From assembly GCA_015660865.1 (NCBI GenBank), contig JACTUA010000005.1, positions 186,001 to 250,000 on the forward strand: DNA of 64,000 nucleotides, given 5' to 3'. Of this stretch, positions 1 through 64,000 are shown piece after piece. Under the pieces are notes generated by a model, which was not told the DNA's origin, did no database searches, and was given only the letters and a program-made list of their open reading frames with translations. Source of the stretch: Methanomicrobiales archaeon. Lineage in GTDB: Archaea > Halobacteriota > Methanomicrobia > Methanomicrobiales > JACTUA01. How positions within the stretch are numbered: position 1 is the first letter of the stretch; every line of letters starts with the position of its first letter. The translations under genes and the position numbers were made by a program.

Positions 1-1023
1 GAGGGAGAGCCGGTGGGGCTCGAAGGGGCCGTGGGCCCGGAGGATGTCGGCGAGTTCGTTGCACCGGGACCGGACCCGGTCGAAGGCTACGTCGTCGAAC
101 ATGTCGACGGGCCCGATAAGCTTCCCGTTCGCGACCTGGAACCCCAGGCAGATGACCCGGGGCGGACCGTCGAACCGGGTGCAGTTCGCATCGCAGAGTC
201 CGACAGGCATGAAGGGCCCGTGGTGGGAGCCCCGCATCCACCCTGCAACGATGATGGGGGTCGCGAACGGCTCGATGACCTCGCCGACGGCAGGGAGGCC
301 GCTCTGGGCCCGGATCATCATGACCGGGTCGTCCTTCCCCACGTACTTGCCGGCTATGAGGGAGAGCCTCTGGGTGGAGGTCGAGGCCGCGATCAGGCCA
401 TCCTTCCGAAAGACATGCTTCACCACGTAGCGGGAGGGGGCCCCGATGTAGACGAGCAGGCTGTAGGACTCCTCGGGGGTGCGGAACATGATCCGCCGCT
501 TCTCCACCACGTCGTGGACCTCGAAGATGAAGCCCTCGTGCATCCCGGGGTCGATGACAAGGCCCGAGGTGTTGAAGGGATCGGCGAAGACCTTGTACAG
601 GTAGAAGTTCCACGCGCCCGGCTCGGTCTTGTCGGCCATGAAGCAGAGGAGGGGATCGGACCCCCGTTCTTCGAACTCCATCTCGGCCACGCCCGGCCCC
701 ATCCCCTTCACGTTCCCGGAGAAGGCGTCCGAGAGGATGTCCTGCCCTGCACCGTAGAGCTTCATCTTCTTTGCAAGGGCCGCACACTCGGTGAAGACGG
801 TCCATGCCAGCTTATGGATCTCGGGGCTGTCCACGCCTTTCGTGTGGGTCATGAGGAGCTCGAGATCATCCCCGCAGTGGGTGACGAAGGAGTCGGTGAG
901 GACCTTCCCCTCGGCCTCGGAGAGCATCTTCTGGGCCTTCTCGAGGAGCTGCGGGTGGATGCGGGAGTGGCCCGGAAAACTCCCGATGTCCGCCTTGATC
1001 AGGGAGACGGTGGTCTTGACCAT
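1..1023 (-). CDS. fbp: Fructose-1,6-bisphosphate aldolase/phosphatase, 3' end outside window
   Basis: This is the archaeal bifunctional gluconeogenic enzyme that makes fructose 1,6-bisphosphate from triose phosphates and dephosphorylates it to fructose 6-phosphate in the cytoplasm. The translation from the ATG at 1023 opens with MVKTTVSLIKADIGS followed by PGHSRIHP. It continues with the family blocks HCGDDLELLMTH, DAFSGNVKGMGPGVAEMEFE, DKTEPGAWN and FADPFNTSGL, which carry the metal-binding Asp/His residues and the lysine region of the family. About 341 codons are visible; the family is usually 360-390 residues, so a short C-terminal piece lies outside the window. A GGTG ribosome-binding site precedes the ATG by 6 nt. 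The identification is from conserved blocks read directly and is firm. Confidence 0.95.
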   Translation of the reverse strand, partial: MVKTTVSLIKADIGSFPGHSRIHPQLLEKAQKMLSEAEGKVLTDSFVTHCGDDLELLMTHTKGVDSPEIHKLAWTVFTECAALAKKMKLYGAGQDILSDAFSGNVKGMGPGVAEMEFEERGSDPLLCFMADKTEPGAWNFYLYKVFADPFNTSGLVIDPGMHEGFIFEVHDVVEKRRIMFRTPEESYSLLVYIGAPSRYVVKHVFRKDGLIAASTSTQRLSLIAGKYVGKDDPVMMIRAQSGLPAVGEVIEPFATPIIVAGWMRGSHHGPFMPVGLCDANCTRFDGPPRVICLGFQVANGKLIGPVDMFDDVAFDRVRSRCNELADILRAHGPFEPHRLSL

Positions 1024-1103
1024 GCCATACACCTACGTAGTAACATATCGCGAAGACTATATCTTTGTGTTGATTTTGCAAACGGTGAGCGAAGCGAGCC
1101 GTC

Positions 1104-1298
1104 GGCGCATATCAATGCGACGATCGCCGAGTGTTCACGAGGCGAGAGACACATGTCAATGTGGCGAACGGCGCAAGGTTATACCTGTGACGAAAGACGT
1201 ATATCAATGCGTCGAACGACGCTGGATATGTTGGGTGTCGAACGGTGGAAGCTATCTTTGCGATCCGAACGACGCATGATAACCCTGTGTGTCGAACG
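1104..1298. repeat. Degenerate repeats in the fbp upstream region
   Basis: The intergenic stretch between fbp and the heat-shock gene holds two interleaved degenerate repeats. TCAATG with a similar flank recurs at 1112, 1156 and 1204. The heptamer (T/C/G)CGAACG recurs at 1164, 1212, 1238, 1265 and 1292, the last four spaced 26, 27 and 27 bp apart. No convincing ORF occupies it. It sits where fbp promoter and operator sequences would lie, but I cannot assign a function. Confidence 0.55.
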
Positions 1299-1315
1299 AG
1301 GGGAAAAGAGGGGAT

Positions 1316-1750
1316 TTATCCTGTTGGTTCGGGGATCCTGCGGAATCTCACCTGGAGGACCCCGTTCCTGCAGCTCGCCCTGAGGGAGTCCGGATCCACC
1401 GGGGGGAGCTCGGCCCGGCCCATGAAACTCCGGGCCCCGTCCGAGGCGGCAATCCGGAGGGCCCCTTCCTCGAGATCGAACCTGACCTGGTCTTCGGAGA
1501 CCCCGGGGAGCTCGGCGAGGACGAGGACCTCGTCCCCGTCCCCCTCGTGTACCTCGATGAGGGGTTCGAGGGAGTCCCCGTTCTCAGGCGCAGGGCCGAA
1601 CTGCCCTGCAGGGAACGGCCCGCCCCCCCGGATGACGATGGTGAACCCCATGGGCTGTGCCATGAAGTTCCCCTGCTCCATGCTCTCGCGGATCATCTGC
1701 TCCAGGAACTCCTGGAGCTTCCTGAATGAATCACTGGGTGTATCTTCCAT
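1316..1750 (-). CDS. Small heat-shock protein, Hsp20/alpha-crystallin family
   Basis: A 144-residue ATP-independent holdase chaperone. The alpha-crystallin core runs from about residue 62 to the end: it starts with PLIEVHEGDGDEVLVLAELP, continues with GVSEDQVRF, and ends in a strand region (NGVLQVRFRR) typical of the domain. The N-terminal third is a glycine- and phenylalanine-rich arm of the sort these proteins use to oligomerise. The canonical C-terminal IXI motif is not obvious; the tail ends RRIPEPTG. It begins 5 bp after the stop of the Cdc48 gene on the same strand, so unfoldase and holdase are probably co-transcribed as one protein-quality-control unit. Confidence 0.85.
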   Translation of the reverse strand: MEDTPSDSFRKLQEFLEQMIRESMEQGNFMAQPMGFTIVIRGGGPFPAGQFGPAPENGDSLEPLIEVHEGDGDEVLVLAELPGVSEDQVRFDLEEGALRIAASDGARSFMGRAELPPVDPDSLRASCRNGVLQVRFRRIPEPTG

Positions 1751-1755
1751 CTGTC

Positions 1756-4461
1756 CTACCTTGCCGTGAGGGGCACCCTGTCCGGGAGCTTCTGACGTTT
1801 CTCCAGGATCTTCTCCAGCCTTGTCATGCTCTTCTTCAGTTCCTTCCAGTCCTTGCGCCTGGCAAAGACCCTTGACCTGAGATCCTCCATCCCTTTCACC
1901 AGTTCATCGGAGGGCTCGAGCCCGGTTGACGCGAGGTCTGTCCTCTTCACGAGGGCGAGAGCGTTCTCCAGGGCTTTTCTCTCCTCTGCATTGAAGATCA
2001 TCTCCCAGGAGCGGCGCTCGTTCTCTTCGAGGGTGTCGGCGTCGAGGGATCCCTTCACCCGGCCGAAGGCCTGATCGAAGTGCTCTGTCGTGATCTGCAC
2101 CTGTTTCACCGCCTCGCGCCGCTCCGCATCGTTCTTCCCCGCGAAACCGGCGACGATCTCCCGCATGGCGGCGAGCTTCGCCTCCCGTACAAGGGCCTCG
2201 ATGTCGGCCCCGACATACCCTTTGGTCCGGTTCACCAAGTCGTCGATGCTGATCTCCGGTGAGAGGATGGCCTTTGCGCCCCCGAGGTAGACCTCGAAGA
2301 TCTTCTTCCTGCTCTCAATATCCGGTGGCGGGACATAGATGACCCGGTCCAGGCGGCCCGGCCGCAGGAGGGCCGGGTCGATCATGTCCGGCCGGTTCGT
2401 CGCCCCGAGGACGACCACGTTCTTCAGCTCCTCGAGGCCGTCGAGCTCGGTGAGGATCTGGGAGACCACCGACTCGGTGACATGGGAGGAGCCCATGTAC
2501 ATCCCCCTCCGCGGGACGAGGGCGTCCACCTCGTCGAAGAAGATGATGGAGGGCGAGGCCTGCCGGGCCTTCCGGAAGATCTCCCGCACGCCCTTCTCAG
2601 ACTCCCCCACCCACTTCGAGAGGAGCTCGGGTCCCTTTACCGAGATGAAGTTGCACTCCGACTCGTTTGCCACCGCCTTTGCGAGGAGGGTCTTCCCCGT
2701 CCCCGGGGGGCCGAAGAGGAGGATCCCCTTCGGGGGCCTGGTCTGGAGGGCGGAGTAGATCTCGCCGTACTTGAGGGGCCACTCCACGGCCTCCCGGAGG
2801 TCCTGCTTCACGTCCTCGAGGCCCCCGACGTCGGTCCACTTCACGTCCGGGATCTCGACGAGGACCTCGCGCATGGCCGACGGCTCCACGTTCTTGTGGG
2901 CCTCCTCGAAGTCGGCCTTCCTCACCTTGAGCTGGTCCAGTATCTCGGCCGGGATGGCCTCGTCGATCTTGATCTTCGGGATGACGCACCGGAGGGCGAA
3001 CATCGCGGCCTCCTTGACGAGGAGGGCGATGTCGGCCCCGACGAAGCCGTGGGTGATGTCGGCGAACTCCCGGAGGAAGTTCTCCTTCCGGTACGGCTCC
3101 CCGATCTTCTTCTTCTCCTCCTCGAACCGCCGGGTGTAGTCTGCGTCCACCGCCTTCATCTCCTCGCCGGTGAGGGTGACCTTCAGGGGGTCGAAGACCG
3201 CGCCCGGCCTCGCCTGCCGGTCGAACTTCTCCTTCCTCTTCTCGCCGATGAGCTTCTCGCGGTAGTAGTCGAGGTCGAGCTTCTTGGCATTGAAGTCCTC
3301 CTCGACCTTCTTCTTCTGCTCGTCGGTGAGCTCCACCTTCTCCAGGTCGAGCGGCACCCCGCGGGTGTGGATCTGGAAGATCTCCATCCGGCCCTTCCTG
3401 TCGGGGATGCCGACCTCGATCTCCCGGTCGAACCGCCCGCCCCGGCGGAGCGCGGGGTCGATGGAGTCGGGGAGGTTCGTGGCGGCGATCACCACGACCT
3501 GGCCCCGTCCTTTGAGGCCGTCCATGAGGGCCAGGAGCTGGGCGACGACCCGCCGCTCCACTTCGCCCGTCACCTCGGCCCGCTTCGGGGCGATGGAGTC
3601 CAGCTCGTCGATGAAGATGATGGCAGGGGCGTTCTGCTCGGCCTCCTCGAAGACCTCCCTGAGGTGCTTCTCGCTCTCCCCGTAGAACTTGGACATGATC
3701 TCCGGGCCCGAGATGGTGACGAAGTGGGCGTCCACCTCGTTTGCCACCGCCTTTGCGATCAGGGTCTTCCCGGTACCCGGCGGGCCGTAGAGGAGGACCC
3801 CCTTCGGGGGCTCGATCCCGATCCGCTCGAAGAGCTCGGGGTGGCGGAGGGGGAGCTCGATCATCTCCCGGACGAGCTGGAGCTCCCTTCCCAGGCCGCC
3901 GATGTCCTCGTAGTGGACATCCGAGACCTCCTTCTTCCTTTCCTCCTTCCCCGGCTCGTAGGCCTCCTCCTTGAGCTCGATCTCGGTGTCGTCGGTGACT
4001 ATACCGATACCCTTCGGGATGACCTTGGTGACGACGAAGGTGTACGAAGTCCCAAGAAGGTCAACGCGGAAACTATGCCCCTCCTGGACCGAGCGGCCCC
4101 TGAGTATCCGAGAGAGGTACTGTTCGCCGTAGCCCCCGAGGCGAATGGGCTGCGTCATCTGTACGACAATCTTCTTCGCGTACACCACCTCGATCTTCCG
4201 GATCCGCACCTTCTCGTCGATCCCGGTGCCGGCGTTCGCCCGGATGTTCCCGTCGATCCGGATCACCGCTTTCCGGGTGTCCTCGGGGTAACCAGGCCAG
4301 ACAACCGCGACTGCCTTCTTTTTCCCTTCGATCTCGATAACGTCCCCCGAGACGAGGGAGAGGGCCTTCATGATGTCAAGGCTGATGCGGGCGATGCCCC
4401 GGCCCGGGTCGCCGAGGTATGCCTCCTTCACCGTGACTTCTGCGGAATCCTTTGATGTCAA
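1756..4461 (-). CDS. cdc48: Cdc48/VAT-type double AAA+ ATPase with an extra D1 insertion
   Basis: An archaeal Cdc48/p97 homologue, a hexameric unfoldase that feeds proteins to the proteasome. Residues about 1-185 form the N domain (double-psi barrel region). D1 has Walker A GPPGTGKT near 226-233 and Walker B IIFIDE near 281; D2 has Walker A near 584 and IIFFDE near 639. The protein is 901 residues, longer than the usual 730-810. The excess is mainly a highly charged stretch at about 374-463, between the end of the D1 large subdomain ([11 protein letters not shown]) and the conserved [10 protein letters not shown] block. The C-terminal tail is also long and basic. The start lies about 45 nt downstream of a good TATA box. 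It is followed directly by the Hsp20 gene. Confidence 0.95.
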
Positions 4462-4504
4462 TGTGAAAACTTCCTGTGATAGTTTACCTTAAGTTAGGGT
4501 TCTT

Positions 4505-4516
4505 TAATATATAAAC
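4505..4516 (-). promoter_or_regulatory. TATA box for cdc48
   Basis: Read on the minus strand the sequence is TTTATATATTA, a textbook archaeal TATA box, centred about 50 nt upstream of the cdc48 ATG and preceded by a short purine/AC-rich stretch (GCACAAATG) in the BRE position. Transcription would start near 4482, giving a leader of about 20 nt. Confidence 0.75.
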
Positions 4517-4598
4517 ATTTGTGCCCGTTCTCCCCGTGGGAGGTGCGGTTATCCCGGCCCGGGACCGGGATACATCCTGTGTCCCCTGCAGTTCTCTC

Positions 4599-4799
4599 CT
4601 ACTCCTGCCTGTAAGCGACCAGGGTGATTCCAATCTTCCTTTCCATCTCCTTGAGGGCGTAGAGCTCCTCCCGGGAGAGATCGGAGAGGACCGGCATCTT
4701 CTCGTGGGCGAGGAGAATGACATTGAGCTTTTCCTCGAGATACTGGACTTTCCCGAGCTGTTCACCCGTGAGGTTCGCAAAACCAGGACTGATACGCAT
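4599..4799 (-). CDS. Small conserved-looking protein of unknown function (66 aa)
   Basis: A 66-residue charged, helical-looking protein beginning MRISPGFANLTGEQLGKVQ. I chose the ATG at 4799 rather than the in-frame GTG at 4826 because a GGGGTG ribosome-binding site lies 5-8 nt upstream of it. The sequence has no cysteines, membrane segment or known catalytic motif. It alternates hydrophobic and charged residues (EEKLNVILLAHEKMPVL) compatible with two helices. It sits between the divergent DNA glycosylase gene and cdc48, on the cdc48 strand, but cdc48 has its own promoter. I do not recognise a family, so the function is open. Confidence 0.6.
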   Translation of the reverse strand: MRISPGFANLTGEQLGKVQYLEEKLNVILLAHEKMPVLSDLSREELYALKEMERKIGITLVAYRQE

Positions 4800-4887
4800 C
4801 CGTTTCACCCCGGAGGATGCTCTCACCGTTGTCCACCATAAACCTTTCCTGCAGGGACCGGACCTCTCTTCCTTACTGCTCCGTCAC

Positions 4888-4895
4888 GTTTATGG
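4888..4895 (+). promoter_or_regulatory. TATA-like element for the DNA glycosylase gene
   Basis: GTTTATGG lies about 28 nt upstream of the glycosylase ATG at 4920. That places the transcription start at or near the start codon, as for a leaderless archaeal mRNA. Confidence 0.5.
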
Positions 4896-4919
4896 ACCCC
4901 GGGCTCTGTTGATTCACTC

Positions 4920-5432
4920 ATGAATCCCCCCTCCAGCCGCCTCTCCGGTCTCCCCCCGTTATCAGAGCCTGATCCCAAGGTCCTTGTCCTGGGATCCTTC
5001 CCGTCCCGCATGTCTCTCGAGCGGGGCGAGTACTTCGCGAACCCCAGGAACCGTTTCTGGCTCCTGGTGGAGACCCTCTTCGGCATCCGGGCGGATCTTC
5101 CCTACAAGGAAAAGGTCCGTCTTCTCTCGTCCCACGGGATTGCCCTCTGGGATGTCGTGGCGTCCTGCGAGAGGGAGGGGAGCGGGGATGCGACCATCCG
5201 GAAGCCGGTCATAAACAATATTCCAGACTTTCTCCAGGCCCACCTCTCTGTCCAGCTGGTTGTTCTGAACGGAAGTACGGCCGGGGGGCTCTTTCATCGA
5301 CATTTCCGCACCGGCATTCGCCCATCCTTGAAGGCGGTTACCCTCCCTTCCACGAGTCCGGCGAATGCCCGGTTCACCCTCCCGAAGCTCATCGGGAGAT
5401 GGAGGGTCATCCTGGATTTCACGAAGGAATGA
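4920..5432 (+). CDS. Family 6 uracil-DNA glycosylase superfamily protein (hypoxanthine-DNA glycosylase type)
   Basis: A 170-residue base-excision repair enzyme of the UDG superfamily. The block VLVLGSFPS followed by SLERGEYFANPRNRFW is the signature of the hypoxanthine-DNA glycosylase family, first described in methanogens. It excises deaminated adenine (hypoxanthine) rather than uracil, and an asparagine in the FANPRNRFW block serves catalysis. The C-terminal block LPSTSPANAR matches the family's second active-site motif. The protein has the usual family length and lacks the Fe-S cysteines of family 4/5 UDGs. It stands alone on the plus strand, convergent with thiC. Substrate specificity is inferred from family membership. 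Confidence 0.85.
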   Translation: MNPPSSRLSGLPPLSEPDPKVLVLGSFPSRMSLERGEYFANPRNRFWLLVETLFGIRADLPYKEKVRLLSSHGIALWDVVASCEREGSGDATIRKPVINNIPDFLQAHLSVQLVVLNGSTAGGLFHRHFRTGIRPSLKAVTLPSTSPANARFTLPKLIGRWRVILDFTKE

Positions 5433-5464
5433 AAAAGAGAGGAGGATGCCTGGTTGATGCCTTC

Positions 5465-6739
5465 CTAGAAGGCGAAGTACTGGTTCACGATCTTCATGGC
5501 GCAATAGTCGCCGCACATGGTGCAGACGTCGGAGTCTGCGGGCATCCGCTCGGAGCGGATCTTCTTTGCCCGCTCGGGGTTGATCGCGATCTGGAACTGC
5601 TTCCCCCAGTCGAGCGCCCTCCTCGCCTTGCCCATCTCCAGATCCGCATCCCGCTTCTTCAGCTTCACCATGTCCCCCACGTGGGCCGCGATACGGGTGG
5701 AGATGACCCCCTCGTAGACCTCCTCAGGGGTGGGGAGGGCCAGGTGCTCGGCGGGGGTCACGTAGCAGATGAAATCTGCTCCATGGGCCGAGGCAATGGC
5801 TGCACCGATGGCCGCGACCCGGTCATCGTAGCCGGGGGCGATATCGGTGACGAGGGGGCCGAGCATGTAGAACGGCTTCCGGTTCGTCAAGCGCTTCTGG
5901 AGGATGACGTTCGCCTCGATCTCGTCCATCGGGATATGCCCCGGGCCCTCGACGATGGTCTGGACACCGGCGGCATGGGCGCGGTCGGCGAGCTCGGCGT
6001 TGATGATGAGCTCCTGGATGGCGGCACGGTCGGTGGCGTCGTGGACTGCTCCTGCCCGCATCCCGTTCCCGCAGGAGAGGGTGACTTCGTGCTCCTTCAG
6101 GATCTCAAGGAGGTAGTCGAACTCGGAGTACAGGGGGTTCTCCTTCCCGTTGTGGAGCATCCAGGCGGTCAGGAACGCCCCGCCCCGGGAGACGAGCCCG
6201 CAGGTCCTTCCCTGGTGTCTCAGCCGCTCCATCGTCTCCAGGTTGATGCCCGTGTGGATGGCCATGAAGTTCGTCCCGAGCTTCGCCTGCTCCGCAGTGA
6301 TCCGGAAAAGGTCGTCCTCCTTCATGTGGACAACGGCGCCGTGTTTGATGGCCGCCTCGATGAAGGCCTGGTACAGGGGGACGGACCCGACCGAGAGGCT
6401 CGTTGCCCCGACAACCCGCCTCCGGATCTCGGCGAAGTCCCCGCCGGTGGAGAGCTCCATGATGGTGTCGGCGCCGGCGAGCTCGGCCTGCCTGACTTTC
6501 TCGAGCTCCATCTCGATATCGGTGATATCGGAGGAGGTCCCCACCGAGGCGTTCACCTTGGTGCGCAAACCCTCCCCGATGCCGCAGATCTTCACCTTCC
6601 GGTACGGGGAGATGGGGATGACGATCCTCCCATCCGCTATCCCCCTGCGGACGAAATCGACGGTGACGCCCTCATCTCTGGCGACCGTCTTCATCTCGTC
6701 CGTGATGATCCCGCGCTTTGCATCCTCAAGGAGTGTCAT
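5465..6739 (-). CDS. thiC: Phosphomethylpyrimidine synthase ThiC
   Basis: A radical SAM enzyme that converts aminoimidazole ribotide to the hydroxymethylpyrimidine phosphate half of thiamine. The 424-residue protein shows STGGDFAEIRRRV, the VEGPGHIPMDEI block and a C-terminal CTMCGDYCAMK cluster motif (Cys-x2-Cys-x4-Cys) that holds the [4Fe-4S] cluster. The reading frame is open far upstream, but the ATG at 6739 (MTLLEDAKRG) matches the family start and has a GGTGGGT site just before it. No TPP riboswitch was found upstream; instead a 9-bp inverted repeat lies 71-117 nt before the start (see separate entry). The gene is monocistronic and divergent from the NrdG-like operon. ThiN and ThiI elsewhere in the window complement the pathway. 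Confidence 0.95.
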   Translation of the reverse strand: MTLLEDAKRGIITDEMKTVARDEGVTVDFVRRGIADGRIVIPISPYRKVKICGIGEGLRTKVNASVGTSSDITDIEMELEKVRQAELAGADTIMELSTGGDFAEIRRRVVGATSLSVGSVPLYQAFIEAAIKHGAVVHMKEDDLFRITAEQAKLGTNFMAIHTGINLETMERLRHQGRTCGLVSRGGAFLTAWMLHNGKENPLYSEFDYLLEILKEHEVTLSCGNGMRAGAVHDATDRAAIQELIINAELADRAHAAGVQTIVEGPGHIPMDEIEANVILQKRLTNRKPFYMLGPLVTDIAPGYDDRVAAIGAAIASAHGADFICYVTPAEHLALPTPEEVYEGVISTRIAAHVGDMVKLKKRDADLEMGKARRALDWGKQFQIAINPERAKKIRSERMPADSDVCTMCGDYCAMKIVNQYFAF

Positions 6740-6809
6740 ACCCACCGGTACGCGAAAGGACCAGATAAAGGCTTGTTTTTCCATAATCTTAGTAAATCTG
6801 GCTTGTTCG

Positions 6810-6856
6810 CTCCGCAAGTAAAGTTGATTTGCTTTTACGCAAAAGATCTTGCGGAG
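6810..6856. promoter_or_regulatory. Inverted repeat upstream of thiC, candidate operator
   Basis: CTCCGCAAG at 6810-6818 is repeated as its exact reverse complement CTTGCGGAG at 6848-6856. A nested pair GTAAA/TTTAC lies inside the 29-nt spacer. The position, between thiC and the divergent operon, suits either a transcription-factor dyad or an RNA stem in the thiC leader. No regulator is assigned. Confidence 0.5.
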
Positions 6857-7000
6857 AGGGACCGTCCCACCCTCCGACCGGACTGCCCGGTCCCTCCAGT
6901 CTCGAGAGCTCTCCAGGCTCCGGAAACCTCGGGGCATTCGCATCGTATTGGATAGCTTCATGAAACCTGCCGCTGCACGCTGAGTACCCGGTGATCCTGT

Positions 7001-7729
7001 CTGAAAGTCAACTACGGGGGTTTTGTTCCCCTCTCCACCGTCGACTGGAGGGGCCGTGCGGTCTGCACGGTCTTCCTCAGGGGGTGCCCGGTCCGGTGCT
7101 CCTACTGCCACAACAGGTCCATCCAGGACGGCGAGGATTACCGGGAGCTTGACGAGGTGGTCGCTCTGATCCGGTCCTCCCGGATGCTCGTGTCAGGCGT
7201 GGTCTTCTCGGGAGGGGAACCAACGATGCAGCCCGAACCCCTGAAGGCGCTCGCTTCCGCTTCCCGGGAGATGGGACTCCTCGTCGGCCTGCAGACGAAC
7301 GGGGTCTTCCCGAAGGTGCTCTCCGGGCTCATCGCTGAACGGCTCGTGGACCGGGTAGCCCTCGACATCAAGGGCAGGTGGGAGCGGTATGATAACCTCC
7401 TCAAGGAGCGCTACTCCGGCCCCGTCAAGGAGTCCCTCGCCCTGTGCAGCGACGCGAAGCTCGCGGGGGCCCTCCCGGAGTTCGAGGTCGTGGTGACCCT
7501 CTTCCGGGGTTACGAGGACGAGGTGCCCTACATCGCGAAGGTCGCCGGCGGGGTGGATCTCGTCCTCCAGCAGGGCATGGAGGGAGGGGTGAAGCCCCTC
7601 TCAGGGGACGAGCTCAGGAAGGTCGCGGACCGGGTCGGACGGGTGGTGAAGATCCGGACCCGGGAAGAGGGGGAGGTGGTATATGCAGGTGATCGGGGTC
7701 GTCGGGTATCCGGCGAGCGGCAAGGGTGA
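7001..7729 (+). CDS. Anaerobic ribonucleotide reductase-activating-type radical SAM protein; CTG start codon likely
   Basis: A glycyl-radical activase-like protein of the NrdG/PflA group, 242 residues. The radical SAM cluster motif is CPVRCSYC near residue 29, preceded by FLRGC; GGEPT and DIKG blocks follow. The frame is closed by TGA at 6992-6994. Between that stop and the cluster motif there is no ATG, GTG or TTG, so the start must be non-canonical. CTG at 7001 lies 4 nt after a strong GGTGATC ribosome-binding site (6990-6996), giving LKVNYGGFVPLSTVDWRG, which matches how the family begins. The 3' end overlaps the next gene by 47 bp, so these genes form an operon. The partner reductase is not in the window, so the exact substrate is inferred. 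Confidence 0.8.
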   Translation: MKVNYGGFVPLSTVDWRGRAVCTVFLRGCPVRCSYCHNRSIQDGEDYRELDEVVALIRSSRMLVSGVVFSGGEPTMQPEPLKALASASREMGLLVGLQTNGVFPKVLSGLIAERLVDRVALDIKGRWERYDNLLKERYSGPVKESLALCSDAKLAGALPEFEVVVTLFRGYEDEVPYIAKVAGGVDLVLQQGMEGGVKPLSGDELRKVADRVGRVVKIRTREEGEVVYAGDRGRRVSGERQG

Positions 7730-8231
7730 GTTCTCCCGGATCGCAGGGGAGATGGGCATCCCCGTGGTGGTCATGGGCGATGTGATCCGGCGAAAGGCCT
7801 CAGAAGCAGGGCTCGGGACCACCGATGCCGCTCTCGGGGAGATGGCCATGCGGCTCCGGCAGGAGCACGGGATGGACGCCATCGCACTCCTCACCATACC
7901 GGCGGTCGAGGCCCTCGGTGCACCCCTTGTGGTCATCGACGGTCTCAGGAGCGAGGCCGAGGTGAAGAGGTTCCGCTCGCGCTTCCCCGGCTTCATCCTC
8001 ATCGGCATTCTATCGACTTTCGAGAGGCGTCTCTCGCGCCTCTCGGCGAGGGGAAGGAGCGATGACCTCTCGCGTGCGGAGGACCTCAGGAATCGCGACA
8101 GCCGCGAAGAGACTTTCGGCCTCGGCCGGGCGCTCGCGGAGGCGGACCGGATCCTCGAGAACAACGGGTCCCTCGGAGCGTTCGAAGAGAAGGCGAGATC
8201 CCTCCTTGAAGAGATCCGGGGCGCCCGATGA
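7683..8231 (+). CDS. UPF0200-type P-loop NTPase (nucleotide/dephospho-CoA kinase-like)
   Basis: A 182-residue cytoplasmic P-loop protein. Walker A is GYPASGKGEF at residues 8-17. Then come a DVIRR block and a basic lid-like region RSRFPGFILIGILST, as in adenylate- and dephospho-CoA-kinase-like folds. This resembles the archaeal UPF0200 family, for which no reaction is established. It overlaps the preceding activase gene by 47 bp and the following gene by 4 bp, so translation is probably coupled. I infer a small-molecule kinase from fold only. Confidence 0.75.
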   Translation: MQVIGVVGYPASGKGEFSRIAGEMGIPVVVMGDVIRRKASEAGLGTTDAALGEMAMRLRQEHGMDAIALLTIPAVEALGAPLVVIDGLRSEAEVKRFRSRFPGFILIGILSTFERRLSRLSARGRSDDLSRAEDLRNRDSREETFGLGRALAEADRILENNGSLGAFEEKARSLLEEIRGAR

Positions 8232-9001
8232 GCCTCGTACCCTACTTCTCGGCCTCCTCCAAGGTGTGGGATGACAAGAGCTGGGTCTTCTCGCTCGAGG
8301 AGATCGGGTACAGGGGCTGGGAGGTGGTGGCCGACGGGGCGTGCTCCTTTGAACAGGATGAGAACATCCGCGAGGTCGCCGAGATAGCGGGGTCCACCGG
8401 CCTCTCCCTCTCTGTCCATGCCCCGTACAGCGACCTGAACCTCGCCTCCCTCAACTACCCCATCTGGAGGGAGTCAATCCGGCAGGCCCTCACCTGCATC
8501 GACCGGGCTGCGGAGCTCACGGATCGGGTTACCGTGCACCCGGGATACCTCTCACCGGTGGGGAAGCTCCTCCCTGACCGGACCTGGGCCCTCCAGAAGT
8601 CCGCCCTCACGGAGATCGGGGCCTTTGCGGCCGACCGCGGGGTCCAGGTCTTCCTCGAGAACATGGGGGGGCTGAAGGAGGTCCTCTGCCGCTTCCCCGA
8701 CGAGATCCTGGGGATGATTGACGGGGTCCGCGGGGTCGGTTTCACCCTCGATGTCGGGCATGCCCACACCGTGGGGAAGGTCCGGGAGTTCCTCAGGGTT
8801 CTTCCCTCGGCCAACCACCTCCATATCCATGACAACCATGGGACGGCCGACCAGCACCTGGCCCTCGGAGACGGCACCATCTCCTGGGACGAGGTGGGGA
8901 AGGCCGTGGCCAGGGACTACCGCGGCATCGTGGTGGTGGAAGGGAGGAGCCTCGGGGAGGCAGAGAAGAGCCTCTCCATGTTCAGGAGGTGCTTCACATG
9001 A
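8228..9001 (+). CDS. Sugar phosphate isomerase/epimerase-like TIM-barrel protein
   Basis: A 257-residue xylose-isomerase-like TIM barrel (AP endonuclease 2 superfamily). Metal-ligand style blocks are visible: SVHAPY near 61, TVHPGY near 103, VFLENMGG near 140, LDVGHAH near 174 and HIHDNHG near 198, plus the terminal VVVEG strand. The His/Glu/Asp pattern fits a divalent-metal enzyme. Substrates of this superfamily range from sugars to abasic-site DNA, so I leave the reaction open. It starts within a 4-bp ATGA overlap with the upstream gene and ends in a 4-bp ATGA overlap with RNase Z. Confidence 0.75.
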   Translation: MSLVPYFSASSKVWDDKSWVFSLEEIGYRGWEVVADGACSFEQDENIREVAEIAGSTGLSLSVHAPYSDLNLASLNYPIWRESIRQALTCIDRAAELTDRVTVHPGYLSPVGKLLPDRTWALQKSALTEIGAFAADRGVQVFLENMGGLKEVLCRFPDEILGMIDGVRGVGFTLDVGHAHTVGKVREFLRVLPSANHLHIHDNHGTADQHLALGDGTISWDEVGKAVARDYRGIVVVEGRSLGEAEKSLSMFRRCFT

Positions 9002-9936
9002 CAGGCGAGACCCTCCATGTCCACTTCCTGGGCACCGCGGGCGCCCTCCCGACCCCCCAGCGGAACCTCCCGTGCATCATGGTGAGACGCGGCTCCGACA
9101 CCCTCCTCTTCGACTGCGGGGAGGGTGCCCAGCAGCAGATGATGCGGGCCCGGACCGGTTTCACTGTGAATGCCATCTTCATCACCCACTGGCACGCGGA
9201 CCACTTCCTCGGGACCTTCGGGCTCGCCCAGACCCTCTCCTTCATGGGGAGGGACGAGCCCCTGACCATCTACGGCCCGCCCGGCGTCCATGAATTTGCC
9301 GGGATGGTCGCCCAGCTCTGCAGGAACAACATCCGGTTCCCCATCAAGTCCGAGGAGATGCGCGACGGCTCTGTCGTGCAGTTCGGCGGGTACACGGTCC
9401 ATGCCTTTGCCACCCTCCATGGCATCCAGTCCCTCGGCTTCCTTCTCATCGAGGACGGGAGGCCAGGGAAGTTCAACCGCGAGAAGGCGGTGACGCTGGG
9501 AGTACCCCCCGGGCCCCTCTTCGGCAGGCTCCAGCGGGGAGAGGCGATACGGATCACCCGGGACGGGCAGGAGGTGGAGGTGCGGCCCGAAGAGGTGATG
9601 GGGCCGCCCCGTCCCGGCCGGAAGATCTGTTACACGGGCGATACCAGGCCCGTCGAAGGCCGCATCTCCGATATTGCAGGAGGGGCCGATCTCCTCATCC
9701 ATGACGCCACCTTTGATGACCGGGACCGGGACCGAGCCGAGGAGGTCCACCACTCCACCGCCGGGGAGGCGGGGGCGGCAGCCCAGGCTCTCAGAGTAAA
9801 GACCCTTGCCCTCGTCCATATCAGCCCCCGGTACACGAGCGTCACGGGCCATATCGAGGATGCAAAGAGGTGCTTCTCCGGCGAGGTCATCGCCCCCCCC
9901 GACCTCACCATGATCGAGATACCCTTCAGGGACTGA
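8998..9936 (+). CDS. rnz: Ribonuclease Z (tRNA 3' endonuclease)
   Basis: A metallo-beta-lactamase-fold endonuclease that trims the 3' trailer of pre-tRNAs, 312 residues. It begins with the family N-terminus (HVHFLGTAGALPTPQRN). It has the zinc motif THWHADHFLG near residue 62, LLFDCGEGAQQQM near 38, CYTGDTRP, LLIHDATF and a late HISPRYT block. The start ATG at 8998 overlaps the previous stop as ATGA and has a GGAGGT site at 8984-8989. The enzyme is directly relevant here because the window carries a tRNA-Cys gene only 11 nt upstream of a coding region, a transcript whose maturation would need this cut. Confidence 0.93.
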   Translation: MTGETLHVHFLGTAGALPTPQRNLPCIMVRRGSDTLLFDCGEGAQQQMMRARTGFTVNAIFITHWHADHFLGTFGLAQTLSFMGRDEPLTIYGPPGVHEFAGMVAQLCRNNIRFPIKSEEMRDGSVVQFGGYTVHAFATLHGIQSLGFLLIEDGRPGKFNREKAVTLGVPPGPLFGRLQRGEAIRITRDGQEVEVRPEEVMGPPRPGRKICYTGDTRPVEGRISDIAGGADLLIHDATFDDRDRDRAEEVHHSTAGEAGAAAQALRVKTLALVHISPRYTSVTGHIEDAKRCFSGEVIAPPDLTMIEIPFRD

Positions 9937-10082
9937 AAGATCGCCCTTGTCCAGGGATTCATGAGCCGGGGACACCCATAAGAGGGGGGAGGGCGAGTAC
10001 TACGTAGGAAAGGATCTCCCGGCCTGGATACACGGGAGCAGGGGAGAGAAGCCCCCTCAAAGGAGAGAACGGGAGAGAGAAG

Positions 10083-11927
10083 ATGGAAGGGGATACCAAG
10101 GTCATCGTCTACCGCCTGGGAGCGAACTGCGATATCGGGGAGGTCGAGGAAGGGAAGATCTACAGCGGGAAGGTCCAGGGGTTTGCGACCTTCGGGGCCT
10201 TCGTCCTCCTGAATGACCGGGTGAAGGGGCTCGTCCACAAGTCCAACATCAAGGTCCGGCACAAGGAGCAGGACCCCATCCTCGTGCTGGTCAGGGGCAT
10301 CCGGCCCAACGGGAACATCGATCTCGAGGAGGTGACCCCCTCCGTCTTCCATACCGAGGTGGTGGTGAAGAAGTCTGCCCCTGTCAGGCTGAAGGATCTC
10401 CAGAGGTCGATCGGGAGGGTCGTCCAGATCCAGGGGGAGGTCTCCCAGGTCAAGCAGACGAGCGGCCCGACCATCTTCACCCTCGTTGACGGGGACGGGA
10501 TCGCGAGCGGCGCTGCCTTCGTTGAGGCTGGGGTCCGGGCATACCCGGAGGTGCAGCTGGGCGACATCGTCTCCATCATGGGGGAGGTGATGCAGAGGAA
10601 CTCCCAGCTGCAGGTCGAGGTCTCATCCCTCGCCGTCATGACCGGCGACGAGGCCCTCCATGTCCGGGAGGAGATCGACCTCACCCTTGACATACGGGCC
10701 GAGCCACCCGAGCTCGCGCTCCTCGTTGAGAGCACGGTCCTTGCCGCCCTCGTGCCTGCAATGAGGGAGGTGGCACGGAGGATCCGGAAGGCGGTCTTCA
10801 TGGGCCAGCCCATCCTCGTCCGGCACCACGCCGATGCCGACGGGATCTCCGCTGCCGTCTCGCTCGAGCAGGCCGTGATCGCCCTCATCCGGGAGAACGG
10901 GGGGGACTTTGACTCCGGCTACTTCCTCTTCAAGCGGGCCCCCTCGAAGGCACCCTTCTACGAGATCGAGGACATCACCCGGGACCTGGACTTCTCCCTG
11001 AAGGACCTCGTCCGGTACGGCCAGAAGCTCCCCCTCATCATCCTGATGGACAACGGCTCCACCGAAGAGGACATCCCTTCCCTCAGGATGGCCGCGGTCT
11101 ACGACCTTCCCATGCTCGTCGTGGACCACCACCACCCCGACGAGGTGGTGGACCCCTACCTCCAGGGTCACGTGAACCCCTACCATGTGGGAGGCGACTT
11201 CGGGGTCACGAGCGGGATGCTCGGGGTCGAGATCGCACGGCTGGTGCACCCTTCCGTTGAACCCCTGGTACGGCACATCGCCGCGGTCTCGGCCGTGGGT
11301 GACAGGTCCGAGGCTCCGGAGCGGGGCCGGTACCTCGCCCTCGCAGCCGAGAACTACACCGAGGAGCACTGCAAGGAGATCGCCCTTGCCCTGGATTACC
11401 TCCAGTTCTGGCTCAGGTTCAACGACGGCCGCGAACTCGTCAAGGATCTCCTCAACCTGAACGGGAACGAGGAGCGGCACCGTGCCCTGGTCCGTCACCT
11501 GGTGGACCAGGCGAACCTGGCCATCGCCGAGCAGGTGGAGGCCTCCATGCCCCATGTCGAGAGCCGGATGCTCCCGAACGGGGTCCACCTCTTCCTCCTG
11601 GACGTGGAGCTCCATGCCCATAAGTTCACCTTTCCCCCGCCGGGCAAGACCTCCGGCGAGGTCCATGACCGGCTCATCCAGAAGAACCCGAACCTCCCGG
11701 TGGTGACCATCGGCTTCGGCCCTGACTTCGCCGTGCTCCGTTCAAGGGGCGTGCTGATGAACATCCCCCAGATGGTGCGGGAGCTGCGGCAGGAGATCGT
11801 CGGCGGGGGGGTCTCGGGCGGAGGCCACCTCGTCGTAGGCTCCATCAAGTTCGTGGAGGGGATGCGCGGGCAGGTCCTCGAGGCCCTCATCGGGAAGATC
11901 GGCGGCGCTCCCGTCCAGCCCCGGTGA
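10083..11927 (+). CDS. Archaeal RecJ-like DHH phosphoesterase with S1/OB domains
   Basis: A 614-residue single-strand nuclease of the archaeal RecJ type, implicated in DNA repair and replication. Residues about 18-80 are an S1-like RNA/DNA-binding domain (GKVQGFATFGAFVLLNDRVK, then GLVHKSNI). A second OB-type domain (VQIQGEVSQVKQTSGPTIFT) covers about 110-200. The catalytic DHH domain has RHHADADG near 249 and VDHHHP near 346. The C-terminal DHHA1 region ends with a GGGVSGGGHLVVGSIKF block. The gene follows a 146-nt purine-rich leader without an obvious TATA box. Its length and domain order match archaeal homologues. Confidence 0.88.
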   Translation: MEGDTKVIVYRLGANCDIGEVEEGKIYSGKVQGFATFGAFVLLNDRVKGLVHKSNIKVRHKEQDPILVLVRGIRPNGNIDLEEVTPSVFHTEVVVKKSAPVRLKDLQRSIGRVVQIQGEVSQVKQTSGPTIFTLVDGDGIASGAAFVEAGVRAYPEVQLGDIVSIMGEVMQRNSQLQVEVSSLAVMTGDEALHVREEIDLTLDIRAEPPELALLVESTVLAALVPAMREVARRIRKAVFMGQPILVRHHADADGISAAVSLEQAVIALIRENGGDFDSGYFLFKRAPSKAPFYEIEDITRDLDFSLKDLVRYGQKLPLIILMDNGSTEEDIPSLRMAAVYDLPMLVVDHHHPDEVVDPYLQGHVNPYHVGGDFGVTSGMLGVEIARLVHPSVEPLVRHIAAVSAVGDRSEAPERGRYLALAAENYTEEHCKEIALALDYLQFWLRFNDGRELVKDLLNLNGNEERHRALVRHLVDQANLAIAEQVEASMPHVESRMLPNGVHLFLLDVELHAHKFTFPPPGKTSGEVHDRLIQKNPNLPVVTIGFGPDFAVLRSRGVLMNIPQMVRELRQEIVGGGVSGGGHLVVGSIKFVEGMRGQVLEALIGKIGGAPVQPR

Positions 11928-11975
11928 GGGGCGGGAGATTCACCCGTTGGACAGGAAACGGACCGGAAAGGGAAC

Positions 11976-11985
11976 TTTTTTATAG
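11976..11985 (+). promoter_or_regulatory. TATA box for the DUF7123-like gene
   Basis: TTTTTATAGC lies about 45 nt upstream of the ATG at 12028 and predicts a transcript start near 12007, just before the GGGAGGCGAG ribosome-binding site. The T-run may also act as terminator for the upstream recJ-like gene. Confidence 0.65.
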
Positions 11986-12027
11986 CTCGCCAGAGACACA
12001 TTGAGGATCAAACAGGGAGGCGAGTGG

Positions 12028-12279
12028 ATGTCAACTGCAAACCGTATCCGGGACAGCTACAATGACACCCAGCGCAAGATCCTCTACTATCTCAGCTCAG
12101 GTATCCGGAAGGGCAAGCATTACTTCAAGTCCAAGTACATCGCGAAGGACCTGGGCCTCTCCCCCAAGGAAGTGGGGACGAACATGGGGATCCTCGCCGA
12201 GATCTGCGAGGAGCTCTCCATCATCCGCTGGAGCTACTCGAACAGCACGACCTGGCTCGTCACCACCCGTGCAGCCTGA
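12028..12279 (+). CDS. DUF7123-like small winged-helix protein
   Basis: An 83-residue protein beginning MSTANRIRDSYND. The blocks YFKSKYIAKDLGLSPKEVG and WSYSNSTTW closely match the archaeal DUF7123 family found in haloarchaea and methanogens. The central part has helix-turn-helix character, so it is probably a DNA-binding regulator, though no target is known. An in-frame upstream start (TTG, 12001) exists, but a GGGAGGCGAG site directly before the ATG at 12028 decides for the shorter form. It has its own TATA box and stands alone. Confidence 0.75.
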   Translation: MSTANRIRDSYNDTQRKILYYLSSGIRKGKHYFKSKYIAKDLGLSPKEVGTNMGILAEICEELSIIRWSYSNSTTWLVTTRAA

Positions 12280-12305
12280 TCCCCCTGCCTCCGCGTTTCT
12301 TCGTC

Positions 12306-12491
12306 ATGACCCGCATTGAGATCACGGGAAAGATCGGCTTTGTGGCAGGCATCGACGAGAAGAGGGACTGCCTCATGTCCCAGGAGCATACGTCTGCGGA
12401 TCCGGATGCCCTGTGGTTCAACATCGATCTTCCCAAGGGGCATGGGTTCCGGCCCGGCGATCGGGTGAAGGTCACCGTGGAGAAGATGTAA
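12306..12491 (+). CDS. Small beta-rich protein of unknown function (61 aa)
   Basis: A 61-residue protein starting MTRIEITGKIGFVAGIDEK and ending with RPGDRVKVTVEKM. The alternating hydrophobic pattern and terminal GDRVKVTV strand suggest a small OB- or SH3-like barrel. It lies 26 nt after the DUF7123-like gene on the same strand and is probably co-transcribed. No family recognised; function open. Confidence 0.55.
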   Translation: MTRIEITGKIGFVAGIDEKRDCLMSQEHTSADPDALWFNIDLPKGHGFRPGDRVKVTVEKM

Positions 12492-12559
12492 GGCCCCTTT
12501 TTCCGTAACCGGCCCCTAAGGCCCCTTTTTCCGCATCCGGCCCCAGGCCCCTTTTTCCG
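12491..12559 (+). terminator. Three tandem T-tract repeats, likely terminator
   Basis: The 15-mer AGGCCCCTTTTTCCG occurs at 12491, 12519 and 12545 (period 28 and 26 bp), starting at the stop codon of the small gene. Each copy supplies a run of five T on the plus strand, as archaeal intrinsic termination uses, just before the convergent gene that ends at 12588. Confidence 0.6.
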
Positions 12560-12587
12560 GATCAGGCTCATGGGATCGCCTGCCGGC

Positions 12588-13205
12588 TTATTGTGTAAAG
12601 ACAGGCGGGGTTTCGATGGTTATGACGAACCGGTCCACGTTCTCGGCCGCGATAACCATGTAGACGGCCCCCCTACCAGCCACGACCGTCTTTGTTACCG
12701 ACCCGGGGAAGCGGATCTCGGTACCTTCCAGGACGAGCCCGCTCTGCTCGTCAACGACGATCATCCGGAACCTGGCATTCTCGGGGTTCTTTACGGCATA
12801 GAGCGTGGAGGTCATCCTCCAGACGGGGGAGGGAACTGTGAAGGGCTCCGTGATCCCCCCGTGGTTCTCCTCGACATAGGCAAAGGCCACCGAGCTGTTG
12901 TACTGCCAGTTGACGTCCGAGAACCCGTATATGCCCATATCGCTCGGGAGGAACCGGACCGGGAAGAGGGAGTAGTCACTGGTATAGGAGATCCGCTTCA
13001 TGGTGGCGGGAGGTGGTGTGGGGAGACTGGTGGGGGGGAAGATCGTTTCCTGGGCCGGTGACACGGGGGCAGGGGTGGGAGCCGGGGTTGTAGTCACAAC
13101 CTCCGGTACCTGCGGATTGGAATGAGCAGGTGGGGAGAGGACGACGGTGAGGATGATAACCAGGGTAAGTCCGATGAGCACTGCCGCGAGATCTCCCCGT
13201 TCCAT
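12588..13205 (-). CDS. Membrane-anchored extracytoplasmic protein of unknown function
   Basis: A 205-residue protein with one N-terminal membrane segment (about residues 7-24, AAVLIGLTLVIILTVVLS). A Pro/Thr-rich linker (about 28-68) and an outward-facing beta-rich domain follow. The architecture is that of a surface protein tethered by an uncleaved signal anchor. No catalytic motif or cysteine is seen. It faces the next gene divergently across a 262-nt AT-rich region. I do not recognise a family. Confidence 0.6.
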   Translation of the reverse strand: MERGDLAAVLIGLTLVIILTVVLSPPAHSNPQVPEVVTTTPAPTPAPVSPAQETIFPPTSLPTPPPATMKRISYTSDYSLFPVRFLPSDMGIYGFSDVNWQYNSSVAFAYVEENHGGITEPFTVPSPVWRMTSTLYAVKNPENARFRMIVVDEQSGLVLEGTEIRFPGSVTKTVVAGRGAVYMVIAAENVDRFVITIETPPVFTQ

Positions 13206-13430
13206 AGAGAAACCAAGGGAGGCTCACCATAAATCAATTTCTGCTCTTTCCGCCATTTTTCTCTCATTCTCCATCCATTTCTGCTGCTCATCCGTTTTTT
13301 CCCGATCCATGGCTGCATACGTATGGGAAGGGCAAGAAGATTATCCATATCGGTTGAATCTTGGTATAAATGTCTTATAGCAACTAATTCAACAAAAAGA
13401 GGATGATTAGATAATAGACTAAAAGCGATT

Positions 13431-13441
13431 ACAATATATAC
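13431..13441 (+). promoter_or_regulatory. TATA-like element in an AT-rich divergent region
   Basis: The 262-nt region 13206-13467 is much more AT-rich than its flanks. ACAATATATAC ends 27 nt before the ATG at 13468 and is the best TATA candidate; GGTATAAATG near 13362 is a second, more distal one. I see no other structure in the region. Confidence 0.5.
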
Positions 13442-13467
13442 AAGAACGATTAACTAGTTGATCAAGC

Positions 13468-13722
13468 ATGAACGCATTCTCTCACCGCACCTGGATACCC
13501 TTCTACCTGGCCTCCTTCGGTACCCTCTCCATGGCGGTCTTCCGCTCCATGAACGGTGTCATGCTCCTGTTCAGCCTCGTCCTGGTCAGCGTCGCCCTCG
13601 GTATCATCTTTCTGGCCATCCAGACCGAGGTTGCGAGGAACACGGAGAAGAAGGAGCTCATGGCAACCCTCTCAAAGAAGGTCCTCTCAGCGGGGGAGTC
13701 CAAGGGCAGCGAAACGAAGTGA
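13468..13722 (+). CDS. Small two-helix membrane protein, unknown function
   Basis: An 84-residue protein with two hydrophobic segments (about residues 9-24 and 30-50) and a charged, basic C-terminal tail (TEKKELMATLSKKVLSAGES). The topology suggests a small integral membrane protein with a cytoplasmic tail. It is followed 5 nt later by the next gene on the same strand, so the two are probably an operon. No family recognised. Confidence 0.55.
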   Translation: MNAFSHRTWIPFYLASFGTLSMAVFRSMNGVMLLFSLVLVSVALGIIFLAIQTEVARNTEKKELMATLSKKVLSAGESKGSETK

Positions 13723-13727
13723 TCGCC

Positions 13728-14309
13728 ATGGGGAACGATATCTATCTCCACCACCTCTTCCAGGAGAAGGAGTTCTGGAACCGCTATGATAACCTGAAGG
13801 AGGTGCTCCGGCACCTCCAGGAGCAGAACGAACTTCTGGACCGGATACGGCGTGAGGAGGTCATCCCGGAACAGACACGGGAGCTGGCCCTGAAGGCCCT
13901 CTCGGCCGACATCGACCAGACCCGCCGCCTCTTCTCCGAGATCTTCCAGAACTTCGTCTCAGGGGCCTCGGCCGGGCTGAACCGGGTCGATCTCGAGACC
14001 TCCATCACCCTTGTGGACGGAAACCTCCTCGAGGTGAACCGTGTTGCCCTCTGGGTCGACGGGGAGCCCTGGGAGATCCCCGCCGATCTCGGGAAGAAGT
14101 TCGCGGAGTACATCCTCGCAAAAGGGGAGGGCACGCCTGCCGAGATGATCACCGAGTTCTACGAGAACGAGGAGCACCTCTCCGATATACGCCTCGGGAG
14201 CCTGAACCGCTGCTCGCTCCAGATGATGGAGGAGATCTACCCGGCAAAGAATCTCCATGTCCGGCTGCGGCTGCCAGCCCAGTGCCTGGTGGACCACCGG
14301 ATCATCTGA
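13728..14309 (+). CDS. Conserved-looking cytoplasmic protein of unknown function
   Basis: A 193-residue soluble protein starting MGNDIYLHHLFQEKEFWNRY. Residues 20-70 look like a coiled coil rich in Leu, Glu and Arg, followed by a mixed alpha/beta region (NLLEVNRVALWVDGEPWEIP). A GTGATC motif 4 nt upstream of the ATG at 13728 supports this start over longer in-frame readings. It probably shares a transcript with the preceding small membrane protein. I do not recognise a family. Confidence 0.55.
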   Translation: MGNDIYLHHLFQEKEFWNRYDNLKEVLRHLQEQNELLDRIRREEVIPEQTRELALKALSADIDQTRRLFSEIFQNFVSGASAGLNRVDLETSITLVDGNLLEVNRVALWVDGEPWEIPADLGKKFAEYILAKGEGTPAEMITEFYENEEHLSDIRLGSLNRCSLQMMEEIYPAKNLHVRLRLPAQCLVDHRII

Positions 14310-14400
14310 TAAATAGTATTTAACTTATTAAACTTCCTATTTAAATTCCCATTTTAATTACCTCTCTCATTTTTTTGGCTTAAATGTCTGGGCGAAACCG
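14310..14400 (+). terminator. AT-rich intergenic region with T-run
   Basis: After the stop at 14309 the sequence becomes AT-rich with several TTTAA/TTAAA steps and a run of seven T near 14370, compatible with archaeal termination. The next gene's promoter (GGAAATATTAAG near 14443) follows. Confidence 0.4.
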
Positions 14401-14478
14401 GGACTCGCCCTTTATTAGGACTTCCCTCCCAGCACCAAAAAGGAAATATTAAGTCTTGTGGCTACCCACCTATCGTGT

Positions 14479-14985
14479 ATGGGTGTGGCGGAGCTGAAGA
14501 TCAAGATCGTGGTCTTCGGGGCGTACAATGCCGGGAAGTCCAGCTTTATCCGTGCGCTCGACCCCTTCTCGCGCCACATCGAGGCCGAGAATGCGGACGG
14601 GAGCACGACCGTCGCCATGGACTTCGGGCGGATCCGGATCGGGGACCACAGCGTCTTTCTCTTCGGGACACCCGGCCAGGAACGGTTCGAGTTTGCGAGG
14701 AAGGTCCTCTCCCGGGGGATGGACGGGGCGATCGTGGTTGTCGATTCCACCCGGGACATGGACGAGATCACGATGAACCTGTTCCAGTGGCTGAAGACAC
14801 GGGGGATCCCCATTGCCGTGATGGCAAACAAGTGCGATTGCGCTGATGCCCTCCCGGACCAGATCCGGGCAAAGGCGCCATGGTTCCCTGTCCATGCCAT
14901 CTCGGCCCGCACCGGCATGAATGTGGAGTCCTCCCTCCGGGCCTTCCTCTCAGAGATCCTCTCGGCACGGGTTCCCCTCCCATAG
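14479..14985 (+). CDS. Small Ras/MglA-like GTPase
   Basis: A 168-residue stand-alone GTPase domain. G1/P-loop is GAYNAGKSSF near residue 14, G2 includes a conserved Thr in GSTTVAMDFG, G3 is FGTPGQERF, G4 is NKCD and G5 is ISARTG. The G3 form and short length resemble the MglA/Arf-like prokaryotic small GTPases, which usually switch with a roadblock-type partner. No such partner is adjacent. The ATG at 14479 (MGVAELKIKIVV) lies about 30 nt after a TATA-like AAATATTAAG. A lipoprotein gene follows with its own promoter. Confidence 0.85.
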   Translation: MGVAELKIKIVVFGAYNAGKSSFIRALDPFSRHIEAENADGSTTVAMDFGRIRIGDHSVFLFGTPGQERFEFARKVLSRGMDGAIVVVDSTRDMDEITMNLFQWLKTRGIPIAVMANKCDCADALPDQIRAKAPWFPVHAISARTGMNVESSLRAFLSEILSARVPLP

Positions 14986-15016
14986 CTTTAAACGTATGGA
15001 ATTTCACACTTCCATA

Positions 15017-15406
15017 ATGTCCACCGGGAAGTCGGTGCTCCTCCTTGTTTCATTCCTCGCGCTCCTCTCCCTCTCTCCGGGCTGCCTCTCTGTCTCCATT
15101 GTGCATGTAACATACGATGGAAGCAGCCTCCACGTCCAGGTCACGAACACCGGCGTGACCGGGGATGCGGCACTCCAGGTGAATGTCTTCAGGTTCCAGG
15201 ACTTCCGGCAGGTCGAGGTCACCCGGATGACCCTGCCCGTCCGGTTGGAGAGTGGCACAGGCACGTATACCCTCCCCCTCACGCTCGATGCCGGGACCTA
15301 CCGGCTCTACCTCTACGTAACCAGCGGCAATGACCGGAGGGCGAGCGTGATCCAGGATATCACCGTGGAATCCCATGGAGCGACTCCTCGCATCGGCGCT
15401 GGGTGA
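15017..15406 (+). CDS. Lipoprotein of unknown function
   Basis: A 129-residue predicted lipoprotein. The signal sequence STGKSVLLLVSFLALLSLSP ends in a lipobox with the cysteine at about residue 24. The rest is an immunoglobulin-like beta domain (HVTYDGSSLHVQVTNTG, later GTYRLYLYVTSG). The ATG at 15017 is preferred over that at 14996 because GCTTTAAACG at 14985-14994 is a TATA box about 28 nt upstream, giving a leaderless transcript. The last 32 bp overlap the adenine deaminase gene in another frame. Function unknown. Confidence 0.6.
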   Translation: MSTGKSVLLLVSFLALLSLSPGCLSVSIVHVTYDGSSLHVQVTNTGVTGDAALQVNVFRFQDFRQVEVTRMTLPVRLESGTGTYTLPLTLDAGTYRLYLYVTSGNDRRASVIQDITVESHGATPRIGAG

Positions 15407-17036
15407 AGAGCCGGCCGACACCGTCTTCTCCGGCTGCACCCTCTTCAACCCCTTTGACTGCTCCTGGGAGGAGACCTCCTTTGCAGTCACCGGAGGGATG
15501 GTCGTCGGGACCGGCGATTACCGTGGGGTGGAGGTCCACGACCTGCCCGGGGCGCGGGTCGTCCCCGGGCTCATCGACAGCCATGTCCATATCGAGTCAT
15601 CCCTCCTCGTGCCCGCCGAGTTCGCGCGGGCGGTCCTCCCCCATGGGACCACAACGGTGATCGCCGATCCCCACGAGATAGCGAACGTCGCCGGGGTACG
15701 GGGGATCGGGTACCTCATGGAAGAGGCCTCCCGTTCTTCCCTGGAGATCCTCTTCATGCTCCCCTCCTGTGTCCCTGCGACCCCCGATGACCCCGGGGGC
15801 GCCATTCTCTCTGCACCGGACCTCACCCCCTTCATCGGCCGCAGGGGGGTCCTTGGCCTGGGGGAGATGATGAACGTCCCGGGGGTGCTCGGCGGCGACG
15901 ACGACGTGAAGAGGAAGATCTCCCTCTGCAGGATCCGGGATGGCCATGCCCCCGGCCTCTCCGGAAAACCCCTCAATGCGTACATTCTCTCCGGCCTCCA
16001 GAGCGATCACGAGTGCACGACCCTGGCAGAGGCACGGGAGAAGCTCCGGAAGGGGATGTTCATCATGATCCGGGAAGGGTCCACCGAGAAGAACATCGGG
16101 GATCTCCTCCCCCTCGTCACCCCCTGTTCCGCGGGCCGGTGCTCCTTTGCCACCGATGACCGGCATGCCGATCTCCTCGTGAAAGCGGGGCATATCGATG
16201 ACTGCATCCGGAGGGCGATGGAGCTGGGCCTGGATCCCGATCTCGCTCTCAGAATGGCGACCCTCTCCCCCTGCGAACGGTTCGGGCTTGCGGATCGCGG
16301 AGCCATTACTCCTGGAAGGATCGCCGACTTCTGCATTCTCGAGGATGGGAGAGAGTTCCACGTGAAAAGGACCTACAAACGCGGAGTCCCTGTCGGTGAG
16401 ATCCCTTACCGGAGGCCGGACGTGCTCCGTACCCCCTTCTCCTGCAGCATACCCGATCCTGCTTCCATCCGGATCCTGGGTAGCGGCGAAGCGCGTGTCA
16501 TCGGCCTTGTTCCCGGCCAGATCACCACCAGGAACCTGAAGTACCCTGTCCGCGGTGACGAGATCCCGGATACCGAACATGACATCCTGAAGATCGTGGC
16601 CTGCGACCGCTACGGGCGGGGCAGGGTGAGCGTGGGGCTCGTGCACGGGTTCGGGCTCGCATCGGGGGCCATCGCCTCCTCGGTCTCCCACGATGCGCAT
16701 AATGTCCTCGCTCTCGGCGCATCGGACGGGGAGATCATCAGGGCTATCCGGGAGGTTGTGGCAATGGATGGGGGGATGGTCACGGTCTCGGGGGAGCGGG
16801 TGACCGCCCTCCCCCTGGAATGCGCCGGGCTCATGTCAGCCGAGCCGTACGAGAAGGTGGCAGCCCGGCTCACCGAACTCGATGAAGAGGTCTCCTCTCT
16901 CGGGGGTCCCCCCCATCCCTTCATGTACCTCTCCTTCCTCGCGCTGCCGGTCATCCCGGAGCTCAGGATCACTCCCCGCGGGCTCTTCGACTCGGTGGCC
17001 TTCAGGCACGTGGATCTCTTCCACACGGAACCGTGA
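15375..17036 (+). CDS. ade: Adenine deaminase
   Basis: A 553-residue metal-dependent amidohydrolase that converts adenine to hypoxanthine in purine salvage. The metal motif GLIDSHVHIESS lies near residue 65, followed by TTTVIADPHEIANV. Downstream come SDHECT, FATDDRHADLLVKAGHID and the C-terminal HDAHNVLALG plus GGMVTVSG blocks, all characteristic of the Ade family rather than adenosine deaminase. The start ATG lies inside the preceding lipoprotein gene (32-bp overlap). Length is normal for the family. Confidence 0.93.
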   Translation: MERLLASALGEEPADTVFSGCTLFNPFDCSWEETSFAVTGGMVVGTGDYRGVEVHDLPGARVVPGLIDSHVHIESSLLVPAEFARAVLPHGTTTVIADPHEIANVAGVRGIGYLMEEASRSSLEILFMLPSCVPATPDDPGGAILSAPDLTPFIGRRGVLGLGEMMNVPGVLGGDDDVKRKISLCRIRDGHAPGLSGKPLNAYILSGLQSDHECTTLAEAREKLRKGMFIMIREGSTEKNIGDLLPLVTPCSAGRCSFATDDRHADLLVKAGHIDDCIRRAMELGLDPDLALRMATLSPCERFGLADRGAITPGRIADFCILEDGREFHVKRTYKRGVPVGEIPYRRPDVLRTPFSCSIPDPASIRILGSGEARVIGLVPGQITTRNLKYPVRGDEIPDTEHDILKIVACDRYGRGRVSVGLVHGFGLASGAIASSVSHDAHNVLALGASDGEIIRAIREVVAMDGGMVTVSGERVTALPLECAGLMSAEPYEKVAARLTELDEEVSSLGGPPHPFMYLSFLALPVIPELRITPRGLFDSVAFRHVDLFHTEP

Positions 17037-17117
17037 AGGTACACCCATCCAATTCACTAACGACTTACCATGCCGGGACCGCCCTGGTTTACGGGCTGCG
17101 GCAGATACTCCCTGATT

Positions 17118-18569
17118 TCAGATCAGCCCGGAGAGGAGGAAGATCCCGAAGGCAAGGATGATCAGGCCCGACGCGAGGTGGAACCTTCCGATATTCTCCT
17201 CCCGCCACCCCTTCACATCGCTGATCCTCGCCACCCCCAGGTAAACGACAAGGGTGATGGCGAGCATGGGGAGGATGAAGATGAGGTTGTAGAGGAGGAG
17301 ATAGGGGAGGGCCACCAGCGGTCCGTAGACCGAGAGGATCCCGCAGCCGATGATGTACGGGCCGATGTTGCAGGGAAGGAGGAAGAGGGTTACGAGGCCT
17401 CCCACGATGAAGGCCCCCCAGGGGGAGGTGATCCGGTTGAGAGCTTCGCCGAGGCGCGGGCGCCATCCCGTCGGGATCCCCGTCCCGACAGGCGCTCCCC
17501 CGGGCGAGAGGTACTCACGGACATGCATGATGCCGATGACGATGGAGACGAGCCCCAGGCCCCGGGTGAGGATGGCCTGGAAGGAGGCCGCCTCGCGGAC
17601 CGCGGAGAGGAGGGAGACGAGGATGATCCCGTACGCGAGGTAGAAGACAAAGACAGAGAGGGAGAAGGCAAGGCCTGCAAGGAGGATCTTCTCCCGCTTC
17701 CCCGGGTTGGCCGTGATGATGGCGAGGAGGATAACGACGAGGACGGCGAGGGCGCAGGGATTGATGGCGTTCACGGCGGCAAGGGCGATGATCTTGCCTG
17801 CCGTGAGCTCCAGGCTGGGCGGGCACTCGCCGGCTGTTGTGGTCGGGGCAGGAGTCACCGTTGATCCCGGGGTCACGTTCGCCAAGGGCCCGCCATTCCA
17901 TCCAAAGACCCAGCCATCCACCCTCAGGGATCGTTCGAACCTGATCTCTATTCCGGTGTGGCTTACCGTCAGGGGACCGAGGAGCTCATAGGTCTTCCCT
18001 GCAAGGACTGTACCGTGATCCACGCCCCGGAGAAGGTCCCTGAGAGTGCTGGTATCTCCCCCGGGCCCTTCCCTGATCAGCACCCGTTCCCCCTGCCAGA
18101 CCCTGGGATAGCCGGTGAGCTGGGCAATATCCAGGGATTCGAGAGGTGTGAATCCTTCCCGGGAGCCAGGTCCCCCGAGTGTCTGGTTCAGGAACCCGGG
18201 GACCCCCGAAAGAATGGGTTCATCGCCGGTGAAGGTGGCATTGGACCCAAAGAAGAGGACCGGGATGTAAAGCCCTATCCCGTACCTCCTGTCCATATCT
18301 GCCATCACCACGGCATTCTCCTGGTGGCTGTAAACCTCGTACTCCACTACCACGAGGCCCGGGTACCTGGTGAGCCACTCCCCGAAGAGCACCGGGTTCA
18401 CCCTCGCGCAGTGGGGGCAGCCGTCCCCTGTGAAGTAGTACCCGACAACCGTCTCCTGTGGTCCCGGAACGGCCGCCACCGGAATGACCGCGAGCGAGGC
18501 AAGGAGGAGGAGAGAGAGGATAATCAGCCGTGAGGGCCCCCCCGCCCACCCAGCTTCCCGGGCATGCAT
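17118..18569 (-). CDS. Secreted thioredoxin-like domain fused to CcdA/DsbD-type membrane domain
   Basis: A 483-residue membrane protein for thiol-disulfide electron transfer to the cell surface. It has a signal peptide (about residues 1-33), then a thioredoxin-like domain with GDGCPHCARV near 48 as its CXXC centre. A linker rich in Thr follows, then about six membrane helices (from roughly 255) of the CcdA type, with NAINPCALAVL and LLPCNIGPY supplying the two membrane cysteines. Known relatives pass electrons from cytoplasmic thioredoxin outward. The start at 18569 is chosen because a TATA box lies about 26-35 nt upstream; a longer in-frame ATG at 18593 would precede the predicted transcription start. 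Confidence 0.8.
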   Translation of the reverse strand: MHAREAGWAGGPSRLIILSLLLLASLAVIPVAAVPGPQETVVGYYFTGDGCPHCARVNPVLFGEWLTRYPGLVVVEYEVYSHQENAVVMADMDRRYGIGLYIPVLFFGSNATFTGDEPILSGVPGFLNQTLGGPGSREGFTPLESLDIAQLTGYPRVWQGERVLIREGPGGDTSTLRDLLRGVDHGTVLAGKTYELLGPLTVSHTGIEIRFERSLRVDGWVFGWNGGPLANVTPGSTVTPAPTTTAGECPPSLELTAGKIIALAAVNAINPCALAVLVVILLAIITANPGKREKILLAGLAFSLSVFVFYLAYGIILVSLLSAVREAASFQAILTRGLGLVSIVIGIMHVREYLSPGGAPVGTGIPTGWRPRLGEALNRITSPWGAFIVGGLVTLFLLPCNIGPYIIGCGILSVYGPLVALPYLLLYNLIFILPMLAITLVVYLGVARISDVKGWREENIGRFHLASGLIILAFGIFLLSGLI

Positions 18570-18594
18570 CCTGAGAATATCGGCGCCGGGCATT

Positions 18595-18604
18595 TTTATA
18601 TCTT
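18595..18604 (-). promoter_or_regulatory. TATA box for the thioredoxin-CcdA fusion gene
   Basis: On the minus strand GATATAAAAA is a strong TATA box about 30 nt before the ATG at 18569, implying a leaderless or very short-leader mRNA. Confidence 0.65.
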
Positions 18605-18624
18605 GGGGCCTCCGTGAAGAGGAG

Positions 18625-19386
18625 CTACGGGATAAAGAGGGAGATGAACCGCGCAGGGAGGCCGGGGACGAGGAGCGCGAGAAAGAGGAGGATGATGGGA
18701 ACGTGGACGAGGTAGATGGGAAGGGAATGCCTCCCCAGGAAGGTGATAGGCCTGAGGGGAGATCTCTCCTGCCCCCTGGCAGGGAAACCCCGCCTCCCCC
18801 CGGGATAGAGGGAGGCTCCCAGGCTCATCCCGACGAGGAAGACCCCGAGCCAGGGGACCAGGGGCACGTAATCGAGGCTTGCGAAATCAGCAGGATGAAT
18901 GCCGAGCCAGGCGAGGGAGAGGGGGCCGGGGATACCGTCGATGATCGGTGCGAGCAGCATGATCCCGGCCCCGAGGGGAAGGTTCGCCCTCCCGAGCCGG
19001 AGGAAGAGGGGCGAAATAGCGATGGAGAGGCCAATGCAGTGGAGGACACCGAAGAGGATGAACTCGCTCCTGATAAAGAGCCAGGTCGCCGCCGTGATGC
19101 CCATCCCGACGAGGAAGATACCTGCTCCCCTTCTCACGTTCTTCCAGGCAACCTGCCTCTCATCAAGGGTTACCCCGGCCCTCGCGGAGCTGACAGAGAG
19201 GGAGACCCCTGCGATGAGGATGAAGAGGGTTGCCGTAGAGAGGGCAAAGACCCTCCAGAACCCAGAAAGCACGTCGACGGGCTGGACCCCGAAGAAGCTG
19301 ATGGAGAAGACCGTGTGGAAGATGACCATCATGACCACCGCAGTCCCCCGCAGGGCATCGATCTCCCAGAACCTCTCGCCGCTCAT
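18625..19386 (-). CDS. DUF1624 membrane protein (heparan-alpha-glucosaminide acetyltransferase-like)
   Basis: A roughly 253-residue polytopic membrane protein. The opening ERFWEIDALRGTAVVMMVIF with a following His is the DUF1624 signature related to the catalytic domain of lysosomal glucosaminide N-acetyltransferase and to acyltransferase-3 proteins. About seven membrane helices and a late FLGRHSLPIYLVHVP block support this. The substrate in archaea is unknown; cell-surface glycan acylation is a reasonable inference. An in-frame ATG at 19422 would add 12 residues; neither start has a good ribosome-binding site. Confidence 0.75.
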   Translation of the reverse strand: MSGERFWEIDALRGTAVVMMVIFHTVFSISFFGVQPVDVLSGFWRVFALSTATLFILIAGVSLSVSSARAGVTLDERQVAWKNVRRGAGIFLVGMGITAATWLFIRSEFILFGVLHCIGLSIAISPLFLRLGRANLPLGAGIMLLAPIIDGIPGPLSLAWLGIHPADFASLDYVPLVPWLGVFLVGMSLGASLYPGGRRGFPARGQERSPLRPITFLGRHSLPIYLVHVPIILLFLALLVPGLPARFISLFIP

Positions 19387-19489
19387 GAGAAGCCCGCCGT
19401 CTCTCCCGGGATGGGTTCGCATGGCGAGGTATTGAATCAGTACCCCGCGATCAATCCCTGATTCGGTCCTTTCCCCTGGATTGGGGAAA

Positions 19490-19604
19490 CGAATTGGGGC
19501 GGGTGACGGGGCCGGATCGGGGCGAAGGACACAGAAACCGGATCGGTGGCGGGGGGCGCAGACGGGATCGGGGCGTGAGGCGAGAACCGGATCAGGGCGT
19601 GGCC
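19490..19604. repeat. Degenerate tandem repeat of about 25 bp
   Basis: A GC-rich element with consensus CCGGATCGGGGCG repeats at 19512, 19538, 19563 and 19587 (spacing 26, 25, 24 bp), with a weaker copy (CGAATTGGGGCG) at 19490. It fills the space upstream of the methanogenesis marker 8 gene and contains no convincing ORF. Confidence 0.6.
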
Positions 19605-19663
19605 ATACAGGTGACCATCACGTTCATTCCCTTCAGCAGCGAAGAGCGTAAGGGAGTCCGGGA

Positions 19664-20554
19664 ATGGCGGAAAGGAAGAATACCGATCGAACCGAGGATC
19701 GGGAGATCAGGGATGAGCACATAGTCGAGGCCATCGGGAAGACCCGTGTTGTCATCCGGAATGGCAGGGTGGTTGAGGTAGGAGACCCCTGCATCACCGA
19801 GTGCCCCCTGGCACGGAGGTTCGCGGTGCCTGTCACCGAATTTACACCGGAGGCGATCAAGGCCAACATCGAGAACCGGATCCGGTCCTTCGGCATGTGC
19901 ACCGGACGGAGGGAGGTCACGGATGACCGGGACTTCGTTGGCTTCGGGGCATCCGAGCTCCTCTCATCGGCGATCCGGGCCGGCCTCCTTGACGCCGCCG
20001 TCCTTGCCTGCGACGGGGCAGGGACCGTCATCGCACCCACGCCGGCGCTCATCCAGGGTATCGGCGGGAGGATGTCAGGCCTCGTCAGCACCTCCCCGAT
20101 CCCTGACGTGATACGGCGGATCAAGTCCTGCGGGGGGTATGTCATCGACCCGCAAGGGGCCGGAATCGACCAGGTGAAGGGTGCCGATTACGCGTACAAC
20201 CTCGGTTACCGGAAGGTCGCGGTGACGGTTGCAGACCCGGCGGCTGCCCGGGAGGTGCGCCACCTCCACCCGGAGGCGGTCATCGTGGCGGTTCACACGA
20301 CAGGGATATCCCGGGAGGGGGCCGAAACGCTCGTCACCCATGCCGACCTCGTGACCGCGTGCGCCTCGCGGCACCTGCGGGAGCTTGCGGCATCGGCCAT
20401 CATCCAGGCCGGGACAGGTATTCCGGTCTTCGGGTTCACCCGGGCAGGAAAGGAGATCATCCTCGCCAAGGTTAAGGAGACGAATGCGCCGGTCGTGGTA
20501 AAGTTCGACCGCATCCCTGCCTCCGGCGGAAGCTGCCCCGAACCCCTGCAATGA
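19664..20554 (+). CDS. Methanogenesis marker protein 8 (DUF2099)
   Basis: A 296-residue protein of the DUF2099/marker 8 family, found almost only in methanogens and still without an assigned reaction. Visible family blocks are VVIRNGRVVEVGDP, ITECPLARRFAV, FGMCTGRREV, FGASELL and DAAVLACDGAGTVI. Conserved cysteines in ECPLA, GMCTG and LACDG suggest metal or cluster binding. The start ATG follows a GGGAGTCCGGG site. Its presence supports methanogen origin. It stands alone downstream of the tandem repeat. Confidence 0.88.
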   Translation: MAERKNTDRTEDREIRDEHIVEAIGKTRVVIRNGRVVEVGDPCITECPLARRFAVPVTEFTPEAIKANIENRIRSFGMCTGRREVTDDRDFVGFGASELLSSAIRAGLLDAAVLACDGAGTVIAPTPALIQGIGGRMSGLVSTSPIPDVIRRIKSCGGYVIDPQGAGIDQVKGADYAYNLGYRKVAVTVADPAAAREVRHLHPEAVIVAVHTTGISREGAETLVTHADLVTACASRHLRELAASAIIQAGTGIPVFGFTRAGKEIILAKVKETNAPVVVKFDRIPASGGSCPEPLQ

Positions 20555-20640
20555 TCCCAAGGAGAACCGTTCCCGTGGCTCATCTTCATACCCCGGCCCA
20601 TCCTTTCTTTTCATGAGCGTCTGCCCTGGAGGAATAGCCC

Positions 20641-20931
20641 ATGGATACAATCACCTTCATCGGATTCATCGCCGGTGGGCTCACCACCATCTCGTTCATC
20701 CCCCAGGTGGTGAAGACCGCCCGGACCCGATCAGCCCGCGACCTCTCGGGGCCCATGCTCCTCGCCTTTCTCATCGGCCTCGCGCTCTGGGCCCTCTACG
20801 GCCTGCAGGTGGGGTCCACGCCCATCATCGCTGCCAACGTGGCAACCATTGTTCTTGTCGGGGCCATCCTTGTCATGAAGATGAGGTTCAATGGAAGGGA
20901 ACGTGAATGCACCACAGAGGCCCGGTCCTGA
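20641..20931 (+). CDS. SemiSWEET-type PQ-loop sugar transporter
   Basis: A 96-residue membrane protein with three helices. FIAGGLTTISFIPQVVKTAR contains the PQ motif, followed by RSARDLSGPML and an ALWALYGL helix that match SemiSWEETs. Such proteins dimerise to form a facilitative sugar channel. GGAGG 8 nt before the ATG is a strong ribosome-binding site. It is not in an obvious sugar operon. Confidence 0.85.
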   Translation: MDTITFIGFIAGGLTTISFIPQVVKTARTRSARDLSGPMLLAFLIGLALWALYGLQVGSTPIIAANVATIVLVGAILVMKMRFNGRERECTTEARS

Positions 20932-20997
20932 TACAGCCCGGTTTTCAGGGATCCACCACAGGCCTGAGGAGAAGAGATCGGTGGAGAAGACCATCCC

Positions 20998-22140
20998 ATG
21001 ACCTACCACGTGACCATAACCCGATGCCAAAGCTATGATCCGGATGCGGTAAGATCTGCCGTAACCGCCTCCCTCGAACCCCTGGGGGGAATTGGCAAGT
21101 TCGTCGGAAAGGGGCAGCGGGTCCTCGTGAAGCCCAACCTCCTTGCCTCCCGGGCACCCGAGGCCGCGGTGACCACCCACCCCACCGTAGTCCAGGCCGT
21201 GGTCGAGGAGGTCCAGAGAGCCGGAGGGGTTGCCGTCATCGGCGATTCTCCCGGCGGGCGGAATGTAAGTTCATCCTACGAACGGCTTCTCAAAAGGACG
21301 GGGATGATGGGGGTCGTCGAGGCCACGGGGTGCGAATGGGTCTCCTTCGATGATTCAGTGGTGGATGTGCAGGCCCCGGACGCAAAGTCATTCAAGCGGT
21401 TCACGGTGGGGAAAGCGGTGACCGACGCCGACAGGATCATCGTGCTCCCCAAACTGAAGACCCACCAGCTCACCTACTACACCGGCGCGGTGAAGATCGT
21501 GTACGGCTACATCCCCGGGCTCCTGAAGGCCGAGTACCACCTCCACACGGGAACGGACGCCGAGACCTTCTCCGACCTGCTCCTCGACCTTCACGGGGCC
21601 CTCCCGCCCACCCTGGCCATCATGGACGCGGTGGTTGGGATGGATGGGCAGGGGCCATCGAACGGGAACCCCCGTGATATCGGCCTCATCCTTGCGAGCG
21701 AGAACTGCCATGCCCTCGATCTGGTGGCATGCTCCATCATCGGATTCGACCCGATGGCAGTCCCGACGGTGAGAAAGGCAGGTGAGCGGGGCGTTGGTCC
21801 CCGTGACCTCGGGGAGGTGCTCGTATCCGGGGAACCCATCGGGAACGTCAGGGTCCGGGACTTTGCGAAGCCCCGGACCATGATCCTTGCGAGAATCCCC
21901 CCATCCCTCGTCCACGCGATCGGCTACCTCTTCGGCACCCGGCCCAGCATCCGGCGCGGGAAGTGCATCTCCTGCGGGAAGTGCGCCGAGGGATGCCCGC
22001 CGAAGGCCATTCGGTACACGAAGGGGGAGATCCCCTCGATCCGCTACCGGCACTGCATCAGGTGCTACTGCTGCCAGGAGCTCTGCCCCCAGGGAGCGGT
22101 TGAGGTGTCGTACCCGTGGATACGGAGGATGGTGGGATGA
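20998..22140 (+). CDS. DUF362 protein with C-terminal double [4Fe-4S] ferredoxin domain
   Basis: A 380-residue redox protein. The N-terminal DUF362 domain shows VLVKPNLLA near 40, VVIGDSPGG-like AVIGDSPGGRN and LPKLKTHQLTYYTGAVK. The C-terminal 60 residues carry two ferredoxin motifs, CISCGKCAEGCPPKAI and CIRCYCCQELCPQGAV, each able to hold a [4Fe-4S] cluster. Such proteins are common in anaerobes, but their substrates are unknown. It is the last GC-rich gene before the AT-rich insertion at 22.2 kb. Confidence 0.88.
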   Translation: MTYHVTITRCQSYDPDAVRSAVTASLEPLGGIGKFVGKGQRVLVKPNLLASRAPEAAVTTHPTVVQAVVEEVQRAGGVAVIGDSPGGRNVSSSYERLLKRTGMMGVVEATGCEWVSFDDSVVDVQAPDAKSFKRFTVGKAVTDADRIIVLPKLKTHQLTYYTGAVKIVYGYIPGLLKAEYHLHTGTDAETFSDLLLDLHGALPPTLAIMDAVVGMDGQGPSNGNPRDIGLILASENCHALDLVACSIIGFDPMAVPTVRKAGERGVGPRDLGEVLVSGEPIGNVRVRDFAKPRTMILARIPPSLVHAIGYLFGTRPSIRRGKCISCGKCAEGCPPKAIRYTKGEIPSIRYRHCIRCYCCQELCPQGAVEVSYPWIRRMVG

Positions 22141-22159
22141 GGGTGAAGGATCTCGTAAA

Positions 22160-22172
22160 AAATTATATAATT
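22160..22172 (+). promoter_or_regulatory. TATA box of the AT-rich island's first gene
   Basis: AAATTATATAATT lies about 35 nt upstream of the ATG at 22200 and marks the point where base composition shifts to AT-rich. Confidence 0.6.
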
Positions 22173-22199
22173 AGAGAGAAAGAGTATCCTCGATGAGAC

Positions 22200-23120
22200 A
22201 TGCCTAAATCTAGATCGCTAATTGAAAGAATATTAGATGAACAGCACCAAGGCCTTGGGACAAGAGTTGAACTATATAAAAAATTAGAGAGAGAATTGGG
22301 TCGCCCTATAATCGCATTCTATTATAATTTCGAAACAACTGCTTCCCTTGAGGATATTGATGTCGATTTTATTGAAGAGATATTGAGAAATCTCGATTTA
22401 TCAAATGGGTTAGTTCTAATTATCAACTGCCCTGGTGGGGACATATTAGCAGCTGAAAGAATGATTAAAGCTCTACGTTCTTATTGCGGTGATAAAGGAT
22501 ATTTCTCAATCGTTCCGAAAATGGCTATGTCAGCGGCAACATTGGTTTGTTTAGGTTCTTCAAAAATAATCATGAGTCCTACCTCGTCACTTGGGCCCAT
22601 AGATCCACAAATTCACGAGTATAATCCAGACACAAAAAGATACGAGAGGTACTCCGTATTCAACATTTTGAAGAGCTATTCTGAGTTATTCAACAAAGCG
22701 TTAAAATCAAGAAGGGAAAACTTAGAGCCTTATTTACAAGCTTTAGAGACATATAAACCGAAAGTGATTGAAGAATATAAATCATTAATGGAATTATCGA
22801 AAGATATCTGCGTAAATGTATTGAAATCAGGAATGCTTCAAGCACTGAGCGAAGGTCAGATAAAAAATAAAATTAAAATATTCCTCACTCCTGAAGTTAC
22901 AAAAATTCATGAACGTTGCATTTACCCATCCGAGGCTTTGAAATGTGGTCTGACGGTCGAAACCATAGATGTAAAGTCGAAATTATGGGAGAAGGTTTCA
23001 GAATTGCATTTACGTTTAAATGCATTTTTATCTGATTCCGGTAACGCTATTGTGGTCGAGACAAAAGATGCGACATTTGTGAGGACATTAGATGAAGAAA
23101 ACGATGAAAATAACTCCTAG
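22200..23120 (+). CDS. SDH/Clp-fold serine protease-like protein
   Basis: A 306-residue protein of the serine dehydrogenase proteinase (SDH_sah, Clp/crotonase-fold) family. The oxyanion block NCPGGDILAAERMIKAL lies at residues 76-92. The nucleophile region KMAMSAATLVCLGSSKIIM has Ser111 as the likely catalytic serine, followed by SPTSSLGPIDPQI. It has no signal peptide, so it acts in the cytoplasm. Base composition and codon use (AGA, ATA, TTA) are very unlike the neighbouring genes, a sign of horizontal transfer. Its end overlaps a tiny basic ORF by 29 bp. Related Clp-fold proteases appear in phage and defence contexts, but the role here is unproven. Confidence 0.8.
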   Translation: MPKSRSLIERILDEQHQGLGTRVELYKKLERELGRPIIAFYYNFETTASLEDIDVDFIEEILRNLDLSNGLVLIINCPGGDILAAERMIKALRSYCGDKGYFSIVPKMAMSAATLVCLGSSKIIMSPTSSLGPIDPQIHEYNPDTKRYERYSVFNILKSYSELFNKALKSRRENLEPYLQALETYKPKVIEEYKSLMELSKDICVNVLKSGMLQALSEGQIKNKIKIFLTPEVTKIHERCIYPSEALKCGLTVETIDVKSKLWEKVSELHLRLNAFLSDSGNAIVVETKDATFVRTLDEENDENNS

Positions 23121-23232
23121 GCAGTTAAAGGCGGAGAAAAATTATAAAAAAATTAAAGGATTAATTGAAAATTTTAAAATAAAAGAAAATATCCCTGTGA
23201 TTTATAAAGGAAAATATAAGAAAGGACGTTAA
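23092..23232 (+). CDS. Tiny highly basic ORF overlapping the protease gene
   Basis: A 46-residue ORF starting MKKTMKITPRQLKAEKNYKK and ending in a KYKKGR tail. About a third of the residues are lysine, and there is no membrane segment or cysteine. It starts inside the protease gene (29-bp overlap, different frame), as translationally coupled genes do. It shares the AT-rich composition. It could be a nucleic-acid binding partner or adaptor; no family recognised, and a spurious ORF remains possible. Confidence 0.45.
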   Translation: MKKTMKITPRQLKAEKNYKKIKGLIENFKIKENIPVIYKGKYKKGR

Positions 23233-23253
23233 TTTTCGAGGGATGCGATCAAA

Positions 23254-24069
23254 TTGGAAGTGCCGGGACCGAATATTGATTATACAATAAAACTCGAGCA
23301 GATCAGATCTAATGTAAAAAACTGGAATCTCTCCGAATGGGTCCTTTTCTGGTTGGTCATCCCTGCTCTCTTGTTCGTCGTATACGCCCTGCCCCAGGGC
23401 ATCAAGGACACCTATTTCATTCTTGATACCTCGAATCTCTGGCGGGTTCAGACTTTTCTTTTCAGCTCGTATACCCATTCCCAGTTATACCCGCACCTGG
23501 TCGGAAATCTCGCATTCTATTTGGTTGTCCTTCTGATGATCTTTTTATTCGAGAATAATAAGCGCAGATTCTGGATTCTGGCCGGCTGGTTGTTACTTAT
23601 TGTTCCGATTATCTGTTCAGCCCTGACTGTCATCTTATGGAGCATCTTCAACAGAACAGTCACAGGCCAAGGGTTCTCCGCGATAAATGGAGCATTCCTT
23701 GCCTATGCAATATCCATTTTCGTCATCTGGGGGATCGGAGATGGACTGGGGGTGTTCGACCACCCGGAATATTTTTCAGGCTCAAAAATCCGTTATTACA
23801 TCCTGAAGCTTCTTGTGATCATTTTACTGGCGCTGATAGTGGTCATGGGCCTTCTTTCCGGCGTATTCATGGATGCCGGTGGCTCGGTGACCAATGGTAT
23901 CGCCCATTTTGGAGGGTTTATCACAAGCCTGATCGTATTGCTGGTTTTTGATATCCGGACTGAAAAGCGAAGATATTTCGATACCATGCTGGGGATTGCG
24001 ATCGTTGTTGGGATTTTGTGGTACGGATATTACCTGCTGAACCTAGTAAAAGCAGTGAAAGGTGCATGA
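23254..24069 (+). CDS. Rhomboid-like intramembrane serine protease
   Basis: A 271-residue protein with about six to seven membrane helices. Rhomboid features can be seen: HLVGNLAFYL at 81-90 (His/Asn helix), TGQGFSAINGAF with Ser142 as likely nucleophile, and NGIAHFGGF with His218 as likely general base. The usual GxSG is GFSA here, a variation seen in archaeal rhomboids. The start is TTG at 23254 (GAGGG about 9 nt upstream) or GTG at 23260; there is no ATG in frame nearby. It follows the tiny basic ORF by 21 nt. Activity is inferred from motifs. Confidence 0.65.
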   Translation: MEVPGPNIDYTIKLEQIRSNVKNWNLSEWVLFWLVIPALLFVVYALPQGIKDTYFILDTSNLWRVQTFLFSSYTHSQLYPHLVGNLAFYLVVLLMIFLFENNKRRFWILAGWLLLIVPIICSALTVILWSIFNRTVTGQGFSAINGAFLAYAISIFVIWGIGDGLGVFDHPEYFSGSKIRYYILKLLVIILLALIVVMGLLSGVFMDAGGSVTNGIAHFGGFITSLIVLLVFDIRTEKRRYFDTMLGIAIVVGILWYGYYLLNLVKAVKGA

Positions 24070-24154
24070 ATCAGCAACCTTATTTTCCTGTTATTTCTTT
24101 GGAAAGCGGAAAGAATAGAACATTCGAGATCGATTTTACTTTCAACGTTGGATG

Positions 24155-25006
24155 TCAACCGGAATTATCATTTTGTGCTGGCAGCCACGAATCTAATGTC
24201 TTTATCGTTTTCTTCATCGGGACGATCAAATCTTTCGGAGGATAATATAAGCCTATAATCAACCATGTTGGCATTATGGAATGCATTCCCATATAGAAAT
24301 GAATGTCTTGCTGGATCATGAAATTGAAGAATTTTTCATGAAGTTTTTCCCAAAGAAGGTCAATTCGTGGGTATCGTTTCCACCACGATCGATAAGATTC
24401 AAAAAGCTCCCAGTCTTCACACATTATATCATGATATTTCTCGCTTTGGCATCCGTAACATCTGAATTTGTAAGCAAATACATGGGGAATAATATCGATG
24501 ATCGGGATGATCTGATCATCGAGAGATCTCTGGTACTCTTTGGGTTCCGGAGGTTGTTGAAGCGATTCACGAGTGAAGAACTCAATAATAGTCTCTGGTT
24601 TAATCAACCCCAATGATGTTTTATCTTTTTGGTATTCTTCTTCTAAGTATTCGAGAGAAGGAGCGCATTTTGGTAAAACAATTATATTTCTTTCTGCCCA
24701 TGGAGCTCGACCCTTGACCTTCCCTCTCGATAGAGAGCGATCGATGATTCTTACGGAAGTGTCACGAACTCGATAACTTTCCTTTCTCCCCAGCTTTTCA
24801 TCTTTAACTTGTTCACATTCGACCTCGATCCAATCATATCGCTGTATCTTTGTATCTCCGAGAAAAGAGGAGTATGGCATTGGGTATAATCGAATCCAGT
24901 CACCTTCATTAGTGACTCCTGCCGTACAGACGACTGTTCCGTGTTTCTTGCTTTTTTCGGGATATGCTTTCACAGTGACTAGAACAATTTTCTTATCCCA
25001 AGTCAC
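24155..25006 (-). CDS. Protein of unknown function, partner of the DUF488 gene
   Basis: A 283-residue AT-rich-coded protein. The N-terminal 80 residues (KKIVLVTVKAYPEKSKKHGT, then VCTAGVTNEGDWIRLYPMP) look like a beta-barrel, possibly OB-like, substrate-recognition domain. The C-terminal half has FRCYGCQSEKYHDIMCEDWE, a Cys/His cluster that could bind zinc, and ends with WLIIGLYYPPKDL. It starts in a 4-bp ATGA overlap with the stop of the upstream DUF488 gene, so the two proteins are made together. I do not recognise a named family; a role in defence or stress is inferred only from the setting. Confidence 0.6.
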   Translation of the reverse strand: MTWDKKIVLVTVKAYPEKSKKHGTVVCTAGVTNEGDWIRLYPMPYSSFLGDTKIQRYDWIEVECEQVKDEKLGRKESYRVRDTSVRIIDRSLSRGKVKGRAPWAERNIIVLPKCAPSLEYLEEEYQKDKTSLGLIKPETIIEFFTRESLQQPPEPKEYQRSLDDQIIPIIDIIPHVFAYKFRCYGCQSEKYHDIMCEDWELFESYRSWWKRYPRIDLLWEKLHEKFFNFMIQQDIHFYMGMHSIMPTWLIIGLYYPPKDLIVPMKKTIKTLDSWLPAQNDNSG

Positions 25007-25821
25007 AGATCCGTGACCTCCAGTCCTTCACTTCGGAACTTATTAGCAATTACTCCGCGGTGACAATGCCTTACGTCCCTCTCAAAGCACATAAGTGCGA
25101 CTTTTTCCTTTTCTGCTCTTTCCCTGATTCTGGAAAGGTCGGATTTCTTCGATTTTAGTTCTAGTTCATAACTCTCCAATAATCGCTTAGAACCATTCAA
25201 GGAAAGGTTTCTTCTCCGTTCAGCTTCAATCCCGAGCTCTGGTAGATGCATATAAGACATACCAAGATTACGGAGATATTCTGATAGTGGGCTCTTTGTG
25301 AACCCATACTTCATGCTATAGGGATTTTTCCGAACATCGATGAGTGTACAAATTTTGTTTTGAATAAGGGTAAATAGAAATGCATCGATAGTCCGTCCTT
25401 CGTATCCAATTGTAGTAATGCCGGTTTCATCTCGATTGTACTTCTGTATTCGCTTAATTTCAGAAAATATCGTAAATTCGGGAAACCTATTATAAACATA
25501 ATCAATCACTTGTTTATCTCCCTGATTAGAGAAATCTGAAACGCATTTTTTAATCGATTCCTGAATAAAAAAATCCGGTTTCATGACCATCCCGTCATTG
25601 AAACCAACAGTATTCTCGTCCATTTTAATGTATCCGTCTCGCTGGAGGTGAAGAAGATCATGATATAGCTGAAAGGAAAAAGGTCCGAAGCGATAAGGGA
25701 CGAAATCGTATAGACGCCAATCTTGCGATAAAAGAAACATCAATTTAACGAGCTTCATTTTCGTAACAGTTCCTGATTGAGCAATGAGGAATAAAAGAGC
25801 TCGTTCTTTCTTGTTCAGCAT
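25003..25821 (-). CDS. SocA/Panacea-like N-terminal domain fused to DUF488
   Basis: A 272-residue two-domain protein. Residues 1-90 (KLVKLMFLLSQ, then DFVPYRFGPFSFQLYHDL) resemble the SocA/Panacea (DUF4065) type of antitoxin-associated domain. Residues about 135-272 are DUF488: TTIGYEGRTIDAFL, IDVRKNPYSMKYGF and the terminal CFERDVRHCHRGVIANKF. DUF488 has no established reaction; its conserved Cys/His/Arg residues suggest catalysis. The ATG at 25821 lies about 35 nt after ATTTATAGG, a TATA box. The AT-rich composition matches the rest of the 22.2-25.9 kb insertion. Confidence 0.7.
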   Translation of the reverse strand: MLNKKERALLFLIAQSGTVTKMKLVKLMFLLSQDWRLYDFVPYRFGPFSFQLYHDLLHLQRDGYIKMDENTVGFNDGMVMKPDFFIQESIKKCVSDFSNQGDKQVIDYVYNRFPEFTIFSEIKRIQKYNRDETGITTIGYEGRTIDAFLFTLIQNKICTLIDVRKNPYSMKYGFTKSPLSEYLRNLGMSYMHLPELGIEAERRRNLSLNGSKRLLESYELELKSKKSDLSRIRERAEKEKVALMCFERDVRHCHRGVIANKFRSEGLEVTDL

Positions 25822-25915
25822 GCCTTAATTCTTTTATTTATTACTCTTTGACCTATAAATTGGTGGTCCGGACAAGGCGAAAGTAACTTCCAACTTCCTT
25901 TTACTGATATAGTTT

Positions 25916-27131
25916 CTACCACCCCTTGATCTCCGACTTCCCCTTTCTGTCTCCAGAGTAAGAAGGCAGCTTAAACAACCGCCCCGTAACGAGCGGTGCC
26001 CCTACGTTTACCACCAGGAACACGACGACGAGCACCGAATAGAGCGGGTTCGCGAGGACGCCCGCGGCGAGGGCCACCGAGAGCATGAGGAGGCCCGTAC
26101 TCGGACATGGAGATGAGCCCGGAGCCCACCTTCACGGCCTCGACGAAGGAAAAGTTCAGGAGCACCATCGGGACGGTGTAGGCGATGAACCGGATGGCGG
26201 TGATGGCGGCGAGGAGTATCAGGATCAGGACCACGTTCCCCGCAACCGCTCCGAGCGAGACGGCGAGGCCGAGCGAGGCGAAGAAGACAGGGATGAAGAA
26301 GGCCTCGCCAAGGTCGCCCATCTTCTTCAGGATCGCCTTCGACTGCTCGGTCCGGGAGACGAGGACACCGACGAGCATGTACCCGAAGTAGGAGGTCATC
26401 CCGACGGCCTCCGTCACCGCCGCGGCGGAGAACGCGAGGACCAGGATGAGGGCGATCAGGACCTCGTCGAGACGGAGCACCTGGAAGAGGTTGAAGAGCC
26501 GGTTGATGAACGAGGAGCCGATCCGGCTCATCACGGCAAAGGTCCCGATGATCATGAGGGAGAGCTTGAGCACCGGTTCGACGGAGAACTGGCTGTACTG
26601 GAGGACGTTTGTCACCGAGGAGATGAGGAGGAGCTCGATGATTCCGTTCACGATCTGGAGCCCGATAACCGCCTGCCCCTCCTTGCCCGAGATCCCGTTG
26701 ATGGAGAGGAGCGTCCTCGCCGAGATCGCCGTGGAGGAGCCGAAGATAGCCGCCCAGATGACCAGGGTCTGGTCCACCGTGAGGTTGAGGAGCGGGAGGA
26801 GGGTGATCAGGAGGGCATAGATGATCACCGCCGAGACCGCCTGGGAGAGGACCAGCTTCTCGATCTCCCGTTCGATCGAGGAGAGGTCGATCGAGATCAT
26901 GGCAAGGAGGATCATGAACATGATCCCGAGCTGGGCCACGAGCTGGACCGTCTCGGACCCCGGGAGGTTCACGTAGAAAGGGGTGCCCTAGAGGTTCACG
27001 AAGATCGCCCCCATGACGATCCCTGCAAGGAGCTCTCCGGCGAGGGAGGGCTGGCGTAGCTTCAGGAGGAACGCCCCCCCGATCTTTGCACCGAGGAGGA
27101 GGATCGCGATCTCCCAGAGCCCGAAGTTCAC
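25916..27131 (-). pseudogene. Cation/proton antiporter (CPA2/Kef-type), two lesions
   Basis: Translating from GTG at 27131 gives a normal antiporter N-terminus (MNFGLWEIAILLLGAKIGG), then an in-frame TAG at 26988-26990, after which the same frame continues as GTPFYVNLPGSETVQLVAQL. Near 26092-26096 one extra C shifts the frame after SGLISMSEYG. The next frame then continues with LLMLSVALAAGVLANPLYSV, a final membrane helix, and stops at 25916. With both lesions repaired, the protein is about 404 residues with 11-12 helices, the usual family size. It is either a recent pseudogene or carries sequencing errors. It borders the AT-rich insertion. Confidence 0.75.
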
Positions 27132-27250
27132 CCGCTTTCACCCGCCTTTTCCCTTTTTTCCTTCATTACTTGGGGAAAATGGCACGTAAAGATAACTGAA
27201 TGGGACCCTGCCAGCCCGGCTCCGTACACGGGCCGCCCGCAAACCACACA

Positions 27251-27259
27251 CTTTTATGG
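27251..27259 (+). promoter_or_regulatory. TATA box for the MBL-fold hydrolase gene
   Basis: CTTTTATGG lies 23-31 nt upstream of the ATG at 27282, predicting a leaderless or very short leader transcript. Confidence 0.55.
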
Positions 27260-27281
27260 GGATTGTCTTCGAGTACCCTTC

Positions 27282-28028
27282 ATGCGCGTGGTATTCCTCG
27301 GGACGAACGGCTGGTACGATACCGAGACAGGAAACACCACCTGCACCCTGATCGATGCCAATCCCTGGAAGATCATCCTGGATGCGGGAAACGGCCTCCG
27401 GAGGATCGAAAGGCCCCTGGGAGACCCCGGCCATCCTGTCCACCTCTTCCTTTCCCACTTCCACCTAGACCATGTGGCCGGGCTCCACATCCTCGGCCGC
27501 TTCACCTTCCCCGGCGGGCTCTCCATCTGGGGCCAGCCGGGGACTGAGAAGACCCTCGCCATGCTCCTTGCGCCCCCCTTCACCGTCCCGTTCCGGGACC
27601 TGCCCTACCCTGTCCGGATCCGTGACCTCTCCGAAGGGACCCATGCCCTGCCCTTCCCTGTCACTTGCAGGTACCTCCCTCATGCCTCACCGTGTTTCGG
27701 GTACCGCTTTGAGCTTGAGGGGAAGACGATCGCCTACTGTACGGATACCGGCCCGAGCCCGGCGGTCATCGACCTCGCGAGGGATGCAGACCTCCTCATC
27801 GCGGAGTCCGCCCTCCGCCCCGGCCAGGAGAGCGAAGGATGGCCGCACCTGAACCCGGAGATGGCGATCGCGATGGCAAAATCCGCGGGAGCCCGGCGGC
27901 TCGCCCTCACCCATTTCGATGCATGGGCCTACCGGACGCTGGAGGAGCGCCTGCAGGTGGGCGAGGAGTTCGGGGAGAGCTTCCCGGGCCTCACGATCGC
28001 CACCGACGGCCTGGTGCTGGAGCTGTAA
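27282..28028 (+). CDS. Metallo-beta-lactamase-fold hydrolase
   Basis: A 248-residue binuclear metal hydrolase. The signature LSHFHLDHVAGLHILG (HxHxDH) is at residues 58-73; later ligands lie in LPHASPCFGYRF, YCTDTGPS and ALTHFDAWA. The sequence lacks the RNase Z exosite and differs from the RNase Z at 8998. It most resembles the general ribonuclease/phosphodiesterase-type MBL proteins, so the substrate stays open. It is monocistronic with its own TATA box. Confidence 0.8.
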   Translation: MRVVFLGTNGWYDTETGNTTCTLIDANPWKIILDAGNGLRRIERPLGDPGHPVHLFLSHFHLDHVAGLHILGRFTFPGGLSIWGQPGTEKTLAMLLAPPFTVPFRDLPYPVRIRDLSEGTHALPFPVTCRYLPHASPCFGYRFELEGKTIAYCTDTGPSPAVIDLARDADLLIAESALRPGQESEGWPHLNPEMAIAMAKSAGARRLALTHFDAWAYRTLEERLQVGEEFGESFPGLTIATDGLVLEL

Positions 28029-28187
28029 CCGGCGATCATTGGCTCTCACACATTCTTCAAGGAGGAATGCGGGTGCGCCCATCAGCCCGAACCGGTTGAA
28101 TGACACGACATAATCCATAAATAGGAGCATCCCCATTCTGTTCCATATCCCATCCGGGTATAGTCCCGGGGCATCGGAGGATTTGGC

Positions 28188-28604
28188 ATGAAAGCAAAGA
28201 AAGGCGACAAGGGAAAGGGAAAGAGCGCCCCGAAGCGCTGGGTCTGCAAGCACTGCAACTACATCTACTCCGAACAGCTGGGCGAACCCCATAACGGGAT
28301 AAAACCGGGCACGGCCTTCGAGGATCTCCCAGACACGTATGTTTGCCCGGTCTGCGGCTATTCAGCAAAAGGGAAGGTGGGAAAGTGGGGGTTCGAGGAG
28401 TGGGTCCCAACCCGGTTCGTCTGCAAGGCGTGCGGGTACATATACGACAAGGCCCGGGGAGAGCCCCACCATGGGATACCCGCGGGCACGGCCTTCGAGG
28501 ATCTCCCCGATACGTATGTCTGCCCGGTCTGCGCCATCGACACGACGATTACGAGGGACCTAGGCAGAGTAGGAAAAGAGGGGTTCGAGCCGATCCTGCT
28601 GTGA
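28188..28604 (+). CDS. Double rubredoxin
   Basis: A 138-residue electron carrier with two rubredoxin domains in tandem. Domain 1 has [10 protein letters not shown] and CPVCGYSA; domain 2 has CKACGYIYD and CPVCAID. Between each pair lies the conserved [16 protein letters not shown] segment, identical in the two domains. Each would hold one iron with four cysteines. An N-terminal basic tail ([11 protein letters not shown]) precedes them. Rubredoxins in methanogens donate electrons to oxygen- and peroxide-detoxifying enzymes. The near-identical core indicates internal duplication. A TATA-like CCATAAATAGG lies about 65 nt upstream. Confidence 0.88.
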
Positions 28605-28714
28605 CAGACAGTATCACATAATTCTTTTTTCGCATATGGAGCCCCGGCCCGTGAAAAAATAGATCTTACTCCCCATTCAGAAAGGATGCGGGGATATCAC
28701 CTTGAAATCAGCGG

Positions 28715-29266
28715 TTATTCCCCGACCAGGAACACGAACTCGAGGAAGGTGTCGAAGTTGCGCAACACCGAGGGATCCATCCCCTCGAAGACGAAGGTCC
28801 TCCTGATATCTCCGAAGTGTCCGCCGGTCCGTTCCAGGATGGCTGGTTTTGCCTTGTCGAACGCGAACATCCTGCGGACAGGCCCGTGGCCGCCCCCCTC
28901 GCCCTCGATGATCCCTTCGGGCTCGAAGAGGAATCCCCGGATCAGTGTCCCATACTTCCCCCCCTCACGTTCGAGGATCCTGTGCTCCCCGGGGTCGAAG
29001 AGGTAGGTGGACTTCCTCTTCCCATACGGGCTCATATCCCACTCGATGGCATGGTCGGTCTCAAAGGTGACCGTCCGGATTACCTTCCCGTCCTTCCCGC
29101 CTTTCCTCTCGGTGAGCGTCTTCCCGTCGCTCTCGTACCAGAGAGACCTCTTCACCTTCCCGAGCTTTTCCCCTTCGTGCTCCGTGATCCCGTCGCTCTC
29201 GTACACGAAGGTCCGGAGAACCTTCCCGAAATTCCCCTCCCGTTCCGTGATCCTTCCCCGTATCAT
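28715..29266 (-). CDS. Protein built of seven 22-24-residue beta repeats
   Basis: A 183-residue protein of unknown function that is almost entirely repeats. Seven units follow the pattern (I/L)-x-E-x-x-G-G-x-x-G-x-(V/I)-x-R-(T/G)-x-x-F, e.g. ILEREGGKYGTLIRGFLF and ILERTGGHFGDIRRTFVF. Each unit predicts a beta hairpin, so the whole is probably a beta-solenoid or small propeller-like sheet. There is no signal peptide. I place the start at ATG 29266 rather than the upstream GTG 29278 because of a GGTG just before it. It is downstream of the YgiQ gene on the same strand, separated by 57 nt. Confidence 0.65.
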   Translation of the reverse strand: MIRGRITEREGNFGKVLRTFVYESDGITEHEGEKLGKVKRSLWYESDGKTLTERKGGKDGKVIRTVTFETDHAIEWDMSPYGKRKSTYLFDPGEHRILEREGGKYGTLIRGFLFEPEGIIEGEGGGHGPVRRMFAFDKAKPAILERTGGHFGDIRRTFVFEGMDPSVLRNFDTFLEFVFLVGE

Positions 29267-29323
29267 GGCCACCAGCACTCCCGCCGGACAGCGGCAGGTA
29301 TCCGATGACGTACTTTGTGAGGG

Positions 29324-31156
29324 TTATGGTAAATATCTTCTCTTGGTCCGGGTGCCTCCTTTCGGAGGGATGAGGCAGTTCCACGCGTTCCCCATGAGGT
29401 CCCCCCTCCCGGCCCGGATGAGACCTTCCCTGACGAGGGCTTCCTTTGCCGGGTCCCGGTAGTGGAGGATGGCCCGCTGGATCTCCTTCTCCCTCCCCCG
29501 TGGTACATGAATCTCCTCGCCGGTCATCGGGTCTATCCCTGTGTGGTACATGCAGGTTGCCGCCGTCATGGGGGTGGGTGTGAAGTCCTGGGCCTGCTCG
29601 GTGTAGAGGGACTCGTCCCTGAGGTACTCAGCGAGGGTGATCATATCCTCGATGGTGCATCCGGGGTGGCCGGACATGAAGTAGGGGAGGAGGTACTGCT
29701 CCTTCCCGAGGCGGCGGTTCACCTCGCCGAATCTCCTCCGGAATGCATCGAAGGCCCTGCGGCCAGGCTTGTTCATGAGAGAGAGGACCCGCGGGGAGAT
29801 ATGCTCGGGTGCCACCTTCAGGTGCCCGCCGACATGGTACGTGCAGAGTTCGGTGAGGTACTCAAGGTCTTCGAGGTCGATGAGGTCATGGCGTATACCG
29901 CTCGAGACAAAGACCTTCTTCACCCCGGGAACCGCCCGGATCCCCCTGAGGAGATCCAGGTGGGCCTTCTCCCCCGAGACAAGGCTCCTGCAATCGAGTC
30001 CGCAGGTGCGATCCTCGCAGGTCCCGTGGGTCGCCCACCTCGGGCAGGTGAAGCCATACATGTTTGCCGTCGGTCCTCCGAGGTCCTGGATCACCCCGGC
30101 GAAGCCCTTCATCCCGACCATGCGCTTCGCCTCCCTTACAAGGGATTCCGCCGACCTGCTCTGGATGATCCTCCCCTGGTGGTGCCCGATCGCACAGAAG
30201 GAGCAGCCCCCGAAGCAGCCGCGGTGGCTGACCAGGGAGAACCACACCGGCTCAAGCGCGGGCACCTCTTCCCGGTAGGAAGGATGGGCGAGCCGTGTAT
30301 ACGGGAGCTCGTAGATCCGGTCCAGCTCCCCGGTCGAGAGAGGAAGGGGCGGGGGGTTCTGGATGATCACGGTCTTCCCATGGTCCTGGGCAACCCTCTT
30401 TCCCCGGACCGGGTCCTGCTCCCGGGCATGGAGCACAAATGCCCGGGCATAGGCTGCCTTATCCCTCGCCACCTCTGCGTGTGGCGGCAGGATGACGAGG
30501 TCTCTCTGGTCCATCTCCCGAAAGTCCTTCGGGGGAAGCTTGAAAGCGGTCCCCCGGATATCGGTCAGGTTCCGGATCCCCTCCCCGCTCGCGAGCCGGC
30601 GGGCGATCTCAACCACCTGCCGCTCGCCCATGCCGTAGATGAGGAGGTCTGCTGGTGCATCCGCGAGGATGGATTTTCGCACCCGATTAGACCAGTAATC
30701 ATAGTGGGCGAACCTGCGCAGGCTCGCCTCCAGCCCGCCCAGTACGATGGGGGACCCCGGGAAGAGGGCATGGAGCCGGTCGGCATAGACGATGGCCGCC
30801 CTGTCGGGACGCCCTGGTATCCCCCCGGGGGAGTAGGCATCGGTCCTCCTCTTCCTCTTCGCCGCGGTGTAGTTGTTCACCATCGAGTCTACGTTGCCCG
30901 AAGAGATCCCGAAGAAGAGACGGGGGGCGCCAAGCCGCATGAAGTCCTCATCCGAACGCCAGTCCGGCTGGGCAAGGATCCCCACATGGTAACCCTCGGC
31001 CTCGAGCACCCTGCCGATGATGGCGGTGCCGAAGGACGGGTGATCCACGTAGGCGTCGCCGGTGACAAGGATGATGTCAAAGGCCCCGATCCCCCCCTCC
31101 TCTGCCTCTGCAAGGGACATGGGAAGGAAGGATGGGGAGGGGCGGGTTCTCTTCAT
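29324..31156 (-). CDS. YgiQ-family radical SAM protein
   Basis: A 610-residue radical SAM enzyme of the YgiQ family, whose reaction is unknown. The cluster motif CFGGCSFCAIGHHQGR lies near residue 306. The N-terminal cobalamin-like domain has FDIILVTGDAYVDHPSFG and GISSGNVDSMVNNYT; the C-terminal part has MSGHPGCTIEDMI and the QAQDFTPTPMTAATCMYHTG block, and ends with a family-typical tail. The frame is open for 65 residues upstream, but MKRTRPSPSFLPMS at 31156 matches the family start. Length is normal for the family. Confidence 0.9.
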   Translation of the reverse strand: MKRTRPSPSFLPMSLAEAEEGGIGAFDIILVTGDAYVDHPSFGTAIIGRVLEAEGYHVGILAQPDWRSDEDFMRLGAPRLFFGISSGNVDSMVNNYTAAKRKRRTDAYSPGGIPGRPDRAAIVYADRLHALFPGSPIVLGGLEASLRRFAHYDYWSNRVRKSILADAPADLLIYGMGERQVVEIARRLASGEGIRNLTDIRGTAFKLPPKDFREMDQRDLVILPPHAEVARDKAAYARAFVLHAREQDPVRGKRVAQDHGKTVIIQNPPPLPLSTGELDRIYELPYTRLAHPSYREEVPALEPVWFSLVSHRGCFGGCSFCAIGHHQGRIIQSRSAESLVREAKRMVGMKGFAGVIQDLGGPTANMYGFTCPRWATHGTCEDRTCGLDCRSLVSGEKAHLDLLRGIRAVPGVKKVFVSSGIRHDLIDLEDLEYLTELCTYHVGGHLKVAPEHISPRVLSLMNKPGRRAFDAFRRRFGEVNRRLGKEQYLLPYFMSGHPGCTIEDMITLAEYLRDESLYTEQAQDFTPTPMTAATCMYHTGIDPMTGEEIHVPRGREKEIQRAILHYRDPAKEALVREGLIRAGRGDLMGNAWNCLIPPKGGTRTKRRYLP

Positions 31157-31254
31157 GGGGCGTCCGGTTTCCTGGGAAGCGGTGATCTGCCCGGAGAGGG
31201 TTCGGGGAACAGGGGGCTTTAACCTTCCCACTCGCTGAAAAAGGGGCGGAGGGG

Positions 31255-31767
31255 TCAGAAGAACCGCTCGAACCGGTCCTTCTTCGCCTTGCAAATGGGG
31301 CAGATATCCGGGGGCCCGTCCCGTGCGCAGAGGTACCCGCAGACCCGGCACCTCCAGATGGGGTACTGGAGGGAGAGGGTCACCGAAGTGGTCCCCTGCA
31401 GGGGGGCCTTCGTCCTGGCCTCTGGCGCGGGGCGGCGTTCCGGGATGGACCCCGTCTTCCTCCTGCCTGCGAGAACTTCGTCAGAGACGTAGAGCGCGCA
31501 GTAACACGTCCCGTACTCGCCCAGGTCAGGGTCCCGGTAGTCGCAGGGACAGATGATATCCAGGTCCTCCCTCTTCTTTCCGGCTGCGAGCCTGCACGGG
31601 CAGGACATGTAGCCATAGCGTTTCGTGTTGACGATAAGCCCGCGGATGAGCCCCCTGACGAAGGGCTGGTCAGGGTTGAGGTGGTACCCACCCTCCTCGG
31701 CCTCGCGGTTGAGCCGCTGGTGGAGCGCGGTGATCTCCTTGTCAGTGACTTCAGGAATCCCGGTCAT
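31255..31767 (-). CDS. Ferredoxin:thioredoxin reductase catalytic subunit fused to rubredoxin
   Basis: A 170-residue redox enzyme. The FTR catalytic part has the cysteine set [16 protein letters not shown] and TCYCALYV, which binds a [4Fe-4S] cluster next to the active disulfide. The C-terminal 35 residues ([20 protein letters not shown], then ICKAK) form a rubredoxin domain that could deliver electrons directly. The ATG at 31767 overlaps the stop of the glutaredoxin gene as ATGA, so the reductase and its likely partner are made together. Confidence 0.88.
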
Positions 31768-32045
31768 GCCACAGCCTCCCTGAGCTGTTCCTCCCTGAAC
31801 CCGACGATGGTTTTCTTGCCGTCGACAACTATGGTGGGGAAGGAGCACTTGGGGTTGAACCGCTTCACCTCTTCAAAGGCCTTCTCCATCTCCTCCCTCG
31901 GGAGCAGGTCGACGTACATGTACGAGAAATCCACCCCCATACCGGTGAGGAGCTCCTTGGTTTTCGCGCACCACCCGCAGGTGGAGAGGGCATAGAGGAT
32001 AACCTCCCCCTTCTTCTTCGTCCCCTTCACATGAACGAACTCCAT
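31764..32045 (-). CDS. Glutaredoxin-like protein
   Basis: A 93-residue thioredoxin-fold protein with the active site [13 protein letters not shown] (CGWC). [21 protein letters not shown] supplies the cis-proline and C-terminal elements. I prefer the ATG at 32045 over that at 32051, because the GGGGTGAT ribosome-binding site abuts the latter and is 4 nt from the former. The fused FTR-rubredoxin encoded next is its likely reductant: a compact ferredoxin/rubredoxin to thiol chain. Confidence 0.85.
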
Positions 32046-32195
32046 AGACATCACCCCTGATCGCTTTCGGGTAGTGAGCGTTCGTCTGGCGGTGATATGA
32101 GCCTGCTGGTCACCCCCGGGGATTCCTGGCCGAATAGTTGGATCGCCCCTCTGAGTTAACTGAGAGCTGACAACTTCTCCCGTTTCATAACCTTC

Positions 32196-32204
32196 TTTAT
32201 ATAT
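32196..32204. promoter_or_regulatory. TATA box shared by divergent promoters
   Basis: TTTATATAT lies 25-33 nt upstream of the plus-strand gene at 32229. Read on the other strand (ATATATAAAG) it could also serve the glutaredoxin operon, with a leader of about 125 nt. Confidence 0.55.
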
Positions 32205-32228
32205 CGGGGCTATTATCATGAGGTAATC

Positions 32229-32774
32229 ATGACGAAGGGTGTTCCCGGGAAGAAGGGAGTTTCACGCGGGGTGAACGATGTCATCACCATCCTGAACGGG
32301 TACGACACCTTCCACTGGTCCCGCGAGACCCTCGCCCGTGTGGCAGACTTCATGATCCTCCTCGCGGTCATCACCCTGGCCGGGGTTCTCTGGAACCGCG
32401 TCACCCTGTCCGCGGGGAGCCCTGCCGGGTTCGAGGTGATTGACCTCTCCCTTGTCCTCTTCGGCCTCTCTGCCTGCATCTTCGCGGTATTCCGTGCCGT
32501 CCTCTTCATGATCGAGGACTACATGGAGAAGGCTGTCAACGGCGTGCAGGGGATAAAGACGGGCCAGTACCCTTCGGGCGGCAGGAAGAACCTGAAGAAG
32601 GCGGTCGACTCGGTCTCTTCGCGCCTCCAGGACTCCATCACCCTCTGGTGGACCGCCCGGATCATCGTCATCCGCGCGGTCTTCATTATAATCCCCGGTG
32701 TCCTCTTCTACCTGCTGGGGATCGCGAACCTGGTCATGTACCTGGTGGGAAAAGGGATGTTCCCGGGCATGTAA
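32229..32774 (+). CDS. Integral membrane protein of unknown function
   Basis: A 181-residue protein with about four membrane helices: two near residues 41-56 and 70-92, and a hydrophobic C-terminal region (AVFIIIPGVLFYLLGIANLV). A cytoplasmic basic loop near 110-135 separates the pairs. No motif recognised. The 3' end overlaps the convergent YedK/HMCES gene by 41 bp. Confidence 0.6.
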   Translation: MTKGVPGKKGVSRGVNDVITILNGYDTFHWSRETLARVADFMILLAVITLAGVLWNRVTLSAGSPAGFEVIDLSLVLFGLSACIFAVFRAVLFMIEDYMEKAVNGVQGIKTGQYPSGGRKNLKKAVDSVSSRLQDSITLWWTARIIVIRAVFIIIPGVLFYLLGIANLVMYLVGKGMFPGM

Positions 32775-33435
32775 GGCCCGGCAGGGGCTGGATCAGCCCT
32801 GGCCCTTCGCTTCTCGGATCGTTTACCTTACCCGAGACCGGGAAGGCCTCCATCTCCCCGGGAAGGTACGGGGCGAGGATTCCAGAAAGTTCTGCAGGCC
32901 CGACCACACCTGCCCTGATCCAGTCCTCCTCTTTCCCGCGGGGGAGGATAGCCGGCATACGATCATGGAGGCCGGCGACAAGCTCGTTCGGCTTCGTGGT
33001 GATGATGGTGAAGGTCGCGAGCTCACCCCTCGCAGGATCCCTCCGGATCTCGTAAAGGCCGGCGAAAGCGAAGATGGGGGTGGTTTTCAACCGGATATAG
33101 AACGGGACCTTCCTCTTCCCCTCCTTCTTCCACTCGTAGAACCCGCTCGCGGGCACAAGGCACCGGTTCTTTTGAACCGCCTCCCGGAAAGCAGGCCTCT
33201 CCAGGAGTGTCTCGGCCCGTGCATTGATCATCGGGCGCCCTCCCACGGGATCCTTCGCAAAGGGCGGGACAAGGCCCCAGATCATGGGGACTGCATGGTT
33301 CCGGTCCCCGCGGACGATGACCGGGACCTCCTGCCCCGGGGCCACATTGTAGCGCGGGCTCATCACCGCGCCGGCAGGCAGACCAAAGCGTTCATGGAAG
33401 TCGATGGTGGGAACGATGGTGAACCGGCCACACAT
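32734..33435 (-). CDS. SRAP/YedK (HMCES) abasic-site protein
   Basis: A 233-residue SOS-associated peptidase-domain protein that crosslinks to abasic sites in single-stranded DNA and shields them. It starts MCGRF, with Cys2 becoming the N-terminal nucleophile after Met removal. The family blocks YNVAPGQEVPVI, MINARAETL, RCLVPASGFYEWKK and LHDRMPAILP are all present. A TATA-like GGATATATC about 30-38 nt upstream gives it its own promoter, although it also sits 46 nt after tfuA on the same strand. The C-terminus overlaps the convergent membrane-protein gene. Confidence 0.92.
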   Translation of the reverse strand: MCGRFTIVPTIDFHERFGLPAGAVMSPRYNVAPGQEVPVIVRGDRNHAVPMIWGLVPPFAKDPVGGRPMINARAETLLERPAFREAVQKNRCLVPASGFYEWKKEGKRKVPFYIRLKTTPIFAFAGLYEIRRDPARGELATFTIITTKPNELVAGLHDRMPAILPRGKEEDWIRAGVVGPAELSGILAPYLPGEMEAFPVSGKVNDPRSEGPGLIQPLPGLTCPGTSLFPPGT

Positions 33436-33481
33436 GGTGAGGATCTCCCCTCTCCTTACGCGATATATCCTTCCACCGTGA

Positions 33482-34144
33482 TCAGGAAGGTGATGCGGAA
33501 CCCCCGACGATCTCCCGGATCCGTGCGAGCGCCAGTATCGCATCCATCCGTTTCAGGTCCACGGCCCCCTTCTCCACCCAGCGGGCGAAGCGGGCGAGGG
33601 TCTCCGGGTCAGCGGATTCCTTCGCCTCCCTGACCAGCCGGGGATAGGTCCGGTCCGGGTAGTAAAGGGAGGAGGCCGCTTTAAAGAGGTTCTCTCCTGT
33701 GAGGGGATCGATGACCCCTTCCTCCTCTGCGCGGGCGATGGTTGCGCGGATGTTCACTAGGGGTTCCGATAAAGCGATAAAAGACTCGGGATCAAAAGCA
33801 AGAGCAACCTCGTCGTCCGAGACGAGGATCCCGTCGCGGTACATCCGGTATACCTCGCCCACCCCCTCCATCCCGAGGGTATGGAGCTCTGCGGCCCTGA
33901 GTGCCCCCATGCTCGAGGCACCTATCACACGGACCCCGCTCTTCAGGGCAGCGAGGATCTCCCGGTGCCCCACCGAGGACTCCTGGAAGAAGACCCCGTC
34001 GATGAGGCCGATGACGCTGGCCCCGTCGGAGACCGCTCTCGTGATGTCGCCCCTCGCTGCCGGGGGACGGTAGTCGGCCCCGAGGATGGCGAGGGCAGCC
34101 CGCCGGTCAAGGCTTGGTCCGAGAAAGACGACCGCGCTCTGCAT
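33482..34144 (-). CDS. tfuA: TfuA-related McrA-glycine thioamidation protein
   Basis: A 220-residue partner of YcaO. In methanogens this pair installs the thioglycine of methyl-coenzyme M reductase subunit McrA. The TfuA fold is seen in VVFLGPSLDRRAA at the start, IGLIDGVFFQESSVGHREIL near 45 and GVRVIGASSMGALRAAEL near 70, the strongest family signature. Its ATG lies 38 bp inside the ycaO gene, so translation is coupled. It is the last gene of the nifS-to-tfuA operon. Confidence 0.9.
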   Translation of the reverse strand: MQSAVVFLGPSLDRRAALAILGADYRPPAARGDITRAVSDGASVIGLIDGVFFQESSVGHREILAALKSGVRVIGASSMGALRAAELHTLGMEGVGEVYRMYRDGILVSDDEVALAFDPESFIALSEPLVNIRATIARAEEEGVIDPLTGENLFKAASSLYYPDRTYPRLVREAKESADPETLARFARWVEKGAVDLKRMDAILALARIREIVGGSASPS

Positions 34145-35324
34145 CCCTGCACCGGGCCCCTATACGTTCATTGTCCATGGCAAAGACCTCGAGGCCAGGT
34201 ACCACCACCCGCACCACGGGGACGCCGATCTCCTCCCGGGTGAGATCTGCCACGAGGACCCGGTCCATGCCGGCCTTCCCGAGGGCAGAGACGATGGCCC
34301 CGATGTCCTTCAGGAAGTCATCGTGCTCGGCTGTTGGGAGGGCCGAGAAAGGCACCTCGGAGTCGGCCTCGAACCAGTAGCGGTTCATCCTCCGCACCCT
34401 GTCGTATCCCATCCGGGTGCGGAGATCCGCGGTCGTGGTGTCCTCCCGTGCTCCGTGGATCTGGGTGAGCCGGCTCTGGGCGACCTCGGTGAGCGCCCGG
34501 AGGAATGCGATCCTCGCCGAAGTGTGGGTGCCCATGCCGATGGTGAGGAGGCGCGGGTCACGGAGGAGAGTGTCATCCGCCACGGCGGCGCAGGTCGGGA
34601 TCCCAAGATCGCTCGTGATGTCCCTGACCTGGACCTCCACCTTCGCGTCCGCGAACTTCCTGAGAAGCTCTGCAGGAAGTCCTTCCGGCGGGTCGGTGAT
34701 CCGGGGGCCCGGCCTCTTCGTCACCTCGACGAGGGACCAGGCATCCCGCTCCACGATCTCGGCGAGGCCGTGGAATACTGCCTCCTCCCTCGTGTTCCCG
34801 GAGGCGAGCCCGTTCGTGTTCGTGCGAAAGAGGGGCGGGCAGCCCCGGGGGAGGGGATGGAAGACGGCATGGGCAGGAACGAACACCCCTGCATCCGCAA
34901 CGATGTCCCAGGCCTCGACCCAGGGGAGCCGGCCATCGGGATCCGATCCCCGGGGGATGTTCAGGGACCTCGGGTCCACCGCCTCGCCTTTCGCCGCCAT
35001 CTCGGGCCAGGTCCCGGAGGTGATCGCGTGGTCGTGGATCTCCGCCGAGTAGCGCTCGATCCCCTCCATCACCGCCGATACCCGTGCCTCGGTGGGGGTG
35101 GCCCCCTTGCCGTTGTAGACCGAGACCGCCCCTTCCTGGGCCGTGGGCCTGATGGAGGAGAAGACCGGTATCCCGATCCGGTCCAGGTTCGTGATATCGG
35201 CGACCCGGGTGATCCCTGCCAACGGTATCTTCTCCGTGACCCGTGCCAAGGTCTCCTCGGGGGAGACCGCCCGGTGGGTCTCCTCCCGGTAGCCCTTTTT
35301 GCATGGCGAGAGGGTGATCCTCAC
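34107..35324 (-). CDS. ycaO: YcaO-related McrA-glycine thioamidation protein
   Basis: A 405-residue ATP-dependent YcaO enzyme that activates a backbone amide of McrA for replacement of oxygen by sulfur. Family features are SIRPTAQEGAVSVYNGKGAT, EARVSAVMEGIERYSAE, NGLASGNTREEAVFHGLAEI with ERDAW, and a C-terminal VRVVVPGLEVFAMD. The GTG at 35324 is preferred: it overlaps the moaE stop as GTGA and yields the family-typical start RITLSPCKKGYREETHRA. An in-frame ATG at 35345 would add 7 residues. The sulfur donor for this reaction is not settled; its position in an operon with cysteine desulfurase genes bears on that. Confidence 0.93.
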   Translation of the reverse strand: MRITLSPCKKGYREETHRAVSPEETLARVTEKIPLAGITRVADITNLDRIGIPVFSSIRPTAQEGAVSVYNGKGATPTEARVSAVMEGIERYSAEIHDHAITSGTWPEMAAKGEAVDPRSLNIPRGSDPDGRLPWVEAWDIVADAGVFVPAHAVFHPLPRGCPPLFRTNTNGLASGNTREEAVFHGLAEIVERDAWSLVEVTKRPGPRITDPPEGLPAELLRKFADAKVEVQVRDITSDLGIPTCAAVADDTLLRDPRLLTIGMGTHTSARIAFLRALTEVAQSRLTQIHGAREDTTTADLRTRMGYDRVRRMNRYWFEADSEVPFSALPTAEHDDFLKDIGAIVSALGKAGMDRVLVADLTREEIGVPVVRVVVPGLEVFAMDNERIGARCRDAERGRLSRTKP

Positions 35325-35722
35325 TCCCTGTCCCCCTCTATCCATGAACTCCCGTCGCTCCGAATCTCATTCTTCCAGATGGGGACCCCTGCCTTGATCA
35401 TCTCAATGATGTACCGCGAGCCCTCATAAGCCCCCTTTCGGTGGCCAGCACCCACGACGGTGACAAGGATATTATCCCCGACGTGGAGCCGCCCGATCCG
35501 GTGAATAATATCAACGGATAACAGGCCGAACTTCTCTTTCGCATCCTCCGCGATCCGCTCGAGCTCCTTTATCGCGACGTCCTGGTAGGCCTCGAGTTCC
35601 ATCTCCCTGATATCGTCATCCCGAACGATCCCGTCGAATACGATGATAGCGCCTATCCCCCGCTGCTTCGCTCCGTTGATCAGGGCCCCGATATCGACGT
35701 CCCCGGTCTGGATCGAGATCAT
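35321..35722 (-). CDS. moaE: Molybdopterin synthase catalytic subunit MoaE
   Basis: A 133-residue large subunit of molybdopterin synthase, which inserts two sulfurs into precursor Z from MoaD thiocarboxylate. The blocks IIVFDGIVRDDD, VDIIHRIGRLHVGDNI and GAGHRKGAYEGSRYIIEMIK are family-typical, and the catalytic lysine lies in PIWKNEI. The start at 35722 (MISIQTGDVDIG) follows 16 nt after the MoaD stop. The product serves tungsten/molybdopterin enzymes such as formylmethanofuran dehydrogenase (known for methanogens). Confidence 0.92.
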   Translation of the reverse strand: MISIQTGDVDIGALINGAKQRGIGAIIVFDGIVRDDDIREMELEAYQDVAIKELERIAEDAKEKFGLLSVDIIHRIGRLHVGDNILVTVVGAGHRKGAYEGSRYIIEMIKAGVPIWKNEIRSDGSSWIEGDRE

Positions 35723-35738
35723 GGGTGCCTGCTCTCGC

Positions 35739-36017
35739 CTAACCGCCGGAGACAGGGGGAAAGACCGCGATCTCGTCACCGTCGGTGATCGCGGTCTTCT
35801 CTGCATCGGCTGCCTCGACCCGCTTCCCGTTCCGCATCAGGATCACGAACTCCTGAAAGGCACCGTGCTCATCGAAGATGGCATCGTAGCCCTCCCTCTT
35901 CTTCCCGGCGATCTCCCTGATCAATGGGGCAAGGACCGTCCCGGAGGGAGGTTCTGCGACGATATCAGTCCCGAGAAGTTCCCGGAACCGTGCAAAGAAC
36001 CGGACCCTGACTTTCAT
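35739..36017 (-). CDS. moaD: MoaD/ubiquitin-like sulfur carrier
   Basis: A 92-residue beta-grasp protein ending in PPVSGG, the C-terminal Gly-Gly that is adenylated and thiocarboxylated. The N-terminal KVRVRFFARFRELLGTD strand-helix is the MoaD signature. Its start overlaps the stop of the E1-like gene by ATGA, and MoaE follows, so activation enzyme, carrier and acceptor are adjacent. In archaea such carriers can also serve tRNA thiolation or protein modification. Confidence 0.92.
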   Translation of the reverse strand: MKVRVRFFARFRELLGTDIVAEPPSGTVLAPLIREIAGKKREGYDAIFDEHGAFQEFVILMRNGKRVEAADAEKTAITDGDEIAVFPPVSGG

Positions 36018-36775
36018 CTCTTTCTCCTCACGGGCTCGCTTTTTCTCCCGTCGCCGCACACTTCACAGCAGGGGTTCCTCTCCACGCAGATCTCGCTCGC
36101 CTGGGCCTGCATCCCGTCCCAGAGGAAGAGACGGTTCGTCAGCAGATTCCCGGTCCCGAGGAGGAACTTCAGGACCTCGGTCGCCTGTACCATCGCGATC
36201 AGCCCGGGGGTTACTCCAACGACAGGGAAGACCTCCGCGGGGGGCGGCTTCGGGAAGATGCATGAGAGGCATGGGGTCTCTCCGGGGATAATGGTTGTCG
36301 CCTGCCCGTAGAGACCGCGGATCGCGCCGTGGAAGAGGGGGATCATCTTCCCGAGGGCGATCCGGTTCAGGAGGTACCGGGTGGGGTAGTTGTCCATTGC
36401 ATCGACTATCCCATCCGCCCTGCCCACCAGATTTTCGGCGTTTTCCTCGTCGATATGGGCATCGATCGCCCTGATGGTGACATCGGGATTGATCTCCCGA
36501 AGCTTCTCCCCGGCGGAGACGGTCTTTTTCTTCCCGATATCGCTATCGTAATGGAGGATCTGCCGGTTCAGGTTGGTCTGGTCCACCACATCAGAATCGA
36601 CGACGGTGAGGGTCCCCACCCCGGCAACCGCAAGGTAGATGGAGATGGGCGAGCCCAATCCCCCGGCCCCTGCGATGAATATCTCCGCCTCTTTCAGCTT
36701 CTCCTGCCCTTCCTCTCCGAAGAGGAGGATCTGCCGTTTGTACCGCTCACGTTCGCGCCGGGATAACATCTTCAT
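36014..36775 (-). CDS. HesA/MoeB/ThiF E1-like adenylyltransferase
   Basis: A 253-residue E1-like enzyme that adenylates the C-terminus of a ubiquitin-like sulfur carrier. It starts RRERERYKRQILLFGEEGQE, then the ATP-binding FIAGAGGLGSPISIYLAVAG, VDSDVVDQTNLNRQ and DAMDNYPTRYLLNRI blocks. Two zinc CxxC pairs are visible, CLSCIF and CCEVCG. It ends by overlapping the MoaD start, and NifU/NifS precede it, so persulfide supply, carrier activation and carrier are all in one transcript. Confidence 0.92.
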   Translation of the reverse strand: MKMLSRRERERYKRQILLFGEEGQEKLKEAEIFIAGAGGLGSPISIYLAVAGVGTLTVVDSDVVDQTNLNRQILHYDSDIGKKKTVSAGEKLREINPDVTIRAIDAHIDEENAENLVGRADGIVDAMDNYPTRYLLNRIALGKMIPLFHGAIRGLYGQATTIIPGETPCLSCIFPKPPPAEVFPVVGVTPGLIAMVQATEVLKFLLGTGNLLTNRLFLWDGMQAQASEICVERNPCCEVCGDGRKSEPVRRKR

Positions 36776-36783
36776 CTTTCCAC

Positions 36784-37239
36784 TCAGGGTGTCTCCTCGC
36801 CGGGAGGGAGCTCACACTCGGGTTCTTCCCCGTGTTCATGGGTATGGGATGCCTTCTCTTCCCAGAGGGGCAGGCCCTGCCTCTTCCGGTAGTCGTTGAT
36901 GGCCTTGTGGATCCCCTCTTCTGCGAGGAGAGAGCAGTGCATCTTGATGGGCGGGAGCCCCTCGAGAGAATCTGCCACGTCCCTGTTCGTGATCGCCCAG
37001 GCCTCCTCGACGGTCTTCCCCTTCGCGAGCTCGGTCACCATGCTGCTTGTTGCGATGGCCGCGGCACACCCGAAGGTCTGGAACTTGATATCCTCGATCC
37101 GGTTCTCCCGGATCCTCAGGTATATCTTCATGATATCCCCGCAGACGGGGTTCCCGACCTCGCCGATGCCGTCCGCGTCCGGAATCTCCCCCATGTTCCG
37201 GGGGTTCCGGAAGTGCTCCATCACCTTCTCGGTGTACAT
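36784..37239 (-). CDS. nifU: Fe-S cluster assembly scaffold NifU/IscU
   Basis: A 151-residue U-type scaffold. The three cluster-ligand cysteines appear in GNPVCGDIMKIY, FQTFGCAAAIATSSM and KMHCSLLAEEGIH. It starts MYTEKVMEHFRNPRNMGE, as in IscU. The C-terminal tail is rich in His, Glu and Cys (HTHEHGEEPECELP), an addition beyond the usual end that might bind metal. It directly follows nifS with no gap. Confidence 0.93.
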   Translation of the reverse strand: MYTEKVMEHFRNPRNMGEIPDADGIGEVGNPVCGDIMKIYLRIRENRIEDIKFQTFGCAAAIATSSMVTELAKGKTVEEAWAITNRDVADSLEGLPPIKMHCSLLAEEGIHKAINDYRKRQGLPLWEEKASHTHEHGEEPECELPPGEETP

Positions 37240-38421
37240 CTAACCACCCTTCCGTTTGAAATCCGCATAGAGCGGCGACATGGTCCTGAGCCGTTCCACG
37301 ACTCCGGGGAGAACCTGGAGCACGAAGTCCACGTCCTCCTCCCTGTTCGCGTCCCCGAGGGTGAGCCTGAGGGAGCCATGGGCTATCTCGTGGGAGAGCC
37401 CGATGGCAAGGAGGACGTGGGACGGCTCGAGGGATCCGGAGGTGCATGCCGATCCCGTGGAACCGCAGACACCGAACCCGTCAAGCGAGAGGAGCATGGA
37501 TTCCCCCTCGATGAACTCGATTGAGATGTTCACATTCCCCGGGAGGCGCTTCTCCGGGTGACCGTTCAGCCGGGAGTGGGGGATGGCGAGGATCCCCCTG
37601 ATGAGCCGGTCGCGCATCGACTGGATCTTTCGATTATGCCCCTCAATATCGGAGGTGGCCAGCTCGATGGCCTTGCCGAGGCCGACGATCCCGGCCAGGT
37701 TCTCGGTCCCTGCCCTTTTCTTCTGCTCCTGCCCGCCCCCGTGGATCAGGCTGTCGATCCGCGTGCCCCTTCGGATGTAAAGGGCTCCAGCACCCTTCGG
37801 CCCGTAGAACTTGTGGGCAGAGAGGGAGAGGAGGTCGATGTTCTGGCCCTGGACGTCGATGGGAACGTTGCCCACGGCCTGGACGGCATCGGTATGGAAC
37901 AGAACCTTGTGCTCATGCGCGATAGCCCCGAGCTCGCTCACGGGCTCGATGGTCCCGATCTCGTTGTTCGCGTACATGACGGAGACGAGGATGGTATCCT
38001 TCCTGATAGCCGATTCGAGATCGGCGGGATTGACGAGCCCGAACTGGTCCACGGGGAGGTAGGTGACCTCGAACCCCTGCTTCTCGAGCCACTGGCACGG
38101 GTGAATGACCGCGTGGTGCTCGATCTTCGAGGTGATGATATGGTTCCCCTTCTTCCGGTTCGCGAACGCGACCCCCTTGAGCGCCCAGTTGTCCGATTCG
38201 CTCCCTCCGGCGGTGAAGTAGCACTCCTCCGGCCTCGCCCCCAGCGCCTTCGCCACCCTCCCCCGTGCCGCCTCCACGACCTGTTTCGACTCTCGGGCGA
38301 GGGAGTAGACGGATGACGGGTTCCCGAACCGCTCCGTGAAGTACGGGAGCATCTCGGTGAGTACCTCGGGTTTCGTGAAGGTGGTAGCCGCATGGTCCAT
38401 GTACACGATCCGCTGTCCCAT
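37240..38421 (-). CDS. nifS: Cysteine desulfurase NifS/IscS
   Basis: A 393-residue class I cysteine desulfurase. YMDHAATTFTKPEV opens the protein, the PLP lysine is in SLSAHKFYGPKGAGALYI, and the long catalytic loop CGSTGSACTSGSLEPSHVLL carries the persulfide cysteine. A GGAGGG site precedes the ATG at 38421. It heads a seven-gene operon down to tfuA, and its promoter region is shared with a divergent regulator and contains the palindrome TTCACAATTGTGAA. The role is sulfur supply for NifU and probably for the downstream sulfur-transfer genes. Confidence 0.94.
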   Translation of the reverse strand: MGQRIVYMDHAATTFTKPEVLTEMLPYFTERFGNPSSVYSLARESKQVVEAARGRVAKALGARPEECYFTAGGSESDNWALKGVAFANRKKGNHIITSKIEHHAVIHPCQWLEKQGFEVTYLPVDQFGLVNPADLESAIRKDTILVSVMYANNEIGTIEPVSELGAIAHEHKVLFHTDAVQAVGNVPIDVQGQNIDLLSLSAHKFYGPKGAGALYIRRGTRIDSLIHGGGQEQKKRAGTENLAGIVGLGKAIELATSDIEGHNRKIQSMRDRLIRGILAIPHSRLNGHPEKRLPGNVNISIEFIEGESMLLSLDGFGVCGSTGSACTSGSLEPSHVLLAIGLSHEIAHGSLRLTLGDANREEDVDFVLQVLPGVVERLRTMSPLYADFKRKGG

Positions 38422-38495
38422 AGGTACCCTCCTGTGACCTGAGATATCCCTCACATCATATGATAAGCCCGCTGATGGAACCCGGGACTCCGGAC

Positions 38496-38507
38496 AAAAA
38501 TTTATGC
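38496..38507. promoter_or_regulatory. Shared TATA-like core between nifS and the HTH regulator
   Basis: AAAAATTTATGC on the plus strand reads GCATAAATTTTT on the minus strand, so either direction offers a TATA box. It lies 75 nt from the nifS start and about 70 nt from the regulator start. The palindrome at 38522 is downstream of it for the regulator and upstream of it for nifS. Confidence 0.5.
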
Positions 38508-38521
38508 CTTCAGGGGATCAA

Positions 38522-38535
38522 TTCACAATTGTGAA
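38522..38535. promoter_or_regulatory. Palindromic operator TTCACAATTGTGAA, site 1
   Basis: A perfect 14-bp palindrome in the divergent region between the nifS operon and the four-cysteine HTH gene. It would overlap the predicted transcription start of the HTH gene (autoregulation) and lie upstream of the TATA box of nifS. The same 14-mer occurs at 43987 and 51682, with a one-mismatch copy at 51708. Confidence 0.8.
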
Positions 38536-38577
38536 CGTATCTTCTTATTACCTCCGGATTCATTTAAAGGTTGTGCT

Positions 38578-38907
38578 ATGATGAAGACACCCTGCCAGCA
38601 GATCGTCTGGGACGTGCTCCCGGCCATCAGGGCAGCCCTTGCGGCCGACCTCGTCAGGAACGGGGTATCCCAGCAGGAGGTGGCGAGGCTCCTCGAGATC
38701 GCCCCGTCTGCCGTCTCCCAGTACCTCTCCGGGAAACGGGGGTACCGGATCGTCTTCGAGGACGCCGTGGAGAAGCGGATCCAGGAACTCGCCCGGGATA
38801 TCAAGGCCGGCGGGGTCCGGGATATCACCGCCCGGATCTGCGCCATCTGCCATGGGATCAGGGGCGACGAGGGCGGCTGTGCCCCGGTGAAAGAGCCAGG
38901 CTCGTAG
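38578..38907 (+). CDS. XRE-type HTH regulator with four cysteines, candidate Fe-S or sulfur sensor
   Basis: A 109-residue DNA-binding protein. The helix-turn-helix is at about 30-54 (GVSQQEVARLLEIAPSAVSQ, then YLSGKRGY). Cysteines are Cys6 near the N-terminus and Cys88, Cys91 and Cys101 in the C-terminal part (ARICAICHGIRGDEGGC), a set that could bind a [4Fe-4S] cluster or zinc. The arrangement resembles the archaeal COG2522-type predicted regulators. The gene has the palindrome at its predicted transcription start and is followed by LarE, SufS and FdhD genes. That it binds the palindrome is my inference from position and from the gene set. Confidence 0.8.
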   Translation: MMKTPCQQIVWDVLPAIRAALAADLVRNGVSQQEVARLLEIAPSAVSQYLSGKRGYRIVFEDAVEKRIQELARDIKAGGVRDITARICAICHGIRGDEGGCAPVKEPGS

Positions 38908-39002
38908 CCATCCCCGCCATTTCCGGTCCGACCGGGAAAGATTATCCCCCATCCCCGGTAAAGCTCCTGCAGGATACCGGTTCGGAGAGGCTCACGGTTT
39001 TC

Positions 39003-39800
39003 ATGGACGTGAAGGGGAAGGAGGAGATCCTCAGGAAGAAGATCGGAGAGCGGGGTTCCCTGCTCATCGCCTACTCCGGGGGTGTCGACTCCTCGCTCCT
39101 TGCCGGAATCGCCCGGGAGGTGCTCGGGGACCGGTGCCGTGCCGTCCTCCTGGAGAGCCCCGTTGTACCCCGCGCTGCCGTCCGTCAAGCGGAGGAGACG
39201 GCGGTTATGCTCGGGATACCCCTGGAGATGATCCCGGTACCCCTTATGGAAGAGGAGACGTTTCTCGCGAACCCGGCTGACCGCTGTTATTATTGTAAGA
39301 AGGTCTCGGCCCGGGTCCTGAAGAGGTGTGCAGACGATGCAGGGCTCGCCTGCGTGGCAGACGGGATGAGCTGCTCGGATCTCGGTGAGCACCGCCCCGG
39401 GATCAGGGCAAGCGATGAAGAGGGGATCTTCCACCCTTTTGTCGAGGCCGGGATGACCAAGAAGGATATCCGGGCGATTGCCAGGAGAAGGGGCTATGCC
39501 TTCTGGAACAGACCCTCAGCCGCCTGCCTCTCCTCGCGGATCCCCTACGGCGATGAGATCACGAGGGAGAAGCTCCGGATGATCGAGGATGCCGAGGAGC
39601 ACCTCCACCACCTCGGGTTCACCCAGGTAAGGGTCCGGCTCCACGGCGGAATCGCAAGGATCGAGGTTATCCCTGAAGAGATGGAGAAGCTCTTGGAGGA
39701 GGGAGCTGTGATCCTGAATACCTTCCGATCCATCGGATTCCAATACGTAACGATCGATCTGGGCGGCTACAGGACCGGCTCCATGGACGAGGTGCTATGA
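39003..39800 (+). CDS. larE: LarE-type ATP-dependent sulfur transferase
   Basis: A 265-residue PP-loop ATPase. The PP motif SLLIAYSGGVDSSLLAGIA is near residue 19. A CxxC (DRCYYCKKV) and a third cysteine (SAACLSSRIPYGDEIT) fit the cluster-binding form of LarE rather than the sacrificial single-cysteine form. LarE sulfurates a nicotinate-derived cofactor precursor in lactate racemase maturation; no LarB or LarC is nearby, so its acceptor here may differ. The start MDVKGKEEIL at 39003 is used because the upstream part of the frame overlaps the HTH gene. It ends in a 4-bp ATGA overlap with the desulfurase gene. Confidence 0.88.
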   Translation: MDVKGKEEILRKKIGERGSLLIAYSGGVDSSLLAGIAREVLGDRCRAVLLESPVVPRAAVRQAEETAVMLGIPLEMIPVPLMEEETFLANPADRCYYCKKVSARVLKRCADDAGLACVADGMSCSDLGEHRPGIRASDEEGIFHPFVEAGMTKKDIRAIARRRGYAFWNRPSAACLSSRIPYGDEITREKLRMIEDAEEHLHHLGFTQVRVRLHGGIARIEVIPEEMEKLLEEGAVILNTFRSIGFQYVTIDLGGYRTGSMDEVL

Positions 39801-40981
39801 TACCCACGGAGATCCGGGCTGACTTCCCGATCCTCTCGGAGATCTGCTACCTGGACAGCGCGGCCACGTCCCTCTCGCCGGAACCGGTCCTCGCGGCGAT
39901 GCTCGAGTTTGAGCACGTCTATCGGGCGAATGTCGGCCGGGGGGTCCACCGCCTCGCCCAGGTCGCCTCGCAGAAGTACTGGGATGCCCACCAGAAGGCC
40001 AGGAGGTTCATCGGCGCAGAAGGAGGCGAGCTGGTCTTCACGAGGAACACCACCGAAGCGATCAATATGATCGCATGGGGGCTCCCGTGGCAGAACGGAG
40101 ACGGGATCGTCACCACCCTTCTCGAGCACCACAGCAACCTCCTCCCCTGGATGCGCCTCCGGGACCAGAAAGGGATCGACCTCCAGCTCATCGCCCCGGC
40201 AGCGGACGGTGCCCTGGATCTGGCCGACTTCGAGAGAGCCATCACCCCGGATACACGGCTCGTCGCCATCACCCATGCCTCCAATGTTCTCGGGAACCTG
40301 GTGCCTGTCCGGGAGATCGCGAGAATCTGCAGGGACCAGGGGGCCCTCCTCCTGGTGGACGGCGCCCAGTCGGTTCCCCACATCCCGGTGAACGTGGAGC
40401 GCCTGGGGTGCGACTTCCTCTGCTTCTCGGGCCACAAGATGCTCGGGCCCACGGGGACGGGTCTCCTCTGGATGAGAAGACCGGAGATCGAACCTCTCCT
40501 CCTCGGGGGCGGGGCGGTTGACCAGGTCAGCACGTCGGGATATACCCTCGCTTCAGGCTACACACGATTCGAGGCAGGGACGCCGAATATCGCGGGCGCC
40601 ATCGGCCTCTCCCGTGCGGTGGAGTACCTGGAGGCTCTCGGGATGGAGGATGTGAAGCGGCACGAGCAGGCCCTCACCCGGCGGATGCTGGAGGGGCTTG
40701 CAGGGATCCCCGGCGTGCGTGTCCTGGGGCCCGGGCCCGCGGGAGACCGGATAGGGGTCGTCTCCTTTACCGTCGGAGATATGCACCCGCACGAGGTCGC
40801 CACCATCCTCGACGAGGAGGCCGACATCATGGTGCGATCGGGGCATCACTGCTGCATGCCCCTCATGACCCACCTCGGCATTCCCGACGGGACGGTGCGG
40901 GCGTCCCTCCACTGCTACAACAACGCCGACGACGTGGACCGGCTCATCGAAACGGTAGGTAAGATCGCAGGGGGGGCCTAG
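39797..40981 (+). CDS. SufS-type cysteine desulfurase
   Basis: A 394-residue class II cysteine desulfurase-like PLP enzyme. It has ICYLDSAATSLSPEPV at the start, LEHHSNLLPW near 112, LLVDGAQSVPHIPV, the PLP lysine in FSGHKMLGPTGTG near 215 and the active cysteine in VRSGHHCCMPLM near 352. All catalytic residues are intact. This matters because the C-terminal half of the 52842 gene is a close relative that has lost them. The start overlaps LarE as ATGA, suggesting it feeds sulfur to LarE and FdhD. Confidence 0.9.
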   Translation: MIPTEIRADFPILSEICYLDSAATSLSPEPVLAAMLEFEHVYRANVGRGVHRLAQVASQKYWDAHQKARRFIGAEGGELVFTRNTTEAINMIAWGLPWQNGDGIVTTLLEHHSNLLPWMRLRDQKGIDLQLIAPAADGALDLADFERAITPDTRLVAITHASNVLGNLVPVREIARICRDQGALLLVDGAQSVPHIPVNVERLGCDFLCFSGHKMLGPTGTGLLWMRRPEIEPLLLGGGAVDQVSTSGYTLASGYTRFEAGTPNIAGAIGLSRAVEYLEALGMEDVKRHEQALTRRMLEGLAGIPGVRVLGPGPAGDRIGVVSFTVGDMHPHEVATILDEEADIMVRSGHHCCMPLMTHLGIPDGTVRASLHCYNNADDVDRLIETVGKIAGGA

Positions 40982-40983
40982 GG

Positions 40984-41739
40984 ATGTACCGCGAGCTGCC
41001 GTGCACCCGGGTGGATGAGAAAGGGGTCCGGGAGATCACCCACCCGGTGATCGAGGAGGTGCCGGTGACGGTGACCGTGAACGGCAGGCAGGTCGCGACC
41101 GCGATGACGAGCCCGGTCGAGCTGGAGGAGTTTGCCACCGGCTTCCTCTTCACCGAAGGGATCATAAAGGGACGGGCGGAGATCGAATCCATCCAGGTCG
41201 AGAAAACCGGCGTGAAGGTGATCACGAAGAACCTCCTCAAAGTCATCGGGCCGAGGAGGACCATCCTCTCCGGCTGCGGGGGGTCCTCCTCCTTCCTTGA
41301 CCCGGCGAAGCTCCCGAAGGTCGGGTCGTCCTTTACCATCCCGGCGCAGGTGATCTCCCGCTCCATGAAGGAACTCCTCCAGTCCGATCTCCACCGCCTT
41401 ACCGGCGGGGTCCATATCGTCGGACTCTATGGTCCCGACGGGGAGATCACCCGCTCACTCGACATCGGGAGGCACAACGCCCTCGACCGGGTCATCGGGT
41501 ACGGCCTTATCCATGGGATCGACCTCGGGCAGGTGTATGCACTCTCCTCGGGTCGCATCTCCTCGGAGATGGTCCGGAAGTGCCTGGTCGCGGGGATCCC
41601 CCTCGTCGCCTCACGGGGCGCGACCACTACCCTTGCGGTGAGCCTCGCGGAGAAGAACGGCCTCACGGTTATAGGGTTCGTCAGGGCTGGCGGCATGAAT
41701 ATCTACACGAACCCGCAGCGGGTCACCGTTCCGGGCTGA
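40984..41739 (+). CDS. fdhD: Formate dehydrogenase accessory sulfurtransferase FdhD
   Basis: A 251-residue FdhD, which moves sulfur from a cysteine desulfurase to the Mo/W-bis-MGD cofactor of formate dehydrogenase. The family blocks FATGFLFTEGII, TGGVHIVGLY, DIGRHNALDRVIGYGL and SRGATTTLAV are clear. The mobile loop usually has CxxC; here only SGCGGSSSF is present, with one cysteine. It follows the desulfurase by 2 nt. The 3' end overlaps the convergent TtuA-like gene by 17 bp. It implies formate use, common in Methanomicrobiales. Confidence 0.92.
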   Translation: MYRELPCTRVDEKGVREITHPVIEEVPVTVTVNGRQVATAMTSPVELEEFATGFLFTEGIIKGRAEIESIQVEKTGVKVITKNLLKVIGPRRTILSGCGGSSSFLDPAKLPKVGSSFTIPAQVISRSMKELLQSDLHRLTGGVHIVGLYGPDGEITRSLDIGRHNALDRVIGYGLIHGIDLGQVYALSSGRISSEMVRKCLVAGIPLVASRGATTTLAVSLAEKNGLTVIGFVRAGGMNIYTNPQRVTVPG

Positions 41740-42682
41740 CGAGAGTTCCGGGACCGCCTTCGGGGTCGAACAACCGGCAGGCCTGGCAGAGCCGGGCGGT
41801 GGTGGGATCGCCGCACCGCTCGCAGGCCCGCAGGGGCCGTGAAGCCCGAGGTATGGATGAGAGCTGCCGGGAGAGCCTAACCTGCCCCTCCACCACCCGC
41901 CGCATCGTCCCGGGATGCCCGCGCTCGAGGGTTGTGAGGATCCCCCGGACCTCTCCCCGGAGGGCGGAGTGCATGTAGGGGCACTCGGGCAGCTCTACGA
42001 AGAGACCTTTCAGGATACCATACAGGGCTACCTCCTTCTCGGGGATCTCCCTGAGCGGTTTCACCCGCGGGATGAAACCATGGCCCCCGTTCTCTTCCGG
42101 CCTCCGGAGAACCCGCTCCCTGTCCCCCCGGAGCCAGTTCATAAGCACGGATTGCGCCTCGTCGTCAAGGTTATGGCCCGTGACAAGCTTCGAGGCCCCC
42201 GCCCGGCGGGCTATGGTGTTCAGGGCCTTCCTCCGGAGGATCCCGCAGATGCTGCAGGCGCGGTCCGGCTGCCCCTTGAGTATCTCGTCAAGGGTCTTCC
42301 CGTAGAGGTCGAGGAACGAGAGGGTCTGGTGCTCTATCCCGAGCCCCCGGGTGGTCGCCCCTGCCGAACGAAGCGTAGCATCGCGGTAGCCGTCAATCCC
42401 CTCATCCACGGTTACGGCCGCGAGATCCGCGTCCGGGAGAAGCCTCCGGAGGAGATGGAGGAGCACCGTGCTGTCCTTGCCACCGGAAAGGGCTACGGCG
42501 AGCCGGTCGCCGGGTTGGACCATGACGTACTTCTGAATGGTGTGGTTGACCCGTCCCTCTACATCACCGACGAAATGATCGCTGCACAGGTGGCGGTTCT
42601 GGATCCGATCCAGGTAGACACCGGGCCGTCCGCAGAGGTCGCACGCAGGCGGCCGGCCTGTGCCGTCTGGATTCGCCTCCAT
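41723..42682 (-). CDS. TtuA/Ncs6-type tRNA thiolation ATPase
   Basis: A 319-residue PP-loop enzyme of the TIGR00269/TtuA group that 2-thiolates tRNA uridine. An N-terminal zinc finger (ACDLCGRPG and HLCSDHF) is followed by the PP-loop RLAVALSGGKDSTVLLHLL. The catalytic-cluster cysteines lie in RACSICGILRRKALN and ELPECPYMHSALRG. A C-terminal zinc finger (ACERCGDPTTARLCQACRLF) closes it. The stop of the TtuB-like carrier is immediately before its start, the expected partner pair. Confidence 0.9.
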   Translation of the reverse strand: MEANPDGTGRPPACDLCGRPGVYLDRIQNRHLCSDHFVGDVEGRVNHTIQKYVMVQPGDRLAVALSGGKDSTVLLHLLRRLLPDADLAAVTVDEGIDGYRDATLRSAGATTRGLGIEHQTLSFLDLYGKTLDEILKGQPDRACSICGILRRKALNTIARRAGASKLVTGHNLDDEAQSVLMNWLRGDRERVLRRPEENGGHGFIPRVKPLREIPEKEVALYGILKGLFVELPECPYMHSALRGEVRGILTTLERGHPGTMRRVVEGQVRLSRQLSSIPRASRPLRACERCGDPTTARLCQACRLFDPEGGPGTLVSPER

Positions 42683-42877
42683 TTATCCCCCGTGAGAGAC
42701 CCGGATGATCCGGATCTCGTCATCCGGACCGAGAAACGTATCCTCGGGGATCACCTTCCCGTCCCTCGATGCGATCACCTCGACCGGGTTCACGCCGAGG
42801 GAGAGGAGCACGCGGGAGACCGTGGCCGGGCCCCCCTCGAAGGTCCGGGCTGTTCCGTCCTGAAGGTGGATCTTCAT
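42683..42877 (-). CDS. TtuB/ThiS-like sulfur carrier
   Basis: A 64-residue beta-grasp protein ending VSHGG, with the C-terminal Gly-Gly needed for thiocarboxylation. MKIHLQDGTARTFEGGPATV and the GPDDEIRIIRV strand match ThiS/MoaD-like carriers. GAGGG about 5 nt before the ATG sets the start at 42877 rather than the in-frame upstream ATG. Adjacent to the TtuA-like ATPase, it is its likely sulfur donor. The E1-like enzyme in the nifS operon is the only activation enzyme seen here and may serve it too. Confidence 0.88.
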   Translation of the reverse strand: MKIHLQDGTARTFEGGPATVSRVLLSLGVNPVEVIASRDGKVIPEDTFLGPDDEIRIIRVSHGG

Positions 42878-42908
42878 CAAACCCTCAGATCCATTCAGTC
42901 TCATGCTT

Positions 42909-43913
42909 TTAAATATCCCGGCAGGGCGTCAGGTCGCAGCCGGTGCAGGGCAGGCACATCGTCCGAGCCTTCCCGGGATCGAGGCCGTGCCGGTTGAGGG
43001 CATCCCTGTGCAGCCGCGCGAGGAGCAGGAGTCGCGGGGCCGATGGCCGTTCAATGGTGATCTCACCCTTCCGAAGGGGGTGAGGGGAGATGGGTCGCAG
43101 GACAGGGATCACGCCCATCCCCGCGAGGGTCTCCACCCCGTCCTTCACGCAGGCATCAGTCTCCCCGAGGCCGATGATGAAGTTCGATGCGACATGGTTT
43201 CTCCCGAAGATCGGAACGGCACCCTCCAGCGACTCCAGGATGAAGGGGAGAGAGAGGCCGGGGCAGACCCTCGAGAAGATATCGGGATCCATGGTCTCCA
43301 CGTTGTACTTGATCTCATCTGCTCCCGCTTTCCGGAGTTCCTCGGACGAGGTCCTGGTCGGGTAGATGGAGACCCCGATGGGCAGGTCGAAGCGCATCCG
43401 GAGGGCTCTCACCGCTTCCACCGCTCGCCCCAGCTCCCGTTCAGGTGTGTCGGCTACCCCGCTCGTGAGGGAGATGGCCTCCAGCTCGCCGCTCACTGCC
43501 GCCTCCTCCACCATGGAGATGATGGTCTCCGTATTCTTAATCGCGCCTGCAAGGAGCGGTACCGGGCAGAACTTGCAGTTAAAGACGCAGCGCTCGCTGA
43601 TGGTGATATAGGCCTCGCGCGGGCAGTGGCAGAGGGGCCGCTCCAGCCTCCCCCGGGCGATCACCCTGCCATCCCTCACGACCGCCACATGATCCTGTTC
43701 AGGGATGACCTTCAGGGGTGAGTCCGGGTTGATAGAGAGCCTGACCCTCCGGTTCTCCGAGCGGATGAAGAAGGAGGACCCGCCTGCCCCCGGGCCTGCG
43801 GTCGCCGTCGTCCTGATCCCGCCCGCGAGGAGGGAATCGTCGATGGCTGCGGAACCGATGCTCAGGAGCTCCGCCTTCTCTTCGGCTGTCATCCCCCGCG
43901 ACTTCTTCGGCAT
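42909..43913 (-). CDS. Radical SAM protein of unknown function with C-terminal cysteine motif
   Basis: A 334-residue radical SAM enzyme. An N-terminal beta domain (about 1-95) precedes the cluster motif SERCVFNCKFCPVPL near residue 108. The C-terminus ends with CLPCTGCDLTPCRDI, a second cysteine group that could bind an auxiliary cluster. GGAGGTGAT lies directly before the ATG. It is the first gene of an operon with the TtuB/TtuA-like pair, downstream of the palindrome at 43987, so a sulfur-related or tRNA-related reaction is plausible. I cannot assign the family more closely. Confidence 0.75.
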   Translation of the reverse strand: MPKKSRGMTAEEKAELLSIGSAAIDDSLLAGGIRTTATAGPGAGGSSFFIRSENRRVRLSINPDSPLKVIPEQDHVAVVRDGRVIARGRLERPLCHCPREAYITISERCVFNCKFCPVPLLAGAIKNTETIISMVEEAAVSGELEAISLTSGVADTPERELGRAVEAVRALRMRFDLPIGVSIYPTRTSSEELRKAGADEIKYNVETMDPDIFSRVCPGLSLPFILESLEGAVPIFGRNHVASNFIIGLGETDACVKDGVETLAGMGVIPVLRPISPHPLRKGEITIERPSAPRLLLLARLHRDALNRHGLDPGKARTMCLPCTGCDLTPCRDI

Positions 43914-43986
43914 GCATCACCTCCGGGTGTCATAAGAAGGACCCCTCCGGCCTGATTGAACACTGCTCCAGTCCGGCCGGCCATGG

Positions 43987-44000
43987 TTCACAATTGTGAA
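43987..44000. promoter_or_regulatory. Palindromic operator TTCACAATTGTGAA, site 2
   Basis: Second exact copy of the 14-bp palindrome. For the minus-strand radical SAM-TtuB-TtuA operon it lies between the TATA-like element (44005-44013) and the predicted transcription start. For the plus-strand ThiN operon it lies immediately upstream of the same TATA element. Confidence 0.8.
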
Positions 44001-44004
44001 TTAG

Positions 44005-44013
44005 CAATATAAT
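44005..44013. promoter_or_regulatory. TATA-like core shared by divergent operons
   Basis: CAATATAAT (ATTATATTG on the minus strand) sits directly beside operator site 2 and can act as TATA box for either the ThiN operon or the radical SAM operon. Confidence 0.5.
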
Positions 44014-44101
44014 CATCAGATGTGAATACGTAAAGTTCTTGCGATGGTGCGAGGCCGATCGCTCGAGCCGGAGAGATGATCTCAGGGATGAGGTGACATT
44101 G

Positions 44102-44686
44102 ATGGACGAGGAAGGGTTCGGGATGCTGGGGAGGATGATGGTTGCGCTGGAGGAGATAGAGGGATGCAGGGAGTTTGCGGCCCTGATCCCTGAGGTGAGG
44201 ACGAACCTCGTGTACGCGAGGGCCCATGCAAAGACCCGGGATGATGTGTTCGCCATCGACGGCCGGATCACCGTGGTCGAGGGCAGGCCGCGGGCCGCCG
44301 GCAGGGTACGGTTCGGGGCCTCAAGCCACATGGCGCGGCTCATCATCGAGCTGAGAAAGGTCGACTTGTCGGTGCGGGCGGGCATCGACTTTGCGAATAC
44401 CCCGCACCTGACCGCGTGGCTCGAGGACCACTGCCGGACGAAGGGATGGGTCTTCTCGGTGATCGACCGGCGGGGGGAACCGGAGGGGATCAAGGAGACA
44501 GAAGGCGCCTCCATGCCCTGGAAGGTGGCCGAGGCGGTGCGGATGGCAGGCGGGAAGGTCCCGAAGATCTTCTATGAGACGGGAGCCGTCGGCAAGGAGC
44601 CGGTCTCGGTCCTTGTAGGCAGTGACCCCATCGAGGTTGCCGGGCAGGCCTGCGAGATCGCGAGGAAATACCATGGACCCGGGTAA
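44102..44686 (+). CDS. Stand-alone ThiN thiamine-phosphate synthase domain protein
   Basis: A 194-residue ThiN-domain protein, the archaeal alternative to ThiE for joining the pyrimidine and thiazole halves of thiamine. The blocks TNLVYARAHAKTRDDVFAID, GRVRFGASSHMARLI, FANTPHLTAWLEDHC, FYETGAVGKEPV and VLVGSDPIEVAGQA are typical. ThiN usually occurs fused to ThiD or to a DNA-binding domain (as in ThiR); here neither partner is attached. The ATG at 44102 follows GAGGTGAC by 5 nt, which rules out longer readings. It overlaps the next gene by 14 bp. Being a free domain, it could be the enzyme or a sensor. Confidence 0.8.
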   Translation: MDEEGFGMLGRMMVALEEIEGCREFAALIPEVRTNLVYARAHAKTRDDVFAIDGRITVVEGRPRAAGRVRFGASSHMARLIIELRKVDLSVRAGIDFANTPHLTAWLEDHCRTKGWVFSVIDRRGEPEGIKETEGASMPWKVAEAVRMAGGKVPKIFYETGAVGKEPVSVLVGSDPIEVAGQACEIARKYHGPG

Positions 44687-45716
44687 ACCGAAGATCGGGA
44701 AGATCGACCGGAAGACCTTCGAGTCCTTCATGCTGGCCCGGCTCGGGCGGAAGGACCCGTCCGTGATCGTACCCCCTCGGACTGGCATCGACGCAGGGGT
44801 GATAGACCTGGGGGGTGGACGGGTACTCATCGTCGCCGAGGACCCGATCTTCGCTATCCCCGGGCAGCCCTACGAGATGTTCGGGTGGTACACGGTCCAC
44901 ATCGGGGCAAGCGACGTGGCGGTGATGGGAGTCCCGCCCCGGTACATGACCTATACCCTCCTGATGCCGCCAGAGACAGCTGACCCTGATCTCCGGACCA
45001 TCGTCGACGCCATCCACAAGGCGGCTCTCGACCTTGGGATAGCCATCGTCGGGGGCCACACCGGCTATTACCCGGGGTTCGCCGCCCCCACCATCGGCGG
45101 CGTGACCGTCTTTGCCATCGCCGACCGTAGCAGCTATGTGACGCCGGCAGGGGCAAGGCCGGGGAATATGGTGATCCTCACGAAGGGTCCTGCCATCGAG
45201 ACTGCCGGAATCCTCTCCGTCCTCAGGGAGCGCGAGCTGCTCGTCCGATACCCGGAACCCCTCGTGCGGCGGGCACAGGCGCTCTGTAAGGAGATGACCG
45301 TCGTTCAGGATGCACTTGCCGCGATGGCTGCGGGCGGGGTCACTGCCATGCACGACGCGACCGAGGGGGGCGTGATCGGCGGGCTCGCCGAGATCGCGGA
45401 GGCGAGCGGCGTCGGGATGACCATCGAGGAGTCCCGGTTCATGTATCCCGAGGAAGTGAGGATGGTCTGCGAGGCGTTCGGGATCGACCCGGTCGCGGCC
45501 ATCGCCGAAGGTTCCCTCCTTATTACCGCGGGAGCCGATAGCGCCGGGCAAATCCTGGCCCGGCTGGCGAAGATAGGGATCGCCTCTTCAGTCATCGGCA
45601 CGGTTACAGACGATCCGGCGATCCGGGTGATGACCCGAAGGGACGGCACAAAGGTGCCGCTCCGGGTGCCGGCGCAGGACCCGTTCTGGCCAGTCTTCTT
45701 CGAGGGGCTGGGTTAG
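44673..45716 (+). CDS. AIR synthase/HypE-ThiL-like ATP-binding protein
   Basis: A 347-residue member of the PurM/HypE/SelD/ThiL superfamily, whose members phosphorylate or dehydrate small substrates with ATP. The blocks GIDAGVIDLGGGRVLIVAED, VHIGASDVAVMGVPPRYM, GIAIVGGHTGYYPG, ATEGGVIGGLAEIAEAS and IAEGSLLITA match the fold. It overlaps the ThiN gene by 14 bp, so a linked function (thiamine-related or cofactor-related) is likely. It is longer than and distinct from classical ThiL; a methanogen marker type or a HypE relative is possible. Confidence 0.75.
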   Translation: MDPGKPKIGKIDRKTFESFMLARLGRKDPSVIVPPRTGIDAGVIDLGGGRVLIVAEDPIFAIPGQPYEMFGWYTVHIGASDVAVMGVPPRYMTYTLLMPPETADPDLRTIVDAIHKAALDLGIAIVGGHTGYYPGFAAPTIGGVTVFAIADRSSYVTPAGARPGNMVILTKGPAIETAGILSVLRERELLVRYPEPLVRRAQALCKEMTVVQDALAAMAAGGVTAMHDATEGGVIGGLAEIAEASGVGMTIEESRFMYPEEVRMVCEAFGIDPVAAIAEGSLLITAGADSAGQILARLAKIGIASSVIGTVTDDPAIRVMTRRDGTKVPLRVPAQDPFWPVFFEGLG

Positions 45717-45756
45717 AGGGCCGGGTCCTCTTCAAGGCAAAGAATTGGGGACTGCC

Positions 45757-46881
45757 TCAGGGGCCGGTGCTCTTCCGGAGAGGGATCTCTGTCCCGCAAT
45801 CGAGGCCCCCTTCGATCTCCCGGACCTTCTCCAGGACCGCCCGCGTGGACGGCTTCCTGGGGACCGCCTGGCATCCCTTTATCTGGACGGTGGAACCCGG
45901 GAAGGTGCCGATATCCCGGGCGATCCGGATGATCTCCTCTTTGTCAAGCCCGATGAGGGGCCGGAAGATCGGGAGGTCCGCTGCATCATCGAGCACGAGG
46001 AGGTTGTCGAGGGTCTGTGACGCGACCTGGCCCAGGGATTCGCCGGTGACGAGCCCCTTCGCTCCCTTCTCTCTCGCAACCGCCTCGGCTATCCTGTACA
46101 TCCGTCGCTTGCATATGAGGCAGGTATACTTCTCCAGGTCCCACCGCGTGAGCTCCTTCTTTGCACAGGCGAGAAAGGAGTCCGGGATCACCTGCAACCG
46201 GATGTCGGGCTGGTACATGCGGAGCACGTCGACCACCTTCTCGGCCCGTTCCCTCGCATCGTCACCGAGGAAGCTTTCCAGGGCTATAAAGATCGGCAGG
46301 ATCCTGCACCCCCGCTTCATCATCATCCAGGCCGCGACTGGGGAGTCGATCCCGCCCGAGACCAGGGCGACCAGGCTGCCCTCGACCCCGAGCGGGAGGC
46401 CGCCTGCCCCCTGGATCACCTCTGTGAACAGGTAGCAGTCGCCCTCGCGGATCTCGACATGGAGTTCAAGGTCCGGGTGCTTGAGGTCCACCTCCAGGTG
46501 CGGAAGCTCCCCCCGCACCAGGTTCCCCAGTTCTACCGCCTTCTCCTGGGAGGTGAAGGGGTGGGTGCCCACCCTCCTCATCCGGATTCCGAATGTCCTG
46601 CGGTCGCTGACGCCGTTTCTCCTGCAGAGGTCGAGGAGGGTCTCGTTGAGGTCCCCAAGGCTGCACCATGTCACCGGTGAGAATGAGACGATGCCAAAGA
46701 CCCGCCGGAGCCGCTCCCTGTCTACCGGACCCTCTATCCAGATCCTTCCCCGCTCGGTCCTCACCCGGCACCCGGGGAGCACTTCGCGGATATTCCTGGT
46801 GAGGGCCTTCTCCCACTCGCGCCGGACGGGATCCGACTTCAGGAATATCTCAGAGTAACGTACCAGCCAGAGTTCGGTCAT
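45757..46881 (-). CDS. thiI: tRNA uracil 4-sulfurtransferase ThiI
   Basis: A 374-residue enzyme that makes 4-thiouridine at tRNA position 8. It has an N-terminal ferredoxin-like domain, a THUMP domain (about 60-165) and the PP-loop SLVALVSGGIDSPVAAWM near 179. YTCLICKRRMYRIAEAVA and IKGCQAVPRKPSTRA carry conserved cysteines. There is no rhodanese domain, as usual in archaeal ThiI, so the persulfide must come from elsewhere. It lies 48 nt after the ThrRS-editing gene on the same strand and is probably part of the tRNA-Cys/SepCysS operon, although a CATAAAGG element near 46924 could give it a separate promoter. Confidence 0.92.
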   Translation of the reverse strand: MTELWLVRYSEIFLKSDPVRREWEKALTRNIREVLPGCRVRTERGRIWIEGPVDRERLRRVFGIVSFSPVTWCSLGDLNETLLDLCRRNGVSDRRTFGIRMRRVGTHPFTSQEKAVELGNLVRGELPHLEVDLKHPDLELHVEIREGDCYLFTEVIQGAGGLPLGVEGSLVALVSGGIDSPVAAWMMMKRGCRILPIFIALESFLGDDARERAEKVVDVLRMYQPDIRLQVIPDSFLACAKKELTRWDLEKYTCLICKRRMYRIAEAVAREKGAKGLVTGESLGQVASQTLDNLLVLDDAADLPIFRPLIGLDKEEIIRIARDIGTFPGSTVQIKGCQAVPRKPSTRAVLEKVREIEGGLDCGTEIPLRKSTGP

Positions 46882-46929
46882 GGGGGTCGGGAGTTCGCTC
46901 TTCTAGGGATTGCGCCTCTGCCTTTATGG

Positions 46930-47448
46930 CTATTTCCTCTTCCCCTGCCTGTCTCCGTCAACAAGGGCAAGGTCAGTCTCCCGCAGGGGGTTGTGGCAGT
47001 ACGGGCACTGGAAGTCGCACTCCACCCCCTCGTACGGGCAGATGGTCATGGAGAGGTCTGCGAGGGGGTGCCCCTTGGACTGGAGGGTGAACTCCTTGTA
47101 CCACCCGAAGGGCGCCCGCTTCACCTCGATCCCAGCCCTTTCCAGCCGTTCCCCGAGCCCTCTGAGAATTCGGAGGGCAACCTCAGGCTGCGCCAGGGTG
47201 TTCGTCAGGTGGGCATACGGGAAGATCATCACCCGCGCAACCTTCAGCTTGCCCAGCCGCTCAAGGACGTCCCTTTCCCCGTGTGCCACCACGAACTCCG
47301 GGTTCAGTTCGTCCACCTTCTCGACGCAGCAGAAGAGGACCACCCCCTCCTCCATGGTATCCTCCTTCTTCTCGACAGGTTCTGCCATTCGGGTCTTCTG
47401 GGTTGCCCGGTATCTCATGGATGTTGCATGGATGGCGAGGATCCTCAT
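46930..47448 (-). CDS. Free threonyl-tRNA synthetase editing domain with Cys-rich tail
   Basis: A 172-residue protein corresponding to the archaeal ThrRS N-terminal editing domain, which hydrolyses Ser-tRNA(Thr). [15 protein letters not shown] opens it; [34 protein letters not shown] and [20 protein letters not shown] are the characteristic blocks. The C-terminal 35 residues carry [18 protein letters not shown], a four-cysteine motif not part of the domain and probably zinc-binding. Its start overlaps the metX stop as ATGA. Trans-acting editing proteins are known where ThrRS lacks its own domain. Confidence 0.85.
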
Positions 47449-48917
47449 GGACATCTCCCGATGAGGGTGCTGATGGCATCGCTCGTGATGATCCCGATCA
47501 CCTTCTTCCCGGCGTCCACGACAGGCAGCGCAGAGATGGCATGGGCCTCCATCAGGTGGGCGGCCTCTTCTATGGGATCGTCGGCGAGAGCGGTGATCAC
47601 GTTCCGGGTTATGATCTCATCCAGGCGGTCAAGGCCGCATGCCACCGCTTTCGCGATATCCCAGGAGGTGACGATGCCGGTGAGCCGGTCCCCTCCATCG
47701 TGCACAGGCAGGTGGTTCACCTCCAGCCGGATCATCATCTTTGCCGCGGCAGCCACGCTCGTCTCTTCGGGGATTGTGGGGGCATCGGGGACCATCACGT
47801 CCCTGACGAGGGAGGTGGAGAGGAACGTGCCGACCAGGTAATTCAGCTGCCCGGCCTCCAGGAGGAAGGCGTCGTGCCCGTAATGGGACCGGATCTCGCC
47901 ATAGTGGACGTCCTGCTCGTTCGCCGTGAGCGCCGAGACGATCTCCTGCTGCTGGTATGGGGGATAGAGCCAGTCGGATGTGATCCCCACGACGAGCACC
48001 TTCGCCTTCACGGGGGCGAGCCCCGTGATGAGCGAGCCGTCCCTCGCGAGATCGAAGTAGTCGATGGCCTTCGTGATGTACAGGTAGGAGTTGGCATCGA
48101 ACCGCCGGGTAAAGGCATCGCCCTGGTGCCGGAGGTAGCTCTCGACCTGGAACTCCGTCGAGAAGTCGAACCCCGGCTGCTCCCTCACCTGGAGCCTGCG
48201 CCCGAACTTCGAGTGCATCGAATCGTCCGAGAGGTACGTGATATGCCCCACCATGCGGGCGACGGCAAGCCCGTGGACAGGCTCCCTCGCCCCGTAGTAG
48301 TTCCCGTCCTGCCAGGCGGGGTCAGCCATGATCGCCCGCCTCCCCACCTCGTTGAACGCGATCTGCTGGGCGGTCGAGGCGGCGGAGGTCGCGATCACTA
48401 CCGCCTTTCTGACCATCTCCGGGAAGTCGACGCACCACTGGAGGACCTGCATGGCGCCCATCGACCCGCCGGCCACCGCGAAGAGGTGCCGGATCCCCAG
48501 GTTGTCGATGAGCCTCTTCTGCGCCGCCACCATGTCCCGGATCGTGACCACGGGGAAGGAGATCCCATAGGGTTTCCCCGTAGCCGGGTCTGTCGAGGAG
48601 GGACCCGTGGTCCCCTTGCAGCCGCCGAGGACATTCGAGCAGATGACAAAGTACCTGTCGGTGTCGAAGGCCTTCCCCGGGCCGATGGCTATCTCCCACC
48701 AGCCGTTCCTCCCGTCCTCGTCCGAGACACCCGCTGCATGGGCATCGCCGGAAAGGGCATGGCAGACCAGGATCCCGTTGGACCGGTCCCTGTTCAGGGT
48801 GCCGTAGGTCTCGTACGCGATCCGCAGGTGCTGGAGCCTCGAACCGCCCTCCAGCTCCAGCCCTTCCAGTATATCGACGAACTGCGTGGTGACCTTCCCG
48901 ACCGATCCCTTCGTCAT
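47445..48917 (-). CDS. metX: Homoserine O-acetyltransferase MetX with C-terminal CBS domains
   Basis: A 490-residue alpha/beta-hydrolase enzyme for methionine synthesis. [14 protein letters not shown] forms the oxyanion region, the nucleophile serine is in [15 protein letters not shown] near 150, and [10 protein letters not shown] has the catalytic His/Asp end. After about residue 365 come two CBS domains ([20 protein letters not shown] and [20 protein letters not shown]), a regulatory module that could bind adenosyl ligands such as SAM. The fusion is known in methanogens. It follows MetY by 1 nt. Confidence 0.93.
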
Positions 48918-48918
48918 G

Positions 48919-51590
<2,672 letters not shown>

Positions 51591-51601
51591 GGTTCCCTCA
51601 G

Positions 51602-51673
51602 AGCCAAGGCCCGGAATCGAACCGGGATAGAGCTGATCTGCAGTCAGCTGCGTAGCCACTCCGCCACCTTGGC
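51602..51673 (-). tRNA. tRNA-Cys (anticodon GCA)
   Basis: A 72-nt cloverleaf reads on the minus strand: acceptor GCCAAGG pairs with CCTTGGC; the anticodon stem GCTGA/TCAGC holds loop CTGCAGA with anticodon GCA; the T arm CCCGG-TTCGATT-CCGGG is perfect; the discriminator is T73, the classical tRNA-Cys identity base. The D stem has three good pairs. CCA is not encoded. The gene lies just downstream of a TATA box and two operator palindromes and 11 nt before SepCysS, so tRNA and mRNA share a transcript. Confidence 0.95.
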
Positions 51674-51681
51674 ATTGTGAG

Positions 51682-51695
51682 TTCACAATTGTGAA
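51682..51695. promoter_or_regulatory. Palindromic operator TTCACAATTGTGAA, site 3
   Basis: Third exact copy of the palindrome, 8 nt before the 5' end of mature tRNA-Cys and just downstream of the predicted transcription start, a repressor-like position for the tRNA-Cys/SepCysS operon. Confidence 0.8.
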
Positions 51696-51707
51696 GTCCC
51701 ATACAAT

Positions 51708-51721
51708 GTCACAATTGTGAA
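51708..51721. promoter_or_regulatory. Palindromic operator, site 4 (one mismatch)
   Basis: GTCACAATTGTGAA, 13 of 14 matches to the palindrome, 26 bp centre-to-centre from site 3. It overlaps the start of the TATA element at 51720. The pair spacing is about two and a half helical turns, suggesting cooperative binding. Confidence 0.75.
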
Positions 51722-51730
51722 TATTTATAG
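51720..51730. promoter_or_regulatory. TATA box for the tRNA-Cys operon, possibly shared with nadA
   Basis: CTATAAATATT on the minus strand precedes tRNA-Cys by about 50 nt. Read on the plus strand (AATATTTATAG) it could start transcription of nadA with a leader of about 160 nt. Confidence 0.6.
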
Positions 51731-51859
51731 CTTCCTCCCCGGGTTACATGATTCCAGGGATATTCCGCTGAAGGCCCGTACAAAGCACAGGGAGCGGTAC
51801 TCCGTAAGAATATCCTAATATCCTGACAATCAACTGAGAAAGAAAAGGCAGGATCCCTG

Positions 51860-51875
51860 ATCGGTCTATACCGAT
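51860..51875. promoter_or_regulatory. Perfect hairpin/dyad in the nadA leader
   Basis: ATCGGT-CTAT-ACCGAT, a 6-bp perfect inverted repeat with a 4-nt loop, 44 nt before the nadA start. It could be an operator for NAD-dependent control or a small RNA hairpin; no regulator is assigned. Confidence 0.35.
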
Positions 51876-51918
51876 ACATTGATCGCACTTCATGATCTCA
51901 TGGTTCCGGAGGGTATCC

Positions 51919-52830
51919 ATGGAGGAGTACAGAGGGTTGCATGAGAGGATCTCCGCTCTCAAGGAGGAGCGGGATGCCGTCATCCTGGCCCACAACTACC
52001 AGATCGGGCCGGTCCAGGACGTCGCCGACCTCGTGGGGGACTCCCTTGAGCTTTCCCGGGCTGCTGCCTCCATGGACTGCGAGGTTATCGTCTTCTGCGG
52101 CGTGGACTTCATGGCCGAGACCGCGGCCATCCTCTCCCCTAAAAAGATGGTCCTCCTCCCTGCACCCGATGCCTGCTGCCCCATGGCCGAGATGGTCACA
52201 GCGGGAGAGGTGCGGCTGCTCAGGGAGCGCTACCCGGATGCGGCCGTGGTCGCCTACGTGAACACCACCGCGGAGGTGAAGGCCGAGAGCGATATCTGCT
52301 GCACCTCGGCGAACGCCGTGAAGGTAGTGGAGTCCCTCCATGAGGACCAGGTGATCTTTGTGCCCGACCGGAACCTCGCTCTCTATGTTGCCCGGTTCTC
52401 GAAGAAGGAGATCCTCCCCTGGGAAGGATACTGCATCGTCCATGACCGGTTCACCCCCGCCGATGTCCGGGCGGCGCGGGAGAAACACCCCGAAGCCGAG
52501 GTGATCGTCCACCCGGAGTGCAGGCCCGAGGTGATCGACCTTGCCGACGGGGTCTTCTCGACCTCCGGGATCATCCGCCATGCCTGCACGGGGGAGGGGA
52601 AGGAGTTCATCATCGGCACCGAGGTCGGCATCCTCCACCGTCTCGGTCAGGAGTGTCCCGGGAAATGGTGCTACCCGCTCTCTGAGATGGCCGTCTGCGT
52701 CAACATGAAGAAGACGGACCTCCAGAAGGTGTGCACCGCCCTCGAGCGCCTGGAGCCGCGCATCACCGTCCCCGAAGAGGTCGCCCGGCGTGCCCGGACG
52801 GCGATCGACCGGATGCTCGCCGTCAAGTGA
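51919..52830 (+). CDS. nadA: Quinolinate synthase NadA
   Basis: A 303-residue [4Fe-4S] enzyme that condenses iminoaspartate with dihydroxyacetone phosphate in NAD synthesis. VILAHNYQIGPVQDVADLVG, VFCGVDFMAETAAIL and LPAPDACCPMAEMV (first cluster Cys) are present; VNTTAEVKAESDICCTSAN, VHPECRPEV (second Cys) and GTEVGILHRLGQECPGKWCY (third Cys) complete it. GGAGGG 5 nt before the ATG at 51919 decides the start. Its promoter adjoins operator sites 3 and 4. The enzyme needs an Fe-S cluster, fitting a sulfur/Fe-S regulon. The next gene is convergent. Confidence 0.95.
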   Translation: MEEYRGLHERISALKEERDAVILAHNYQIGPVQDVADLVGDSLELSRAAASMDCEVIVFCGVDFMAETAAILSPKKMVLLPAPDACCPMAEMVTAGEVRLLRERYPDAAVVAYVNTTAEVKAESDICCTSANAVKVVESLHEDQVIFVPDRNLALYVARFSKKEILPWEGYCIVHDRFTPADVRAAREKHPEAEVIVHPECRPEVIDLADGVFSTSGIIRHACTGEGKEFIIGTEVGILHRLGQECPGKWCYPLSEMAVCVNMKKTDLQKVCTALERLEPRITVPEEVARRARTAIDRMLAVK

Positions 52831-52841
52831 GAGAGGTCTTA

Positions 52842-55484
52842 TCACCGTACCAGGTCCGCGATGCCTGCCACGAGGAGATCAACTTCCTGATCTGTTGTGT
52901 AGACATACACGCTCGCCCGCACGGTGCCCCCGGCCAGGCCGAGATGCTTTATCAGCGGCTGGCAGTCATGATCACCGGCGCTGACCAGGATATCGGATGC
53001 CTCGTCCAGGTGCATCGCAACCGCCTGGGGTTCCAGCCCGTCAACTGTGAACGAGACGACCCCGATCCGGTCAAGCGGACTCTCCGGCCCGTATACCTTT
53101 ACCCCGGGCAGGACACGGAGCCCGTTAAAGATCCGTTCGGCGAGACGCATCTCATGGCTTCGGATCCGTTCCATACCTATTCCGGCCAGGTAGTCGACAG
53201 CGGCACCGAGGCCGATTCCGGCCGAGATATTCGGGGTTCCCGCCTCGTAGCGCTGGTAACCCTCGCCCATGGTGTACCCCGCGAGGGAGACCGTACCGAC
53301 CATTCCACCGCCTAAGAGGAGCGGGTCGAGGACAGGATCCTTCATCCAGAGCGCGCCGGAACCCGAGGGGCCGAGCATCCTGTCCCCCGAGAAGCAGATG
53401 AAGTCGCACCCAATGGATGAGACATCTACAGGGATGTGCGGGACCGAGTGGGTGCCGTCCACCAGGAGAAACGCACCATGATCCCGGCAGATCCGGCTGA
53501 TCTCCCCGACCGGCGTAATGGCACCGAATACACCAGACGCATGGGTGACTGCGACGAGCCGTGTCCGATCCGTTATCGTCTCCTCCAGTCGATCGAGGTC
53601 AAGGAAATATCCGGGAGTAACCGGCAGTATATCGCATTCCACCCCCTGCTCCCGCAGGTGCAGCCAGGGCACGAGGTTGGAATGGTCCTCGAGCACGGTG
53701 GTGATTACCTGGTCGCCGGGGTTCCACCCCAGCCCCTTTGCCACCATGTTGATCGCCTCGGTCGCATCCCGGGTGAAGACCACCTCCCCCTCCTTCGCCC
53801 CGATGAATCGTTTGACCTTCTGGTGGGCATCCCAATACTTCTGCGAGGCGATCTGGGAGAGGCGGTGCACCCCCCTCCCGACATTGGCCCGGTAATGGTG
53901 CTCGTACTCGAGCATGGCCGAGATCACCGGTTCGGGAGAGATGCTCATCGCGGCACTGTCGAGGTAGATGAGGTCCGCGATGAGCGGAAAGTCCCCGCGG
54001 ATGGCTTCACCCGGAGCAGGCACCGCCCTCTCTGTCCCTGCCGTAGTCTCATCCGGACCAGGTCTTTCCGGCCCGACTGTTGTGGGTAATGCCCCTCTTT
54101 TTTCACGAGTGACAGGCTGGACGTGATCTTCCTGGATCGCGATCCCGTACCGGGTGCACAGCTCACGCATCTTCGGCGGGAGATCCCTCCAGCGCCAGAG
54201 CCCCCACCGGGCATACTCCTCGGGGAGGTTGTGGTGCTCCGCCCAGCCGGCCAGGAACCGGTCCCACCTCTGCGCTCGTTCGGGATGCATCCCCCTGAGC
54301 AACTCGTGCTCGCTCTCGAGCATCGCCGGGCAGAGATAGCACCCGATCCTCTCGACTCCCCGGTCGTAGAGTGGGTTCACCGGCAGCTTCTGCCACCAGA
54401 GGTACAGGAAGACCTCGAGGGCGCGCCAGTTGCGGATCGGGGAGATGTTCAGCTGGAGCGGGTTCGCGGGGTTCTGGCTCGTTGCCTCGAGATCCGCCCG
54501 GTTCCAGGACTCGTACCACCGGTTCCCCTGGACCGTGACGCACGGGCCGATGGTGGCGAGGTGGAGGCGGAGCGGGTGGAGCTTCAGGAGCTTGCAGCAC
54601 CACCGCTGGTCCTTGGCAGGGGGGCCCGCCTTCCCTGCCGCCGCCCAGAAGTCCCCGGCCTTCCGGATGATCTCGACACCCTGACTCTCCACGAACTCCA
54701 CGGTCTCGGGGAACTCGATCCCGGTGTCGATGAAGAAGGCCGAGGAGACCCCTGCCTTCCGGGCGAGGGCCATGACGGCCATCGAGTCCTTGCCACCTGA
54801 GAAGGAGACGTTTGCGCTGGGGCGATCGCTCATGTGATGCCGGATCTCCCGGATGGCGTTCCTCTCCAGGTTCTTCAGGTGGCGCCGGTTCCGGTTGATT
54901 GCGACCTCCCAGCCCGGGTCAGGGGGGCTCCGGGCCTGAACTGCCGTGATCTCCTTGACCCTCAGTTGTCCTGCCCTCAGCACCCCTGTACCGTACCCAT
55001 TCCGGTACTTCACCACCACAGTCCCGTCGGGCTCGCTGGTCTTGACAGGGAACCTTTTGCCCCCGATCCTGCGACCGTCCAGACTTCCTGCCGCCGCTGC
55101 CTCCCAGAGATCCACGATCCCACGGGTCGCATGGCCGATGATGAACGGGAGCCCGCCGGGAGCGATGTCAAACCTGGACCTCCGGATCACCGGATCGAAG
55201 GAGAGCCACCCGAACCGTTCGCCGTGGATGATGACAAGGTCGTTCCGGTCGACCCCGCCGGCTTTGTTGAGAAGGATGATGCGGGGAAGAGGCACGGGCC
55301 CAAACCGGTCCTCCACAAGGCCCCGAATCAGCGCAAGGTCGGCTGCGAGGGCGGGTCTCACGTCGTACGGGGCCTGGAGCAGGACCCGCCTTCCCTCTGC
55401 GCCGCACCCGCAGGTCCGTGCGATGAGGGGGACATTGCAGCGATCGCACCAGTACAGGATCTTCTTGACCGGCGGCTCTCGCAT
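52842..55484 (-). CDS. PAPS-reductase-like PP-loop protein fused to a degenerate cysteine desulfurase domain
   Basis: An 880-residue fusion. Residues 1-35 hold a zinc ribbon (YWCDRC and TCGCG), about 70-195 a PUA-like domain, and about 200-450 a PAPS-reductase-type PP-loop domain (NVSFSGGKDSMAV at 225, RWCCKLLK, GCYLCPAM), with cysteines able to bind a cluster. After a Pro/Thr linker, residues 495-880 are a class V aminotransferase domain very like the SufS at 39797. Its key residues are changed: PLP lysine to Arg702 (SGDRMLG versus SGHKMLG), substrate Arg to Ser, catalytic Cys to Asp840 (with Cys841 next to it), and one His of LEHHSN to Asp. The PLP aspartate (VDG) remains. A TATA box (CTTATAGG) lies about 30 nt upstream. 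Confidence 0.88.
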   Translation of the reverse strand: MREPPVKKILYWCDRCNVPLIARTCGCGAEGRRVLLQAPYDVRPALAADLALIRGLVEDRFGPVPLPRIILLNKAGGVDRNDLVIIHGERFGWLSFDPVIRRSRFDIAPGGLPFIIGHATRGIVDLWEAAAAGSLDGRRIGGKRFPVKTSEPDGTVVVKYRNGYGTGVLRAGQLRVKEITAVQARSPPDPGWEVAINRNRRHLKNLERNAIREIRHHMSDRPSANVSFSGGKDSMAVMALARKAGVSSAFFIDTGIEFPETVEFVESQGVEIIRKAGDFWAAAGKAGPPAKDQRWCCKLLKLHPLRLHLATIGPCVTVQGNRWYESWNRADLEATSQNPANPLQLNISPIRNWRALEVFLYLWWQKLPVNPLYDRGVERIGCYLCPAMLESEHELLRGMHPERAQRWDRFLAGWAEHHNLPEEYARWGLWRWRDLPPKMRELCTRYGIAIQEDHVQPVTREKRGALPTTVGPERPGPDETTAGTERAVPAPGEAIRGDFPLIADLIYLDSAAMSISPEPVISAMLEYEHHYRANVGRGVHRLSQIASQKYWDAHQKVKRFIGAKEGEVVFTRDATEAINMVAKGLGWNPGDQVITTVLEDHSNLVPWLHLREQGVECDILPVTPGYFLDLDRLEETITDRTRLVAVTHASGVFGAITPVGEISRICRDHGAFLLVDGTHSVPHIPVDVSSIGCDFICFSGDRMLGPSGSGALWMKDPVLDPLLLGGGMVGTVSLAGYTMGEGYQRYEAGTPNISAGIGLGAAVDYLAGIGMERIRSHEMRLAERIFNGLRVLPGVKVYGPESPLDRIGVVSFTVDGLEPQAVAMHLDEASDILVSAGDHDCQPLIKHLGLAGGTVRASVYVYTTDQEVDLLVAGIADLVR

Positions 55485-55543
55485 GGCACTGAACCAATTG
55501 GGGGTATCAGCCTATAAGGGCAGCGCGGAGAGACAGGGATGGG

Positions 55544-55921
55544 TCAGTCCTCAGGCGGTGATGACCCATCGCCCGGGAGCTCGCATTCCCCTTCCTCTGC
55601 ATAGCGCATCACGATCTCTTCTGCGGGCCGGTTGCCGAGCCGCTCAGCCACCCTCCGGAGAAAGATCTCGATGTACTCGGGAGGGGCGCACCCGAGGCTC
55701 TCCCTCCCGTCCAGGATGAGGCCGACCAGGTAGGCGAGATCGTCATCGGTGAGCCGCCCGATCCTCTCCGCGAAATCATCTTCTGAGGTTGAGAAATGGT
55801 TTGCGACGGGCGGGAGGATGGAGAGGAAGGCATGGCCCGACCCCGAACAGATCTCGTCCCCGCACTCGGGTGCAAGCTTCTTCAGGATCTCACGGTCCCG
55901 GTCCGACAGTTCCCGTGGCAT
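55544..55921 (-). CDS. Protein of unknown function (125 aa)
   Basis: A 125-residue acidic soluble protein, predicted all-helical (DRDREILKKLAPECGDEICS, then IGRLTDDDLAYLVGLILDG). Three of its four cysteines (Cys20, Cys25, Cys78) sit in the body and one near the C-terminus. It follows the ferredoxin gene by 9 nt on the same strand, so the two are probably co-transcribed and may interact. No family recognised. Confidence 0.6.
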   Translation of the reverse strand: MPRELSDRDREILKKLAPECGDEICSGSGHAFLSILPPVANHFSTSEDDFAERIGRLTDDDLAYLVGLILDGRESLGCAPPEYIEIFLRRVAERLGNRPAEEIVMRYAEEGECELPGDGSSPPED

Positions 55922-55930
55922 ACGCTCCCG

Positions 55931-56149
55931 CTACTCGATATGGATGATCTGGACCGGGCAGGCGTCCGCCGCATCCACGGCGCAGCCCTCGAGATCCTCA
56001 GGGACGGTCCCCTCGGACTCGCTCCTCGCGCGGTTGGGTTCTGTCACTTGGCTGAAGTGGTCATCGGGGTTCTCCTCGAAGAGATCCGGGCAGAGTCCCC
56101 AGCAGGACGCGCAGCTCGTGCAGTCATTCCTGTCGATCTGAACCTTCAT
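55931..56149 (-). CDS. Ferredoxin, single-cluster type
   Basis: A 72-residue electron carrier. MKVQIDRNDCTSCASCWGLC gives three or four closely spaced cysteines and DACPVQIIHIE the last one, enough for one [4Fe-4S] or [3Fe-4S] cluster; the second cluster motif is replaced by an acidic loop. The ATG at 56149 matches the family start, and AAGTTTATC about 60 nt upstream may be its TATA box. It heads a small operon with the 125-residue protein, and possibly the large fusion beyond. Confidence 0.88.
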   Translation of the reverse strand: MKVQIDRNDCTSCASCWGLCPDLFEENPDDHFSQVTEPNRARSESEGTVPEDLEGCAVDAADACPVQIIHIE

Positions 56150-56348
56150 GAACGCATCACATTCTCCATGGTTTTCAGAGAGAGTAAGAGAACATCCTTC
56201 CGAGATAAACTTGCCGAACCCCCACTTCGCCGCCGGGAAGGCACGGTGCCCGCGGACCCTCCTGATAGTCAGGTCGCCACCTTCATTCTGTTCCCCCATC
56301 CACCCCAAACCTCAAAAAGGAGGACGAAGAATCATACCACGGGGTTCC

Positions 56349-57026
56349 ATGAGAAGTACCATCATTTCGGGGTTCGCCCTCCTCTGCGCCGCCCCCGTCC
56401 TCGCGGGCCTGCTTGCCGGGTGCCTGGGGGGGCAGCAGCCACCGCAGCAGCTGGCGGGGGTGGAGGTCCGTAATTACCAGGGCCAACCCCTCTCCTCTGT
56501 CAACGACTTCAGGGAGAACTCCATCAAGGGCCCTCAGCACGTCGATATCACGGACTACCGGCTCACGATCGACGGCCTGGTGACTGAGGAGAAGAACTTC
56601 ACCTACGACCAGGTGCTCCAGGGGTTCCCCCACTACCAGAAGGTAGTCACCCTCTCCTGCGTCGAGGGATGGGATGCGACCATCCTCTGGGAGGGGGTGA
56701 AGGTCTCCGATCTGATCAACTCCGCCGGTCCCGATCCCCGGGCGAACACGGTCATCTTCACCGGTGTCGATGGGTACACGTCTTCCGAGCCCCTCGACTA
56801 TATCAACGAGAACTCTATCCTCCTTGCCTACGGGATGAACAACATCACCATGCCTGCTGAGCGGGGCTACCCCTTCGAGCTTGTGGCCGAGGACCGGTGG
56901 GGGTACAAGTGGATCAAGTGGGTGACGGAGATCCAGCTCTCGGACGATCCGACATACCGTGGCTACTGGGAGAGCAGGGGCTACACGAACAGCGGGGACC
57001 TGAACAAGTCCTTCATCGGGGACTGA
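56349..57026 (+). CDS. Molybdopterin-dependent oxidoreductase (sulfite oxidase/MsrP-like), lipoprotein
   Basis: A 225-residue exported enzyme. The signal sequence ends in a lipobox (AGLLAGC) at about residue 25. The Mo-pterin domain has DYRLTIDGLV, the cysteine that ligates molybdenum in VVTLSCVEGWDATILWEGV near 101, and the DRWGYKWIKWVTEI block. It resembles the catalytic subunit of MsrP/YedY-type systems that reduce oxidised methionine or related compounds. Mo and W cofactor genes elsewhere in the window support its maturation. The next gene overlaps its stop and encodes a likely membrane electron donor. Confidence 0.85.
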   Translation: MRSTIISGFALLCAAPVLAGLLAGCLGGQQPPQQLAGVEVRNYQGQPLSSVNDFRENSIKGPQHVDITDYRLTIDGLVTEEKNFTYDQVLQGFPHYQKVVTLSCVEGWDATILWEGVKVSDLINSAGPDPRANTVIFTGVDGYTSSEPLDYINENSILLAYGMNNITMPAERGYPFELVAEDRWGYKWIKWVTEIQLSDDPTYRGYWESRGYTNSGDLNKSFIGD

Positions 57027-57268
57027 TGGAGATGGCGCGGTGGAACCTGCGGAGGGCGGTCGGCTGGCTCCTCCTCGCCTTCGCACTCCTCCTCGTGATC
57101 TCGGGTCTCGGGATCACCGAGTGGCAGATCGTGGAGGCCGTCACCTTCGGGCTCCTCCCGAAGGCTCTCTCCTTCCAGCTCCACAATGTCCTCTGGATCC
57201 CCTTCCTCGCCATACTCACGGTTCACCTCCTGCTCTCCTGCCGGGCGGGAAAGCGGGGGAAGGACTGA
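57026..57268 (+). CDS. Small two-helix membrane protein, likely haem b partner
   Basis: An 80-residue protein with two membrane helices (RAVGWLLLAFALLLVISGLG and VLWIPFLAILTVHLLLS). His residues in FQLHNVLW and LTVHLLL lie about 15 residues apart and could bind a haem b, as in the MsrQ/YedZ or DUF4405 type of partner. Its ATG overlaps the stop of the molybdopterin enzyme (TGATGG), so the two form one complex in all likelihood. The haem role is inference. Confidence 0.65.
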   Translation: MEMARWNLRRAVGWLLLAFALLLVISGLGITEWQIVEAVTFGLLPKALSFQLHNVLWIPFLAILTVHLLLSCRAGKRGKD

Positions 57269-57333
57269 GTCCCCGGACCGGGAACCTGCAGGATCTTATG
57301 GATTTATCAGGTCCTGCAAAGCATGGACAGAGC

Positions 57334-57738
57334 ATGCCAGAGGATGAAAAACAGGCTCCAAAGGATGAGAGAAGGGAATGGAGGGAGGAGAGGCGCGAGT
57401 GGCGGAGGAGGCACCGTGGCCCCTTTCTCATCCCCGCGGGGGTACTCATCGGCCTTGGGATAGGGCTCCTCGTGAACCAGCCCGGAGCCGGCGTGCTCAT
57501 CGGTCTCGGCCTGGGATTCCTGGGGTCAGCCCTCGTCCCGGCTGTCTCCCCGGATGTAAATGCCCCCGCTGCAATGCACGGGCCTCGGTGGGTCTTCGTG
57601 GTCATCGGGATCTTCCTCGTCCTGCTGGGCCTCACGGTGGTCTCGGGATGGGTCCTCCCGTGGACGTACATCTTTGCCGCGCTCCTCATCATCATCGGGA
57701 TCGGCTTCATACTCCGCGGCTTCGGGCGGATGTGGTAA
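57334..57738 (+). CDS. Membrane protein with charged N-terminus, unknown function
   Basis: A 134-residue protein. The first 30 residues are highly charged and helical (EWREERREWRRRHRG), followed by glycine-rich hydrophobic segments (about 34-70) and two further helices near 90-130. I chose ATG 57334 because GGATTTATC at about 57299-57307 is a TATA-like box roughly 28 nt upstream; an in-frame ATG at 57298 is an alternative. No family recognised. Confidence 0.55.
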   Translation: MPEDEKQAPKDERREWREERREWRRRHRGPFLIPAGVLIGLGIGLLVNQPGAGVLIGLGLGFLGSALVPAVSPDVNAPAAMHGPRWVFVVIGIFLVLLGLTVVSGWVLPWTYIFAALLIIIGIGFILRGFGRMW

Positions 57739-57839
57739 CCCCGGATCAATCAACCTTTCATTTTCTTTTCAGCCCGGAGAGGTCATGGCTGCGAGGAGGC
57801 GCGGGGGCCGGGAGAGCACTCCCCGCCGTCAAACCGGTT

Positions 57840-58949
57840 TTACCCGGTCTTTTCCTGGTACCTGACGAGGGTGCCGGCGACCTTGTCGTGCAGCCCCTGT
57901 TTCTTTTCAGTGAACCCTATCAGGAGGAACCCGAGGCCGAAGGTGGCAATTGACAGGAATTTGGCGAGCCAGCGGGCTGACGCCCGTTTGAAGGAGATCC
58001 TCCTTCCCTCGAGGTCCGTGACCTTTGTTTTGATGACCCGTTTCCCGAGGGTCGCCTGCCCGGGCGAACTCTCCAGGTATGCATAATAGATCCATGAAAT
58101 GAAGAACCCGATAACGAGGGAGGTGGAAAACATCGTCGAACTAACAGACTGGGCGGAAGCGGAAGAAGGGGCTGAGAGGACGAAGGCCGCCAGGGTCGAG
58201 ACGAGGATGACCACGATCCCCACCAGCATCCCGTCGATGATGGCTGCACCCAGCCTCGCCCAGAAACCGGCAAAGATCCTGTCGGGGGTTTTCCGGGCTC
58301 CGGCGAACTTCGCCCCGCACGCCGGGCAGGCGCCCGCGTCCCCTGATGGCAGGTCCGCGCCGCAGTCGGGGCACACGTACTTCTCTCCCCGCAGGAGCCC
58401 CCCGCAGTTGAAACAGACGCCGGCCGTCAACGGGTTCGATGCCCCGCACGCCGGGCAGGGCATGCTCTCCTTCGCGGCGAGGATCTTCGCCTTTGCGCTC
58501 TCGAATTCCTCCGGCGATATCTTCCCCTGGGCAAGGAGCTGCCCGAGGGGTTTCAGTTCTGCCTGTGCTTCGCTTTCCCTGTCTGACATGCTCGATATCT
58601 CCCTTCCGGGCGGCGGTGCCGCGGATGACCGGTCCAGGATCCTTGAGATCCCTTCAAGGAGGGCCTCGATATTCTTCCGGTTCTTCCCGTGATCCCAGGC
58701 GGTTGACCTGATACGGGAGGCTGATGAGATCGTGACCTTCGACCGGACATGGGAGATCTCCGAGACCGTGATCCGGATCTCCTCTCCCCACGAGAAGAAG
58801 CCCACACCAACGGTCCCCTCCAGGTTCCCGGAGAGGACATCCGCGGATTTTACCGTGAATCCTTTGATCGAGGTGACTGCCCCGGAGACTGCACGAAAGA
58901 CCGCATCTTTCGGATACGGGAATTCAAACTCATGGATCTCACGGGTCAT
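57840..58949 (-). CDS. RDD-family membrane protein with zinc ribbons
   Basis: A 369-residue protein of several modules. The N-terminal 105 residues form a soluble beta-rich domain. A short SHOCT-like helix pair follows (LKPLGQLLAQGKISPEEFES at about 133-152). Then come two zinc ribbons (PCPACGASNPLTAGVCFNCG and YVCPDCGADL with ACPACGAKF). The C-terminal RDD domain has FWARLGAAIIDGMLVGIVV, PGQATLGKRVIKTKV and KKQGLHDKVAGTLV. RDD proteins are membrane proteins of unclear transport role. The zinc ribbons would face the cytoplasm. Confidence 0.8.
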   Translation of the reverse strand: MTREIHEFEFPYPKDAVFRAVSGAVTSIKGFTVKSADVLSGNLEGTVGVGFFSWGEEIRITVSEISHVRSKVTISSASRIRSTAWDHGKNRKNIEALLEGISRILDRSSAAPPPGREISSMSDRESEAQAELKPLGQLLAQGKISPEEFESAKAKILAAKESMPCPACGASNPLTAGVCFNCGGLLRGEKYVCPDCGADLPSGDAGACPACGAKFAGARKTPDRIFAGFWARLGAAIIDGMLVGIVVILVSTLAAFVLSAPSSASAQSVSSTMFSTSLVIGFFISWIYYAYLESSPGQATLGKRVIKTKVTDLEGRRISFKRASARWLAKFLSIATFGLGFLLIGFTEKKQGLHDKVAGTLVRYQEKTG

Positions 58950-58976
58950 ATCCCGCTCCCGGGCAGGGAGGTGCCT

Positions 58977-60077
58977 TCAGAACCCGGGTCCATAAACGAT
59001 CCCGTCCTGGGTCCGGTAGATTGGGCGGACATTGTAGAACCGTGCCCCATCCATGAACCCGACGTCGAATTTCTGCACACCCGGATCAACCGTGCCGAGT
59101 GACACCCGCTGCAGCCCTGTGCTCATCCTGGCCGGCTCCTGCCTGAAGACCTCGTACCCGATGAGCTGCTCCTTTGACGGATCATGGCCCGGTGGTTTCC
59201 ATTCAAGGTGCACCGTATTCTGGACCCTCGATACCTGCAGGCCCGAGACCGGTGGATGCACGGGGGGCGCCGACGGCGTGATCCCCGGGCCGTCTATCGG
59301 ATGCCCCCCGTCAATCGAAGGCCACGAGGGCGGGATCCCCCACTGGCTCTCCCCTCCCTCGGGAGGCGTCTCGGCGGTGTACGCCGGGCGCGACTGGGCA
59401 GGGCCATGGAAGCCCTTCGGGATCGAACCAGGTCCCCTGATGATATCCCTACCCGCGGCATCCCCCCCGAACTGCATCATGCCGTGCATCTTCCGGGGCA
59501 CCTTCTCCGGTTCCCCGGAGAGAGCCTTTGGATCCCCGGCAGGCGGTTTTTTTGCCTTGACCGCCGCGACAAGGCCGGCGAGGAAAACCCCGACGAAGAC
59601 GATGACGATAAAAACCCCGAATAAGGTGCCCGTATCGGTATCATCCGGCGGGCTGTTGTAGCACGTGCCGTTCACATAGTAGGGGTACCCCTCCTTACAG
59701 CAGTGGCCGGCGCTCGTATCATACGTATAATACCCCTCGGGGCATTTGTAGCATGACCCGTCCCGGTAATACGGGTACCCTTCCTGACAGCAGTGGCCGG
59801 CGCTCGTGGTATACCTGATGTATCCCGAGGAGCAGGATCCCGATGAGGGTGTTGTCGGCCGGTCGGCGCAGAACCCGAGGGCGTACAGCTGGGCATCGGT
59901 CATGCCGGCATATTCCGGATGGATCTTTCCCTCCCTCGCCAGCTCTCTCGCCTGGGTGACCGTCACGCACCCGGCACTGAAGGTCGGAACGATGAGCTCG
60001 TTGGCACTGACCGGGAGAACGGAGAGGAGGAGCGGAGCGAGGAGAAGTGCGATGACGAGGGATACCCTTATCTTCAT
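58977..60077 (-). CDS. Secreted/membrane protein with duplicated Cys-rich motif
   Basis: A 366-residue surface protein. The signal peptide is KIRVSLVIALLLAPLLLSVL. An N-terminal short repeat-like domain (residues 28-75, GKIHPEYAGMTDAQLYALGF) resembles SHOCT-type helices. Two copies of a cysteine motif (TSAGHCCQEGYPYYRDGSCY and TSAGHCCKEGYPYYVNGTCY) follow at about 90-145. A membrane helix (FGVFIVIVFVGVFLAGLVAA) then leads to a Pro/Gly-rich region and a C-terminal FnIII-like domain. An in-frame ATG at 60119 would lengthen the start. Function unknown; adhesion or metal binding is possible. Confidence 0.6.
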   Translation of the reverse strand: MKIRVSLVIALLLAPLLLSVLPVSANELIVPTFSAGCVTVTQARELAREGKIHPEYAGMTDAQLYALGFCADRPTTPSSGSCSSGYIRYTTSAGHCCQEGYPYYRDGSCYKCPEGYYTYDTSAGHCCKEGYPYYVNGTCYNSPPDDTDTGTLFGVFIVIVFVGVFLAGLVAAVKAKKPPAGDPKALSGEPEKVPRKMHGMMQFGGDAAGRDIIRGPGSIPKGFHGPAQSRPAYTAETPPEGGESQWGIPPSWPSIDGGHPIDGPGITPSAPPVHPPVSGLQVSRVQNTVHLEWKPPGHDPSKEQLIGYEVFRQEPARMSTGLQRVSLGTVDPGVQKFDVGFMDGARFYNVRPIYRTQDGIVYGPGF

Positions 60078-60170
60078 CAGGTACGGGATCGGTGGATCTT
60101 CAGGGGCCTTTCTCGTCAATATGAGTTAGTTCTAATTTTAAGTAGATAAATCTGCTGTTATGGAATACCT

Positions 60171-60180
60171 CTATATTTAT
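60171..60180 (+). promoter_or_regulatory. TATA box of the serpin-chagasin operon
   Basis: CTATATTTAT lies 26-35 nt before the ATG at 60206, which it selects over the in-frame ATG at 60179 located inside or before the predicted transcription start. Confidence 0.65.
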
Positions 60181-60205
60181 GAGCTCTAAAGAATCAGATG
60201 ATTCT

Positions 60206-61507
60206 ATGAATGGTATGATCCTGTGGGGATGCCTCATCCTCGCGATCTTCATTTTCATCTCCGGGTGCACCGGTCCCTCGGTCCAGACCGGTACCGAGAC
60301 CCCTCTCCCGACGGTCCAGGTTACTCCGGCCACTACCTCTCCTGTCCCGGGTGCCGAGGGAAGCGTGGTGGAAGCGAACAACCGGTTCGCCTTCGACCTG
60401 TACACCAGCCTCCGGAAAGAGCCGGGCAACCAGGGGAGCAACCTGTTCTTCTCGCCGTTTTCCATCTCCTCGGCTCTCGCGATCACGTACGAGGGCGCCC
60501 GCGGCGGCACGGCGGACGAGATCCGCTCGGTCTTCCACTTCCCGCAGGACGATTCTACCAGGAGGCAGGGCTTCCGGGAGATCTTCGCGGGGATACACCA
60601 GCCGGACGGGTATATCCTCTCCACCGCAAACGCCCTGTGGGCGGAGAAGACGTACCGGTTCCTCACCGGCTTCATCGAGGAGGCTCAAAAGGACTATTCC
60701 GCGAATGCCACCGGCCTTGATTTCATGGGCATGCCCGATGCCTCCCGCATGATCATCAACCAGTGGGTGGCGGACCGGACGAACCAGAAGATAAAGAACC
60801 TGCTCCCTGATGGATCCATCGATCCCCTGACCCGGCTCGTCATCACGAATGCCGTATACTTCAAGGGGACGTGGATGAAGCAATTTGACAAGAACAGGAC
60901 CCGGGCAGAAGATTTCAGGGTATCGCCCGGAGAAACGGTGCAGGTGCAGATGATGGAAATGGCGGACAGGGATTCGATGTTTGGGTATAACGAGACCGGG
61001 GGCCTCCAGGTGCTCGAGATGCCCTACGAGCAGGGGAAAGGGAGGGCGCTCTCCATGGTTGTCATCCTCCCGAAGGATGACGACCTGGCCGCAGTTGAGG
61101 ATACCCTGGATCAGCAAAATCTCTCGGACCTCACGGGGTCCTTCAGGTACCAGCGGGTGAACGTCTACTTCCCGAGGTTCACCTTGAAGACCCGGTACAG
61201 CCTCTCCAGCACCCTTGAAACAATGGGCATCCATTCTGCTTTTGATCCCGGGTCGGCAGACTTCTCGGGCATGGACGGGAGCCGGAACCTCTCCATCACC
61301 GAGATCTACCACCAGGCATTTGTGGACGTGAACGAGGAGGGTACTGAGGCTGCGGCGGCCACGGGAGTGGTTGTCGGGCTGGCTACCGCGGTAAACGAAG
61401 GGCCCGTGCCCGAGTTCAGGGCCGATCACCCGTTTATCTTCCTGATCCGGGACAATGGGGACGGGAACATCCTCTTCCTCGGACGGGTAACGAACCCCAG
61501 CGGATGA
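60206..61507 (+). CDS. Serpin-family serine protease inhibitor, lipoprotein
   Basis: A 433-residue serpin. The start MNGMILWGCLILAIFIFISG ends in a lipobox (SGC), so the inhibitor is anchored outside the membrane, followed by a Thr/Pro linker. Core serpin blocks are NLFFSPFSISSALAITYEGA, LVITNAVYFKGTW and MVVILPKDDD. The reactive-centre hinge VNEEGTEAAAATGVVV has the small residues typical of inhibitory serpins, and FRADHPFIFLIRD is the closing strand. An inhibitory role is likely from the hinge; the target is unknown. The next gene is a second inhibitor. Confidence 0.88.
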   Translation: MNGMILWGCLILAIFIFISGCTGPSVQTGTETPLPTVQVTPATTSPVPGAEGSVVEANNRFAFDLYTSLRKEPGNQGSNLFFSPFSISSALAITYEGARGGTADEIRSVFHFPQDDSTRRQGFREIFAGIHQPDGYILSTANALWAEKTYRFLTGFIEEAQKDYSANATGLDFMGMPDASRMIINQWVADRTNQKIKNLLPDGSIDPLTRLVITNAVYFKGTWMKQFDKNRTRAEDFRVSPGETVQVQMMEMADRDSMFGYNETGGLQVLEMPYEQGKGRALSMVVILPKDDDLAAVEDTLDQQNLSDLTGSFRYQRVNVYFPRFTLKTRYSLSSTLETMGIHSAFDPGSADFSGMDGSRNLSITEIYHQAFVDVNEEGTEAAAATGVVVGLATAVNEGPVPEFRADHPFIFLIRDNGDGNILFLGRVTNPSG

Positions 61508-61521
61508 GGAAGGAGCCGGAT

Positions 61522-61962
61522 ATGCGAACTGGTTTCTCTCATAGAAATGGTCCGGGAAGAGAAAACACCATTTTCCCGTTCCTGGGCGGCCTCGTCCTCG
61601 TGATCGCCATGATCTCCGCCGGTTGCCTTGAGCAGTCCTTTGATGCAGGCAGCAACGGTACGACGGCAGCGGTGGAGCCCGGGGAGACGGTTCACATCTC
61701 CCTCGACGAGACCCCATCGACAGGCTATGTCTGGAACGTGACCCTCACCGGTGACCTCGTGGTCACAAAGACCGAGTTTGGCTCCCTCGGATCCCTCACA
61801 GGTATGCCCGGCGGGGACAGCGGGAGCCGGACCTGGTACCTCACCATCGGAACTTCGCCGGTACAGAAGTTTTCTGCCGTCAAGATGCGGCGAGGGGATA
61901 ATCCGGAAAGAATTGTTGATCGGTTCGACATGACCTTCGTATTAAAAACCGACAAGATGTGA
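61522..61962 (+). CDS. Chagasin-type (I42) cysteine protease inhibitor, lipoprotein
   Basis: A 146-residue predicted lipoprotein. The signal region FLGGLVLVIAMISAGC ends in the lipobox, and the rest matches the chagasin fold: SLDETPSTGYVWNVTL (the loop-forming NPTTGYxW-type motif), then GGDSGSRTWYLTIG and the KFSAVKMRRG loop. Chagasins block papain-like cysteine proteases. ATG 61522 is preferred because AAGGAG lies 6 nt upstream; an in-frame ATG at 61504 overlaps the serpin stop. Close spacing to the serpin gene indicates one operon. Confidence 0.8.
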   Translation: MRTGFSHRNGPGRENTIFPFLGGLVLVIAMISAGCLEQSFDAGSNGTTAAVEPGETVHISLDETPSTGYVWNVTLTGDLVVTKTEFGSLGSLTGMPGGDSGSRTWYLTIGTSPVQKFSAVKMRRGDNPERIVDRFDMTFVLKTDKM

Positions 61963-62043
61963 AATCCATCTACCGCGGGATACTATTTCGTATCCTATCT
62001 GTTTTTGCCCTGAACCGGCTCACTGTACCGCTGGGCTGTTACG

Positions 62044-62547
62044 ATGACCGGACGCATTCTTGTCGCTTATACATCACGGATGGGATCAACAGCCGAGATC
62101 GCACAGGCCATCAGCAGGGAGCTGGACGCAACAGGCCACAGCGTCGCGGTATCTGAGATGAAGGGGATCGATTCTGTCGAGGGTTATCGTGCAGTTGTGA
62201 TCGGCACGCCGGTCTACTTGGCAGCTATCGAGAAGGAAGTGGCGCATTTCGTTACCCGGCACAGGGACGGCCTTTCCAGGATCCCGGTGGCCGCGTTTGC
62301 CGTCGGGATCGCGCCTGTGGACCATCGGGTCGGATCCGTCGAGGATGTGCTGGAGAAACTCAGGGCGTCACTTGATCCGGTGAAACCGGTTGCGGTGATC
62401 ATGTTCGCCGGCCGGCTCGAACTGACACGGATGTCCTTTGTCCAGAAGACGATGACCGGGCTCATGAAGGTCCTCACCGGTGATTTCCGCGACTGGGACG
62501 CGATCAGGGCATGGGCACGGGAACTCCCGGCGCTTCTGAAGGCCTGA
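62044..62547 (+). CDS. Flavodoxin-domain protein
   Basis: A 167-residue FMN-binding flavodoxin-like protein. RILVAYTSRMGSTAEIAQAI is the phosphate-binding loop, and VIGTPVYLAAIEKEV and MFAGRLELTRM follow as in the HemG/menaquinone-independent protoporphyrinogen oxidase-like flavodoxins of anaerobes. Reaction not assigned. It has no close operon partner. Confidence 0.82.
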   Translation: MTGRILVAYTSRMGSTAEIAQAISRELDATGHSVAVSEMKGIDSVEGYRAVVIGTPVYLAAIEKEVAHFVTRHRDGLSRIPVAAFAVGIAPVDHRVGSVEDVLEKLRASLDPVKPVAVIMFAGRLELTRMSFVQKTMTGLMKVLTGDFRDWDAIRAWARELPALLKA

Positions 62548-62671
62548 GCGTGGCTGCCTGGAATGGGTACGGTCCATCTTTCGAGCATTTTTCCTATCCC
62601 CCGTACACACCACCGTTTACTCGCGGTAGCAGGATGTGGGCCCGGATGCTTCCTGATCTGTTCACCATAGT

Positions 62672-62680
62672 GATAAATAG
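62672..62680 (+). promoter_or_regulatory. TATA box for the small membrane protein gene
   Basis: GATAAATAG is 22-30 nt upstream of the ATG at 62702, as for a leaderless transcript. Confidence 0.5.
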
Positions 62681-62701
62681 TCATTTAGCGACATTATCGC
62701 A

Positions 62702-62986
62702 ATGAAAGCGGCAAATAAAGCCATGGTGGGGATCGTTGCCGGGATCTGCATGATGGGACTGATCTTCGTCCTCAAGAACGTGCTTTCCATATCTGCAGAC
62801 GTCCTGTCGAGGGATATGATCGTCTATGTCATCGTCTACTTCGGCTTCATAACCGCGGTCAACTTCACCGAGGAAGTGCCGGCAGGACAGGATGCTCCCA
62901 GAAAAGCCTCTGACAACCCGTGGATATGGAGCGCAATCGCCGTGGTTATGACATTCGCCATCATCGCGGTGTATGCGTTCAGATGA
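62702..62986 (+). CDS. Small membrane protein of unknown function
   Basis: A 94-residue protein with three hydrophobic segments (about 8-24, 37-54 and 74-92) and a short charged loop (EEVPAGQDAPRKASDNP). The last segment is followed by Arg and the stop. A TATA box directly upstream supports it as a real gene. No family recognised. Confidence 0.55.
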   Translation: MKAANKAMVGIVAGICMMGLIFVLKNVLSISADVLSRDMIVYVIVYFGFITAVNFTEEVPAGQDAPRKASDNPWIWSAIAVVMTFAIIAVYAFR

Positions 62987-63004
62987 GGGGATACTCCAAT
63001 CCCC
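62987..63004 (+). terminator. Hairpin after the small membrane gene
   Basis: GGGGAT-ACTCCA-ATCCCC, a perfect 6-bp stem, starts immediately after the stop codon. There is no strong T-run behind it, so termination is only likely. The rest of 62987-63206 holds a TATA-like CATTTAAGAG near 63173 for the next gene. Confidence 0.4.
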
Positions 63005-63206
63005 AGCCGTTTCTTCGATCCACCCAATCCGTGGTTGGAGTGAACCGCTCCGGGTGCCCTGTTCCGGAACATGGGGAGCGCCGGAATGATCAGTCCCCAC
63101 CTGATTCCCTGGAGAAACCGATCGGAAGAACCGGGATCTGAGAAAACAACAGAGAATTCCCGTGGAAAGAAATCATTTAAGAGATGACAAGCGATGGATT
63201 ACTCAT

Positions 63207-64000
63207 ATGAATACAAGTCCTGAAATCGCGATCGGGGCCCAGAAAAAATTAGCCGTCTTAATCGATGCCGATAATGCGCAGCCGGGTATCATCGGCGGCC
63301 TCCTTGACGAGATCGCCACGTATGGTATCGCGAGCGTGAAACGGATCTACGGGAACTGGACATCCCCCAACCTCCAGCCATGGAAGGAGATCCTGCTCAA
63401 TTTCTCCATCCAGCCGATGCAGCAGTTCAACTACACCACGGGGAAGAATGCGACCGATTCCGCCCTGATCATCGATGCGATGGACCTCCTCTACACAGGG
63501 AAATTCGACGGGTTCTGCATCATATCGAGCGACAGCGACTTCACCCGCCTTGCGTCGAGGATACGGGAATCGGGCCTGACCGTCTACGGCTTCGGCGAGA
63601 AGAAGACCCCGAAGCCCTTCGTCCAGGCCTGCGACAAATTCATCTATACCGAGATCCTGAGGAAGGCCGAGGCAAATACCGAACAGAAGGCCGGGACCCC
63701 GGCTGTCGCGAGACCCACGGAGACGCCCAAGCAACTACGGGAGGACAAGGGCCTGATCAACCTCCTCAAGTCAGCGGTGGACGGCTGCTCGGATGAGGAC
63801 GGGTGGGCGTACCTCGCCGATGTCGGGAACAATATCCTCAACAAGAAACCGGACTTCGACCCCCGGAACTACGGGTACAAGAAGCTGAAGGACCTCGTCG
63901 AGGAGACCAAGCTCTTCGATATCCACGAGTCCTCCATCGGGGACTCCCCGGCAAAGACCATCCAGATCCGGTACAAGAAAGCCGGGCGGAGGAAAGGTTA
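63207..64000 (+). CDS. NYN-domain ribonuclease-like protein with C-terminal LOTUS/OST-HTH-like domain, runs to window end
   Basis: A PIN-like NYN (LabA/DUF88) protein, 264 codons visible. Acidic metal-site residues are in KLAVLIDADNAQPG near 14-27, NATDSALIIDAMDLLYTGKF and IISSDSDFTRLASRIRESG. After a linker, residues about 170-260 (LINLLKSAVDGCSDEDGWAY, NYGYKKLKDLVEETKLFDI) look like an OST-HTH/LOTUS RNA-binding domain. The window ends with TA after an AGRRKG tail, so a stop is probably formed by the next base. A role in RNA cleavage is inferred from the fold. Confidence 0.85.
   Translation, partial: MNTSPEIAIGAQKKLAVLIDADNAQPGIIGGLLDEIATYGIASVKRIYGNWTSPNLQPWKEILLNFSIQPMQQFNYTTGKNATDSALIIDAMDLLYTGKFDGFCIISSDSDFTRLASRIRESGLTVYGFGEKKTPKPFVQACDKFIYTEILRKAEANTEQKAGTPAVARPTETPKQLREDKGLINLLKSAVDGCSDEDGWAYLADVGNNILNKKPDFDPRNYGYKKLKDLVEETKLFDIHESSIGDSPAKTIQIRYKKAGRRKG

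Follow-up and report, generated by a model that had tools for sequence, protein, structure and literature searches.

Architecture of the fusion gene

The window, by which we mean the whole stretch of 64,000 nucleotides that was analysed, comes from an archaeal genome of 1.94 Mb (99% complete) whose named relatives belong to Methanomicrobiales. It contains a gene for a protein with a CysH/PRK13795-like and a SufS-like half, and a separate, intact sufS gene (Table 1). In Pfam, PAPS_reduct (PF01507) matches residues 225-387 of the fusion (E 2.8e-34) and Aminotran_5, of the aminotransferase class V fold, residues 506-871 (E 8e-111). In NCBIfam, PRK13795 matches residues 8-454 (E 2.9e-118) and SufS (TIGR01979) residues 494-877. 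The match to PRK13795 (NF010366) scores 395.8 bits, below the family cut-off of 745, and covers the N-terminal part alone. Both halves were modelled with good confidence (mean pLDDT 84.8 for the whole fusion, 90.7 for the N-terminal half modelled alone). A Foldseek comparison of the predicted SufS-like half with SufS structures gave TM-scores to target of 0.88-0.92 over the whole domain. The linker between the halves is highly variable among relatives, and in one intact fusion (L253:2585-5482, genome G054) it is a long TPESRA/TPESRT repeat array of roughly 80-100 residues.

The original prediction was of a desulfurase-like domain without its catalytic residues, tethered to a PP-loop protein and resembling the intact SufS encoded elsewhere in the window. 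The profile matches and the alignment agree with this description; the SufS-like half and the standalone SufS (39797-40981) are 59% identical, and both motifs quoted in the prediction are common to them.

Table 1. Features of the fusion gene and of the standalone sufS locus, in window coordinates
Feature	Position	Strand	Basis
Fusion gene, CysH/PRK13795-like half and SufS-like pseudoenzyme half, 880 aa	52842..55484	(-)	ORF open from 55484 to 52842; domain profile matches; full-length homologues
PRK13795-like half, PP-loop ATP pyrophosphatase/PAPS-reductase-like fold, residues 8-454	54123..55463	(-)	Profile matches; model pLDDT 90.7
N-terminal cysteine cluster C13, C16, C25, C27, putative zinc ribbon	55404..55448	(-)	Invariant or at least 90% conserved, 39-row alignment
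PP-loop motif SGGKDS, residues 229-234, invariant	54783..54800	(-)	39-row alignment
Cys296-Cys297, first half of APS-reductase-type [4Fe-4S] ligand pattern, invariant	54594..54599	(-)	Alignment; cluster inferred
Cys382-x-x-Cys385, second half of [4Fe-4S] ligand pattern, invariant	54330..54341	(-)	Alignment; cluster inferred
Flexible linker, residues 455-493	54006..54122	(-)	pLDDT < 50 for 453-489, predicted disordered; variable among relatives
SufS-like pseudoenzyme domain, residues 494-878	52851..54005	(-)	Profile matches; SufS alignment; fold match
Asp600 replacing PLP-stacking His (H123)	53685..53687	(-)	Alignment
Arg702 replacing PLP lysine (K226)	53379..53381	(-)	Alignment
Retained Gly-Gly-Gly loop of beta-latch, residues 725-727	53304..53312	(-)	Alignment; role in SufS (reaching partner subunit's active site) from PMC10011822
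Retained Glu-Ala-Gly-Thr, residues 747-750	53235..53246	(-)	Alignment
Ser835 replacing active-site Arg (R359)	52980..52982	(-)	Alignment
Asp840 replacing persulfide Cys (C364)	52965..52967	(-)	Alignment
Intact standalone SufS, proposed active partner, all catalytic residues present	39797..40981	(+)	Alignment; tree
larE-like gene, 4-base overlap with sufS start	38571..39800	(+)	LarE assigned by reading, no family search
fdhD-like gene directly downstream of sufS	40984..41739	(+)	FdhD assigned by reading, no family search

The PP-loop half

The best PDB folds for the model of the N-terminal half are APS/PAPS reductases (2goy, 4bwv), followed by TtuA and LarE, and APS/PAPS reductases are its closest relatives in both fold and sequence. 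As expected of a CysH protein, its SGGKDS PP-loop lies inside the PAPS_reduct domain. It shares with APS reductase (2goy, 4bwv) the PP-loop fold and the CC...CxxC pattern, which in APS reductases holds a [4Fe-4S] cluster. Unlike APS reductase, it lacks the invariant C-terminal catalytic cysteine: no invariant Cys follows C385 in the 39 sequences, and the half is therefore probably no sulfonucleotide reductase. The four conserved or near-invariant cysteines near the N-terminus are compatible with a predicted zinc ribbon. A PUA/RNA-binding domain was also considered, but PF01472 gave no match to the fusion gene at E up to 10, a profile search beyond whose reach a diverged PUA-like fold may lie; four other places in the genome do match.

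The N-terminal half is shared with the PRK13795 family, whose members in other archaeal orders are 618-698 residues long. In the window fusion the SufS-like domain replaces the C-terminus of that family, which we take to be a ferredoxin domain. Our reading of the literature turned up nothing direct on what the PRK13795 half does, and no account of a reaction catalysed by the CysH-like half or of its sulfur acceptor. As a lead rather than a result, the N-terminal half may be a PP-loop, Fe-S-dependent sulfur-transfer enzyme; its catalytic step, at a guess from its fold relatives, could be the activation of sulfur or its transfer to an acceptor.

Catalytic residues of the SufS-like half

Residues were compared with the consensus of intact relatives in an alignment that included E. 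coli SufS, the numbering of which is given in brackets. The position of the PLP Schiff-base lysine, residue 702, is Arg in 5 of 5 members of the dead clade described below. That of the persulfide cysteine in the S-transfer loop, Asp840 in the window, is Asp or Gly in these relatives. The replacement of Lys702, Cys840, His600 and Arg835 by Arg, Asp, Asp and Ser, respectively, had been predicted and is seen in the alignment; Asn651 (N175) and Gln679 (Q203) are lost as well, to Gly and His, and Asp701 replaces a His (H225). One detail of the prediction fell away. Cys841 had been read as the catalytic cysteine shifted by one, but most intact relatives have Cys-Cys at 840-841, which makes Cys841 an ordinary neighbour and rules it out as a shifted nucleophile.

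Other parts of the enzyme are in place. Asp676 (D200) and Arg856 (R379) are kept, and the Gly-Gly-Gly loop and hairpin region of the β-latch are present in all full-length members of the dead clade. The retained Glu-Ala-Gly-Thr corresponds to E275-T278 of SufS, a segment that reaches the site of the partner subunit, where its Thr contributes to the PLP phosphate. The β-latch and the R56 loop likewise act across the SufS dimer (PMC10011822, PMC11408855). Set against type II SufS (TIGR01979; E. coli, B. subtilis, Thermococcus onnurineus CDS), the window domain thus shares the whole-domain fold, the β-latch, D200 and R379, and lacks the PLP lysine, the persulfide cysteine, the stacking His, Q203, N175 and R359. 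PLP-dependent persulfide chemistry would be impossible in such a domain.

Distribution of the fusion and origin of the dead state

Full-length homologues of the fusion are present in most Methanomicrobiales genomes, and none was seen outside this order when 119 near-complete genomes were sampled from the phylum. The published passages on CysH-SufS fusion cluster 536 (mSystems 2024, PMC11237513) also confine it to Methanomicrobiales, and its domain order and archaeal order are those of the window gene. These passages describe the fusion only, with no mention of a loss of catalytic residues, whereas the SufS half of the window gene is dead.

Across the order we compared 142 distinct fused SufS domains. 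All six diagnostic residues (H123, N175, Q203, K226, R359 and C364) are found in 134, two are truncated yet intact for the part present, one is partly degraded and five are dead. The dead domains belong to the window's genus (G000, G001) and to a related genus of the same family, g4 (G006, G007, G008), and form one clade in the tree (support 100/98). They share the replacement of K by R, Q by H and N by G; across the two genera, D, E or P is found at position 600 and D or G at position 840. In the other genera of the family, g2, g3, g5 and g6, the fused domains are intact. Because nearly all of the 142 domains are intact, the catalytic loss is a derived, lineage-specific state, most likely descended from an intact fused desulfurase. 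The same count does not support its being a property of the family.

In one genome (L252, G154:C2:314000-323000) a PP-loop gene adjoins an unfused SufS, followed by nadA-like and larE-like genes, and this SufS falls within the fused clade in the tree. G009 has a normal fused copy and, on another contig, a second copy (L106:5944-8565/L129, G009:C45) split by an in-frame TGA into a PP-loop ORF of 473 residues and a SufS ORF of 400 residues.

A second, independent loss

A dead fused SufS domain is also encoded in all four genomes of genus g24 (G124-G127; L271-L274; L254:2274-5240), which belongs to a different family of Methanomicrobiales. In all four the persulfide Cys is replaced by Gly, N175 by His and R359 by Lys or Thr, and K226 is lost in one. 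The g24 sequences form a clade of their own, separate from the dead clade of the window, and an intact standalone sufS-fdhD pair is encoded in the same genomes.

Selection on the dead domains

Since the losses are common to the members of each genus, divergence within a genus postdates them, and dN/dS (Nei-Gojobori) was compared at this level. As dS is about 0.9-1.0 in some pairs, the ratios are rough, and any undercount of dS would make them overestimates. The dead domains gave 0.21 (G000-G001) and 0.23-0.25 (pairs within g4), where the PAPS half gave 0.11-0.14 and the active standalone SufS 0.18; in g24 the range is 0.12-0.16, against 0.08-0.16 for the standalone SufS of that genus. After the loss, dN/dS in both lineages (0.12-0.25) is thus near that of active SufS. 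None of the nine dead-domain genomes shows a stop codon or frameshift in the fusion; in G006 the contig ends within the SufS half, and in G007 and G124 the PAPS half is covered only in part.

We then took the 86 sites at which 97% or more of the active domains agree and followed them in the window's clade, which has four full-length dead domains. In all four, 62 of these sites are unchanged and seven are lost (H123, N175, Q203, K226, R359, residue 360 and C364). Lists of residues acting in cis and in trans were taken from the literature and general knowledge and drawn up with the alignment in view; by these lists, the clade has kept 3 of 14 active-site residues acting in cis and 8 of 8 partner-reaching elements (Fisher p 0.001), the latter counted over the Arg56 loop, the GGG loop, E275, G277 and T278. 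The trans elements (8/8) do not differ significantly from the other conserved fold sites, kept at 62 of 83 (p 0.19). The contrast of the window's clade is absent from g24, which has kept 4 of 8 trans elements and 7 of 14 cis residues; there Gly57 has become Asn, the central Gly of the GGG loop is either Ser or Asn, and the majority of PLP residues remain.

Loss of catalytic residues within a lineage and purifying selection on the fold mark a pseudoenzyme, and both are found in the SufS-like half. We consider it highly probable, from these comparisons, that this half is dead and under purifying selection. The suggestion that it is a docking platform accordingly survives in part: the SufS fold has been kept by selection and shows no random decay, which fits a role in docking or assembly, though not one common to the family.

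The standalone SufS and its neighbourhood

The larE-sufS order of the window recurs at four other loci (L258 of G001, L265 of G130, L284 of G075 and L285 of G079), and the sufS-fdhD pairing in other genera and outside Methanomicrobiales. In E. coli, FdhD and a cysteine desulfurase sulfurate formate dehydrogenase (PMC12140954). Just upstream of larE-sufS-fdhD, window positions 36014-38454 hold a second sulfur cluster with MoeB/ThiF-like and NifU-like genes and an intact NifS (TIGR03402, above cut-off). Near the fusion, genes at 47445-51686 read as homoserine acetyltransferase, an acetylhomoserine sulfhydrylase-type enzyme and Sep-tRNA:Cys-tRNA synthase, a sulfur amino-acid neighbourhood, and a nadA-like gene (quinolinate synthase, 51892-52845) is convergent with the fusion. 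nadA is near the fusion also in G001, G007 and 5 of 49 loci with long flanks.

Every dead-domain genome has an intact standalone SufS, usually beside fdhD, except G008, which is 56% complete. Within the window's family it is present in G000, G001, G006 and G007, all with a dead fused domain, and it was not found in the family's genera with intact fused domains, bar the stop-split copy in G009. Restriction of the standalone enzyme to dead-domain genomes fails across the order: among near-complete genomes it accompanies the dead domain in 4 of 4 and the intact domain in 19 of 76 (Fisher p 0.006, ancestry ignored). Because many genomes hold both a standalone SufS and an intact fused domain, the former alone does not force the loss, and since only two independent losses underlie it the co-occurrence is weak once ancestry is counted. 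The association is therefore suggestive, not firm.

A tree with outgroups places all fused domains in a single clade (100/98) and the standalone SufS outside it. The AU test rejects a grouping of the standalone SufS with the dead domains (p 0.0003), so the standalone gene did not arise recently from the fusion by copying. A duplicated fusion with later reciprocal loss had been hinted at by an outgroup-free tree and by fdhD beside the fusion in some relatives, and was rejected once outgroups were included. fdhD directly follows the fusion in genera g2, g3 and g6 of the window's family; as a general rule this fails, holding for 14 of the 130 distinct fusions whose flanks were long enough. The standalone SufS retains almost all of its own trans elements and can therefore be expected to homodimerise, which makes an obligate heterodimer improbable.

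Interpretation of the dead domain

The sequences show that the PLP-holding and persulfide-bearing residues have been lost and the fold conserved, that dN/dS since the loss is well below 1, and that the genome keeps a separate, intact SufS. The reading we prefer, with a probability of roughly 0.45, is that the SufS-like half is a dead SufS pseudoenzyme descended from an intact fused ancestor, maintained by selection and working through protein contacts, most likely with the standalone SufS. In a mixed dimer with the enzyme encoded at 39797, the standalone subunit would give the lysine and the cysteine, and the tethered dead subunit the structural elements that cross the dimer interface. Persulfide would be formed beside the tethered PP-loop/Fe-S half and then used by it. 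A split cysteine desulfurase in this full sense, with one working site and direct delivery of persulfide to the PP-loop/Fe-S enzyme, is possible, if on the unlikely side. Its model is serine palmitoyltransferase, a PLP enzyme pair whose LCB1 (SPTLC1) subunit lacks the lysine (PMC3794620). LCB1/LCB2 resembles the proposed pairing in having one subunit without lysine; the pathway is unrelated, and the heterodimer is established there but only proposed here.

For the role of the domain, which is inferred, the mixed dimer is the most informative model, with a homodimer scaffold and a passively maintained tail as close rivals. Against it stands the finding that trans elements are kept no better than other fold residues, which plain fold maintenance would fit. 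Furthermore, trans-complementation does not generalise to g24, because the trans elements there are partly changed and most PLP residues are kept.

The dead domain could instead be a mere homodimerisation scaffold that holds two PP-loop halves together, as the active domain would in relatives, with no need of catalysis or of a standalone partner. We regard this as doubtful, though the kept fold and purifying selection are what it would predict, a type II desulfurase from an archaeon is an obligate dimer (PMC5426080), and both lineages fit, including g24 with its altered trans elements. It leaves unexplained why the Arg56 loop, the GGG loop, E275 and T278 are fully retained in the window's clade against the loss of cis residues, and such a scaffold is not generally needed, as PP-loop halves without any SufS domain occur in the order (e.g. 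L161, L163).

It is unlikely that the domain is redundant and in slow decay, having lost catalysis given a second SufS and being conserved through selection against misfolding of an attached domain. A second SufS copy does occur in every dead-domain genome of sufficient completeness. Evolution is also faster in the dead domain, where G000 and G001 are 73% identical, than in the PAPS half (86%), and in g4 the dead domain sits on a long branch. However, a single stop codon could shed a C-terminal domain, and none was found in the nine genomes, two of them partly sequenced there; dN/dS is close to that of active SufS, and the losses cluster on catalytic residues instead of being spread.

New chemistry at a remodelled site (Asp600, Arg702, Asp840), with or without PLP, is very improbable. 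Asp676 and Arg856, which contact the PLP ring and the substrate carboxylate, are kept in all full-length members of the dead clade. A new active site should be conserved, however, and the replacement residues vary between genera as described above. No evidence supports the PLP-independent activity raised in the original prediction. The prediction had also treated orthologues with intact Lys and Cys as a sign of local decay or error; such orthologues exist, but the loss is found in five separate genomes of one clade, under purifying selection, and recurs independently elsewhere. Nothing was found in favour of an error in sequencing or assembly, or of a local pseudogene. The chance of either is negligible, given that five genomes from two genera show K replaced by R, Q by H, N by G and C by either D or G, all in open frames and with dN/dS well below 1.

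Significance

The fusion itself has already been reported, and no earlier report of the dead state of its SufS half was found. Literature that treats pseudoenzymes together with cysteine desulfurases amounted to a survey of B. subtilis PLP proteins, and we know of no comparable tethered pseudo-desulfurase. Annotation tools will label the fusion a cysteine desulfurase, though its sequence is without the residues needed. Cysteine desulfurases have a central place in sulfur transfer; a naturally dead copy retained within a larger enzyme would show that their fold is used as a partner or dock besides its catalytic use. The loss occurred twice independently in a single archaeal order, both times next to an intact standalone SufS in the genome, which provides a natural comparison for testing the formation of mixed dimers, and a desulfurase partner would give a handle on the reaction of the CysH-like half and on its sulfur acceptor.
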